Assembly (NCBI GenBank): GCA_003008705.1
Contig: PDUO01000017.1
Span: 695,032-759,031 of the forward strand
Source: Pezicula radicicola
Taxonomy: Eukaryota > Ascomycota > Leotiomycetes > Helotiales > Dermateaceae
DNA length: 64,000 nucleotides
Direction of reading: 5' to 3'
The translations under genes were made by a program, and so were the position numbers. The notes beneath the pieces are model-generated. The model worked only from the letters and a program-made list of their open reading frames with translations, was not told the origin of the DNA and searched no databases. Positions 1-64,000 of the stretch are shown here, in pieces. Each line of letters opens with the position of its first letter. Positions within the stretch are counted from its first letter, which is position 1.

Positions 1-34
1 CCCCCCCCAGCCTTCACAAGAATAGAGTCCTAGT

Positions 35-1490
35 ATGGCTACGATCAACCCGCAGACGTCGTTTGCCCTTGACGTATCTCCTACTTCGAACCCCGATCCC
101 TGTACGCAAACGGTGCTTCCCATCAGATCAATCAACGACGCCTTAGCCGCAGCAGAAGCCTTGTACAAGAGCAGGAACCCGGTATCCAAGGCTCTACATG
201 AGAAAGCGTTGAAGTTTATGCCAGGAGGAAACACAAGATCTGTGCTGCACACGGATCCCTTTCCCATCTCCCAAAAGAAAGGTAAAGGGAACAAGCTTTG
301 GGATCACGATGGACATCAGTCAGTGCCCCTCCATATTCGAACCTGGAGAATCCTCTTGCTGACTCGATTACAGATACGTTGATTTCGTCGGAGAATTAAC
401 AGCCGGTCTATACGGACATTCGAATCCCATACTACGCGAAGCACTCATATCCACCTTCGACAACACCGGAGTAAATCTAGGCGGCACCACGAAACAAGAA
501 ACGCAACTAGCAGAACTAATCTGCCAACGCTTCCCAACCATCCAACAACTACGATTCTGCAACTCAGGAACAGAAGCGAATATATATGCTCTCAGCATAG
601 CGCGACATATAACCGGCCGGAGAAGGATAATAGCTTTCGAAGGCGGTTATCATGGCGGAGTACTCAGTTTCGGACACGGCATTGCAAAAAACAACGTAGA
701 TCGTGACGATTGGGTTCTAGGAACCTTCAACGATACTGAAGCAGCAAAATCGTTGATTAAAAATACACCTGGTGTTGCGGCCGTGATAGTTGAGGCAATG
801 CAAGGAGCAGGTGGTTGCATACCAGCCAACAGAGAATTTCTGCACGCTATACAGGCGACAGCCAAAGAAGCAGGAATAATTTTCATCCTAGATGAAGTAA
901 TGACAAGCCGATTACATCCAAGTGGTCTAGCCGGAAAACTCAATCTCTCACCAGATCTCACGACGCTTGGGAAGTATCTGGGCGGAGGAATGGCATTCGG
1001 AGCTTTTGGAGGGAGTGAGAAACTTCTCTCTTCTTATGATCCTCGAGTCAAAGATAGCCTACCTCACTCTGGAACTTTCAACAATAATACCCTTGCCATG
1101 ACTTTGGGGTTTGTGGGTCTCTCGGAGGTATACACACCAGAAGTCAATACAGCGCTTAATGCGTTAGGCGATTACTTCCGCTCTGAATTGGAAGTCCTAT
1201 CTCAGAACACAAAACTAGTACCAATTGGAGTCGGGGCAGTGCTTACTATTCACTTCCTGCAAAAAGGGATACAGAATGCCACAGCTCCAGCAAACACACA
1301 TGACATCGAACAAAATAACATTCCAGAACTGAAAAAATTATTTTGGTATTTTTGTTTGGAACGAGGATATTGGATTACTGAAAGGGGGATGTTGAGTCTT
1401 ATTCTGGGTACTACCCAAGAGGAGGTTGACGCTTTCCTGGTTGTGGTTAAAGAGTTTATGGATGAATATGCTGAGTTGCTTGCGTTGTGA
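35..1490 (+). CDS. Class III aminotransferase, glutamate-1-semialdehyde aminomutase-like
   Basis: A PLP-dependent fold-type I aminotransferase of the class III / glutamate-1-semialdehyde 2,1-aminomutase-like group; in fungi the real substrate is unknown. Exons are 35-318 and 374-1490, with a 55-bp intron (GTCAGT donor, CAG acceptor); the join restores LWDHDGHQYVDFVGE. The product is 466 aa. Visible landmarks are an N-terminal GGNTRS segment, the CNSGTEAN phosphate-binding loop, FEGGYHGG, the cofactor-contacting Asp in ILDEVM (about residue 268) and the Schiff-base Lys in TLGKYLGGG (about residue 295). The length and motif order are normal for the family. The start ATG has a plain context, and a pyrimidine-rich leader precedes it to the window edge. 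No partner gene for a specific pathway is adjacent. The family call is firm and the reaction is not. Confidence 0.85.
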
Positions 1491-2265
1491 AGCATATTTA
1501 TGGGATTATTAATGCGATATGTGTTGATGAGTTCTTGGATCGCTTAATATCATGACTCCAGTGTTGACCTGCGAAATATTCAGTGACTCCGAAGCCTAAC
1601 ACGTAAGTTATCAAGAAAGTGACTCAAGTCATGTGAGGTATTTAACTCAGGCAAGGTGCTGTACTCAAACCCAAGTCAAGTAAGGCATTCAACCCGAATT
1701 TATGAACTAAGCAATCCCTCATCTCATTAATACAAATCCTAAAATCCATCTATCCTCCCTCTCTCCCTTCACCCCATTCTTTTTACTGATATGAGAGTTA
1801 ATGTGCGAGTCATTACCTATCAAGTCTACTGTAAGCTACCCACCCTAAGATCCGCGGTATATTTCAGAACGGCGTGGAAAGTAAGTTATACCAAAAGTTC
1901 ATACAACACTTACAGAATTTAAATGAAGAAAAAAGATGAAAAGTAATAAGTCCTGATTCAATCATCGAGTACAAAACCTAATGGAAAATTCACCTAGATC
2001 GAGGACAACAACAACATGAAGCAGTAGAGTAGTTTAAAAATCATATACTTTTTAAGGTTTGCTAAGCTAGTGAAAATTTCGATACCACAGGACAGTTTTT
2101 CCGGCCACCAAAAAGCAAACAGATGAAAGTGACGATAGGTAACCAAAATACAAGACGAGAAAAGACGCCTCGAAATTCATCAACATCATCAGAGCATCAT
2201 CACAAACCCTTGAATCACCTCAAAAACCCAATAAACTGGACGAGAATCACTTACATACCCTCAAC
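1491..2265. other. Intergenic region with degenerate short repeats
   Basis: No gene is seen. Between about 1560 and 1710 the sequence repeatedly shows pieces such as GTGACTCAAGTCA and CCCAAGTCAAGTAAG. These look like worn copies of the 18-bp unit found intact in the MITE at 6995-7102. The rest holds the 3' flanks of two convergent genes. Confidence 0.4.
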
Positions 2266-5200
2266 TTACCCTTGCCACTGAACCCTCCCACTCCGAAACA
2301 AACTAACCATACCAATAGGCAACAACCCCAAATCAACAATATTCAACCCGCCAAATCTCTCAATCATATCAGGACCATAAAGAAGAACAACCCATCTCCA
2401 ATAAGGAGTCATACCATACCAATTTCCAGATATTTCACCACTGACCCCACTATGACTGATATTCACCTTGCCCACTTCAAAGAGATCGGATTTGCTAGCT
2501 TCAATACTTTCATCTTTGGGCCTTTGGAGTAATTGACAGAAATATTTGTAGAGGAATGGAGTGGGGCTGTCGTCTGAGCCCATGGATAATTCTTCGGTGT
2601 AGCGACTGAATTCTTCGAAGGGCATGAAGGTTCGTGGATCTTCTGGGAGGAATGTGGAATCTTCGGCGTGCATTTTCCAGGATCGTGTTGTGGTGCCGTT
2701 CTCGTAGTCGGCTTTGGCCTTTCGGTATCTTTCTTGAAGGTCGAGTTTGTAGTTGTTGAATACGGAGGCTGGGTCTTTTGTTACCGCGTCTCTGATTTGG
2801 AGCAGTTCTATGAAGGGGTTCTGGAGTTCGAGGCCTCCGAGTTCGGTTGTGAAGTATAGGTAGCCGTCTGGGATGTCGGAGATACCGAAACGTTCTTGGA
2901 TTGTTGACTTGAGATACTCGACGACGCTGCTGCCGTCGCTGAAGATACGACGTTGGATTCGTTCAAGTGTTGTGAGGATCATGTCGATGTGGAAACGGCC
3001 AAAGCAATTTGCTGGTTTTCCGAAGTTGGCGATAAAAAAGGCACCGCAATAGGCATTCCATGCTTGGATCCAGGAGAACACGGATTTCTTGTCGCGAAGT
3101 TGGGTTTGTAGTTCGTCGATGTGCTTATCCACCATTGTTTGGTCGATGATGAACTTTCCAGACGTGGGATCCAAGACGAGAAAGCCCCATCTAATTTCGC
3201 CGAGCGGGAGGGTAGGATCAATTGGAGCTTCGGTTGGAGTGTTTGGAGAATCTTTGTTGCGCAAGATTCTCACTGTTCCGGTTTTTCCTGCGCATGTCAA
3301 TACGATAGTTCAGTGAAGAAGTGGCTAGATGGGTAAATATTATCCACGCCCAGACTCTGGAAACATATTCAAGTACCTACCTTCATTAAGTGTGACCCCC
3401 ATGACCTCGGCGAAGTTTGTCACAGCACCCCACGCCTTTACAACAGTTTGCTGCGAAGGAGACCAGATCCAGAAGTCATCATGTATACGATGGAGTTGTG
3501 CACCGTCTGTGGCCTGGTTGACCGAATAGTCCAGAGCAAAAAGAATAACTTCTCCGAAAACTTCAGACAATACGTGCGACTGAGGTACACCTCTCTTGCG
3601 GTTCTGGATCTTCGCAGAGGATCCATCCTGCATAAACTTCAGTGGCGCCTCAAGAAATCGGCGAAAGAAGCTAATCCATCTCGCGGATACACCAAAGAAA
3701 GAGAGCACGGCCACGATGGTGGAGTGAGGCAAAGCTGGACCCCATTGTTGAAATTCTGACCGGGTACAGGTCAATTCTCCGTGGAGGTGTGTGTTAACCA
3801 GTATCTCTGTGGACAATAAATGGAGTAGGAATTGCTTCTTCTCCATACGACTTTCTGGCTTTGTCTCTTCATCTTCCTCCTCCCAATCAGATTCATCATC
3901 TTCCATGATGCCCCCTGTCGATGGTGTAGACATCCGCGGTGCTTTGGACGCTAGTTGCTTCCTTGGTGCTTTGCCACCAGTTGATCTTCGAGCGGTTTCT
4001 TCAACAAATTAGTGCTACTTTTTCCTAAGAGTGCAAGAGTAAGAGCCTTGAAACATGCCCCTGGAGTCGTGAGACAGTATTTCAAGAGCATGAGAACAAA
4101 GAAATATGTTGCTTACGTTTGGTGCGGCCAAATGTAACTGTGGATTGTTGAGCTTGCTGCTGCATGGGCTGCTGCGACATCATGGGCATGGCTTGCGCAA
4201 CGCGCTTACGCTTGGCCGAAGGGGCTTCTTCATACTCAGCCTCTTCTGCACCATCAACACCAGATCTGTCCTGTTGTTCGTAGTCCATAAGTTCAGACAT
4301 AAAGTAGATTGTCCTATAAATGCCTTGTCGTTTGCTTAGAACACTGGGCTTCTTGTCCATTGCACTTAGACCTAAGTAATACTCCCTTCTCTGTTGATCT
4401 AGCATAGGGATATCCTTTCGAGGTGAAGCCCAGGCTTCATCGAAGTCGGCGAAATTGTTGAAGGCTTGCTTGAAGAAAACCGACCACTTAACTCCAATAA
4501 ATTGTAGGAAGATGGCCTGAAGCAAGTCTTCATGCATGTGGATGTGATACCGGCCAGTGACGTGTCTACGTTGCTCGATAGCCACAGAGGTGTCCCTAGA
4601 AATTCGGGGTTAGTTTACTTGTTCTACATATTATTGAGGGTAATTCAAACATGATTCAGGAAAAATGAGTAATGGAACACGGAAGGGGCGAATTCGCTCC
4701 GAGAACATGACTTACCATGTCCATGTATCCAAGGCCGTAAATCGCATATTCATTACATCGGCAATCTCGATTAATATGACCGGATTCGCTAGGAAATCTT
4801 TCAATACTGCTCTCTTCTCGTCCGTCAGTAGGTCGGAGGATAGCAGGCCGCCGATTGCCCAACGAAGTGAGTGAACACTGAATTGATTGACACTGGCTAG
4901 GGTATATTCAAAGCTTTGAACAGCCTTCCTTATACCATCCAAGGCTTTGAGTGCTTGCTTGTTTGAACCATTCTTGCCGAAAAGTGTACGGAGGAACTGG
5001 CCAATGGCTTGTTGGTTGGTCTCGAATGGAGTAAAGACCAAATTTTCCCATTCCGCTCTTGACTGATCCCTTTCGATATTTTCTTTCTTGCTTATTTCTT
5101 CAAAGCCTTCCATTTCAACATCTTCTGAGGCGACTGGCGCAGTAGCCTTCTCTTCGGACAACCACTCCGTTACAAGTTCGCCATACAGGGTGGCGTATTT

Positions 5201-5575
5201 GTACTTTAGAGATTGTACATTTACTTCCTGGGTAAGAGATTCTTCCCAATCTTGAAGTAGCTTTGAGGAGACAGAGGGGTCATAGCGGGCTTGTTCGAGG
5301 AAGCGTTCGATATTTTTGAGTTTGATTTCAAGATCAACATTTCCTGAGCTGTTGTGGATTATGCGTCCGGCAGCGTTTGTCTTGATAGAGAAACATCGCT
5401 TCACACCGTCAACGAGTTTACGGAGTCTCTCCTTTTGATCCAATTCAGATTGGGTTGAAGTGAGAAGATCTTCCTTCTGGCTTTCGAAGATGGCACGTTT
5501 CTTGGAGAGCTCGTTGAGCTTTGTGTTGGTGATTGACTGGAGGGTCTCCGAATACACACTACCAGAGGAAGCCAT
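2266..5575 (-). CDS. rvt: Domesticated reverse transcriptase, rvt family
   Basis: A single-copy cellular reverse transcriptase-related protein of the fungal rvt class (non-mobile, intron-bearing RT genes described from Neurospora and other fungi). Exons in transcript order are 5575-4716, 4595-4117, 3998-3381 and 3287-2266, joining in phase to 992 aa. The N-terminus is Lys/Glu-rich and probably coiled coil (about residues 1-190). Then come the family-like [14 protein letters not shown] and GVKWSVFF segments, a long insertion (about 375-500) with an AKRKR basic patch, a Gln-rich run and an H3-tail-like stretch (443-476). RT motifs follow: RGVPQSH (B, about 582-588), RIHDDFWIW with the catalytic Asp pair (C, 620-621) and LNEGKTG (D), the last made by splicing. 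I could not place the motif A Asp with certainty. No LTR, poly-A tail, endonuclease or target duplication is seen. The start at 5575 is preferred over an in-frame ATG at 5599 for its context. The stop TAA overlaps a donor-like GTAAGT, so a further 3' exon is possible. Confidence 0.87.
3910..4129 (-). other. Histone H3 N-terminal tail-like segment inside rvt, split by an intron
   Basis: Spliced codons 443-476 of rvt read [34 protein letters not shown]. Against the H3 tail, residues 2-34 match at 29 of 33 positions. The differences are K9 to R, A25 to P, K27 to M and A29 to T; A1 is G. The first four codons end exon 2 (to 4117) and the rest begins exon 3 (from 3998), so the 118-bp intron splits the codon equal to H3 Q5. 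The acceptor is supported by CACTAAT just upstream and by stops in the alternative joins. An acidic stretch follows at once, as if the tail were tethered. Confidence 0.85.
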
Positions 5576-6266
5576 GATGGTGATGGAACAGTAGGTCAAA
5601 GTATGTTGCAGATGTAAGATAGGATACTATTTGGTAGTCACGTGTGGATGTGTCGATGTGACGATGTAGGAGTGACAATGGACTTTGGGATGAAGGAGAG
5701 GGAGCGAGGCCCTCTACTTATAGTCAAATGCCCACGCTAGTAGCTAGTCGGTGAGAGCATTGGATTGATGTAACATTGTGAGTCATTCCTGTGCCGCAGG
5801 AGAGATGTAACAAGCCCAGGCAGTAGTGGCAGAAATTGGTATGCGGTGGTGTAGGTGTTAGTTGCGTTGGAAGAGAGCATTGACTATGGAATGTCTGTCG
5901 GTTGAGGTGTATCCTCCTCTGTTGGATGCCTCTTGTGGTATTGAAGCTCGTGGGTAGAGGAGAGGATAAAAATATTGTTCCAGTAGTGATGGATCGATGG
6001 AGGGGTGGCTGTTAGGCAAGGAACCAATATGCTATAGCTTGGCAGGCATCAGGTCTGTTTTTGGAGGTTGGCTTGTGATCACGTGATGCAATTTCCCTCC
6101 CTTTCTTAAGCGAGCCAGTTACCATTGGCATTCCCCTCCTACTATGACGTTAGCCGAACAGTATGCAAACGACACCGAAGAGCATTTCGCCATCTAACCC
6201 GAAGCTCAACATCTATCTCACCATCAAATGTTCCATGGTACCTCGATACTTCGAAGCAGTCAAATC
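5576..6266. promoter_or_regulatory. Divergent intergenic region between rvt and acylphosphatase
   Basis: No ORF of note. The region is moderately GC-rich and must carry the promoters of both flanking genes, which point away from each other. An inverted CCAAT box (ATTGG, 6123-6127) lies about 140 bp before the acylphosphatase start. A TTATAG-like stretch near 5720 could serve rvt. Nothing else is recognised. Confidence 0.4.
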
Positions 6267-6709
6267 ATGAGTCAACGAGTATGTATTCCCTGCATTCCAA
6301 ATACTTCGCAGTTCTCTCCTTGTTGCTAACAAGGCCAGATCTCCTTTCTCGTGCACGGCAATGTCCAAGGTATTTTTTCATACTACAATATTCTCGCCCG
6401 GATCTAATTCCCTAGTGTAGGTGTGAGCTACCGGTACTTTGCCCGGAAGAAAGCTACCGAGTACAATGTAACTGGTTGGGTTCGAAACACCAGTAACGGC
6501 AAGGTAAGTAGATGAATAATCTTTATGCTTCCAACCCTCAGATATCTTACGCTGCGCAGGTCGAGGGAGAAGCCCAAGGCAATAAGGAAGCAGTCCAAAA
6601 GCTACTCAAGGATCTTGATAATGGCCCCACACACGCACATGTTGTGAAGTTGGAGAAGGCAGAGAAGGAAATTGTTGAAGGGGAGACAGGTTTTGAAATC
6701 AGACGTTGA
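6267..6709 (+). CDS. Acylphosphatase
   Basis: A small cytosolic enzyme that hydrolyses carboxyl-phosphate bonds such as acetyl phosphate. Four exons (6267-6278, 6339-6369, 6421-6503, 6560-6709) join in phase to 91 aa, the normal family size. The product shows the phosphate-binding loop LVHGNVQGVSYRYF, whose last Arg is the catalytic one, and the GWVRNTSNGKVEGEAQG signature with the catalytic Asn. The C-terminal GFEIRR matches the usual ending. The first coding exon is only 12 nt (MSQR) and the second 31 nt, so gene finders may miss the start. All donors are GTATGT, GTATTT or GTAAGT. Confidence 0.9.
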
Positions 6710-6950
6710 GATCACAACTTCACAAGTCCCGTGATAGTAGTACATGATGGCAACCTCAGGAACTCTAGAAGAGAAATAGACTAGATTCTAAGAAAATCCC
6801 AACTCGCCATCATGATGCTGTATGTGTTCTTGGCAGGTCTGGGGTTCTTCGCCTTGAACCCACCTAGTCAACAAGGTTGAAGGGCTGCTAATGAACACCA
6901 CAAGTGGCAGTAGATGGGGCAATCTTTTCACTACTAGTAATAGTAATCTA

Positions 6951-7149
6951 CCGTACGAATTGGTTTATAAGAGATCATTTTCATTAGGGCAGCCAAGTTA
7001 CCCAAGTGAACTAAGTTACTCAAATCAATTAAGTTACTCGGATCTAGTGAGTTACCCAAATCAAGTGGGTTACTCAAATCAAGTGGGTTACCCAAATCAT
7101 CCGAATAGACATCAATTTAAAACGATCTCTTATAAACCAATTTGTACGG
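6951..7149. mobile_element. MITE with 31-bp terminal inverted repeats and TA flanks
   Basis: The left end 6951-6981 and the right end 7149-7119 (reverse complement) match at 29 of 31 positions, beginning CCGTAC and reading AATTGGTTTATAAGAGATC. The element is 199 bp and is flanked by TA on both sides (6949-6950, 7150-7151), as expected for Tc1/mariner-type insertion. It has no coding capacity. The interior is mostly a six-unit 18-bp tandem array. It lies between the 3' end of the acylphosphatase gene and the promoter of the 2EXR gene. Confidence 0.8.
6995..7102 (+). repeat. Six 18-bp tandem units inside the MITE
   Basis: Six consecutive 18-mers of the form RRGTTACYCAAATCAAGT can be laid end to end. 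Units 2, 4 and 5 are closest to consensus, and units 1, 3 and 6 diverge. The same unit in reverse orientation is found at 8814-8915. Confidence 0.8.
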
Positions 7150-7400
7150 TATTTAGATGAAGGCTCAAAGTCACCAATTGAAAGAGTGGCTTTTCACAGC
7201 TCATCCTTCTTTATTCTTTGCTTTATTCATCACCGGCGTACATTTTGGCGCACAGTGTTGAGGAAGGAGCCTGGTGCGCAAAATGAAAAAGGAAAGCACG
7301 TGCCTCGCTTCCTTCCACTACATCTTGAGCAACCCAGCATCTTCTCTCTTCTCCATTTCCCCTTGCCTTCAGTCCTCTATACTTCAGTCTGCCAGTCAAG

Positions 7401-8589
7401 ATGGGAGTTTACAAGCTGAAGCGCGACAGCGACGGTGTGCCACGACTATATAACTCTGATGGCAAGGAGGTCATCCTCCAAATCCCCAGCACCTTCCACT
7501 GCTTCTCCGTCCTACCTAAGGAATTACGTTCTAAGATCTGGAAGTTCGCGGCCGAACCCACTCCACGCGATATACGAGTAAAGGTCCCGAACATGTACGA
7601 TGAGAACGGATTCGTCACCAAGAAAGTCACATTCCAAAGCTTGGATCCTGTTCCTGCCATTCTACAGTACGTATCCCCAACAACCCCAGCCCATTCACAC
7701 CGATTTTGATTGCTACATTTTTGGAAATCATGCTATATTTAGACATACTGACTCCCTGGTCTTGAACAGTGCTTGTAGAGAGTCAAGAGACGAAGGGAAG
7801 AAGGTATACGTCACTTGCTTGAGGAACGAGGATGATAATCAGGGGCGCATTTATATCAACACGGCTGTCGATACATTGTTCATCGACATCCCTATGGACT
7901 TTCAGGGTGGTTTTTCTGAGGCACTTGGACAGATATTTTATGTTGATAAGCCGGAGAGTCCATATGCCGGTGGCATTTTCGGCCCGAAATTTGGACCCCA
8001 TATTCCTAATGTTTATGACCTAGACTTCGACATATCGCTATACTATGGCGTGCTCCAGGAAGGCTACCAGTTTAGGGAATTCGAGTCCGAACGACAAGAA
8101 GACCCCGGTGCCGAAGAAACGAATGGCAATTTCGACAGCAGTGTTTCGGAGGTACAGGAACAACAGTTACAGAGCAACACAAAACCCACCACTGGAGATC
8201 AAGAGAATGAATTTGGGCAGAGCAACGGTTTACAAATCTCTCCCTGGAACACCCAAAACGCCCGTATTGCTTTTATCCAATATGGGCCCAAATCAGGGGC
8301 TCCAGGAGATGAAGCAGAGGCAGGATATATGATTACGGCCAAGGAGTATGATATTCTACAAAAGCTGCAAAATCGCCGTGCTGTAATGGATGACACTATG
8401 CAAAGTTTTTCCAGAGCAGGACAAGATTGGCAAGCAGCGTGCTCTTTCTCAGAATTCAAGGTTGGATGGTATGAAAATTGGGAGGTTCTGTTTGAGTTCC
8501 TCAGCCACCTTCGTCGATTTGAGCATGACATGGCTCGATTCGGAGGTCGCTGTGGATCACAACGTCATGTCATATGGACTTGGTGGTAA
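7401..8589 (+). CDS. 2EXR-domain protein
   Basis: A fungal protein of the 2EXR family (F-box-like small domain, function unknown, strongly expanded in Pezizomycotina). Exons 7401-7666 and 7770-8589 join in phase to 361 aa. The domain starts at about residue 32 with FHCFSVLPKELRSKIWKFAAEP and reaches ILHACRESRDEGKK across the splice. The second half is acidic and Gln-rich, with no recognised fold. The start ATG has a good context (CAAGATGGG) after a pyrimidine-rich leader. A broken relative lies 5 kb away at 13882-14563, so the family may have duplicated locally. Confidence 0.8.
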
Positions 8590-11500
8590 CAGCATGATCA
8601 ATATCCTTACTACTAAAGAGCGTTATCTTGGGAGTCAATGTGAGACAGTGTGATGGCCTTTACTGTTTGTTGGTTTTCTGGAATGCTTGACCTCTGCCGA
8701 AGATGTTACTGCTCATAAAATAGTTGCGCACTACGTTATTACTTTTCTAGAACAATATTTGCTCCAGAGCTTAAGAATACCAGCAATATCATACACTCTT
8801 TACGCAATGAACGGACTTGATTTGAGTGACTGACTTGATTTGAGTAACCTACTTATGTGAGTAGCTGACTTAATCTGAGTTGCTGACGTAATCTGAGTAA
8901 CCTACTTGTTTGATTGTTTAAGGTATTTGACTTATATAACTATATGTAATAAGGTATACAAAAAGAAGTGGAAATTACAGGAACTTCCACGTAGAATTTG
9001 GACACTACCGTATAACTATAACCACTTACCTATTTGGATCTCTACGTTGAATTAACTAGGCAACCCACTCAGTTTAAGTAACTTGCTTAATCTAGGTATT
9101 CGTTTTAAAGATTATTAATATATAAAGGAATAACCTAATAGCTTAACAAGTTGTCTACTTAGTTTTAAATGGTATTAACCTACCTTACTGTAGCAAACCT
9201 GGCTGCGAAGTTGTATTCGTAGACACATATAGAAGAGTAGGGCTTACAGCTTATTGTTTTTTTTTTCTTGTAGCGAGTTTTTACTTGGTGGTAAATATTG
9301 TCGTTTGTTGTTATTTGGTATTTTATTGTTATTGGGTTTTTGTTTTGCGGGGTTCATGGGGAGGGGAGTGGAATTTAGAGGGGAGATTATTGATTGATCT
9401 AGTATGGTTTAGCGTATTTTTTTTAAAGGAGGATATGATTGTGAGTTTTATGTATGGTATTTTTTTATATAAATGAGATTCTTAAATATATTGGCAAGCT
9501 TGGTGTTGTGGTATGCAACAGTGGTTTGATTTTTCTGTGGAGATGAAGATTTGGCGACGTGGGTAGGCTTATAGCCTGAGAAAGTAGTACTCTTTCTAAA
9601 TAAAATATACTACTATTAGTAAATGTTAGTGCGAAAAGCTAAGGCATATCTATATGGTCAAAAACTACTGAGCCATGGAGCAAATAGTGGAGGTCATCAA
9701 AGATTAAAAGATCATAGTCGTGATACTGTGGGTTGTATATAGAGACTTACCCGACGTCTATTTTAGATTAGAAACACAAAGAACAAGATTCCAACTTCAT
9801 TGTAGGTTTTGGGGGATTGTTGTTATCTTGAAGGTTATTGTCATTTTATAGTTAAAGAGTTTGCGAGGTTTAATTACTGGGAGGTTTATGGATATTAGGC
9901 TGAAGAGTAGGAGTATTGATTGATTTTAGGAAAAACCACTGTGTGTGATTTTAGTTGGTAGAGCTTGTAGTAATGAAACTACATTTGGGAGCTGCCATAA
10001 TTCGTGATTTAGAATAATTTAGTTTGTAGTTAAGGAGCCACCTGAAATATTCTTTAGTACGTACTAGAATATTTCTTATTTGGGGATTCTTTGCTGCGAT
10101 AACGAAAGGCATGCCTATCAACTTAGGCGATAAATGTAGTATGTAGTCCTTTTATAGCGTCACAGGAGGTATAATAGAGGGATTGGCTGTATTGTGCTAG
10201 TGTAACCTATACCTAGGAGCTTTAAACAGAAGTAGTTATTACAAATAGAACTAATACATACAAATAAAGTAAAGCAACTACCCAAACTAAGTAAAATGGG
10301 TTACGCAAGCTTGACTTAGGAGACAGGGTAAACTTGAAGTAAGGGTCGGCGTATGATGTGTAGTGATAAGGTAGAATAAGTGAAGCTCAAGCACTTCCTC
10401 AAAACACTAAGCAAGAAGATTTGCAGTACAACACCTTGCGGTCGATATGGTAAAGATATGGAGTCAACTCTATCTTATACTCACTTTCATCTATGAACTC
10501 AAGTAACAATTTTCTCATCTAGTTCTGTTGTAGATGAAGTACAGTGTGTACCTTTTCTATATTTCTGTTAGCGACTACGAATATTCTTGCGTGTTGTCAA
10601 TTCGAAGGTTATTGTCATTTTCGTTCTGTAGAAATTTTATCTGCTATAATCCTTGGTTTGAAACAATTCATGCAAATCAAGACGAGTATTATGGTTCTAT
10701 TTTCCAGTTCTCAAAGTGACTTGAAATGGTAAATTCATGAGCCCAGTCGTTGACCGCGTTGGCGGCAGTGGTGACTTGCTAGTGAAGCCGACGCTTCAGA
10801 CTGATCGGAACATCTACCGCTGAGTGTGATTTTAGAAAGTCGATTCGAAGGGAGGGACTCTATATGGGTTCTGCATTTTGGATTTATTTGGAAATCTTAG
10901 AACTTTGTCGCTAGTCGATTGAAACAGTAGGAACTGAAGTGAAGAAATTGAACCTAATTGACAATGAGATTTGTACTGCTTAGCCAGGAGGATAAGAATA
11001 CTAATTCAAGTGATATTTTGTGGGCATGATAGGAGATAGTGTGGACTTAATTAATATGGGAGATTTGGGACTTGTTTAAAGGGATCTCTCAACTATTGAA
11101 CTGCAGGCTTGGAAATACTTCTTAGGTGTTCGTCACATGATGACTAACACATGATAGTACGAGGCTTGCTTCACTTGTAGTTTAGCCTCCTCTTTCCTTT
11201 CTTTCTTCTACAGAGACGATTTTAGCACACCTCAGGTAGTCAATTGATTCCAATTGCCTATCTTCGTGCTTGTCGTGGACCACTACATGGTAGGAACATC
11301 CGCACGATAAGTAAGACCTCCAGATCGAACTTCGAATTTCAAGCCCGCTCTTAAGCCATCGGACGAAACCACCCTGTACGGCACCACTCTGCGCGAATCA
11401 CCAAAACCCACTCTTCAACGGAAGAAAAGATTGATCACCGCCCCACAGCTCAGCTCCTCCCCCTGGCTGTCCACTCCTCTCGTCAACTCTCGTACTACTA

Positions 11501-13881
11501 GCTACAATCCTATTCGTTAATACACAAATTGTGCTTATTAGTTTATTTCAAGACACTGCCTTAAAGGCAGTAATTCTGTTGTCAAGTTGCCATTTGTTGT
11601 TATTAGAAATATTTAACCTTTTGTACTACAGTGTAACTAGTGAAACTGCGTGACGTAAAATAGTATAAAAATAATCATCTAAGGCAAAAAAGTTAGTTGG
11701 TTGAGACTTGTCCCACGGGTGCTGTTAATTTTGCTGCATGAAGAACTTCCGCGGTAGCTTTGCGACCCATAGAAACATCTGGCTGCATGAAGAAGAACCC
11801 CGTTCTTATTAAGTAGCAACAAACAGTAGACGATGGTCGGTTGGTCTGTCGGTCATACCCTGTTGAAGCATAGCCTGTTTTGAAGTAAAATTTTTGTATT
11901 AATAGGGCTAGCTTTTCGTATAAATTCATTAGAATCCTTACAAAATAATCCTAGCTGTTAATACAACAACTAATACTTAAGTATGGATATGATTCATTAA
12001 GTAAAGCGAAGTAGTTGAAATGTGATGTTGTTAGGACAATAGAGGTCTTATAAAGTTTCTTAGTAGCCCCCCTAAGTGCTATGACGCCGACTTTAGAAGT
12101 TAATCCTCTACTACAGACTATTTTAGGCTCTAAGTAAAGCTTTACGCAACAGCCGAAGAATTACCCTGGTCAATCGCCCACGGCAAGGACCGGCTTATTC
12201 CTGGCTACACTCGTCCTAATTTTAAAGGGTTTATAAATAAAAAACGAAAAGAATGATAATAATCGTTCTTTTGTCGAAGTATCTTTCGAAGGTATAACGG
12301 ATTTTATTCCTCAAACTCTAGTCTTTTCAGATACAAGACGTAATGCGAGACCATAGATATAAACTATAGTCATAGCACAGCATCAATAGGCTTATCTAAG
12401 TACTTTTTTTTATAGGACCTAAAGAAGTACTATATGCCAGTATCTAGAGTTTCTAAAACAACCTGTGGTTTCTGTTTATTTTAAGGGTTAAAATTTGTTG
12501 TTAACTAGGATCTTGTTGCCATTCAGAAACATTTAAAATTCATCTCGCTCCAGTGTAGCTCTGAAACAAATATCGAGGGTAATAATATCTGTAAATTTAG
12601 CTGCCTACACCCTAGTTTATTATCGCGATGTCTTCTAGTGAATGTTTCAATAGTAAACAGGTCACTTTGGGTTTCCTTCAGTTCACTTTTGGGAAGGAAG
12701 AGAGATCTACTCGCAGTATCCTATTGATAGACTTTACTTCCACAATTATACTTTACTAATATATAAAAACCAGTAGAAAGGCAATACCGAGATACCTATT
12801 TCGAACTTGGTCAGAGAAATCAGGAGGTGGACATGGGGGTCTCGACTCGTTGGAGGCCATCATACCACATGCTTTCCTAGCTGGCACCCCCTATCAAAGC
12901 ATGAAAACTATTCCATGAGACGTACCCCACATGATTTTGTCTTTTGGGAAGTGCTGTTGCTTATTGCTAATACTATTTCTTTTGTCAATAGTCTTTTTCC
13001 TACTTTGGATTCTTACTAATCAGTGTAGTAAGGCATTCTCATAAAAGTCAAGTCTTGTCCCTTTGCAAAAGTCGGAGAATCATATCCAAGCCATCTTAAA
13101 CTCGAAATTTGAATGGATTTTGCAGTACTACATATCTAATCTCTACTTTGTAAAGAGATAAATTTCAAAACGACGACTTAAACTTATTCGAAGATTTTCA
13201 ACGAATTCCAGCCCACTCGATTTGTTCTGCTCGCTTATTTTGAAAATTCATGGTTTCTAGGAACATTACTCGCCGAGTAGACTCCCTTTATAATTTGCCA
13301 CAATGAGTTGTTTTGCATAGGTTAGAACAATTGTCATAGACTTTATTGCATCTTATTACCTAGTTTAGTTAAGTGTTGCTCGGCTTGGTCTTGTGCAAGT
13401 TAGGTAGTCGAGTTGTTCATGGAGGTTGCGGTGAATGGCACTGGAAGAGGAATAAAAATATAGGACCTTGGGATGATAATAGGACCTAGGGTAACACTAG
13501 CCGTCTGTAATGACTTTATGGTTCTAGTAAACAGCAAAATAAAATCCAAAGAAGGTGGGGAGGGCGGCAGGGCATGGAAAGAAGAGCACGAAAGAGGCAA
13601 AAAGGTCAACCGACTATATATTTTTCTAATCGAGGTACTTCATGAGCCGTTTCGTATGGTCACGATGCTAACACGAAAAGGATATTTGTGGATTCTGGTC
13701 ATTTCTTTTCCTTGTTCCCTATTTAGTGGATACATTGTCTAGTCTGTCTTGCACTTTGCCAACCCTATAGAAAGGCACCTAACAGAGCCTCTATTCTAAG
13801 AGCAGAACTAGTTTTCATTGCTCTTCATCCACAGAAGTCTATCTCTTCCATACCGACTCCCATCTCACAAGATCTCCATAA
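8590..13881. other. 5.3-kb AT-rich gene-empty island
   Basis: No ORF here has coding character; the longer open frames start at non-ATG codons and match nothing. The base composition is visibly more AT-rich than the flanking genes, with many TA-rich runs. Worn 18-bp repeats occur at 8814-8915, about 9055-9110 and about 10265-10330. A C-rich stretch at about 11270-11515 stands out and resembles a fungal promoter or leader without a gene. I read the region as decayed, probably transposon-derived DNA, but no domain of a transposase, RT or integrase could be seen. Confidence 0.5.
8814..8915 (-). repeat. 18-bp tandem array outside the MITE
   Basis: About five units of GACTTGATTTGAGTAACC type occur in tandem, one being 17 bp. 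The reverse complement equals the unit in the MITE at 6995-7102. No inverted repeats frame this copy. Confidence 0.7.
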
Positions 13882-14563
13882 TTAAGAACAATAGCGCCGT
13901 GCAGCATTATTTGTTAGAGATTCGACATATTCTAAGTCCTTCTCGAGAGTTTTGATTTCATCGTTGTCGACAGCCTTAACCACGAGAATACCCCATATCA
14001 AAGGTCTGGAATCTTCAGCTCTAGTCGTCGAAACTGTGGCTCCATTTAATTTCCTCCGGCACTTTTACCTCTATACCAAACCAATCCAACCTTGACAACG
14101 TGAGATTTCCATAAGTCTAGAATATCACTTCCTAAGGGTATAGAAAGTCGCTCAAGAGCCTCATCGAGAACGATTGGCATGAGCTTATCGACATCGGCAG
14201 AGACTAGAGTAAACACCCGGTGCAACTTCTTGATGCCTCTGACTGAGATCTTGAAATGGAACTTGACGAACAATTCATCGACCGCTAGATTGTCGTAGAT
14301 TCGTAGTGTGACATCTCCTTCACCTTTCAAGCAACTCGAGTAGAACTTCAAAGCTTCTGCTCGCGACTCTTGGCTGGCATGAAGGACTGCGGGGGTCTGA
14401 GTTGCTGTGTTGAAGTTATATAGCAGTATTCATGGTGGTAGGGAAGAATTATCACGTGTAAATCTCGTGGAAGATGGCTATGTAGCTTCTAGATCTTGAC
14501 GTGCAGCTCTATAGGGAGAGCGGGGAAGAGCGTGAATTTAGATGTGGTTGAGTGTGCTGCCAT
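13882..14563 (-). pseudogene. 2EXR-domain gene with in-frame stop
   Basis: From the ATG at 14563 the frame reads SKFTLFPALPIELHVKI, then TAG (14489-14491), then KLHSHLPRD. Family members have Trp at that place in the K-I-W motif, so TGG has become TAG. The following conserved block TPAVLHASQESRAEALKFY is in another frame. It can be reached by a one-base shift or by a 63-bp intron (donor GTGATA, acceptor ACTCAG). A C-terminal part can be joined by a 37-bp intron and ends at 13882. Because only the TAG is beyond splicing explanation, a sequencing error or readthrough cannot be excluded, but the location in a decayed island favours a pseudogene. Confidence 0.55.
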
Positions 14564-14862
14564 GTTTGTGGTAGTGGTAGCGGTCTTGCTTGGAGATGTT
14601 GGTCCGTATATCGTTCAATTTCTGGGCTGTGGAACAGGGTTCGGAGTTGTTGTTATGGTGTTGTGGGATTGGAGCTGAAAGAGTGCTGAGAGGGTAGGTA
14701 GGTACTTACCTATTTCATAGTCTTGTCGGGATTGGTGCGTACAATTAGTCAACTGATCAACAGCCTTGCTTAACTCTCCTCAATTACAATATCACCTTCG
14801 CCTACCTACTTAAATGTCTACCTACATAAATAAACCGTGAGTTAACTCATCATAGAGCTAAC

Positions 14863-15021
14863 CTGATATACCACCTCACTTTTATATGGCGCACTACCCC
14901 AGTCGACATTCCGAATTAACAAGTCAAATGCCTCAATCGTAGAAACCAACTCGAGGAACACTTGTATGCCAGCAGATATATTATCAATAGTATCAGCGGG
15001 GACAATGGCAATCTTATAGGA
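14863..15021 (-). pseudogene. Relic of tartrate/3-isopropylmalate dehydrogenase N-terminus
   Basis: The frame reads SYKIAIVPADTID, then ISAGIQVFLELV, then FDLLIRNVDWGSAPYKS. This follows the start of fungal tartrate/isopropylmalate dehydrogenase-like proteins (YxIAVIPADGIGPEV, then SAGI, then FDWGSDYYK). The glycine-rich G-I-G-P-E-V turn is lost, and nothing of the remaining roughly 300 residues is found on the 3' side. It is a truncated, non-functional fragment. Confidence 0.55.
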
Positions 15022-15560
15022 TTGCCGACTAGATGATATAATACCATTGCTACTGGCAAGGCCGTTAGCGCCATGTTTGGGGTTGTAAAAGGCATTTCGG
15101 GTAGGGAGACTGAGTGATGAGGGGGGTGGGAGGGGGAGGGTCTCATAGCCCAACATTGCAACGACGAGAATTTGGCTTGAGGGAGTAACACATCTTGGCT
15201 TGAGCAATCTGCATTTTAGCAAGGAATCCAGGAAATCACACGATCCAAGAACTCGTCGGCACACGTCTTGAGTAACCAAACAAGATGTATGCTTCGCTTC
15301 ACTTACATCAACCTAGCACTAGCTGGCTATTATTCACTTGTTAGCCATTCAGTCCAGGAGGTCCAAAGCAATGCAGCTTGCATTGGTATCATACCCCAAA
15401 TCTAAAAACACAATGGGGATATAAATACAACGTTCCTTCTACAACAAGCCTGATCCGTCAGTCATCACCAAGAACTCCCGTGCGATGGCAGCATCCAAGC
15501 TGCCTAAATGCCACGCTCAAATAGCAAGAAAAGTAAAAATACCAGTGACGAAACCCATTT
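15022..15560. other. Intergenic region 3' of SEC7
   Basis: No gene is seen. An isolated copy of AAGAACTCGTCGGCA (about 15248-15262) is followed by CTTGAGTAACC. Both are also parts of the inverted-repeat element in the intron at 34910-35075, so this may be a remnant of that family. Confidence 0.4.
15121..15140 (+). other. Potential G-quadruplex sequence
   Basis: Four guanine runs of 6, 3, 5 and 3 are separated by single T or A bases within 20 nt on the + strand. It is the most compact such motif I saw in the window. It sits next to the dehydrogenase relic. Confidence 0.6.
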
Positions 15561-18500
15561 TTAGTCCCTACGACTTGACCTCCTTGATCCAAACCCGGGA
15601 TACGAAGAATGAATACTAGTGGGGCTGGTGGGGGATGTTGCTCTCACATGTGGCGGGAATCCCAACTTCACCTCGCCAACTCTCCGCAGCAAACCTTGCA
15701 GGGCCATTCGTATCTCGATGCTCATATCCCGGTTCAGTAGTTCGACCGCCAATGGGTAGAAAACATCTATATGCTTCTCAAATCCTTCAACAGGGAAATT
15801 TGTATAACCTTCCATTACATCCACAACCACAGGCCGCCAGGCCATGATATTGCGTTGTTGGGATTCTTCTTCCAATTCAACGAAACCCCGGATGATGTCG
15901 GCACAAAGGGGGACGAGGGCAGCTTCTACGTCTGACCTATTCCGTGCCCGTTCCTCTCCATCATCATGGTACATGCGAAGCAGAATGCTGACGTAGGTCG
16001 CAGCGCTGCCGCTTTCTTGTTTGAGAAGGTTGGGGGGCTGTTTCATGAATCCCTCTCTCCATAGTCTCATGCGCAGCTCCTTATTCTCATTGAATTTTTT
16101 CGCAAAGAGGAAACTCTTCTTGAGCAGACCCATGAGACGTAGAAGCTCAGGACTTGGAATCCGAGCATAGACTGCATCGTTGGAGAAGAGCTCGTTCACG
16201 GTCTCGATCATAAGTAGCTGGAGGACGCAACGTGTTATGATCTTGTTGAAAAAGCGTCGACGGGCAGCTGTGACAACAATGGGTTGTTGCTGCAGCCCTG
16301 ACTGAGGTTTGTAATCTTCCAGTTCTCCAACTGGCGCTGTGGGTGTCTTTGCCTCATCATCAACAATACTTTCAGTGTCTGAAGTCGCGGCTCCATTTGT
16401 ACCATTGATCTTTAGAGACGTGTCATCTAGAGCAACCTCCTCGAGAGGTGACGAGCCATTTTCCAACGAGCTTCCTGCAGCTGAGGCTGTTGTAGCTGAG
16501 AAAAGCTGATATGCAGTGGTCTTCTCGAAAAGGTCGACGAACGCGCCCACGATCTTGGACCAGTGGTCGGGTTTGAATTTATTGACGTTTTGCAATATGA
16601 GCTGCTGCAAACAGTTACTTCCAATACGAGCAATAGTATCATTCTCCTGGCAAATACACAACGTCAACAGATCCAAAAAGCGATCAAGCATGTACTCCAG
16701 GGACTCGAAGTAATGCGTGAAGAGTGTGATCATGTTCCTGAGCGCTTGGATCATGGTTGTCGACAACCAAACAGATAGTTCTTCGTGATTGAGAACGTTT
16801 GACATTTCGGATTTTGACTTGAGGACCATGAAAATGGGGTAAAGCAGCTGCCTCCAGAGAATGTCCCAAAAGTCAGGGGGGAAATCCCCACCATATCTGA
16901 TAAGTGAATCAAATAGATAGTTGAGCGCGTTCGAGCGTACCTCAAGATCTTCACCGGTCATGAGGACATCGTGGAAGGCAAACAGTACCGGGAACCAGAA
17001 TGCCTCCTCTTGCGATGTGCGACTAGGTTGTTTTGCCGATGGGTCGCTTACCTTGCTGGACCCATCTGAATTGGCATTTGACTTCTGTGACAATGGACAT
17101 TCTGGGGTCTTGAGCATCTTTGGGATGATTGATTTGAGCGTCTCCATCGCTTGCAGTCCCTTCTTCTGGAATTTCATGTTCTTAGAGAATTCGGTCAAGC
17201 AGACGATAAGATCAGCAAACGCTCCCTGAGAGATAACAACACCAAAGCGTGTCTTGTAAACCTGGTTTACGTTGTCGAAGGCAAGGTTTACGATGCTCTC
17301 ATATGGTTCGCGTGCAGCAACTGTGAACACCCCGAACATCGTCCGCCAGCCAGACCGAATGTTCTCCCCTCGCGCTTGAATCATTTGGATAAGACAACGT
17401 AAAGCCATGTCCTTAACAGCAACGACATTGCTGTTTGACATGACGTGCTCAAAAGGCTTCAAGAAGTCCTTCTGGAACTTGAAACCAGGCAGTTCCTCAA
17501 TTTCCATGAAGCGCATTGATAGCTGTCTCAATGAGTCCAAGGCAAAGAATACAACGGCAGTGTTGCCATGACATCCAACACGGTTGAAGTGTTCCCCAAG
17601 TACCAGCCAGATGTTGGTCCACTCAAATCTTACACGCGTCATGTTGTAATAACTGATCTCAACAAGCTTCTGAAGACTGTAGGTTCTCGGTGACTCGTTC
17701 GAACCTGATATCCTGATTTCATCCCAGCTAACATCGCATAAAGCTCGAACAAAATGCACGATAGCATCTCCAGATAAGTTTGCCGTGTTGGTGAATATCC
17801 GATCAACTGCTTTGATGACCTCATCAGATCTGCTTTCATTCCCAATCTCCACAGAGAATCCCGATGCCGTGGTTGTTGAGCGAGGTCGTGGACGTGGCCG
17901 CAAACTTTGGCTCGATTTCCTAGAACCTCCTGACTCCTGCTTTGTGGTTGGCACGATCCGAGCTTTTGATACATCAGGTATAGCGCCCTCATCAACACCG
18001 TCAGATATCAACTGCAGACGATCCAGTTGACTGATACACATCAAAATATCTTGCCATGACTCTTTCAGCAGGTTTCCTTCTGTTTGTGCAACTTCGAGAA
18101 TGACCTTGAGTGCTTCCACGTTCTTGGCCTGCATCTCGGTAGGATTGTTGAGGTTTGTTGAGTTCTTCAAAGCAGATACGAATGCCTGTCGTGGTGTTTC
18201 TAGGTCGAACAAACAAGAAATTCGTACTGCAAGCTTCATGCCTTCCATACACAGCTTTATTATCTCAATATTGTGGGAATTCTGCATCTGTCCAGATAGT
18301 CCTGAGAAGAATGACATCCATGTAACATCAAACATAGGACCAACATGCTTGAAAGATGTCGCAGGGATAAATTTGATAGCACCAGACTTGGAGGCGTTCT
18401 TCCTTTGATTCCGGAAAAGATTCTTGAATAGTTGTTCTGATCTGTGTGAAATTTCCTCGGACTGTTGTAAATAGGCTTCACGTTGTAGATCTCTTCCAAC

Positions 18501-21088
18501 AGTGGCCAGTGCTTGCCCAAAGTTCGATGCGATGCCGCTCGGTGGAGCAACAACGCCCATGGCTGCTGCAGCTTCTCGCTCACTTTTCAAGACGATTTCG
18601 TCGTTGAGAATTTCTTCATAGATGGCCACCAAATATTCATCAGGAAGGTTATTGCCATCATTGATGCCTCGGTTGTTCTTGATGAATTCCTCTCTCGTCA
18701 TGGGTTTTAAGACCTTTCTGCTATGCAAATCGGTGTTCAGCATAATCACTGAATATCCCAGTACGTACGCTGTATCAGCGTTTGCAAAGGCGTTTGGATT
18801 GCCTGTGACATAGCGATTTGCAAACTTCAGCATGAATCGATCAATCTTTTGAGCCTCACCAGGAAGTCGGAAAGACTGGAGAAATTGTCGCAGGGCATCC
18901 ACAAATCGGCGTTTTGCAAAATCCATTTCATCGACAAATGCATGCATGATAGCTATATTTCTTTCATCTCCTTCACCCAAGAATTCGCCAATTTGTGCTT
19001 TGTCGAGCTTTTCTTCAGTAAGCAGGAAACGAGCGATGGCTTCCGGAGTATCTTGGGAAATAAACTTCTCGTCAAGTAGGAGCTTGATACCGCGCTTGGG
19101 CTTGAAGTTGAACTGCTTGACAGCATTGCTTAGTGCCGTCTTCCGCTGCTTCTCTTTCTCTAACTGCGCAGGATCATCTTCTAGTATCGGGGTCGAAGGC
19201 GGAATTGGAGTCTCTCCATTCGCGATCCTAGAAGTACTGTCGTTGACTGAAGGGTCTATTGATTCACGAAAATCCTCTGAAGCCCGAACGTCACTTTCCA
19301 AGCCTCCGGTGACTTCTGCAAGTCCTTGCTGTGACCAGTTCACGAGAGATCTTAGAGTCTCCACCAAGCAGTCCAGTGCCTGTCGCTTTACAATGTATTC
19401 CTTCGGTATTTCATCCAGGGTTTGGTGATGGTCAAGCATGGACGCCGCAGATAACGGAGGTGGAAGTGAAGCACGCACTTGCCATTCTGCACCATTCGGG
19501 TTACCTTTTGCACTTTTCTCCTCGTATTGCTGCTGGTGCAGTGGGCTAACCATGACAGGAGCGCTGGAAGCCTTTGAGAGATCATCAATGAGATTTTGGA
19601 ACATGTTATTCAATCCTCTGTCGCAGTCATAATTCAGATACGTCTCGACTAACGCTCGAGGATCTGCGCAAAATCTTTGCAGGATACCCATGAAGTAGAG
19701 CTTCTGCGAAACAGGAGCATTACGTCTCTCCAATAATGCTAGGTAGATCTCATTGAAGAATACCTCGATTTCTTTCTTTTGGTTTGTCAGTTAGAGGTTC
19801 TGCCTAGGTCAAACGGAATACATACCTTGAAAGGAGCTCTCATAAATTTCAGCATAAGCCAAAATATTTCGCAACAAACTTCAAATACTCTGTCCACAGA
19901 GCTGGCGCCATTCCTCGTGATACTTAGACATAAATAGAATTTGATAGCTTGTAGAAAACCGGTAGGTTCGTTACTTTTCGTGTTTGTGATTGTACATAGG
20001 GGAGAAGTGAAGACGAGCATATTATTGTTGAGTAAAGTATGGATCAGGTGAAGAGAAATCAATTTTGAGCGCATTGCTTGGCCTTTCATGTCGTAGAGTT
20101 GGTCAGCGGGAAGAATCTTGGTGCTCAAATTACAAAAAGAACGGAAAACCAGATATGCATCTCGAATATGGACTTCGTCTTCCGTATCATCCGAGTGCAT
20201 AATATCATCGGTGCTGCTTTCCGGGTGGGTTTGGTCAGAGACCGAACGAGGCGAAGTCGCCGTAGGCTTCACTTGTGTCACCATCGTTGGCCCTTCGCCC
20301 ATTTGGGAATCATCAAAGCTCTTTCGGTGTTCGAGATCCTTCAGTGTGAGCTTCGGTCCGTCTTCATTTGAAGACGCTGCTTCTGAGGCACCATTCTCGC
20401 CCTCCGCCTCCACCGAATCATCATTGTTCGCGGATGCATCATTGACCGAGTCTGTCGCATCGACCGTGTATGAACTGTTGCCAGCAGTTTTCCCCAGCTT
20501 TGATAAATTCAGCCGAGCTTCTTTCTTGTGTATGCGTGTCTTGACTCGCTCGAAAACCTGTCCAACCATCTGCGTCAAAGTCCCCTGTGCCACCTGCTGA
20601 TTCGCAGTACTCTTTGAGAGCAGGAAAACATTGTAAACTTGTCGAACTGCCTTGAGAAGTCCAGCACCGTGTACCACGATGGTGTCGTTTAAAACGGCCG
20701 CTAGCAGAGACTTGACAATCTGCAATTGTATCTCAGTAGGTGTAGTTTCTCCCTGGAAGCAATCGCATATGGTATCTATTGCACGTTCGATCAGCGGTGC
20801 TCGGTCTGCCTCTGAATCTGCATTCGGCGATGACGGGACGGAGAAGTATGAATAGCTTATAAGCTTGCCGATGCAGTCTAGTGAAGTTGTCGTAAGGGGG
20901 ATGCTTCCTGATCGTGTAGCAAGTTGTAATGGTATGAATACGATTTCTGGGTCTGGTAATTGGCCTCCATTTTCCTTCGTGTCCTTGAGCGCTTTCTGGG
21001 CGGCATCTCCAAGCTGCTTCTGCTTATGTGCCTCTTTCGAAGCCGCGATAGCTTCCAGAGCCGAAACCACAAAAACTAAAGAGCTCAT
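15561..21088 (-). CDS. SEC7: ARF guanine-nucleotide exchange factor Sec7 (BIG type)
   Basis: Large exchange factor that activates ARF GTPases at the trans-Golgi. Exons 21088-19826 and 19775-15561 join in phase to 1825 aa; the join restores MRAPFKKEIEVFFNEIY. The N-terminal DCB/HUS region leads to FNEIYLALLERR and YLNYDCD. The Sec7 catalytic domain spans about residues 630-820, with the glutamic finger in FRLPGEAQKIDRF (Glu about 728) and YVLGYSVIMLNTDLHS. Long HDS-type helical repeats follow (for example DVSWDEIRISGS). The size is normal for fungal Sec7. I chose the ATG at 21088 (MSSLVFVVSALE) over a GTG-initiated extension. It is divergent from the PDH E2 gene. Confidence 0.95.
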
Positions 21089-21554
21089 GGTGGGCGATGA
21101 GATGCGCCGGCTTCCATTCGTATCCCTGCTCTCTTCAGCGGATGGTGAGTGCTGCACTCGTCGAAGGCCAAATACTTGTACTTTCGTATATTCCGGATAC
21201 CTGGACAAGCTACCTTCATTTACGGACAAGGACACGACGTCCCGTTGTTAATCCCGGAAATAAAAATACACGCGCGGATCATTGTGCGTCTAAGGGCCAA
21301 TCAACACTCGGTCCCGAGATAACCCTTCGTTGAGAATCGGAGCTGCGCTAGCGCCTTGGCGTTGAGCGACGGCTTCCGAATTCTGTAGCTTCCCAAAAAG
21401 TCCCCAACGCTCACAATTTACTGTCGCGAAGCTCCTCCCTCCCTCCAACAACACCGGTGTTGCGCATCAATAACCTCAATTGTCTATTTGGCAGCTCGTC
21501 TTTCTCCGTCACTCCTCTTCTACCCACATTCCCTACCTTAATCCTTTCACCAAG
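21089..21554. promoter_or_regulatory. Bidirectional promoter of SEC7 and PDH E2
   Basis: A 466-bp gap between two divergent housekeeping genes. It holds a CCAAT box (21297-21303) roughly in the middle and C/T-rich tracts just before the E2 start. Confidence 0.5.
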
Positions 21555-23055
21555 ATGCTCGCCGCAGTGCTCCGAAGGAGGGCCGTCCTGGCCTCTCCCT
21601 CCCTCTCTTCCCAATTCGCAAGATGTTATGCCGCGAAGTCCTTCCCTCCTCATACCGTTGTTACTATGCCAGCTTTGTCGCCGACAATGACCGCCGGTAA
21701 CATCGGAACATGGCAGAAGAAGGTTGGAGATGCTATCTCTCCCGGTGATGTTTTGGTCGAGATTGAGACGGATAAAGCACAAATGGATTTCGAGTTCCAG
21801 GAAGAGGGTGTTCTGGCAAAGATCTTGAAGGACTCAGGCTCCAAGGATATTGCTGTTGGAAACGTGAGTGTTCAATTGAGATTCTCAGGCAAATTTTCCC
21901 TCTAATACTATGTAGCCTATTGCTGTTATGATCGAGGAGGGAGAAGATGCTTCGGCTTTCGAATCATTCTCACTTGAGGATGCTGGTGGAGAGAGCAAGT
22001 CAGCCCCTCCACCAAAGGAGGCCAGCGAGTCTTCCGATCCCGCAGATAGTGCCTCCAAAACTGCTCCAAAGCAAGAGTCGGCACCCGCACCCGAAGAGTC
22101 CGAATCAAGCGGTGGTAGATTACAATCGAGTTTGGACAGAGCACCAAATGCAACCTTTGCTGCGGTCAGATTAGCACGGGAGAGTGGTGTCAACCTCCGC
22201 AACGTGAAGGGAACTGGCTCCGGCGGTAAAATCACCGAAGAGGATGTCAAGAAGGCGTCTTCTGGATCAGCAACACCAGCAGCCCCAGGCGCCGCTCCAG
22301 CAGCCTCATATGTTGACACCCCAACTTCCTCAATGCGAAAGACAATTGCAAACCGCCTCACAGAATCTATGAACCAGAACCCACATTACTTCGTCGCTGC
22401 CACTGTCTCTGTCTCAAAGCTGATCAAGCTCCGAGCCGCGCTCAATGCTTCCGCAGACGGAAAGTACAAGCTCTCAGTTAACGACTTCCTCATCAAGGCT
22501 TGTGGTGTTGCATGCAAAAAGGTCCCAATTGTGAATTCCAGCTGGAGAGACGGCTTCATCCGTCAATTCAACAACGTAGATATCTCTGTAGCAGTCGCCA
22601 CACCTGTAAGTGCATTTATAAAATTAAACCTGATATTATTACTAATGGGTTTTTAGAACGGCCTTATGACCCCAATCGTTAAGTCCGTTGAAGGTCTCGG
22701 CCTTGAATCCATCTCGGCACAAGTCAAGGATCTTGGTAAGCGTGCCAGAGATGGCAAGCTCAAGCCGGAGGAATACCAAGGTGGAACCTTCACGATTAGC
22801 AACATGGGCATGAACCCAGCTATCGACCGATTTACCGCAGTCATTAACCCACCTCAAGCCGGTATTCTTGCCGTCGGAACAACCAAGAAGGTCGCAATTG
22901 CTGTTGAGGGTGAGGAGGGTACACAATTAGAGTGGGATGATCAGATCGTGGTCACTGGAAGCTTCGATCATAAGGTCGTGGATGGCGCCGTTGGCGGTGA
23001 GTGGATTAAGGAGTTTAAGAAAGTGGTGGAGAACCCGCTTGAGCTTTTGCTGTGA
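21555..23055 (+). CDS. LAT1: Pyruvate dehydrogenase complex E2, dihydrolipoamide acetyltransferase
   Basis: Core subunit of the mitochondrial pyruvate dehydrogenase complex, which transfers acetyl from the lipoyl arm to CoA. Exons 21555-21863, 21916-22605 and 22657-23055 join in phase to 465 aa. Residues 1-27 are an Arg-rich presequence. A single lipoyl domain follows (about 33-110) with the lipoylated Lys in [10 protein letters not shown] (about 74). An acidic/Pro linker comes next, then the E1/E3-binding domain ([10 protein letters not shown] to ITEEDV). The catalytic domain ends with SFDHKVVDG, His about 438 and Asp about 442; Lys replaces the commoner Arg of HRVVDG, which is seen elsewhere in the family. 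One lipoyl domain is normal for fungi. Confidence 0.96.
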
Positions 23056-23652
23056 GATGGCTGGCGGCTTGTAATACTTGAAGATTCCCCTACACGTGTA
23101 TACTGACCTCTTGAAGCACTTCATTGCGATCAATATCTCAAGCATGCATTTAGACTAGTGATATCCGAACTTCATGACTTTCTTGGTCACCTTGCCTTTT
23201 CAAAAGGCTTGACCCTTGGCTTCAGCATCGTGATGCAAACGCAGCAAATGGTCCCTAGCACCACAACAATCAACTTGATCCTCGAGGGAAACTGGCGAAT
23301 CATTAGTATAGAAACTAGTTTTATCAATCACATGCGCGTAATTCTAACAATTTTCGCTTCATGTCAGATATGTGAAGTTAACTAGCTTACCTACGAAGCA
23401 CCTATTCTCTCAAAGTTGCTGCGGCCTTTCGCTATTTGGTATCGTCCGAACCCCTATTTCTGGTTGAGCAACAAGCATTTTAGCGAGACACGCTTGACAC
23501 GAAGCTCGCGCCCCACCACCAAAGAATGCCCCACGTCAATTGACGGTCAACTGCAAGCTGCACCACTGTCTCAAGTTCTACCTCCTCTCCAACTCCCTAC
23601 AACTCTCCAATTTGTAAGGAGTAACATTCATCAAACTACACATCTCGCAACC
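23056..23652. other. Intergenic region PDH E2 to GLTP
   Basis: Contains the E2 3' flank and the GLTP leader, which is rich in C/T (for example ACCTCCTCTCCAACTCCC) as fungal promoters often are. No other feature is recognised. Confidence 0.4.
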
Positions 23653-24468
23653 ATGGCAGCACAAGCACCTTTGGCATACCCTCCTGGAGGAACCTTCTTG
23701 GATACGCTCAAGAAGTCCTTCACCGACGTTCCAGTAAACGCGGAGAAAGACAACGCCATTGCCACTACAGAGTTCCTCGAGGCCGCAGAGTCCCTGACGA
23801 CCTTGTTTGGTAACAGCCATACTGTTGCTGATTATTATAATTATATCCTAATTTCCTGCAGATGTCATCGGTTCAGTTGCTTTCTCTCCTGTTAAGTCTG
23901 ACATGCTGGGCAATGTCAAGGTATAGATAGATACCTACCATATCCCAGAACCGCCCAAGCTAATGCTTTTGTAGAAAATCAGAGATAGACAGACCGCAGC
24001 ACCCGCTGAATCCGCAACCCTCCAAGAACTTGTGATCAATGAGCTCAAGACGAAGAAGCACACCGCCACGGAGGGACTTGTATGGCTCGTTAGGTATGAG
24101 ACGATTACCCCACTTGCCCCGCTCCACAACCACAACCACAATATTCATCATACTGACAAACTTCTAATATCAGGGGACTCGAATTCACCTGCATTGCAAT
24201 CAGCCAGAACATTGCCAAAGCTGACGAAGAACTCTCTGTCTCCTTCCGTGACTCCTACGGTGCTACCCTCAAGCCCCACCACAGCTTCATGGTCAAGCCC
24301 ATCTTCAGTGCCGCCATGTCTGCAGTTCCGTACAGAAAGGACTTCTATGTCAAGTTGGGCGAGGATCAGGATAAGGTTGCTGCTGAGCTGAAGGTTTGGC
24401 TGGCTGCTTTGGAGAAGCAGGTTGCTATATTGAAGGGATTTTTGGACACAAAGGAAGCTAAGTGGTAA
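23653..24468 (+). CDS. Glycolipid transfer protein (GLTP/HET-C2 type)
   Basis: Soluble protein that moves glycosphingolipids between membranes. Four exons (23653-23809, 23862-23920, 23975-24093, 24174-24468) join in phase to 209 aa, the usual length. The sugar-binding Asp, Asn and Lys lie in KSDMLGNVKKI, the stacking Trp in GLVWLVRGLEF and the conserved His in KPHHSFMVKP. The fold starts with TFLDTLKKSF and ends with LKGFLDTKEAKW. In Podospora the related HET-C2 acts in heterokaryon incompatibility; nothing here shows such a role. The first intron begins GTAACA, an unusual donor, but both reading frame and family sequence (TLFDVIGSVAFSPVKSD) demand it. Confidence 0.93.
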
Positions 24469-25649
24469 AGGAATCTAAGACAAACTAGCATTCATAAGCT
24501 GGTACATGAAGTGATTGGGATGGCTTTAGCTGATAAGGCGTTCATTTCTCGGGTGCGGCACTACCACAAAACAATATGGCTTCATGGCTATTGAGTTGAG
24601 ATCATCCTGTGTATCCAACCTTGCAATTTCAAGCAGTCTGCTACTTTAGTCTGAGACAGCATCTCTACCCCCGAGAAAATTTCTGCTTGTGCTTATTTTC
24701 CACAAGAGCAAGCCCCGTTGGGATGCTCAATGCTGTCGTGTCCAGAGACTGCCGACGAGCTGTGGAAAAGACGTTTGGTTATCAAGCCTAAATCCTAGGT
24801 TGGTCAAACAAAATCTGCTTGTGTTCAGAGAGGTGAGCAAGGCCCTATACCGTACCTAGGTGATGTGTCTTAAGCATATCAGGTGAAGCATCTATTAAGT
24901 ACAGTATACATTTTAGGGATAGGTAGTACTGCAATCTAGGCATTAATAGGCAATTCTTTCTCTATTGTTCTCTTGTTGGGTGGCTGCAAAGTAGGCTTCC
25001 TGCTTACGTGCCAAATGGCTTAGCATCTTTGGAATGTTTTACATATTCGAAAATGCTGGTGTTCCTGTTTTCATGATTGGAGGGTATATAATTCACCAAA
25101 TCATTCTACATCAGAACTAGTGGTCATATACGTTCCTATGGGATAGGGTCTATGTTTGGTTTCCAATTTAACGTAACGTGCTTTGCGTGTAGAATACTCG
25201 TCTGATACAACAACTTGTTGAAAATTTGGCGAAATGGCAAACTTGAACCCGCTCGCATACATTGCTTCAATACGATTGTTGATATTTTGTCGAACAATGA
25301 AGAGGAGACATGTAAATGTCGCCTCGGCATTCCTAGTACTCCTTAATGAACGGCAACAATAGCCGAAACCAAATAGTCCACCGGGATTATCCAAGTGGAC
25401 ACACAAATTCAGCATCTCCATGATACAGGGAACTTGAACATATTGGTAAGATGTGAATCTTTCATTGATTTGTACGGAGTTTCTCGTACTATCATTCCGT
25501 CAATACTCGCCCTTTTAACTCTAGAGACATATACCTATACACGTCTCACTATGAACCTATCTTTAGTAAAGAACAGCCAGCCTGCGTCGTGAAGTACACC
25601 TGTCAGAATCATACGAAGGGTTGGGCAAGCTTCTGAAGTTTCCACCTCC
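24469..25649. other. Intergenic region 3' of GLTP
   Basis: No gene is supported. Open frames on the minus strand (about 25101-25421) have no ATG-based start or recognisable motif. The stretch leads into a decayed block. Confidence 0.35.
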
Positions 25650-26173
25650 ATGCCATGGAACTTGTTGAAAGATGACGACGGGGAGGCATCAATTGTGGTT
25701 TACTATGGTCGCGCGGAAGGGGGCATACTGTTCTACGAAGATGCAGAAGTGATCAGTAGTAACGAGGCTGTGGAAGTTGATGTAGTCTATAGCGAAACAT
25801 ATGAGGGCATGGACAAAGATTGTAAGTAAATATCGTCATTTGTATCGAGGCATTGGGACTAATTTTTATCAGGGGACGGCCCTTTCTTTCTGTTTACTAA
25901 TGCTATGAATACATTAATCCAGAGATCCAGCTTGGTGACGGGTAAAAGTTGAGAGCACTGCGAAGGGCTCATCTGTATCTGTCAGCATAAATGGGCATCG
26001 GATTGCAACCGTTAATGATCTTGACATACACCCAATTTTGGGAGGCAGCGGCAACAACACAGGGTCGGTGGCATTTAGAGGACCGGCACATTGCGCAGCC
26101 AAATATCGCTTCTTGTCAGTGGTGGACGATAATGGCAAGGTGCTGTACATTGGCTGGATTTTTTTACTCATAA
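25650..26173 (+). pseudogene. Decayed gene fragment, possibly carbohydrate-related
   Basis: Two coding-like stretches are out of frame. The first (25650-25821) reads MPWNLLKDDDGEASIVVYYG and continues to ETYEGMDKD. It can be spliced (GTAAGT donor at 25822, CAG at 25870-25872) to WDGPFFLFTNAMN. The second (from about 25945) reads VKVESTAKGSSVSVSINGHR and continues through GSGNNTGSVAFRGPAHCAAKY. A one-base shift separates them and no intact start or end is present. The second stretch looks like a beta-sandwich accessory domain of a secreted enzyme, but I do not recognise the family. Confidence 0.4.
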
Positions 26174-26415
26174 AGTAACAAAGCTAGATGTAGCTCATCA
26201 ACCAATTATGCTTTAAAGAATAGTGAGGGCAGCTAAGAAGTACAAGGGCCTCCCTATGAGGATAGGCTTTTTGGTGGTTCAGCCACTTTATGCAAGCTAC
26301 ACAAGTTGCATAATTACATGCTGGGCTTAGGAGTCGTGTTGTCCACCTGGCACCACAAAACAATCCACCTCACAACCTCACATCCTCTATTAAATTATTC
26401 GAAGTCCAACACGGT

Positions 26416-29400
26416 ATGAATCATCCATTTAGGAGTACTGGGACAGCCGATATCTTAAGCCAATCCTCCACGCCAGCATCTGGAGGAGCGTCTCCAGCGG
26501 AGTCCCCTGCTTCTGCAGCCTCCCATGCACCTCCTATCAAGTCCACATTCGCATGTCAGCAATGTCCGAGAACTTTCAGCAGGCGTGAAAATTTGAGCCG
26601 TCATATGAAAACACGTGAGTTAGTCTAGCATTGCTGTGACCTTTCTATCTGGAATTGGTCACCAGTGGCTGATGCTGTCCATAGATAACCCAGCCAAGAC
26701 ACATTGTTGTAGTATTTGTGGCAAGGACTTTACACGTAGTGATCTTCTCAAGAGACACGTTGCAGGTCATGAGAGATGGGATAAGAAAAACTCTACCGAA
26801 CAAAAGTCCCATGCTTCTACCAAGCGAAGGAAGGTTGGCCATCAAGGCCAATCAGTAGACCAGGAGGATGGTCATCCGGCAGAACCCAGCAAGTCCCATC
26901 ACCAAGTTGCAGGTCAAAATACTTTTGGTGATGTTGTAGGCCCTGTGGCACAAAAACTAGAGGCTTTCAACCCTGCTTCTAGGAACACAATATCGGCTAC
27001 GAACATGAACGCTCAAGGTTCCTACGCAAGCCCTTATGCAGGAACAGATGTGTCAGGACATCATCAGTCCGAAAACATCTCTCACCAAAACCAAACGTCC
27101 AATTTGCTAGACATTCTCAATCCAGATGATTTCTCGTCGTTGATGCCCTTCGACTTCTCTTCGTACCTACTACCTTCTGATACCACAATCGCCGATAACA
27201 CGAATGCATGGTTCTCCAACGACTTTTATTCGGCCATGCGTGAGACAGGTTATGACTTCGATAACTATGGGCAACCCCTGGATGAGAATATATTGGTTTC
27301 TTGGCAGAATGACGAGAGTTCTGCCGTTCGCCAACGGGAAGATGCTTATAACTATACTACGTTGCCAAATAACGTTTATCAACAGACTGAACGTAATGAA
27401 CCAACTGCTCAAGAAGTTGGGCAGATATCTGAGAATCACGGAAGAATCAGTCGCATCTCTTCTCCGAATGAGGTATCTGAAGAGGACAAGTGGTATGTAG
27501 CACCCATCTCTTTTGAACTACAAGAAGTAAAACTAACTTCTCCAGGCCTTTTCAATGGAATCCCAATAGTAGGCCGATGTTGAACGCCAAGCCAATTGAC
27601 ATACATCCCACAAACCCGCTATTTCAACTTCACAACCCAAGATACGACATTTCCGAGTCTACATTTCTCCGGACGCGTGCTTTTCTCATGCCACCAGCTA
27701 GCCGAGAGTTTCATCAATCCCAAAAAGGAAAATTCACGCTACCTACTTTGCCTGTTTTTAACCTTTTCATAGGGCTCTTCTTTAAATACTTCTCGCCTCA
27801 AGCCCCTGTCTTACACCACGCAACAATCAATACTAACGATCTACCTCCACCATTAATTGTGGCAATAGTTATCATTGGTGCTATATACTCACACCAAAAA
27901 AATACAAGACGCTTCACCATTGTTTTACTAGACATTCTAAGATGGAATCTTCAAATAGCCCTCGAGTGCGACAATTCTTTGTTACGGGAGCCACTTATTA
28001 TCTATACTGAAGCCCTCATTTGTCATATTGGGCTCTGGTGCGGGAATAGGAGGTCCTTCGAACTGGCAGAGACGGTTCGAGGTATGGTAGGTACATTCTT
28101 AGAGTCTTCCATTTTACTCCCATACCACTCTCTTCCTGAGTTTCTACCAGATCTTGCACAATGACGGGGTACCTACAGCTCTCCAAGGCACGCTTTTTGC
28201 AGTATCAGTAGTTAACCGAGCCGCACACTAACGTCGAGCATCCAGGTTGTAACCCACATCCGACAACTTGATTTTCGAAAGTCAGGAACCAAAGAGCAAA
28301 TCGAAATGACTGATAAAGATAATTTGCAGTCTCAATGGCACCAGTGGATTTCAGAGGAGTCACAGAGACGCCTATACTGGGTGATATACAGCCTCGATAT
28401 GTCTTTCCCTGCCCTTTTAAACCTCCCAGCAACCATCTCTATTGGCGAGATTATCAACCTTGGATGCCCGTGTGATGAAGAGTTCTGGTCAAGCTCATCG
28501 GCGCGCAACTGGAAAAATCTCTTAGGGCCTGCTCTAGTGCCTCCTTCGCGATCCTTCTCTGCGGCCGCCGGTCCATTCATTCTGTCCACCTCACTTTCCT
28601 CTAGTCTGCATCACTCGTCTTCGAAACCAAAAAGACCAGACTGGGACCAAAGATTACAGGATCAGCTTCCAATATTGGATCTCAATGCGTGGTCTGCACA
28701 TCTAGTTATTATGACGATTCACAACCAAATATTCCAGTATTCGCAGGAGCTGCTACTTGCTCACAAATTCATAGGGAATGAGGAGCTTCTGGAGAACCCT
28801 AGTTCTCAAGGAGCGGGAAAGGGTTATGAGTTTCAAGAAGACGGGATCTCGATCTTGAAACAACAGCAATCTGCTCTCAGAGATAAAATCTCTAGTACGT
28901 TCCATCCCAGCCCCTGCCGCGAAATTAATGCGGCATATATGCACACGTTTTTGTTTCAGTCTTAGTTTCAATCGGCCTCCATGAAGATATCTTGAAGTCA
29001 CGGCAATGTAAAAGGGTGATTTCATCTTTAACGCTGTTATATGCCCTCTTGATCTCAGCAATTGAAAAATGGCTTTGCGACGATTGAATGATGGATGTGG
29101 CATTGTGGTGTTTATAAAAAGCTGCTTGAATCTGCACATAATCTCCTTTTACGTTCATGTTGCTGACACTCGAAGGTGCTCTGACGTCTTGGTCCAAATC
29201 ATACCTCTCTCCACCATCAAGGGCCACAACTCACCCGACCTCAAAGCATTTTCATTCATCATCGGTTATCCTCTACCATCTTGGAACAATGCTGCTGGAC
29301 GTTTGTCTGACAGATTTACAAAATGCAATTGGAAAAGATGGAACTGCCGGTATGCCGCAGGCTATGCTAAATCTAACTAACTGGATGACACGGCGGCCGA

Positions 29401-29816
29401 CGGTAGCAGAAGACAGCGCTTTCACTGCAGTGAAACTCAGCATCTTGCTCAGTCACAAGCGAGGAAGATCAGATGACGATACATTGATAGATACAACTGC
29501 TTACAGTATCATAACCGTCTTTCTGAGTCATGTCTTTCTCGGAATTTTCGCCTTAGTGGCACCAATGGCTTCAAAACAACGTCTTTTGGACAGAGTTTCA
29601 AGAGATGAGATGCTACGTCTTACACATTTCTACGATATTGTAAGCACCAGCCTTTCGACGGAACAGGGAGACGATTTGCCTAAGCAAGCAAGCGACAGAG
29701 CAAAATCGAAGAAGTTACTGTTCAAGAGTGCTGCTGAGATGCTGACGCATTGTGGCACATGGGGAGCTGCTCTGAATCTAGCTCTTCTTGTACATAATCG
29801 AGCAGAAATGCAATAG
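26416..29816 (+). CDS. C2H2 zinc-finger / fungal_trans transcription factor
   Basis: Putative pathway regulator. Exons 26416-26614, 26685-27492, 27546-28086, 28246-28894 and 29176-29816 join in phase to 945 aa. Two C2H2 fingers lie at about residues 49-95, CQQCPRTFSRRENLSRHMKTH and CSICGKDFTRSDLLKRHVAGH; the first His pair is completed by the splice. A long polar linker follows, then a fungal_trans domain from about 360 (FIGLFFKYFSPQAP, NTRRFTIVLLDILR, WHQWISEESQRRLYWVIYSLD, LYHLGTMLLDVCLTDLQNAI). Introns 3 (159 bp) and 4 (281 bp) are longer than normal here. I placed them by frame and by family sequence (VRGM-VVTHIRQLDF; LRDKIS-SALTSWSKSYL), so those two joins are less certain. Its neighbours are decayed sugar genes, suggesting loss of the regulon it once served. 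Confidence 0.8.
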
Positions 29817-30076
29817 AGGCTGTTTAGCACTTGACCGCATGTCATTCAGTCGTTGTAGGGCTTCGGTTCAACAGTGATGAACAATGTTTCATATTGTGTA
29901 AGAATGATGAGAACGCCGTCTCACAGCCCATTCTAACACCTGGCATCTGAGCTCGATATCTTCCACCTTGCTCCAAAAATGACATCTATTGCAGATCTCC
30001 TGACCTCTATTGCATAGTCCTTTGAACTTATCCTCCAAGAACTCTTGCCCACGAGGTTTTGTTCTGTCATATCATC

Positions 30077-30773
30077 CTATTCACTAAACGCTAACTTATC
30101 AAGGATAATTCTCACAGTTTCCATGCCTCCAGCATTAATCAGCAGCTTTTCAAATCCTTTGAGCAGACCGTTGATATAAATCTAAACGACTTCTTAGCAA
30201 GCCCCAGAAGACATATTGGTAACTTTTACGGGGATTTCAATTTTCAGCTCCTGTCCTAGCAATCTAGCGAGTTGGAAATTGTCATTATAAAAAGTGGAGT
30301 ATAATAGTCCGTACCCAAAGACAAACAATGGCTGTGGTATCGATTTGTCCATCAGAGAACGGTATCCTACTCTCGACTTTTCCGCGTACTAGATATCTGG
30401 CTTTTCATCGCACGGAAAATGGCAGACATTGCCAATCTGTACTAGTAAGGTGGTAGGCAACCTCCCGCTGGGGTTAACAGCTCCCGAGATAATATCAGTT
30501 GTGGCATTTCCAACTTCCATTCCTGCAAACCAGCTCTGAAAGTACCGCATCAACTTTGTTTATCCAAGGCATCGTGATTGGAGCACCAGTCTGATTGATA
30601 ACAATTGTCTTTTTCGATACGGCCAACAATGTTTCAATCATTTGATTTCGAACTTGGCTCAAACTCAGATCCTCTCGATCGAAGGATTCGGATTCGAATT
30701 CGAATTCTTTGTTATTGCCTGTGAAGACGATACTAATGTCAGATTCTCTGGCAAAAGTCTCTAACTCAGCCAT
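30077..30773 (-). pseudogene. GH3 beta-glucosidase C-terminal relic
   Basis: Fragments of a family 3 beta-glucosidase occur in order. SDISIVFTGNNKEFEFESE, FDREDLSLS and NQTGAPITMPWINKVDAVLS lie in one frame. After a one-base shift come WFAGMEVGNATTDIISGAVN and PSGRLPTTLLVQIGNV. Then, in yet another frame, come FVFGYGLLYSTFYNDNF and a fibronectin III-like tail ending LDKLAF. Several stops (for example after EKPDI and in SSGAC) break it. The N-terminal (alpha/beta)8 domain is missing entirely. It cannot give an active enzyme. Confidence 0.8.
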
Positions 30774-31495
30774 ATTGAGTGAGTGTAGGTTCTCAAAAAA
30801 TCCAACTTGGGTCGCTTGGGGATATATTTGGAATGCTGGAGGTGGTGGTGGTGGCGCAATTCAATGCATCAATTGACTCTAAACAATAGATACATACGTC
30901 CACTTGCAATTGTCCACTTCGATTTCGAAGTGGCGTTTACTAAGCGAGATATTTATCCACCTCGCGCTTTCGCTCCATCTTCCTCCTCCACGTTCTTCTC
31001 CATGTTTAACGACTTCATATATTATGTACCCCATATCAAGTTACTCTTGTGGGAAACATCGATAGACTAATCACCCTATATCTATTATTTGCGGCACCGT
31101 AACATGGAGACGCCACCACGATGCTGTCGTGAAGAAGATGGCCACATACACTACCATAGATTGTCTCTATTCAGCGAAAAGGTCTTCCTTAGTCCCGAAT
31201 GGGGTTTTGCGGGGAGCACGCATCCCAGGACATAGGCGACATACTCAACCATCTCATCTTGTCCTGATGGAAATTGGACTCAAATTTGAGTACAGGGTGT
31301 TCCCCATGAGGGCCGCGATCTACCAATCCGTATCTCTATCAATAATAAGACGTGTAGTGCACACGCATTCTTCCGCTCTGCCCACAAACCTCAAGTCACG
31401 TCTCTTGATTTCAATTCTACAATTGAGATTACCGGGTCTCGAATACTCAGGAAAAACCTACTTCGGTTAGCAAGGACTCAGGAAGTTCGAACACA
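30774..31495. other. Gap between the decayed GH3 and MFS genes
   Basis: No gene is supported. It includes a short GGTGGT run near 30840. The two decayed genes face away from each other, so this may once have been their shared promoter. Confidence 0.35.
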
Positions 31496-31842
31496 ATGGC
31501 CGACAGAATGGACACCTCTTCGGAGTACGTAAACAATGTAGACACTCAAATGACACACGATGAGAGAAGCGGCGAAGAACTATTCTAGTTCGAACGGAAA
31601 TTCACTCTGATACAAGCGATGAAGGCACACAAACGCATTTTACTTCGCTGTGGAGCTGCCTTTGGAGCTGGAATGGCCTTTGGATACGATACTATCTGCA
31701 ACGGTGCTGGTATTTCAATACCAGCTTTCTTGATGTACTTCGGAGGGGTTACTCGAAGGAGATCTCTACCTTCCTTCGATATGGACAAGGAAATCAAACT
31801 AACTTTGCAACTCAAAAGTTTAAGAAATCCGCCATATGTGTA
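31496..31842 (+). pseudogene. MFS sugar transporter N-terminal relic
   Basis: From an ATG the frame reads MADRMDTSSEYVNN to SGEELF, then TAG (31586-31588), then FERKFTLIQAMKAHKRILLR and AGMAFGYDTICNGAGISIP, then AFLMYFGGV. This is the first part of a fungal alpha-glucoside/sugar transporter (typical FERKMTL, FGYDTIANGA, PAFLxYFG). After MYFGGV only a blurred LPS motif remains, and all later membrane segments are gone. The stop and the truncation make it a clear pseudogene. Confidence 0.75.
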
Positions 31843-33542
31843 AATTAAATAGACGACTCAAAACAACTCAACGAATCATAATCCTTGACCTAAAGGTTTA
31901 TCGACACATAATCTCCAAGTCACGACTCAGATCGCTGCCCCTGAACTAAGCGAGAAGTGAAACGTACCTACCCAAATATCACTTTTGACAAAGTACCAGG
32001 CCCCTAGTATCATTTAAAGTCTGCCGTGAAGGTATTATTAATATTAAAAATTAAGAGTGCCCCAGCTAAATAGTCTCCCTCCCTTCTCCTACACCTTGCA
32101 AGACAACTTGATAAGTGATCTAACAAGCCAGATCTAAGTTCCGAAAGTATACACAGCAATAGCACCCCCAATTTCTGGTTCATTCATCCACTAGCTTCAC
32201 CGCCACTAGCAAACTAATCAGGGTTTCCATCCTATATTTCCGAATCCGGTGGAGGTGGCTAATGCAAAGGACAACGTTCCATACACACATAGTTTGTCGT
32301 ATGACTATGGTATTGCTACCTCTGTAATAGCAATCTTCGCCTTTACTCTCGTTCCTCCATCGCTACTTGTCAGTCATGAGATCCACGCCCCGACTAGCGA
32401 TTAAGATAACCACAAACATAACTACAATAATAATATTGATCATCTTAGATTGCTTGTTTTAGAGAATTCTGTATACGAGAATTTGAAACTAGTGTTGGGA
32501 AGGATGATGAGGATTTTAAGATGTTTTTGTTTGTATGGTGGGGTTTGTGTGAGATGGCAGATTGATTGTAGATTGGGAGGGGTTTATTGTATGTTAGTTT
32601 ATATCGTGAGTAGAAGAGGAAGATGGGGTTATTTAGAGGGTTGACATATCGTCCTATATGTACTAGGTCGAAAGCTAGGCGATTCATTTTCGAATTATTT
32701 GCTACTTGTGTTCGCCGCTGTACAGATTTAGTGCTCGAGGACGCTAGAATAAATAATGCGCTTGTTCCTGGCTAAACTTGTCATTAAGATCTCCTAAATT
32801 AGACAAAATAAGTCAAAGACAAAATACTGAAAGGGCGTACTATATGGGAACCTTGAATGTTGAAAATAAAATAGTAATAATGCGTTGTAACTTGTCAGTG
32901 TTGTTCCAGAGTTCCCTTGTCAGTAGCGTTTCGCTTAATTTATACTCACTCGACTCAACTCAGGAAGGAACATCACCGACATTTAATAAGCCTCAAAATA
33001 CTTAGTCGTATTTGTCATCTTATATTCTTCTTCATAAGCTAGGACTTAGATCTAATTCGATTTACTACAGCTTTCGTTTATAACTAAATAAATGAGGTGA
33101 GCAACCTCGCACCAGGTTGCAGGCTGCCAGGTTGGGAAGGCACGCTAGCGTCTTCATCTTCGCCCTTCGCAAAATTCCTCACCTCAACATTTCAACACCA
33201 TCATCTGCTTGGAATATAAACAACTTCCTACCTACTACCCACGAGGTTGTTTCTCGTCTTCACCTTCTCTGGGCTCTCCTTACGTCTTCATTCGCGAGAA
33301 AGGTCTCAACTTCCATTACTTCAAAGCACTTGTAGTTGCATCTTTCCCTGCGCGCAATCTTCTAAAGATGAAGACATCTACGCTTCACCACCATCAGATT
33401 CTCAACTTCGGTCTTCTAGCAGTCACAGATCCGCTTTAGATTCTCCCAGTGCGGTTACGATAAATTTGAAGTACGCACACACTTTCGCCATTGATATCTT
33501 GAACCAGGCGCACTTATCAAGTTCTTTTGAAAGTGAGTCAAC
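31843..33542. other. Intergenic region, AT-rich then C/T-rich
   Basis: No coding sequence is supported. The first kilobase is AT-rich like the other decayed stretches. From about 33100 a C/T-rich segment without strong structure leads to the zinc-finger gene and probably holds its promoter and 5' leader. Confidence 0.35.
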
Positions 33543-35892
33543 ATGGGACCATGGGCGTGTTATGACTGTCGGCGGGGTTTCTACGACGAACATGCTCTTA
33601 TACAGCATTGTGAGGCTCTGGGCCACCGTGGCGAATGGGCCTGCGATGAGTGTGATGGAGTCTTCAGGTATGCAAGTGAATTGGAGTTGGAACAACATTA
33701 CCGAAATGCTCATCAGATGGATGCATACTATTGCAATCCATGCAATCGAGAATTCTGCGATGGAATGGCGCTGTTCCAACACAATCGCGATAAACACATG
33801 GCCGTGAATCAACAGCAGCTCGTTGTACCCACTCTTCCTATCCAGCAGGCAGTTCAACAGTATCAGTTACCACAGGTGGCCCAGCAAACCTTCAGGTGTA
33901 ATCTATGTCAATACAGTTGCCTCACATATAACATTCAAGAGACTTCACAGACTCACGAATCAGCATATCACAGCTGGAGATGCGAGATCTGCGGGACCAT
34001 ACATCGAACTGAGGATCAACTGCAGCAACACAAGCGCACTACTCATAACTTTGTCTGTTCGAACTGCCATAATACAACATTCCCAATCAACGAACTTCTT
34101 CAACAGCACATGTCGAGTTACCACTCCTGGAAGTGTACAGTTGAGGGTTGCAACCAAACTTTCATCACTTCTTTAAGTCTTGAGCAACACAAGAGGGATC
34201 GTCATAATATTCCATGCCTGGTCGCAACTTGCGGTGAAGTATTTACCACGCGTAACTCACTACAACAGCACACTCTAGCAAAGCATTTATTTCCTTGCAC
34301 CGTCTGCGGAAACAGGAAGTTTTCTACTTTGCAGGAGTTCCAAACCCACAACCTTCAAGTTCATAGCTTCAAATGTGGTCCTTGCAACTTAAGTTTCGGA
34401 ACACGATCGGCTTTGGAGTCACATAATGCTACAAGACACACTATACACTGTCATTCTTGCGAGAAGGACTTTCCCAGTGAATCTTACGACCATCATCTGA
34501 GTTCCTTTGAACATCTCACAAAGGTAATAGCTGGAAAGATAACGATCTCAAGCAGTAGTACGACTCAAAGCGCCAATACCTCTGCTCATCTTCCTACGTG
34601 GCCCGCCTTGGAACCTCAGAATTTGTAAGTCAATCATTCTAAACTATATTGAAGAGTTTCTAACCAGCGGTATTCTTAGGAAACCCAAGAAGGAAGCGTT
34701 GATTGAGTGTGGAAAGTGCCCAGCCATGTTCAAAGATACAGAAGCTCTACAACAACATCTTGCCGATGGCCATATCTGCCAATGTACAGAATGCTTTGAA
34801 AATTATAGCAGTCCAAAGGTTCTCGTGAAACATCTAGTTACGGAGCATATACGTCAGGGCGCAGCTTCTACTGATTCTCAAGTAAGTATTCTTCCGAGGC
34901 TCCGAGTTTGATCTGTGCCGACGAGTTCATCAATCGTGTAATTCTTAAATCTCTCCTGAAGGCAAGGCAGCTCGCTGGTCTTGAGTAGCTCAATTGACCT
35001 GAGTAATTTACGTGTTATATATTTTTGTAAGAGATTCATGAAGTTCAGCGATTCAAGAACTCGTCGGCAGAGATCTTAACGAGTCGATGTCCTAAGTATC
35101 TTCGCTAACCTGCTGCAGCTCACCGTGGAGATACTGAAGTCTGAGAAAGCTACATTAGTTTCCTTGAATAACAAACTCCAGAAGAAAAATTCTGAACTGG
35201 AAAATGAATGTGTAACTATAAAACAAGAACGACTATCTGATCGTGAAGAGTCACGATATCAAGTAGAAGAGTTGTCGAAACGGTTGGGAGATTGCACAAG
35301 GAGTAAAGATACCGTTATTGAACAGAAAGACTCAATACTGAGTGAATTGGAAGCGCTTCGTGGGGAGCTTAAGGAACTCTCAGAATGGAAGAACACTGCA
35401 ATGACTCATGCATTTCAAAAGGAAGCTCTTGAGAAGAAAGTCACTGATTTCGAGAATAAATTCGAAACCTCGCAGCAGGAGAAGTTAACGAAGGATATTG
35501 AGATTACCAATCTTCGAAGCCAAGTTGCAGCCTATGAGACTGAGAATGGGTTGAAGGATGCAGAAGTCAATGTTCTGAAAGGTCAGCTCGATGTACAAAA
35601 GAAATCAGCCGAGACGGAATTGAAAGAGACCCAGCAACGTCTTGATCTCAGGATCAGAGTACAAAAGGCTATGCATGACGTTTTTACGTCTCTTCGAAAT
35701 GCACATTCCAGTACTAACAAGGATCTCAAGAAGGAGAACCTAGACCCCAACTTAGCCGCTATACTGCGAAGTCCCGTTATGAGATGTGAGGAATGCACTC
35801 TCAGTTTCCGTACACAATTAGACCTTCTCTTACACTTTGGTGGAAAACCCCATACGACTCAATGGGCACTCATCACATCACAAGGGTCTTGA
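33543..35892 (+). CDS. Multi-C2H2 zinc-finger protein with C-terminal coiled coil
   Basis: Nucleic-acid-binding protein of unknown role. Exons 33543-34624, 34680-34881 and 35119-35892 join in phase to 685 aa. The first half holds about ten or more CxxC...HxxxH units at short spacing (for example CYDCRRGFYDEHALIQHCEALGH, CDECDGVFRYASELELEQHY, CGKCPAMFKDTEALQQHLADGH), several degenerate. From about residue 430 a long Glu/Lys/Leu-rich coiled coil runs to about 625. A last finger follows, CEECTLSFRTQLDLLLHFGGKPH. Such short-linker arrays are seen in fungal proteins linked to RNA or silencing, but I cannot name a family. Intron 2 (237 bp) is long because of an inserted inverted-repeat element. Confidence 0.8.
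34910..35075. mobile_element. MITE-like element in an intron
   Basis: The left end 34910-34936 and the right end 35075-35049 (reverse complement) match at 24 of 27 positions, reading GATCT, then TGCCGACGAGTTC, then AATCG. The 166-bp element lies wholly within intron 2 of the zinc-finger gene. It contains CTTGAGTAGCTCAATTGACC, related to the 18-bp unit. No clear target duplication is seen beyond TT on both sides. Single ends of similar sequence occur near 15248 and 36447. Confidence 0.6.
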
Positions 35893-36798
35893 AGCATTGT
35901 GTTTATTTGATCATGGTTCGCTGCGCTAAGACACATTATTCCTGCCAGCCGGCTTGGTGTCACCTTACAACTTGAAGTACGGAAGTCGCTCTTCATTTTA
36001 TTTTAATATTCTCTGTCTGACTATTTAAGTCTCTAGCCTCTAGTTGTTGGATTGGCTTTCGATTTGGCTGGAAAATGTTGAAAACTTGCCAATGTTTCTC
36101 TTTTATGGGAAACTTGGCAACAAAGTGCCTGTAGCTTGGCTTTGCATGTGAACATGCAGTTGTAATGTTTAATGGGCGATGCAAAGTGGTATCGAATGGT
36201 AGCATTTGCTTGGCATGGAAAAACAAAGTTATAATGTATGATGAGGGACATTAGTTGGCTTCATGGTTTGTTGCTAACCACTCAACTTAATAAATAAAAG
36301 AGCTCTCAGCAACACGGGCATACATTCTAGATTTTATTCTAGTTTATTGAGATGATCACATGTGGCGGTTTCCAAAATGGAACTTTCCTTGTATAAATGC
36401 ATGGTTGTGGTTGTTCTACTTGAGTACTTTCATGGTGTTAAGCGAGCAGTGCCGACGAGTTTACGATTGGTTCGATTTTATGAAACTGTTCCTGAATCTA
36501 AAAATCCTGACAGTTATATAGGAGCGTAGTAGCTTACTAACTTACTTAAATTATACAACTGACTTGACTTGAGCAGTTTGGCATCATTCGACAACGGGCT
36601 GATGAAATTAAGCGAGATATTATATCGACAGATGCAACTTGAACTGATAACTTATAGAGACCGGAGATGTGCTACGTAAAACTTAGATTTTATAGTCTTA
36701 GTATCTGAGGTGCATCTTATAAATTAATACTAGGCGAGACATTCTAAACTACGCAAATAAAAGGAAAAGGATGGAGAGCTCTTAAAGTAATGGAAGGC
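35893..36798. other. Convergent intergenic region with repeat remnants
   Basis: No gene is seen. TGCCGACGAGTTTACG near 36448 and ACTGACTTGACTTGAGCAG near 36558 look like the end and interior of the element family at 34910-35075. Confidence 0.4.
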
Positions 36799-39700
36799 TT
36801 ATTTCCTTTTCCCAACTGGCTTCCTTTTAATTGTCGGAGTTCGTTTAATTCCACCTCTTCGAGTTCCTCGGGTTTCTTGAGTCCCCTCAGCTCCTTCGTT
36901 GAATGAAACTTTCCTTCCTCCAACTGGTTTCCTCCTGACTTCTGGACGTCCTTGAGATTCTTGAGATTGTTCAACTTCTTCAGACCGTTGAGTGGCTAGC
37001 GATACTTGAGACCCTGATGGTCCTGGGGTTTGATTGAAACCAATTGTTGAGCCGATATTATATGTTTGAGTTTGATTCCTATCGAGATCGATTCGAACGT
37101 TTCTTCTTTCCTGCTTTCGTGGTCCCCAACCTGTTTCGATTCGCATGACTTTGCCGTCTCTCCAGTAACTATAGAAACATAGAGTAAGTCAATGATTATT
37201 CCATCCAAAAGAAATAGGAAAGCACTTACGCGAATATTTCTCCAAGAGTATCACACCATCTCAAGAACTTCTGAAAATCCTCTCTCGTAATATTAAACTT
37301 CAACTTCCGCACAATAATCGGATAATATTGAGAATAAAGTCTAACTTCGTGATTGAAATAGCTAGTCCAGAGATCATTCTTGAGGAACAAGGCATCAATC
37401 TGAGCACCTTCTTCATCTGTGATGACTCCACGGACTGCGTCGTACCATTCTGGCTTCTCGGATTCATCTAATGGGGAGAATTTTCCGTTTTCGAGATATG
37501 TCCAGCCGTTTGCGAGACGTTGGAGGAGTTTTGTTCCGTCTGGTGCTAGTCTTTCTGGCCGTGTACTATAGTGTCTTGAGTCAGTATTTGAAATGTAGGA
37601 TGATAGGGGCGTGGGAGGGGGAGAAAGCTTACTATTGTGACTCAGGAATATACCCCCTAGGTCTCTTATAAGAATAAAACTTTCCCGCAGCAGTAAAATA
37701 ATCAAGGGCCAATTTCAAATTCTCCAAATCAATCGTATTCTTCATCTCAGCTGGAGTTCTTTTCAAAATTTCTTCCAAGATTTCTTTTTCGGATACTGTT
37801 TGGTTCCAAGGTGAGAAGAATCGATCAGCTATCGTCTGTCGTTCGAACCAGGTTTCTAATTGTCGTGTCCAGTCTACGTTGATGGGGTATGGTTTTATCT
37901 TTCGAAGATGTCGACGTCCCGAGATGGGGGATTCGCTGAATTTGTCCCAGCCTGTTACTATTGGTTGGACTACGAGTCCGTGGGCTGTGTGGGGTATGAA
38001 TTTGAAGAATCGGTTGGTTTGTGTGCTTTCTATGAGGAAGGCTTCCATGTCGCGGGCGGGTATTGCGTCTTCGTCGAATAATCTGGAGTTGAAACTTGGG
38101 GTTAGTTGGCTTATTCAAGTAATAGTGGTTTGAGGATAATTTAAAACATGATTTGAGGAGTAAGTGAAGAAGGGAATCGAAGCGGACAATTTTTCACTGA
38201 AAAATTGAGTACATACCTTGCGTTCACCCAATTTAGGAATTCCCTTTTCTCAATCCACCATGGGTTAAGGTGTCGCTTAGCACGAATAAGGGCAATATCA
38301 GGACTGAGGAAGAATTCGGAGATGAAATCTCTGGGTGTTTTAACGACTTCATCTCCATTGGCGACATGGTATAAATTGAGTGTATCCAAGATCTGTTTCG
38401 CCTCTACCAATGACTTTATTGTTCCCCATTGGTTCTTGATCGAATCGTCGACAACACTTGGAGGACGAGGTTTATGATCACTCGGAGGACGTGCTACATG
38501 ATCTGGTAGTCTTGGTGATGGCGGTAGTGGTATTTGATGAGGTAAAAGGTCACGTTCGTGGTGTATCTTGATAATCTTCTCATGAAGGGCTTTGATATCC
38601 TCGAAATATGGTTTGATATGTTCAAGGTAAAATTGTTGCCAAACATCCGAGCTTAGAATCGATCCAGATGGAATATCATCAAAACTCGTGAGTAGGTTTT
38701 TGACTTCTAGGAATTCTCGGACTAGTCGTGTCATTTCGCTTCGTTTGTATAGAGAGGTATTGGGTGATTCGATGAATCCATCAATCTCGTCTCTGAGTTT
38801 TCTTTCCCTCGAGAGTGTGTACATGACTTGGAAGAAAAAGTATAAGAAGGATTTGCTTAGTGTAGCTGCACCTGTCTTTACTGGAATTTCCTCGCGCACC
38901 CGTAGAATGAGCTCTTGTAACTTCTCTGCTCCTTCTGCTCGATCTTCGAGGTTCGCAACTTTATCGGTCAGGGTCTCAATGCGTTGTTTATGCGCAACGA
39001 CTATGTCTTTTCTTTCACCTATATCAGTCTTCATATCAAGCAAGATGACCTGTATCTCGTTGTTTCGTTGGTGTATGATATCCAAGTTTCCTTCTGAAAA
39101 TTCTGGTATGGCACGACATGTTAGCCTGGGTACTTCATAAATAGGAATGAAACTGAATTTCAGTTATTGCAATTAATTTTGATTAAAAAATAAGAGAGAT
39201 TCATACCTCGAAATGGGTGACGGAAATACGTAGTGATCTCCTCCTGTAACCGCCTTGACTCTCCCGTCCCATAATTTCTAACTCGCTCAATTTCATTGTC
39301 TTCAATTTGAATACGTGCTCTGGAGACGTCCATGTCCATTTGTTCTTGATCCCGAATTTCCAACCATTTATCACTGGAATTTTGAAGGTCGTCCAGAGCA
39401 CATCCCAGCCACCATGAGATACCATGGTCTTTCCACCAAGTCCTGCGGGTAATATCGCCAACTTTCTCGGGATTGTCGTAGACGAAAGCTGCTTTTTCTT
39501 CTTCTGGGCCGATCTCTATAGCCCGGTACTTTCCCTTCGCTCGTCTAATTTCTAGATCAAGATGTCTTGCCCATGAAGCGAGGAGTTGTAGAGAGAGTTC
39601 GCATTCCGCGAGTTTCTTGAGCTCGTTATCTAGTGCTTCATTGTTTGCTTGTTGCTTGGCTTTCCATTCAGCCATATGTTGGTTGAGCTCTTCCGAACTC

Positions 39701-40524
39701 CACACACCCTCATTCATTATGACATCCTGAGTCCATTCGGAATTAAGCTTAACCTGAAGGTGCTTATACTCCAAAGCCTTTTCTTTATGCTTTTTCCAAG
39801 CAGCTCTATTATGAGTCCACCAGTCTCTGGTACCATGCGTAGTCAACATCTGAGCACGGAAACCTTTATGACTAGCCAACAAATCCTTCCAATAAGCATC
39901 TCTCAGCATTCTTGAACGTAACCACTTTTCACGTTGTGTTGGAGATCGAGGTGATTTCGGTGAGGTTGATGGGATGGAAGATGGTGGAGAGTGTAGATAT
40001 TCTTCTATCGCTTGTGCAGCTTCGGCTACAGTTTTGTCCTTAGCTCTTCGATTCAGTTCTTCACGAATTGCTTCCATCTCTTCTTGAAGTCGACTTTCAG
40101 CCAAATGCAGAATTGCTAGTGGTTCACGCTCGATGAGATCGGTATTCGCCATGGCTGCTGCGATATGTTCTGTATCGACATTAAGGCCTTGATTCAGTTT
40201 ACCGACAATAGCTGCATAGTCACCAAATGGATCTTCTATAGCCTTATCATCGTCAAATGGGTCGTCTAATGCTTTATCATCACTAAATGGGTTGTCCAAG
40301 GTAATCCCAAGTCCAACTGGTGCAACTCCTTCTTCACGTTCGAAAGGTAGTTTGCCGAGTATGCCGTACCTTTTCAGATTATCTGTATTAGCCTTACGGT
40401 TAAGACTGCGACCAGATGTAGATTTTGTGATTTTTGTGGGTGAGACTTTTGATAAAGTGGGAGAGCTTGAGCTTCCTGCCTTGCGAGAAGGGGAACCCGC
40501 TCTGGAAGAGCGAGAGCTAGCCAT
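36799..40524 (-). CDS. Large orphan protein
   Basis: I do not recognise this protein. Five exons (40524-39207, 39102-38217, 38082-37633, 37565-37230, 37168-36799) join in phase at every junction to 1119 aa, which argues for one real gene. The N-terminus is Ser/Arg/Lys-rich (SSRAGSPSRKAGSSSSP). It is followed by three acidic near-repeats of DNPFSDDKALDDPFDDDKA type (about 75-105), then long charged helices with many Trp (WWTHNRAAWKKHKEK, RRTWWKDHGISWWLG), probably coiled. The middle has a Pro-rich hinge (LPPSPRLPDHVARPPSDHKP). The C-terminus is Arg/Gly/Lys-rich and likely disordered (RGGIKRTPTIKRKPVGKRK). No signal peptide or membrane span is seen. It may be specific to the lineage. Confidence 0.7.
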
Positions 40525-41635
40525 ACTTTCTTTGTCCAGGTCGGTTTCGTGTTATGTTTGTGTTAGACAAAATAGTGGAAATAGAAAGAATTATACCGAG
40601 GGAATTCCCTCTTTATGCTTTTATACATGGTCTTTGTTTGACGATGTGCTCTGCTTGGAGTACGGAGGGAAGTACTGCGAGTTCTTTGTTGTAATTTTTC
40701 TTTCGATAATAGATGGACGCATTCATCCAGCCTGCACTATTGTGTGCGATGCACGCAGTGCCAAGCGCGAATATTCTCTACGATTCAGCTCCTGTTTCCG
40801 CTTTTTGGTAAGTCACAAGTCCCCTTTTTGCAATTACTAACGATCGAGTCTCGCGCGAAGAGCGCCGGCATAGACACTTCTTTGTCACTATGCCTGTCAA
40901 TTTCTGTATTAAACATTAGGTGATAGCACTACCTCGAGTATTTACTAGCCATTTTCTTCGCTGTGCATTATTAATCAAGCTAGCTTGATGTTCGAGATTT
41001 GAAGTTTACGTATGTAACCAATACGAAAGTCGACGATGACCCCTCACTATTTACTCTATTAGTTTGGGTTACTGAAATGTATGATAGATAGGAGAAGGAT
41101 AAATGAAAGAAGATATTACTTCGCGAGTTAGGAACCGGAAAAGGCAGGCATCGCGTTAGCATTTCTCTCTCTTTGTCAAAATACATTCGTCGCTGCTCGC
41201 TTAGCTTGACCTGCCGTCTTTGTTACTGCCCTTACATACACAAGGCGCACATTTTCAAGGCCACTCTCATAACGTGGCCTTGTTAGTATTTTGTAATGAG
41301 AACAAAGAATTCGAGACTTGCTTCCTATCGTTGTAATGCATACATGCAGCTTATAGCTGTTCACGCAGCAGGTTTTAATGTGATTGTAACCCTAAGCACT
41401 TAACAAATGACTTAGCACTAGGGTTGCAATAGAATTTAAATAAAAACATAAACAAGGAGTGAATATTCTGTGAAAACGTTCAGTAGATTGCGAAAGAACT
41501 TCAGGACGTTATCATCATTTGATTCCCTCTACAGTCAGTTGTGTCTATTCATTTCGCCATAAACCGTTATGTCCATCCCCGAACTCCAGCCCGCAATGCA
41601 AATTACATTTTGATGATTTTGCCAAACTAGTTGGA
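40525..41635. other. Intergenic region upstream of the orphan gene
   Basis: Holds the promoter of the orphan gene and the 3' flank of the GlnRS gene. No further gene, RNA or repeat could be recognised. Confidence 0.35.
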
Positions 41636-43752
41636 TCACTTGCTAGCATCCTCTTTAAGGCTGACAATGCGGTTCAAAACCACCTTGTCCTCGGTACTGT
41701 CAGAGTCCATCGTCTGGGAGACAAGTTAGTAATTACAAAAAGAAAGGAGAATAAAGAACTTACCATATAAGCGACGCGAGTAGCTTGGAATCTGACTGAC
41801 TCAACGCCTCCCTTTCCGAGTTCGGACTCTCCAGCTGCTTCGGGCCAAGGGGCGCGCCGCTTGACCTCGTCAAATCCTGACTCGATTACAGCATGTGGGT
41901 AGATCACCTCGCTGTTGGGGTTTATGTCATTCAAGAATCCACCTTCGGCGTTCTCCGGATTCTCGGATTTGAAGAGCGCATTATGAATACGAACTTCGAC
42001 CTCCCTCGAGCCTTGAGCAACCCAGTGAATATAAGCCTTGGGCTTCTTGCCGGACTTGTCATAAACAGCTCGGATCTCTTTGACCTTCTCGCCATCTTTG
42101 GTGAACGAAACCGCTGTGATGGGATAGGGGACATGGAGAAGACCAACAGACTTTCCGGGTGCAAGTCGGAAGTACTCCGGGCTATCAACCTCTCGGAAGT
42201 CACTTTGTTCGATGTATACCGTCTTGGTCAACTTGACTTTGTGAGTGCCCATAGCCTTAAACTTTGGCGAGAAAGGAATCTCGAGGTCTATCTCCTCGCA
42301 GTCTTCAATGACGACAGGGACCGGCTCGAGGACAACCATGAGACGGGGGACGGTGCGCTCAAGATATCTTCGGACAGCTGACTCAAATCGAACGAGCTGG
42401 ATGGTAGAACCGATATTGGTAACACCAAGATCATTGACGAACTCCAGGATTGCTCCAGGAGGAATGCCGCGTCGCTTGATTCCAATCAAGGTGTATAGTC
42501 TTGGGTCATCCCAGCCACGAACAATTCCTTCATTAACCATCTTCATGATCTTCCGCTTTGAAAGAAGAGTTCCAGTGATGCTCAAACGGCCGTACTCTCT
42601 CTGCATGGGTTCATATAGTCCGAGTGTCTTGTTAAGCCATTCGTACGAAGTCCTCGACAGAAAGAACTCGGTAGTGCAAAGCGAGTGGGTGATACCTTCA
42701 ATGCTGTCACAGATGCAGTGGGTGAAATCGTAGGTAGGGTAGATCTTCCACTTGCTTCCAGTTCGATGATGCTCGGCATCGAGAACTCTGTATGCAGCGA
42801 GGTCCCACATTTGGGGGTTGCCATCTGTAATATCCTGGTTCATACGGAGGAAAGCCTCTTGAGGTTTGTACTGGCCGTCTCGCATAGCCCGGAACTTAGT
42901 AAGGTTTTCCTCGACTGTCTGTTGAGCGTGGACACACTGAAATCTAGGACCTCCATTCTTGGACTGATTGGGATCATCAGGTGTGGGTTTGCGGGCACCT
43001 CGTTGAAGCTTGATCTCTTCATCTAGATTGTGACTACGTATTAGTAGACGGAAAGCAAACGTTGTTGGGGTACTATGAAATTGTCCACAAAACTCTGAGT
43101 TAATGGGCGATTACATACCACTACAGTGGCATACATATGCTTTATGTAAGCTAATGAGCTTCTCAGCCAATTCGTATAGCTTATCGAAGTTATCGCTTGA
43201 GTGTGTGATCTCGGCAGGAGTGAAACCCAACCAAGAGACCATGTCTTTAATGGCCGTAAAGTATTTCTCCTCCTCAGCTTCCGGGTTGGTGTCGTCGAAT
43301 CGCAGAAGACACTTTCCACCGTGGAACTTAGCGAAACCAAAGTTAATTGCAATGGCTTTGGCATGTCCAATGTGTAGATAACCGTTTGGCTCGGGAGGGA
43401 ATCGTGTAATAACTTCCTTCACATCCTTTCTCTCGTTGTAGACTTCTCTCAGGAATCCTTGCTCGAACATTGCTGTAGGTGCTGAAGTATCAACAACTTC
43501 ATCGACTTTCGCAGCCTTTGGAGTTGCTGATGGTTGGGCAGCAGCAGCTGGAGCCTTTGCTGATGCTTCGGCCTTTCTCTTTGCTTCAGCTTCCTTCTTC
43601 GCGCGCTTCTGCATACGCTTCTTCAGTTCGCCCTTGGAGACCATCTCACCCGTCTCGGGATCGAGTTGCAACTTGGCGCCACCATCTTTGGATTCGGCCT
43701 TCGCAGCGTCGACCTGCAGTTTAGCAGTTCCGTCTGCAATTGCGTCCGCCAT
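41636..43752 (-). CDS. GLN4: Glutaminyl-tRNA synthetase, cytosolic
   Basis: Class I synthetase charging tRNA-Gln. Exons 43752-43119, 43022-41764 and 41713-41636 join in phase to 656 aa; the last exon adds [19 protein letters not shown]. The Ala/Lys-rich N-terminus (about 1-90, with [17 protein letters not shown]) probably binds tRNA non-specifically. The catalytic core shows [16 protein letters not shown] (HIGH at 127-130), [12 protein letters not shown] and the KMSKS-like LLSKRK (about 364-369). The C-terminal anticodon-binding beta-barrels include [18 protein letters not shown] sequence. [17 protein letters not shown] is typical of GlnRS rather than GluRS. The N-terminal domain of yeast Gln4 is not present as such, so the protein is shorter. 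Confidence 0.93.
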
Positions 43753-44112
43753 GGTGGGTGGATACTTTTTGCTGATCAGCAGCAGATAAACTTGCAGTAT
43801 TCACAGAATATCAATCCTCGAAATTGGAATTGGAAGTGAGGTTCAAGGGTGATTGACTGCGACTTTGTTGTCAGATGGAGGGGTTGTTTGCGATACAAAC
43901 CATGACTCAAAAAAAGGTTCAACCTCGAGGCTGAGCTATGCCTAAAGACGTTAGCGTATATGGGTGCACGGACCAGCAATCTTCCCCCGCACTGACAGCC
44001 TCACCTATGATTTCATCTGTCTGCCTGTTCCTTACCGCATACTCCTCCAAACACCTTTTCCAATTTCTTCTTCATTCTCTTCGGGACAGCCACAATATTT
44101 CTGAAAAGCCGT
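43753..44112. promoter_or_regulatory. Divergent promoter of GlnRS and macrodomain genes
   Basis: A 360-bp gap between two outward-facing genes. It is C/T-rich toward the macrodomain side. No single factor site stands out. Confidence 0.4.
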
Positions 44113-45041
44113 ATGCTCGGAATCAGAAGAATCATGACCCGCATACCAGTTTCCGAGATCCCAACGGTCTCCCTGCTCTACCGTCTCAAGAAGCTCTCTC
44201 CCGCAGAGCCTACATCCCCCTCCGTAAACGCAAAGCTCCCCAAGCCATCACAATCACTCAACGATCGGATTGGTCTCTTCCGTGGCGATATCACCACCCT
44301 CGAAGTTGATGCTATCGTAAATGCAGCTAATAACAGTCTCCTCGGAGGGGGTGGGGTGGATGGGGCCATCCATCGTGCTGCTGGAAGAGGTCTCTTGAAG
44401 GAATGCCGAACGCTAGGTGGCTGCGAGACTGGTTCAGCAAAGATTACAGATGCCTATGAGCTGCCTTGTAAGAAGGTCATCCATGCTGTAGGACCCGTCT
44501 ATAGTAGCGATGACAAGGAGGAGTGCGAGGAGGAGCTGAGAGGTTGTTACACAACAAGTCTTCAGTTGGCTGTCGAGAACAACTGCAAGAGCATTGCATT
44601 TAGTGCTCTTAGCACCGGAGTCTATGGCTATCCTAGTCAGGCTGCGGCACCTGTTGCAATAAAGGCTGTGAAGGACTTCTTGGAGGGTGAGGAGGGCAAC
44701 AAAATTGAGAAGGCTGTGTTCTGTATTTTCAGCTTGAAAGAGGTGGATGCATACAATAATTGGTTGCCGTAAGTTTTCCTGCGAGAAACAAATTAGCATT
44801 GTGATTGACGTTCAACAGGAAACTGCTTCCATCTACGGAACCTGCTTCCACTGAGACTGAAGACGAATGGGAGGAGGTTGAAGGTGGGGAGTCTGCTGTG
44901 AATGGTCCTGCAGAGGCTGGAGGTGAAAGCAAGGGGGAGAATGGCGAGGAGACGCCCAAGATTGATCTACCAGAAGTCCCAAGGGAAGATCCGGCGGACG
45001 ACGGCCCAGCGTTAAAGAAGCAGAAACCGAATGAGGAATAA
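44113..45041 (+). CDS. Macrodomain ADP-ribosyl hydrolase, MacroD type
   Basis: Likely removes mono-ADP-ribose from proteins or O-acetyl-ADP-ribose. Exons 44113-44768 and 44819-45041 join in phase to 292 aa. The macrodomain (about 53-215) carries GDITTLEVDAIVNAANN, the loop GGGGVDGAIHRAAG with the Asp/His pair of MacroD-class hydrolases, ITDAYELPCKKVIHAVGP, and ALSTGVYGYP for the diphosphate. The C-terminus (about 225-292) is acidic and disordered, ending in a KKQKPNEE basic patch. The N-terminal 25 residues are Arg-rich without acids up to Glu15 and could be a mitochondrial presequence; a second ATG at 44134 would remove part of it. Confidence 0.9.
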
Positions 45042-45400
45042 GGATGCGTCTTAGAAATACTAGGAAACATATTACATGCTGCGTGGGGTCAAGTTTTCCT
45101 TCTGGTTTGGTCGTTGGGTATTATGTCGTTTGGGGATGGAGTTTGCTCACCAAAAGGGCGCGGAGTTGTTGGGTTATGGTGCTTGGTTACGGGGCTAACC
45201 ATCTGGATCCTTGCGACAGACACTATCTATTTGAGTTTCAGAGGCTAAGTCGACGACTAAGCAAAAATTAGGATCTCAATTCTAAATGTAAACATAATTC
45301 CAGGCTATTCGTCCCGGTGAAGGACTAGTTTCATCACAGCTTGCAAGCTATAACCGCTTTACGAACGAGGAAAATCTTATAGAGATTCACTTTGTCTAAA
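45042..45400. other. Convergent 3' intergenic region
   Basis: Holds the 3' ends of the macrodomain and METTL16-like genes, which converge. Nothing else is seen. Confidence 0.4.
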
Positions 45401-47075
45401 TCAAGCTCCAATCTTTCTTTTCAACATGCCACAAAAGCTTTCAAAGAGCACGGTATCATGTCCTTTCAACCATCTGATAGTAATCTTCACCTCGCCCTTC
45501 TCATCCCTGACGTCCTCCAAACTAACTTTGAATCCCAACGCCATCTCCGGTTCATCAGCATCATCATCCTCCATTTCCTCATCCTGAACCGGGATTTTAT
45601 GTTCTTGACGTCTTGACGCACGACTCCATACATTACGTTCGGCGAATCCTAGACCAGTTGAGATGCTGGCTCTCCACATCCATTTCAAAGCCAGCGAAGA
45701 GAGTGTTGAGTTTAGTCGCTGTGATACAATGTCCTTTGTGATACTTGGACCGAGCTGCCACCTGTCAATCGTCTGACGACAAACATGAACATAAAACGGG
45801 GTAGAGGTTTGGGGATTTGGGCTGTGAAGTGTTGACTTACAGTAAACACATACTCAGCTAGAAACGGCAATAAACCCTTAGGCAAACTCCCCAACCCCCT
45901 AGCAACCTCCACACCCGGTCTCAAATCCTCAAAACTCCAAGCAATACCCCATCTCCTCGTCCTACTTCCCTGCACAAACTCCGTAATCGCATAATTTCCA
46001 ATGCCCTTTTCTTTTAATATCTCAATGAGAGTTGAGATGCTAGAGAGCTTTCCGCACATGGATGTGTACCATTGAATTCTTTCTTTGAGAATTAGGGATT
46101 CGGTTATCATTTGGGTTATGAATGCTACTTCACCGCCTGGGGTCACCATTTCTGTTGCGGAACCGGTGCAGGCTGTGTTTGGTGGTCTTTGTTTTGAGGC
46201 TGCTGAGGTGAGGAGGTCTGTTGTTGAGGTGTAGAATGGTGGGTTGCACATGCTGAAATCGATGCTGGGAGGATTTAGTAGGGTTATAACTGACAAATAG
46301 AAGAAAATCGATTGTATACCTTTCGAAGCCTAGCTTGTCGAGTGGTAATAGTGGCTCGTCTGGTTTTGTCTTGAGTAGCTTGACTCGATTCTGTAATCCA
46401 TTGGCTTGAATGTTTTGTTGGGCGAATTTGAAGCTTTTGTCGTCGATGTCTATTAGGATAATTAGTCATTTGCTTGATAACCAAGAGGGGGAAACGCACC
46501 TGTCCCGGCAAATCTCCATTTTGGACGTTGTGAACAGCCTAAGAGAGGGTAGATACAACTTGCACCTGTCCCGATATCTAGGCCAAGAACATCTCTAGAT
46601 GGTTCATAGGCATCGGTATATGAATCACTTGTGCTATCGAGTAACGATTGAATCCATAGAATGTAGTTGAGCCGATTAGGTACCTATTGTGTATCAATTA
46701 CATGGTATACGAAGATTGAGCGGGAGACAAACTGGTGGACATAGTCGGTCTGGAGGAAGTGATATCTGCAGTCCAAAATCTCTCTTCAGGAGTGACTTGG
46801 TGAGTTGCTCGACCGATTCTGGATTACTGAAATCTAGTTGTCTATTTGACTTCAAACTAGATCATACTTCAGTTCCAGTTCAAGTTGATAGGCGGGGTGA
46901 ATAGATACAAGGATATGGCAAGTAGTACACTTGTACAAGGGAACGAAGGAATAGCTGACATCTATTGAAAATTGTAGTATAGATATACTGCTTACACTTT
47001 AGCAAAATCCTCATCTTGTTTTGCGAGCTCTGCAAAGTCGATATCTTCTTTGTAGATGTTCTTGATTGAAGCCAT
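45401..47075 (-). CDS. METTL16-type RNA N6-adenosine methyltransferase
   Basis: Homologue of METTL16/Mtl16, which methylates U6 snRNA in the ACAGA box. Six exons (47075-46996, 46856-46733, 46683-46500, 46449-46320, 46264-45841, 45772-45401) join in phase to 437 aa. The N-terminus, MASIKNIYKEDIDFAELA, is family-typical. The SAM-binding segment VLGLDIGTGASCIYPLLG and the Asp pair in GTDIDDKSFKFA follow. The catalytic NPPF lies at about 180-183 in FSMCNPPFYTS. TEMVTPGGEVAFITQMI and QGSRTRRWGIAWSF complete the domain. The C-terminal NVWSRASRR lies in a Lys/Glu-rich tail; the vertebrate VCR is absent, as in other fungi. The gene is convergent with the macrodomain gene and divergent from SPF1. Confidence 0.92.
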
Positions 47076-47580
47076 ATTGGATGAAGTCTTTAGTGTTAAG
47101 CTCGCAACATGAGATCGCAACCAATCAAATGCGCCTTGAGAAGAAGAATGGTATTTGTTCAGGGCTTTGGGACACAATAATTTCCAAGTCGAGAATCTTG
47201 ATGTTCATAGAAGCCAATGGTCATCAGTCGACTCTGGTTTTTATCGCCACGTCAGCCTTACGATCGCTATCGTGGATGTTCTAGCATTAATGTCGTCGTA
47301 GCAGTGAAAAGAGGGCCATTAGGGTTCTTGAGCTACGAGAACTAATCCAGTAACTTTAATAAGGAGAACCTTTCTACCTATACTTCTATATCTATCATAC
47401 AACACCCAAATATTGGTCCATGTGAAATATCAGCCCAACATCCTTGTCGCCCCTTTCCGGATTAACCTGCTCCGCTAGACCCCGGCTAGAACCCGATACG
47501 AGGATAGGAATCTTGAAGGACAGTTCTCATCCTCACAAAATCTACAGCAATTTGTATCGCCATTCACTTGTGCAGCGCAA
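47076..47580. promoter_or_regulatory. Bidirectional promoter of METTL16-like gene and SPF1
   Basis: A 505-bp divergent gap. A CCAAT box (CCAATCA, 47121-47127) lies about 46 bp upstream of the methyltransferase start. No other sites are clear. Confidence 0.45.
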
Positions 47581-50500
47581 ATGGCGCCTCTTGTGGATAA
47601 TCCCCAGATCGCAGCTGCGACGCTGCATAACCCATGTGAGTACCCTCTAACCCATGGTTTAAGAGAAAAGCTAACCTCCAACGAAGTACCTTTCTACCTA
47701 CATACCTTCGTGTGGCCTTTTGCCATCATATGGCCAATATTCTTCAGATACTACCTTTCAAATGAACTCTATGACAAGCATATTGGAGGACAGGAATGGA
47801 CATTCGTTTGGTGCGGATCAATCATCACAATCCAGAGTCTTGTCTGGCTGAGCACCAACTGGAACGTCAATTTGAAGTCGCTCTTTACCTCGACTTCTGC
47901 GAAGACCGTACAAGATGCAAAGTTGATCAAGGTGATACCAGTTCAAAATGCTGGTTCTGCGGATATCTGCGAGCTCGTTAGGGACAATGTAAGAGTGGGA
48001 TTGCTCAAGGAATAAAAGACTTGCTAACAGACGACAGGCTGGCGGCAAACAGAACATCTCCTTCCTTTTTCAGAAGCGTAGATTCCTGTATGACGCCCAA
48101 AAAAATTCTTTCACTCCCTTAACCTATGCTATCGACGCCGAGCCGAAACCTCACCTTGGTCATTTCCAACAGTCCAGAGGAATTACCACTGCATCCGAGC
48201 TGTCCAGACTTCAGCAACATTATGGCGACAATACCTTCGATATCCCTGTTCCAAGTTTCAGCGAATTATTTAAGGAGCACGCAGTTGCGCCTTTCTTTGT
48301 ATTCCAGATATTCTGTGTTGGATTATGGATGTTGGATGAATACTGGTACTATTCGCTTTTCACCCTATTTATGCTGGTCGCCTTCGAGAGTACCGTAGTA
48401 TGGCAGCGCCAGAGAACTTTGAACGAATTCCGAGGAATGAGCATCAAGCCGTATGATATTTGGGTTTTCCGGCAGAACAAATGGGAGGAGACTCAGAGCG
48501 ACAAGCTTCTCCCAGGTGACTTAGTATCTGTTGGACGCACTAAAGACGACAGCGGGGTTGCTTGCGATATGATTCTGGTTGAAGGTAGCGCTATTGTCAA
48601 TGAGGCTATGTTGTCAGGAGAAAGTACGCCACTGTTGAAGGACTCAGTGCAACTCAGACCTGCGGAAGCTACTCTTGAGCCTGAAGGTCTTGACAAAACT
48701 GCATTCTTGTACGGAGGCACTAAGGTTCTCCAAATTACCCACGGAAATAGCGAAGAGGAACGGCCTAAACCTGTCTCTGGTGTACCCAGCCCTCCAGACA
48801 ATGGAGCAATGGCTATTGTTGTCAAGACTGGCTTCGAGACTTCCCAAGGCAGCTTAGTTCGTACCATGATCTACTCCACCGAACGTGTCTCCGCAAATAA
48901 CGCTGAGGCACTTTTGTTTATTCTATTCCTCTTGATCTTCGCAATCGCAGCTTCTTGGTATGTCTGGGATGAAGGTGTTAAGAAGGATCGCAAACGCTCG
49001 AAATTGTTGCTTGATTGCGTCCTTATTGTCACTAGCGTTGTACCTCCGGAACTTCCTATGGAACTTAGTCTTGCCGTCAACACCAGTCTGGCAGCACTCA
49101 GCCGATATGCTATTTACTGTACTGAGCCCTTCCGCATTCCGTTCGCTGGACGAGTCGATGTCGCTTGTTTCGATAAGACAGGTACATTGACTGGAGAGGA
49201 TCTAGTTGTTGAGGGAATTGCTGGACTAGGATTGGGCCAAAGTGGAACTGGCACTCCCCGGGAAAATGATGGCGCTCATAGTCATATTACACCTGTTCTG
49301 GAGGCTGGACTAGAAACCACTCTAGTTCTTGCAACCGCTCACGCTCTTGTTAAATTGGATGAGGGCGATGTCGTCGGAGATCCAATGGAAAAGGCCACCC
49401 TAACCTCTCTTGGCTGGAGTCTTGGCAAGAACGATATCCTCACCAGCAAAAAGCTTACCGCTGTGCAGGGTTCCTCATTTGCTACCGCATCAAACAGTGT
49501 TCAAATCAAGAGGCGATTTCAGTTTTCTTCGGCTTTGAAGCGTCAGAGTTCTGTTGCTACTATAACCGCCATAAATCCCCAGACCGGCAAGAAAATTAAA
49601 AGCACCTTTGTTGGTGTGAAAGGAGCTCCCGAGACCATCCAAAAATTCTTGGTTAAAGTGCCTGCCGACTATGAACAGACCTTCAAGTATTTCACACGAA
49701 AGGGCTCCCGCGTTCTCGCTCTGGCCTTCAAGCATCTATCTTCAGACTCGGAGTTGGGCTCTGGCAAGATCAATGAACTTAAGCGTGAAAAGGTCGAGTC
49801 AGAGTTACATTTCGCCGGTTTCCTAGTTCTCCACTGCCCTCTCAAAGATGACGCCAAATCATCTGTCCAAATGCTCAACGAGAGCAGTCATCGCGTGGTT
49901 ATGATCACTGGGGACAACCCTCTTACAGCCGTTCACGTTGCCAGGGAGGTGGAGATTGTTGATCGAGATGTTTTGATCCTTGATGCCCCTGAACACGATG
50001 ACTCTGGTAAAAAGCTAGTCTGGCGAAGCGTTGATGACTCTGTTAGCATTCCCGTGGATCCAACCAAGCCTCTGGATAAGGAAATTATTGCCTCGAAAGA
50101 TCTTTGTGTCACTGGTTATGCTTTGGCAAAGTTCAAGGGTCAAGTTGCCCTGTCCACTCTCTATCGCTACACTTGGGTTTACGCCCGAGTTTCCCCCAAA
50201 CAGAAAGAAGAGATTCTCATGGGTCTCAAGGACCTTGGATACCACACTCTCATGGCAGGTGACGGCACGAACGATGTCGGCGCCCTCAAGCAAGCTCATA
50301 TTGGTGTTGCTCTGTTGAACGGGTCCCAAGACGATCTCAACAAAATCGCTGAGCACTTCCGAAACAACAAGATGAAGGAGTTGTATGAGAAGCAGTGTTC
50401 CATGATGACCAGATTCAATCAACCATGTCCTCCAGTGCCAGTACTCATCGCCCACCTCTACCCTCCTGGACCCACCAACCCACACTACGAGAAGGCAATG

Positions 50501-51714
50501 CAACGTGAGGCTGAGAAGAAAGGCACAGCGGTCGCATTATCTCAGACAGCAGCTAATTCTAATACTGTTGAGACCATTACCACTCCTGGGGCTCAAGCTC
50601 TTATCAATGGGCAACAACCAACTCCCGCTATGAAGAAGGCAGTTGGCATGGCCGAGAAATTAACACAAACTATGATGGAACAAGAATTGGATGACGATGA
50701 ACCGCCAACGATCAAGCTTGGTGACGCATCAGTTGCTGCACCTTTCACTAGTAAACTCAGCAACGTCGTTGCTATCCCCAACATTATTCGCCAAGGTCGT
50801 TGCACACTCGTAGCGACAATCCAGATGTACAAGATTCTTGCACTCAACTGTCTTATCAGCGCATACAGTCTCAGTGTTCTATATCTAGAAGGTATCAAGT
50901 TTGGAGATGGACAGGTTACCATCAGTGGTATGCTTATGAGTGTGTGTTTCTTGTCGATTTCAAGAGCAAAGTCTGTTGAGGGTCTTTCCAAGGAACGTCC
51001 TCAGCCAAACATCTTCAACTTCTATATCATCGGATCTATTCTTGGTCAATTCGCCATTCACATTGTTACCCTCATTTACATAGCCCGCTACTGCGACAAG
51101 CTTGCTCCGTAAGTCACTTATTCTGTTTGCTAGTCGCATCACTAATGTATTGTTCTAGACGTGATATGAACATCGACCTAGAAGGGGAGTTTGCGCCTTC
51201 TCTGTTGAACAGCGCTGTGTATTTGCTACAGCTTATCCAGCAAATCTCCACATTCGCAATCAACTATCAAGGCCGACCTTTCCGTGAAGCACTTTCTGGT
51301 AAGTCGAAATGTTCTCGGATGTTCTGAGATTAGACTAACAAGACAACAGAAAACAGAGGCATGTACTGGGGTATCATCGGAGTGTCCGCCATTGCTTTCT
51401 CGTGCTCAACAGAATTTATTCCTGAAATCAACGAGAAGATGCGCCTCGTACCTTTCACTGCGGACTTCAAGTATACCATGACGGTTACCATGATCGTCGA
51501 CTATCTCGGCTGCTATGTCATTGAAAAGACTTTGAAGATTCTCTTTAGTGACTACAAACCAAAGGATATTGCAATCCGAAGACCAGACCAGTTGGCGAGG
51601 GAGCAGAAGAGAATCGAAGACGCGAAGCTTGAGCAGATTCGCTTAGAAGAGGAGAAGGCAGCCAAGGCCATTGAGGAGTTGGAGAAGAAGCTAAAGGAGA
51701 CAGGAAGAGCTTAA
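47581..51714 (+). CDS. SPF1: P5A-type ATPase Spf1
   Basis: ER P5A ATPase that dislocates misinserted transmembrane helices and influences ER ion and sterol balance. Exons 47581-47635, 47687-47988, 48038-51108, 51159-51298 and 51350-51714 join in phase to 1310 aa. The N-terminal P5A membrane helices include YLHTFVWPFAIIWPIFF. The actuator motif SGES lies at about 312-315, and PPELPMELSLAVNTSL, the P5A signature of M4, at about 455. The phosphorylated Asp is in CFDKTGTLTG (about 498). The hinge GDGTNDVGALKQAHIG lies at about 860, with helices M5-M10 after it. The C-terminal Lys/Glu-rich tail is probably coiled. The first intron follows only 55 coding nt, and reading through it gives a false extension (EYPLTHGLREK). 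Confidence 0.96.
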
Positions 51715-52232
51715 TCAATGTATATTGAGAACCGCGAGCATTAGATTGTAATTTAGGTATAGAAGCATAGCATTAAACATGCTCCACTACTATGTGAATG
51801 TCACTTGATCTCTAGAAGCACATTCTCTCTACTGGACTTAACGCTCGGAAATTTTTTGCAGCCGATTTCTAAAGCATAACCAGAATGATCTACACCATGC
51901 CTGTAAGTTAGCCCGTGAAAGCTTTCTCAGCCAACTTCACTCAATATGCCGACACTGAGAAATTGAACCTTGAGCCTTTCAAACAATGGCAAAGCCAATA
52001 AATTGTGATAAATTATGGGCAGACGTCATGGTGCACTGGGCAGGTCTACGTCGCGTCGCCAAGACAATGAAAACCAAGAAAATAGTCAAGAAAATAGTCC
52101 CGTCCGATAGAAGTGGAGAGCTGGTACGCGCGCGCAACCATTCCCCTCACAGTCCTCGGCCTTTCCAAAGAGATATAACTTCATTTTCAATTGATCCTTC
52201 ATCGCAGTATCGCATTCGACATATGCTTCGAG
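51715..52232. other. Intergenic region SPF1 to YVC1
   Basis: Holds the SPF1 3' flank and the YVC1 promoter/leader. A 128-codon open frame crosses the YVC1 start region in another frame and is not taken as a gene. Confidence 0.4.
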
Positions 52233-54367
52233 ATGGTCAAATGGAGGAAGCTGTTTGGGTTCGACGACCCGTAAGTTTGCAGCTCTGCAGCTCTCCCCGC
52301 ATTCGCAACTGCATTACTTGGCATACTAACCGTGAGCAACAGGACCCATGGTGGTATGTGGAGAGATGAAGCTCGTCGTTGTGAGAACAGCATATGCATG
52401 TAGACTGTTCTACAAGCTAATTGGTGTAGTGCTCCCAAGTTATGAAGAAGAAGGAATCGAATCTGCTATTCCCGCTCCAGCGGTTACGAAAGTCGCACTA
52501 CGTCTCCGTCATCTCATTGAAGAATGCGTACCCTGCGAACTCGAGGAAGAGGCGATCACGAAACCCCACAGTCACATTATTTCGAGAGCCGTTATAAAGG
52601 CTGCGAAGGAGGCGGGTGGACGGGAGCATGGTGCATGTGTGGTATATGGTCTGCTTGTCAACAAAAGATGGTTCAAGAAGCAGGCTTTGTTAGAATTGTG
52701 GGATGCAGATATGCACAACTTACGCGCTGTTGCTTGTGAGGTTATTGCAAAGCACTTGATCGAGGGCGAGGACGATATGGAGTATCTCATGCAGGATATC
52801 TTACTCCGGAAATACTCAATCGTAATTGACGGCCACCAAACCCCCCCAGCAAACGTCATTGAGCGGGCGGTTGATCTGCATGCTCTCCGTGTAACTGGAT
52901 CGTCCGGATATCAGAAATGCGTCAATTACCTCTGGAGAGGATGGTTAGTCCAGGATGAGAACGATCCAAGTAGATTCGTTGACTACAAAAAGAAAGACGT
53001 CGTCAATTACTGGACACACGTCGACCCAGATCGTATGCGCGCACCAATTTATCAAAATGCCACCCAGGTCGTATTTTCGCTCATCTATCTTGGCCTATAT
53101 ACTGGCGCGATCAATACAGTCAATTCAGGAGGAGAGCTAGATATTGTTGAGGGTCTATTGTATATCTTCACCTTTGGATTCATCTGTGACGAGCTCTCGA
53201 AGCTTTGGAAGGTCGGCAGGTTTTACATTGGATTTTGGAATGTCTTTAATGTATGTCTTTATGCGCTTTTGACGACAAGCTTGGTTATGCGCTTTATTGC
53301 GTTGAGCTATCCCATGGGCACCGGTATTCGACAACGCTACAATGAAAATAGTTACAATTTCTTAGGTAAGTTTGATGTCTTCAATCATGCCAAATACTTC
53401 GCTAATATCATCAGCCTTCTCTGCTCCGATGTTCTGGATGCGACTTCTCTTATACCTCGATTCGATCCGCTTCTTTGGCGCTATGCTTGTGGTGTTGAAA
53501 GTAATGATGAAGGAGTCCCTCATCTTCTTTGCACTACTGGTTGTTATCATTGTTGGTTTCCTCCAAGCCTTCATTGGCATGGACAATGCCGACAACAAAA
53601 CAGATGTACGTCTTATTACCTCGAAACGTCCGACTTGTCTAACACAAACATAGGCCACAGTCTTTATCTTACAGGCAATGGCCAACGCCGTAATGCAATC
53701 CCCTGACTTTAGTGGCTTTGATAATTTCGCTCCTCCTTTTGGAATAATCCTCTACTACATTTTCACATTCTTGATCATGGTCGTACTTCTGAACATCCTC
53801 ATCGCGTTGTACAACTCCGCCTATGAAGATATCACCGACAATGCTATTGACGAATACATGGCTCTGTTCTCCCAAAAGACAATGCAATTCGTCCGCGCCC
53901 CGGATGAAAACGTCTTTATTGCACCTCTCAACCTTGTCGAAATCTTCTTTCTGATTATCCCTTTTGAATGGTGGATGCCACGTCGGCGCTACGCGAAACT
54001 TAATGACTATGTGATGGCGATACTTTACAGTCCTCTGCTCTTCATTGCAGCGTACTTCGAAACCAGAAGTGCCAAGAGTGTTCTCAGTAACAGAAGACGC
54101 GGTGAGGATGACGATGATACCACTGAAGAGTGGGAGCAGATGGGCAGTCTGGAACTTGATTTTGAAAGGGATGGTTGGGATAAAAGGGTTCAGGGTGTTA
54201 AGCCCAATGTGGAGGATGATTGTGCTACGATGGAGGTGAAAAAGCTGAGGGTTGAGGTGGATGAGTTGAAGGGGTTGATTCTGAAGTTGTTGGAACAGAA
54301 GGAGCAGAAGGAAGGGAAGAGCATAAGTCGTGAATCAACTATGGCTACTGAGGGGGCTTCCGAATGA
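52233..54367 (+). CDS. YVC1: TRP-type vacuolar cation channel Yvc1
   Basis: Vacuolar calcium-release channel of the fungal TRPY family. Five exons (52233-52270, 52343-52380, 52430-53365, 53412-53605, 53654-54367) join in phase to 639 aa. The first two are 38-bp micro-exons that give MVKWRKLFGFDDP and THGGMWRDEARRL; CTAAC lies 12 nt before the first acceptor. The cytosolic N-terminal domain begins PAPAVTKVALRLRHLIEECV. Six membrane helices follow from about residue 230 (VVFSLIYLGLYTG, FSAPMFWMRLLLYL, VLKVMMKESLIFFALLVVII). The pore region ANAVMQSPDFSGFDNF comes next, then S6 FLIMVVLLNILIALYNSAYE. The C-terminus has an acidic stretch (GEDDDDTTEEWE), as known for calcium-sensing Yvc1, and a short coiled coil. 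It lies tandem with SPF1. Confidence 0.9.
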
Positions 54368-54485
54368 TGTTATTGGACTAATGCAGATATGGATCTCGAT
54401 GAGGTTGGAGTAATGTCATGTAACTGAGAATCCCACTACAGCACTGATGCACGAGCTACAAAAGCGTCAATAATCTACAATACGA

Positions 54486-55466
54486 ATGCTTTCAGTACCT
54501 TTTAATGCTCTTTCTTCCTCCGCATATCATGGTATACAGGCGATAAGCCTCTCGTACGCTGTGTATTCCTATTTGCGGAATCTTACTGGTCGTATGCACC
54601 AGCATGGTTTGCTCAGCCTCACCCCTATGACGTTCTCACGGCAAAGTGAAAGTTGTTTGTTCAAGGCACCAGCCTGCGTGGTTCAGCTTACACCTTATTT
54701 CATCTCTGCGTCCTCGTCCAGGTTTGCGGTTCAGAACGGCAGCAACATTATGCCAGCTTCTAGTCCTTCCTCTTCAACGACCATAGCAACCGTACCCACT
54801 AGAGACTATGGTTGTATGGTTGTATGGATCGAGGGCTTTAGTTCGTCGACCACCTTGATGATGAGATTGGCAAGGAATCAAGCAAAAGACCCTGCGTGCT
54901 ATGCACAAGACCTAGCTTATACTCTTTCGTCATGGGTTCAAGGGTTCTTAGTTCATGGCCTGCGAGTTAGCTGCAAACTGTCATCCCTACACAACGCACT
55001 TTCGCCATGGATGTCTGACAGAGCGCCCTTCCTCGTGACCACAGTCGAATTTTTCTGGTTTAACAACTTATCTCCCCAGCTATATATCTTGTCCATTGAT
55101 ACAGCGAGTGCGTACGAGCTTGCTCTCTGGCCTTCCTTCTGCGATCACTCTGATTACCGGAGAGTCATCCCTCTTTTATCTGACATCGCTTGGCTTCCCC
55201 TTCTCCCCCATTTTGAGATCAGCAAAACCTTCCCGATACGCATACCCTCTTCTAATAAGAACTATTTCTTGGTCATTACCGTGTCTGGAGTTGTATACGC
55301 CTTCATCTTCCTCTTGGCCGCAATATTGCACCTAATTTCTATTACTAGATTCAGTATTCTGATAGGCAGCGCCATCTTTTTTTGGCTTTCTCAATCTTCT
55401 GTGGTGTATGTTTTCATCTGCATCGAAACTTACATTTGGTTGTGGTATTGCTCTCAGTTGTTGTAA
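54486..55466 (+). CDS. Doubtful ORF, 326 aa, possible polyketide synthase relic
   Basis: A long open frame from ATG to TAA with no intron needed. Codon use looks less regular than in the neighbours. The stretch CYAQDLAYTLSSWVQGFLVH with VVWIEG before it recalls the linker after the ketosynthase of polyketide synthases (DLAYTLSSRR), but no KS, AT or GQG motif is seen. The C-terminal third is very hydrophobic (about 265-326) and could form two or three membrane helices or simply be non-coding DNA read in frame. It may be a young or decayed gene, or not a gene at all. Confidence 0.25.
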   Translation: MLSVPFNALSSSAYHGIQAISLSYAVYSYLRNLTGRMHQHGLLSLTPMTFSRQSESCLFKAPACVVQLTPYFISASSSRFAVQNGSNIMPASSPSSSTTIATVPTRDYGCMVVWIEGFSSSTTLMMRLARNQAKDPACYAQDLAYTLSSWVQGFLVHGLRVSCKLSSLHNALSPWMSDRAPFLVTTVEFFWFNNLSPQLYILSIDTASAYELALWPSFCDHSDYRRVIPLLSDIAWLPLLPHFEISKTFPIRIPSSNKNYFLVITVSGVVYAFIFLLAAILHLISITRFSILIGSAIFFWLSQSSVVYVFICIETYIWLWYCSQLL

Positions 55467-57700
55467 TACAGACTCTACATGTTGCCAATTTCTGTATTTT
55501 CATCTATTCGAAAACGCCATGGCTCTTCAGGCTGCTGGTAGCTTTGTTTTGGGGCATGTATGGACTTGACATGTTTGCATTGTTTCTAACGTATCAGGAA
55601 AGAAAGATTCTTTTTCTGATTATGTATCTCAGTAATTGAACACATTCTTTTCACTTTTGTTTAGTATGCGACCTCCTATCCACACCTAGTAAGAACAACG
55701 TTTTCCATCTCTACAAATAATGCTTCAAATCGTTCAAATATTTATATGTATTGGAGAAAGTATTTGTATATTCAAGAACCAATTACATTACATTAAATTA
55801 TGATTCTGAGAAGCGACCGATTACGGGAGGTAGTTGGTTGGGGTGTTTCTTAAGTCCGATGGGGTGTTTCCAGGGGTTTTAATTTGTATAGTGAAAGGTG
55901 GTGGGGTACTTATCTAAGCCTAATTAGGCTTAGTCTACTATTGCAATAGGATTACAATAAGATTGTATTAAAAAAAAATCTTGTCGGTTCGACGATTTTG
56001 TAGATGTGCAACAAATGCTCGGCTAGTGTATGATGGTCAGGTGAGTTGCATGTGATGATTTTGCTACAGGCTTTTATAGTTCGGTTTTGGTTGTGGGTGG
56101 TTTTGGTTTGTTTCATTACATATAAGAAGAGTAGTTGTAAATGTGATGAGCTATATGAAGTGGTAGAAATGGAGGTATTTCGTATCCTTCGTACAAAAGT
56201 GTATTGTCACGTGGTATATTTGGAAGAGTAGGTAGCGCTTTGTCGGGTTTATAACTTTTTGGCATCTTCTTCCCAAACTCACGAGTGACAATTTTGGGAT
56301 GGTTTCTTCTACGAAATACTTGCTACATACTATAGAGATAATAAGCTATAAATATTAGCTGTCATCTCCATTTTGGACAGTGCCACGCTACTAAGTCTTG
56401 GCGCTAATGGTTCTAGCAGAGGAATTTAAATGTAATCGCAGATTACAGCTTCTCATCAATAGCGCTTCTGTCATTTACCAAATATGCCTTATGTTGAAAT
56501 CTAGTAACAGCTGTGTATGAAGAGACTGAATGATGTCAAGGAAATCAGATACAGCCCAAAGTGGCTTCTACGTGGATTGTTTTTTTATATATAAAACACT
56601 AACTAGATTCACAAAGTTGCTAATATATATCAGTCTCCCGTTGATTTAGGAAGAGGAGACCATCTTAACTTATCTGAGATAGTGAGACACTTGGAAGTCA
56701 TCTGAGATTTTAGCAGATTTTTCCAAGTTAATAAACTGACAATTTGGCAGCATTTTACGGAAGTCTCGTGGGTTCGTACAAATGTGAGGGTCCAACAGCG
56801 GGTATGAAGCTTGTGAGAAGAATTGGTGAGGGGATTTAAACATAATGGCGGAGGTTGTATACGGATATAGTACTTGTGAAAACCAAGTACAGAACATCTT
56901 GAAATTGTAAACACTTGTTCGTACCTCTTATGTTCAGCCGACACACTATAAACTAGTATTTTAAAAGTTATTCCTATAAATGCAGATTTATATTTAAAGA
57001 AGTGGTTCTCTTAGGTTTGCGATATTTGACTTGATTTCCGAGGAAGGAAAGACACTACAACTTCATAACAGGGCTCGCTTAGTATGCATTTAAAACGAAA
57101 GATCAGGCGCTTTTTAGACGAACTATACGCGTAGGAATATGGTTCGCGACTAAGACTTTTAGTCCTAGAATTATCTCGGGAAGTTAGAACCTATTTCTAT
57201 AGTACCTTGCCGCTAAATCAAGATCTTTCTTCCTACTAACTACACTTCTGTGGACCTCGGTTGAACGAATGAAATATCCATTTATCCCAAGTCAATCATA
57301 CCTGTAACATTCTGTACTACTCTATAAAAAGACGACATAATGGAATTCTAGGGTCGATAAGCTTATTTCCGATCGCGATGCTGGAGGGGTTCCTGCACAG
57401 TGACGACACAAGGCTCGGCATCCTTGAAACTTGAATTTGGTCGGATCCAATCCGGATCCAATCCAGATTTTAAACAATCTGCCCCGCTTATGTATGTAAT
57501 GTACTGTACGAGAGCCCCTCAGCCCACCAGGCCGCGACAATTAAACAGACCTTCCTACATTCTGTACTGTACATCCCTATTGTGCGCCTTGTCTTCCCTT
57601 CTCCCTTCTCCTTCCTTAATATTGAATTATCGCCCATGATTGCGCAAAGTTGCCCATCCATCCGCGTCGCCAACTTCAACCCCTCTTTCAGCACGTCAAC
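55467..57700. other. 2.2-kb intergenic region
   Basis: AT-rich without supported ORFs until about 57330, where C/T-rich sequence begins and leads to the phospholipase D start. It contains a perfect 20-bp palindrome (55914-55933). No RNA gene or transposon was recognised. Confidence 0.4.
55914..55933. repeat. Perfect 20-bp palindrome
   Basis: CTAAGCCTAATTAGGCTTAG equals its own reverse complement with no spacer. It lies in non-coding AT-rich DNA. Confidence 0.8.
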
Positions 57701-60582
57701 ATGACTTCCGAAGCTCCAGCAGATGGCGATTCGCACCTGCATGGCTTCAAGGAAAAGATGAAGGCGAAATTTGATTCGCCAATCAATGACCTACGAGAAA
57801 AGATCAGAGATACAAAGCTGTATGACCTCAAGGTTGGCCTCATTCACAAGAAGTAGGCATTGCGCATTATCCGCTGAGGTTGCTGAGAGGCACGCGATGC
57901 TAATATACCCCAATCAATCAGGCACGAAATCGGAAAGCTTGGCAATCTTGTGAGACCCCACGTACATGTTGTGCACTTTCATATCTGACGATAGCTAAAT
58001 AGATCAATCCCAACCATCGACACGATGAAGAGCACGAAAAAGCTACGGATGACAAGAGAACGAAGATTAGCGACTCGCACAGGTTCCAATCATTCGCTCC
58101 CGAACGTCCAGGGAACAACATCAAGTGGTATGTGGATGGGAGAGACTACTTTTGGGTAAGGATGCTGCTGGGGAGGAATACAGGTCATTGTTGACGCTGA
58201 GATCAGGCTGTGTCTATTGCGCTCGAGCGTGCGACCGAGACTATATACATCGAGGATTGGTGGCTCTCTCCCGAGTTATTTATGCGACGACCTCCACATT
58301 ACAACCAGGAATGGCGACTGGACCAGATTCTCAAGCGCAGAGCAGAGGCTGGTGTAAAGATTTACGTTATTGTGTATCGTGAGGTAGAGGTAAGATAACC
58401 CCATATCCTCTCATGTTCATCGATGTTAAGTATGTGTATTAGGCTGCGATAACGTGTAATTCAGCACATACAAAACATGCACTCCAAGCTTTGTGCCCGA
58501 AAGGTACCCCTGGACATGGAAACATCATGGTCATGCGACATCCCGATCATAATGTTCTCGAGAACGCCGCAGACATGACATTCTACTGGGCTCACCACGA
58601 GAAATTTATCGTCATAGATTGGAACACAGCTTTTATTGGTGGCCTGGACCTTTGCTTTGGACGATGGGACAATCACCAGCATCCTCTTGCTGATGTCCAT
58701 CCAGCAGGAGTCGCCACTGAAATCTGGCCGGGCCAAGATTTCAATAACAATCGAGTCATGGATTTTCAAAAGGTTGCCGATTGGAAGTCTAATGCGCTCT
58801 CGAAGGCCGAATATGGACGGATGCCATGGCATGACGTGGCTATGGGTGTTGTGGGCGACTGTGTCTACGATATCGCGGAGCATTTCATTCTGCGTTGGAA
58901 TTTTGTCAAGCGGGACAAGTACAAACGTGATGGCAGATATGACTGGCTTACTATGGAAGGCCGTGAAGGTCCGGATGAGGACTTGGTTGGAGTTCAGAGG
59001 CCCAAACATCCAGTGGGCGATTACATTCATCAGCCATTGACGCCGCTCTCGGGGAAGACGTTAGGCGACAAACAGGGCACAGTGCATGCACAGATTGTTC
59101 GGAGTAGTTGCGATTGGTCTAGTGGTATCCTCACAGAGCACAGCATCCAAAATGCTTACAGTGAACTTATCAGAAATGCCCAGCACTACGTATATATCGA
59201 AAACCAATTCTTCATCACGGCAACAGGGGATCAGCAAGCACCAATAAAGAATACAATTGGCAGGGCCATTGTTGAGGCATGTGTTCGTGCAGGCAAGGAG
59301 GGAAGAAAGTTTAGAGTAATTGCAATTATTCCATCTATTCCAGGGTTCGCTGGCGATCTTCGAGAGGATGCAGCCACAGGTACAAGAGCAATTATGGATT
59401 ACCAGTATAAGTCCATCTGTCGTGGTGAGCACTCGATTTTTGAGCAGATCAGAGCGCAAGGAGTTGATCCAACAAATCATATATTCTTCTTCAACTTGCG
59501 GTCATACGATCGCCTTAATGTTACACCTGCAATCAAGAAGCAGGAGGAAAAGTCAGGAGTATCATACCAGGAAGTACAGAGAGCCGAAGCTGAAGAGATA
59601 ATGGACGAAGGAATTCATGGAACAAAAGATGACGAGGGCAGTGTTGACAAACACATGGGCACAAAGAAGCATCCACATCTTCACAGATCCGACTCGGGCA
59701 ATGAGAAGACGGAAGAGGCGACGGATGCCAAACGTAAATTTGAGGCCGAGGCTGAGAATGTTGGCAACGACCAGGAGCCAAAGAGCACCGACAGTGTTGC
59801 GAAGAATGCAATGCGCGATCAGCCCAGCTTGAAAAATGAACCTTGGGAAGGCCCTCTTGAAGACGAAGTCGACAACTGGATCCAGGAGGAACTTTACATC
59901 CACGGGAAAGTTCTGATTGTAGATGACAAAACTGTCATATGCGGGTCATCAAACCTCAACGATCGCTCGCAGCTTGGCATTCACGATAGTGAACTCTCAA
60001 TTGTAATGACAGACACAAAAGTACTCCACTCGAAGATGGCAGGCGAGCCCTACGAAGCCGGTCATCATGCGGCAACTCTCCGGCGCTACTTGTGGAGAGA
60101 GCACCTAGGTCTTCTCAAGCCACAGGATCTCGATGCCTCTAAAGATGCTAATGCTCAACCCCCGGATGTTCCTAACAACGTACAAGAAGACGACACATAT
60201 GAGTTCGTAGCCGACCCCCTAAGCGACGAGGTCTGGGATATGTGGACTAGTAGAGCTTCGAAGAATACCGAGATCTTCCGTCGATTATTCCATGCTGATC
60301 CTGATGACCATGGTAAGCCCTATTTCTCTGTCTCGGCTGAATATATCAAATAACTAACATCTGATCGTAGTGAAAACTTTCGAGGATTATGATAGATTCC
60401 TACCTTCTAAGGGCACAAAATCTGGACATATTTATGATAAAATGACACCTGTTGATGAAATCAGACACAAGCTTGACCAGATTAAGGGGCATCTTGTTTG
60501 GATGCCGCTGGATTTCTTGAAAGATGCACCAATGGCTGAAGCTGGTAATTATCTTCTCGATTGTTTCGAAAACCTAGAATAA
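57701..60582 (+). CDS. Phospholipase D
   Basis: Hydrolyses phosphatidylcholine to phosphatidic acid and choline. Six exons (57701-57852, 57922-57949, 58003-58155, 58207-58389, 58443-60312, 60371-60582) join in phase to 865 aa; exon 2 is only 28 nt (HEIGKLGNL). Both HKD motifs are intact: HEKFIVID (His about 224, Lys 226, Asp 231) and HGKVLIVDD (His about 659, Lys 661, Asp 666), each followed by the GG/GSSNLNDRS serine segment. Family blocks IYIEDWWLSPELFMRRP, QIVRSSCDWS and YIENQFF are present. Residues about 550-640 form a charged, low-complexity insert (TDAKRKFEAEAEN). No PX or PH domain is encoded, so it differs from Spo14/Pld1 and resembles the shorter second PLD of filamentous fungi. Confidence 0.93.
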
Positions 60583-61326
60583 AGACTAATTCTCGATATC
60601 CAGGTCTCCAAGTAAATTCATGGACTGAAAGTATTTATACTTGAGCTGCTACTGAGAAAAGGGTGCGTGAACGGTAGGTCTTCTGTATTATTTTGGCGTG
60701 TTGGGATTTAGGAAAGAGTGGAAGGCGTGGTCTTGGATTTAAGATGTTTTTTTAGTGTAAAATATGACTATTTATTGTGCAGGCTTTAATGGCCCTATGA
60801 TGACGTCAATAAACTTGTGTACAACGCGGCTTTGTGAGTTGGCATTGACTTTTGATGTAACAAGGTAACTGAGTAGATTATCCTAGTTGGCAGTCCACCA
60901 ACGTCTACACGAGTGTTAAACTAAGTCATTAGTCCTATTGCATGTAATCCTCTCGAAGTTCGGAAACTATTGAAATCAGGAAATCCAAAGAACAAAGAAC
61001 AAGTACTAAGTTAGCTAGATAGCCCCTAAATTTCTAAATCCCATTATTAAGAGATTTAAATAACCAACCAAAGCATAGCTGTAGAGCAACCATACTAAGC
61101 CATATTTTTCTTGAAATTTTGTTCTCAGTATTACCTTGCCGAATTGGAACATATGTTCCCCTTATTTTAATTAAGCGAGCTAAGCGACTGAATGAGATTC
61201 GTGAAACATCATACAATTATCTTCTAAAACAACAAACTCCTTCCTCATATTCCCTGACTTAAATTGAACAGATAGTATATAGAGATCGTAATCGAGTTGT
61301 CCATTCTTCCACAAGTTAAATGAAAC
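60583..61326. other. Convergent 3' intergenic region
   Basis: AT-rich 3' flanks of phospholipase D and the metallopeptidase-like gene. No feature is recognised. Confidence 0.4.
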
Positions 61327-64000
61327 CTAAGAACTACTTTCCATGCTAACATCCATGCTTTCTTGTCCCTGCTCTTCTAACACGTCCTGTCCAGCCAACC
61401 CTCCCTGGTTAATTGTCTGCACAGCCAAATTCAACAACTCCCCCGACTCCCACTGCTGTACAGAACCCAAAACAAGCTGACCCCTTTGCACCCAAAGATC
61501 AAAAAGCTTCTTCCAAGCAACCGGAACAACATACTCAGGCTCATCCATATACTTTCTAAACTCTCGCAACTCCTCCAACCTCTTCGTAACCATCTCTCTA
61601 ACTACAGTGTGACTCCCAATCTTCTTACCAGTCTCAGAATTAAAACTAGCTAACATGATTTGTAGACATGCTTTTGTGAAGGTGGAGAATATGTAATTGT
61701 AGTCTTCTCCGGTTTTGGTTTCGTTGAAAATTCTATCGTAGATTTGTTCGAATGTGGGGAAATTGTTGCTGTTGCATGCATCCCATGCTTTGTCGACTAC
61801 TGTTGCTTCATTACATGCGACGGTTGTTGAGGTGTTGATGTCGTCTGGGTCCCAGATTATCATGCGGAGGAATTCGTAGCGTTGGATCATTTGTGTGATG
61901 TCGTCTACATATGGTAGATTTTTGTCTGTACAGTCTTTGAGTAAGTCATCCAGGAATTCTCGACCTGTTATAAGTAAGTGTTAGCTTTTAACCGTAGAAA
62001 AAAACTCCTTGATTGGTAGAGGTGAGATGTAGGAAGTTTCATGAACTGACTGACATTCATCGTTAAATTGAAGACAGATACTTCGTTCAGAGTATAAACA
62101 CCGACCATCCTGTATCTCCATAGTCTGAATATCCCAAATCATACCCTTATGAATTTGCTGAATCCCCATCAACTGTTGCAAGAAAAACTGATGATCTACC
62201 GTTGAAACATTAGCCCAAATCTTTCTAATCTCATCCTTCAGCCTTTTCTCAAGGCTGAAATATTTCGTATTGGATAAAGCCTTCGTCATCATCTGGTTCG
62301 AAAAAGTTTGAAACTGTAGTTGTTCAGGAGTTAAATTTATTAAGTTTTTCAATCGTGAATTGTTAGATTCCCAATCTTGAGGTCCTTTGAATTTATTTTG
62401 ATCTCCTTGGCCTAATCTTCCTAATCGACTTGATACTCTCCATCCACGTTTATCTCCCGCTACTACAGTTCCTTCTTTCACTGATTGAAAGTCTAAGAAC
62501 TTTGTAGAGAAGGATTTGACTCCGAGATCCCAGAATTCTTGGAATTGCATGTGTTGGATTAGGGATATTTGGATTGGGAAGAGTGTTTGTGTGTTTTCTA
62601 ATATTGGTGAGGTTAAGACGGGTAGGTAACTTTGTTCTTCGTTTTCTGCTCGTGGCCAGCCGGTTACGCAGAAACTTTATTGGGAGTTGGTGAGTTAGTG
62701 ATGTGTTGTGATGATTATATTGGGGAATACCAAGGTAGGTGGGGGGAATATAGGTACTTACTAGCCGAAGGGATGTTGAACGGCCCTTTTTCCAAATCCT
62801 GCCATTTTTTCTAAGGAACCTCCGAATACTAGATGTTCGAATGCCCAGCCGAGTTCTGATATTGGGTGGTCCTCAAGGTATGGCTATTTATTTGTAAGCG
62901 TCAAAGGTGAAGGGTAATTTCTGTGAATTTAATTTGATTGAATTGGGCTTTCTACATACCTCATGCCAGTAATAAGTATCTTTCCATCTTTGGATTTCTG
63001 GATCGCTATGGACTTTCGCACGTTCTACATCTTTCTCGGCTTGTGACATTGAATTGTATATCTGTGCGTACAAGGGGTTGACTGATTTCATTTTCTCTGC
63101 TAATTCGACGTTGAAGCGTTTCATTGCATCGCTACAATATATAGCCTGTTATAATCATTTGATATGAGTTTTACTATGCCAATGCTGCTAATGGGAAGTA
63201 ATTAGAAGTAATGAGGGTGATACTAACATGTATCAATTCATGACAAATAGTTTGAGCCACCTGCCAACGCAACCCAAGCCTCGCAGCATCCGATAACCCA
63301 TCCATCATCATAGTCCTCACAGGGGTAGTATTTATAAACAAGTAAAATTTACCCGCCGTTAGATCCATATTTGTGAAGCCGTCAGTACCTTCCCAATTGG
63401 CGAAATTGTCAAAGTTCGCATACTGTCCCCTATTCATGAATCCTACGGCTAGTCGTTGTGGGAGGTCCTTTTCGAATAATTCTTGCCATCGGTGTCGAAT
63501 TTGGTCTTCGTTTTGTAGGGCTCTGTGCCTAGGTTTGAGGGTATGGAGAACTTCGTGACGGAATATTGAGATGGCTGGGTGTGATTGGCTGAGATCGGGT
63601 GGTAGGCGATTTGGATCCATTTGTTCTCGTTGTCCGAAGAGTATTGTATCAATCTACTCGTTATTTTTTAAAGTTAGATGTTTGATATTTGTAAAGGAGT
63701 AGGAAGATGTAAAGGTAACTGCTTACGAGTGGGTGAATATAACAGTGTGTAAGCATATAAGTAGCCAAAACTAAACAAGGTGCTATCGTATCCCATACGC
63801 CCGGATCATTAATCCACATAAAAGGAAGAGAATTAGGTGGTTTAATTCCAGTAGGAGGCTCTCGTAATAACCAACGATCTCTCTGTAAACACGGAACAAT
63901 ATAATCAGCAGGCAAATCACCCGGATCCAAAGGACCCGAATACGGATTTGGAAGTAAAGCATTGAGATCTGCTATCTCAGCAGCTGTGAAACCCCATAAT
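61327..64000 (-). CDS. Putative zinc metallopeptidase, 5' end outside window
   Basis: Partial gene; the start lies beyond 64000. Exons in transcript order are >64000-63727, 63653-63228, 63145-62960, 62883-62762, 62674-62055 and 61964-61327, all in phase, giving about 755 aa. RWQVAQTICHELIHAIYC carries a zincin HExxH motif. The HAIYC join is made by splicing. About 80 residues later ISELGWAFEHLVFGG supplies Glu residues suitable as third zinc ligand. The same pair (HExxH plus E-L-G-x-x-x-E-x-x-x-F-G-G) recurs in uncharacterised fungal proteins known to me only as hypothetical. No signal peptide can be judged without the start. The C-terminal 300 residues are helical and unassigned, and the tail is Gln/Ser/Glu-rich. 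The intron before the last exon uses GTCAGT and restores NDECREFLDD. Confidence 0.7.

Follow-up and report, generated by a model that had tools for sequence, protein, structure and literature searches.

Histone-tail-like blocks in a hypervariable loop of fungal rvt-type reverse transcriptases

Why should a reverse transcriptase (RT) gene of a fungus encode, in the middle of its protein, a stretch that reads as the N-terminal tail of histone H3? The question is raised by the window, the whole stretch of 64,000 nucleotides of Pezicula radicicola DNA analysed here (contig PDUO01000017.1, positions 695,032 to 759,031 of the forward strand), which contains a gene of the rvt type. To our knowledge, genes of this type occur widely, and what they do for the cell has yet to be settled. 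The original prediction, made from the letters of the window, took the stretch for an H3 mimic that could be written, read or erased like H3 itself and that would thereby tie a cellular RT to chromatin. The features on which the argument turns are the following.

2266..5575, minus strand: rvt gene of four exons, spliced in frame; the Coleophoma homologue P0001 matches it over its full length and is 64% identical
5575-4716, 4595-4117, 3998-3381 and 3287-2266, minus strand: the rvt exons, with GT/AG introns between them
3853..4267, minus strand: loop, about residues 397-495, interrupted by an intron; hypervariable in relatives and predicted to be disordered (P0001 model)
4202..4213, minus strand: basic patch KRKR, residues 415-418 (spliced translation)
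4117..4129, minus strand: H3-tail block, part one, GRTK and the first base of the Q5 codon (spliced translation)
3999..4116, minus strand: intron of 118 nt within the H3-tail block, phase 1 in the Q5 codon (splicing)
3910..3998, minus strand: H3-tail block, part two, the rest of Q5 to G34 (spliced translation)
3868..3903, minus strand: acidic run after the H3 block, residues 479-490 (spliced translation)
3565..3597, minus strand: RT motif B-like stretch (conserved alignment columns)
3475..3483, minus strand: RT motif C-like HDD, with D592 in 57/62 and D593 in 56/62 rows of alignment A1 (P0001 numbering)

Conceptual splicing of the window DNA joins the four exons in frame to give 992 amino acids plus a stop. 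Residues 443-476 of this protein equal H3 1-34 at 29/34 positions, or 29/33 over H3 2-34, so both the coordinates and the count given in the original prediction are correct in the spliced translation. The block departs from H3 by A1G, K9R, A25P, K27M and A29T; two lysines are lost in this way (K9 to R, K27 to M), and K4, K14, K18 and K23 are retained. When the whole protein is compared with PDB sequences by phmmer, H3 N-tails are matched by residues 443-480 (best E 4.4e-11). As had also been claimed, the block lies upstream of the catalytic motifs, between the basic KRKR patch (4202..4213), which we take to be like a classical nuclear localization signal (NLS), and the acidic run. The similarity ends after the tail; a whole H3 domain in the window was considered and rejected, as none of the genome's eight PF00125 matches falls there.

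A recent copy of H3, or gene conversion from it, can be rejected as well. In the genome's own H3 gene (on contig C79) the first intron falls in the R8 codon, unlike the intron of the rvt block, which lies in the Q5 codon. Codons are common to the block and H3 at 8 of the 29 matching residues, and 9.4 would be expected from the codon usage of the gene. So few common codons indicate that the likeness has been kept or made at the protein level rather than by recent copying of H3. An assembly or gene-model artefact is also rejected, on the window DNA together with the homologues. Elsewhere in the window, at positions 6949-7151, an 18-nt tandem repeat is enclosed by a 33-nt inverted repeat (94%); together they make up a small MITE-like element.

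The enzyme that carries the block is related to RTs of defence type. The window protein matches the PADLOC family RT_UG37 in three stretches (E 2.8e-68) and Drt9 (E 2.3e-9), and P0001 matches RT_UG37 over residues 11-780 (E 1.6e-69); RT_UG37 is listed in PADLOC as a candidate family of bacterial anti-phage defence. In Pfam, RVT_1 is weak in the window protein (E 0.0023, below the cut-off), and a call of DUF3295 over the loop, equally weak and also below the cut-off (E 0.0024), was disregarded. The top Foldseek matches of the P0001 model are R2, LINE-1, DRT9 and group II RTs; normalised to query length, their TM-scores are low, about 0.2-0.3. With RTs leading these matches and the motif B-like and HDD columns conserved, the protein appears to be an rvt-type RT with catalytic core motifs B and C, the names that we assign to the stretches at 3565..3597 and 3475..3483. 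A contig scan with alignment A1 (described below) for bacterial relatives gave 35 pattern matches, none of which was confirmed by tblastn.

We assume that the window family is the same as that of N. crassa RVT. In PMC10680173, rvt is a single-copy cellular gene whose intact catalytic residues are required for stress relief, and PMC3520738 describes a sharp rise of N. crassa RVT on inhibition of protein synthesis. Single copy does not hold in Pezicula, the genome of which contains three rvt-like genes. The other two (G000:C97:322679-325450, L038, and G000:C77:64012-66501, L039) are 35-49% identical to P0001 in the matched pieces, and each has a short acidic loop without a histone module in the frames read; thus, an rvt does not need the block.

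The loop itself had been expected to be exposed, and modelling agrees. The AlphaFold2 model of P0001 has a mean pLDDT of 82, but residues 409-459, which include the H3 block of this homologue (416-449), fall below 50, so the loop is predicted to be disordered and exposed.

Homologues were collected in two rounds. The first, over 5.8 billion proteins, gave 530, from which the best 120 were taken; the second, with P0117 of Clonostachys as query, gave 740, again with the best 120 taken. The set examined consists of 224 proteins, the window protein and 223 homologues. Throughout this set the loop, at about residues 390-498, occupies one fixed place between conserved parts of the protein and is hypervariable in sequence. 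Candidate modules were scored in each loop with 200 shuffles per module; the threshold was set at 99.95% of the shuffles, and the highest of all shuffle scores served as a stricter bar. An H3-tail module exceeds the threshold in 120/224 loops (114 above the highest shuffle score), an H4-tail module in 50/224 (20), a module resembling the N-terminus of Sub2 in 13/224 (5), and a module called QQNKKR in 12/224 (11). For the Sub2-type module, DLIDYSDEE, a native source is found in the Pezicula genome, where one gene start reads MSAEEDLIDYSDEEL; we take this gene to be Sub2. Ends of H2A, H2B, the Pol II CTD, actin, tubulin, Hsp90, ubiquitin and eEF1A exceed the shuffle threshold in none of the 224 loops, and the ribosomal P-stalk, which does so in 2/224 with neither above the highest shuffle score, is not claimed. 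H3 and H4 modules occur together in 25 loops, and either one or both in 145; 63 of the 224 loops are without any scored module. By a simple pattern search, the H4 core precedes the H3 core in 8 loops and follows it in 19. An acidic window follows the block in 97/120 of the H3 loops.

The original prediction had judged a chance match not credible, and this judgement is borne out: over the 224 loops, 200 shuffled H3 tails never score above 60, and the real tail does so in 114. Chance likeness from a basic, low-complexity loop is excluded by shuffled tails and by shuffled loops. On sequence grounds, then, the loop is a case of histone-tail sequence in a non-histone protein beyond chance. Retention of the block at the loop position is seen in 114-120 of the 224 proteins, P0001 among them. 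Species with an H3 block are found in Leotiomycetes, Sordariomycetes, Dothideomycetes, Lecanoromycetes and Eurotiomycetes (one named species was looked up for each). Close relatives lacking the block, which the original prediction would have read as a sign of a local artefact, do exist: among the proteins examined, rvts of Sclerotiniaceae such as Botrytis and Sclerotinia have no modules. Since many other relatives carry the block, it is no local artefact.

In the best cases (P0117 and P0049) the block equals H3 at up to 32/34 residues. The likeness also emerges from the family as a whole. Alignment A1, which contains 62 rvts hand-picked from the 223 to spread over the list and no histone, was used as a profile against the PDB. 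Its first match is the DRT9 RT (E 3.4e-7), followed from E 1.8e-4 onwards by histone chains of the H3 type; among the best 60 of its 114 matches, the other 59 are all H3-type chains, including one labelled Cse4 and some H3-CENP-A chimeras, with about 415-454 of the model on about 2-39 of the chain. Three rvts (P0004, P0014 and P0054) are named 'histone' or 'histone H3' in databases, probably due to the mimic. Likewise, an antibody raised to the H3 tail, or a sequence search for it, may pick up rvts when applied to fungi. Three others, from Xylariales-type fungi (P0196, P0198 and P0200), have precomputed GST or hydrolase domains and are either fusions or merged gene models.

If the block served to carry marks, its lysines should matter most; this part of the original prediction fares badly, as lysine is the least conserved class across the 114 loops. 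Within their H3 blocks lysine is kept in 59% of 613 cells, arginine in 92% of 400, and other residues in 82%; the rows were picked for H3 likeness, and the contrast between lysine and arginine lies within the same rows. Changes of lysine go to R (90), M (52) and Q (40) in 182/253 cases; arginine changes to K in 12 and to M or Q in 10 of 400 cells, and R17 is kept in 97%. Among the six H3 lysines, retention ranges from 46 to 73%, and the one that is lost varies between proteins. The 39 good H4 loops show the same pattern more strongly, with lysine kept in 28% of 156 cells and arginine in 84/84; in the 25 best H4-like loops, K16 is M in 21/25, and both R17 and R19 are kept in 25/25. On a FastTree phylogeny built without the loop, changes per row in the H3 block come to 0.32 for lysines, 0.07 for arginines and 0.14 for other residues; T3 varies as much as the lysines do. 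For the 62 rvts the majority consensus reads RxxQTARxSTGGxAPRxQLASxAARxSAPS, in which the seven x are T3 and the six H3 lysines. There is no general shortage of lysine, since the upstream part of the same loops contains 144 K versus 152 R. Both K14 and K23 are lysine in 32/101 alignable loops and neither is in 12, and 18/71 fully alignable H3 blocks retain five or six lysines. Thus, a surface for H3 marks fits poorly, and a lysine-scrubbed pseudo-tail fits better. Because replacement strikes the markable lysines above all, the loop probably serves to lure proteins that bind tails, and is less likely to be a mark surface. Histone marks on the four lysines remaining in the window block (K4, K14, K18 and K23) could still be placed.

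Pairs of H3-bearing proteins have blocks that are about 0.7 identical at non-lysine sites, be the core 48%, 53%, 65% or 81% identical, and deviations from H3 are common to both members of a pair in 1-8% below 90% core identity and in 32% above. A stricter choice of 57 rows raises block identity to about 0.8 and gives the same picture. The flanking loop is 0.63 identical upstream and 0.48 downstream in pairs of at least 75% core identity, and drops to 0.26-0.30. The steady block identity and the few common deviations indicate fast turnover around a fixed target, H3, with blocks that deviate from H3 mostly independently of one another. Presence of the H3 block requires at least 35 changes on the tree versus a mean of 66 for shuffled labels, a count that leaves out 22 ambiguous rows; the H3 state is therefore inherited in part, with much turnover added.

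Modules of this kind are also present outside the rvts. With the 42-residue H3+H4 stretch of P0136 as query, 27 candidates yield 11 matches, namely six rvts of the set (P0136 included), P0224 of Fusarium oxysporum, which is taken as an rvt by its near-identical block, and four VIT-vWA proteins (P0225-P0228). The last four are the sole non-rvt matches; they were found through likeness to the query, and their E values are weak (0.059 to 0.96). H3 modules in 4/4 and H4 modules in 3/4 of them each score better than 300 shuffles: P0225, P0227 and P0228 contain H3 + H4, P0226 contains H3 only, and the modules lie in the C-terminal half. P0227 and P0228 carry GLGRGGAMRHRKV, with K12R and K16M as in several Fusarium rvts. 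A tail like that of the ribosomal P-stalk is present in 3/4 VIT-vWA proteins (the Pfam call in P0226 has E 2.1e-5, under the cut-off), and CTD-like stretches occur in P0227 and in the VIT-vWA protein of the Pezicula genome itself. The latter (G000:C76:282000-286500, L040) contains RGG repeats, QQNKKR, Pol II CTD-like PGYSPTTP stretches and FG-like pieces; module scoring finds no histone module in it.

Searches of the Pezicula genome with QQNKKR give five matches at E <=0.006, of which two, at 97% and 79% identity, are strong. Among the five are the VIT-vWA protein and an SCA7-domain, Sgf73-like protein (59% identity), and the latter suggests that the modules derive in part from transcription regulators. 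The motif QMQLMLLEQQNKKRLLMARQEQ, or a weaker likeness of it, is seen in 11 rvt loops (e.g. P0029 and P0203) and in unrelated Pezicula proteins (L021-L025). Queries with short H3 or H4 tails, taken exon by exon among the best candidates, retrieve from the genome histone genes and this rvt only. Two AT-rich, stop-filled H3-like copies at G000:C99:5619-6793 (L010, L012) are reminiscent of the RIP-damaged H3 copies, captured by transposons, that PMC6710886 describes.

What might such a loop do? The reading that we tentatively put first, as possible rather than probable, is that an RT of defence type displays the loop as a bait or decoy, to be bound by proteins that grip the exposed tails of essential nuclear proteins. 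The pseudo-tail would bind such proteins without being marked; the binder would be a factor of an invader, not a chromatin protein of the host; and binding would couple to the polymerase, altering its RT activity. An invader is favoured as the target because candidate defence RTs are the nearest kin of this RT, because levels of N. crassa RVT go up under translation inhibition and the catalytic residues are needed for stress relief, and because fast turnover together with copies of the ends of several essential proteins fits a bait better than a stable dock. Against a bait stand the 63/224 loops that carry no scored module and the fact that import into the nucleus, or docking on chromatin, would equally well account for H3 + H4 alone; the partly inherited H3 state (35 changes versus 66 by chance) speaks against wholly free turnover. 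The drop in H4 and Sub2 counts at the stricter bar (50 to 20 and 13 to 5) and the weak E values of the VIT-vWA matches also count against it. A broader proposal, which we regard as rather doubtful, is a bait-display immunity of filamentous fungi in which the RT and VIT-vWA families, unrelated to each other, show exchangeable, lysine-scrubbed tails (H3, H4, Sub2 and stalk) from one pool. If so, a parasite's tail-gripping factor would spring the trap, and the host's lysine-modifying enzymes could not mark the replicas.

Alternatively, an arginine-anchored pseudo-tail might hold the RT, unmarked, on host proteins that bind H3 and H4 tails, such as remodellers or histone chaperones. This docking on chromatin or chaperones is conceivable but somewhat doubtful. 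It would explain why arginine is kept better than any other residue class of the H3 block (92%, and 97% for R17) and why R17 and R19 of H4 are kept in 25/25, and the QQNKKR-like stretch (59% identity) in the SCA7-domain, Sgf73-like protein of the Pezicula genome also suits it. However, docking predicts inherited, stable loops, and instead there are many state changes and flips of module order (8 versus 19); in addition, it leaves the P-stalk-like tail in 3/4 VIT-vWA proteins unexplained.

A related possibility, which we consider unlikely, is nuclear import of the histone type, in which a Kap123-like karyopherin recognises an H3 or H4 tail and the tails are interchangeable as NLSs. According to PMC5677370, H3 1-28 and H4 1-34 serve redundantly as NLSs in budding yeast, Kap123 is bound through H3 K14, K23 and H4 K16, and binding is weakened by K14Q, K23Q and, mildly, K16Q. 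In the window block K14 and K23 are both still lysine and the neighbours of K14 are small, and a KR-triplet occurs in 36/63 of the loops without a scored module, as import would have it. Yet the lysines in question are poorly kept in the family at large (K14 and K23 together in just 32/101 alignable loops, neither in 12, and H4 K16 replaced by M in 21/25), 73/120 H3 loops already have a KR-triplet, and the Sub2 and QQNKKR modules are left unexplained.

The replacement of lysine by M, R or Q could also mean that the protein, made under stress, is a pseudosubstrate inhibitor of the host's histone-modifying enzymes, occupying writers while staying unmodified. K-to-M tails trap SET enzymes, and the direction of change is apt: lysine gives M or Q in 92/613 cells versus 10/400 for arginine, and K to R occurs 90 times versus 12 for R to K. 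We nevertheless think this distinctly improbable. The lost lysine varies (each is kept in 46-73%), so no single writer is targeted, and in 18/71 of the fully alignable blocks five or six lysines survive. The rvt block, being internal, would also be out of reach of those readers and writers that depend on a free N-terminus. Finally, that the block is a relic, a piece of an H3 gene which a transposon or the RT itself once picked up and which now drifts without function in a disordered loop, is highly implausible: H3 fragments captured by hAT transposons in other fungi (PMC6710886) and the two AT-rich, stop-filled H3-like copies in the Pezicula genome give it precedent, but common codons in the window are at chance level while 29/34 residues are kept, identity drops to about 27% in the flanks but holds at nearly 70% in the block (non-lysine sites), the change is specific to lysine, and an H4 module is present too.

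Whichever of these readings holds, a loop that imitates a tail provides a testable handle on the role of rvt, namely its binder. If the binder is an invader's factor, as the preferred bait reading would have it, rvts would represent a fungal decoy immunity built on an RT of the bacterial-defence type; a host binder would instead tie a cellular RT to chromatin or to histone import. Among the literature matches listed, which cover few subscription papers, there is no report of a histone-tail mimic in rvt or VIT-vWA proteins.

Several known systems invite comparison. Like published rvts, the window protein has full-length homology to Pezizomycotina proteins, several of which are annotated as RT-domain proteins or reverse transcriptases; its histone-tail loop is a feature that the rvt passages of PMC10680173 and PMC3520738 considered here do not mention, and its genome has three such genes rather than one. 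With the defence RTs (RT_UG37, DRT9 and AbiP2) it shares the RT_UG37 profile over most of its length and the DRT9 matches in sequence and fold, but it is a eukaryotic RT with a tail-mimic loop. The VIT-vWA proteins resemble rvts in their H3, H4 or QQNKKR modules and differ in having no RT. If the bait reading holds, the nearest analogues are the integrated decoys of plant NLRs, which are copies of effector targets on an immune protein (PMC5067614); these decoys carry whole domains, whereas rvts carry short tails in a polymerase loop, and it is the copying of host tails that the sequences show.

Histone mimicry itself is already known, and G9a is a further cellular histone mimic. As in rvts, a histone-tail sequence lies inside a non-histone protein in the BAZ2B linker and the HDV antigen (PMC5663869 and PMC6972770). 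Compared with such mimics, the rvt blocks extend to as many as 32/34 residues, combine H3 + H4 in some proteins, lose their lysines above other residues, and reside in a loop of a polymerase. What sets the rvts apart is the length of the copy, the pairing of H3 with H4, the loss of lysine, the RT host, and the sharing of modules with a second protein family.
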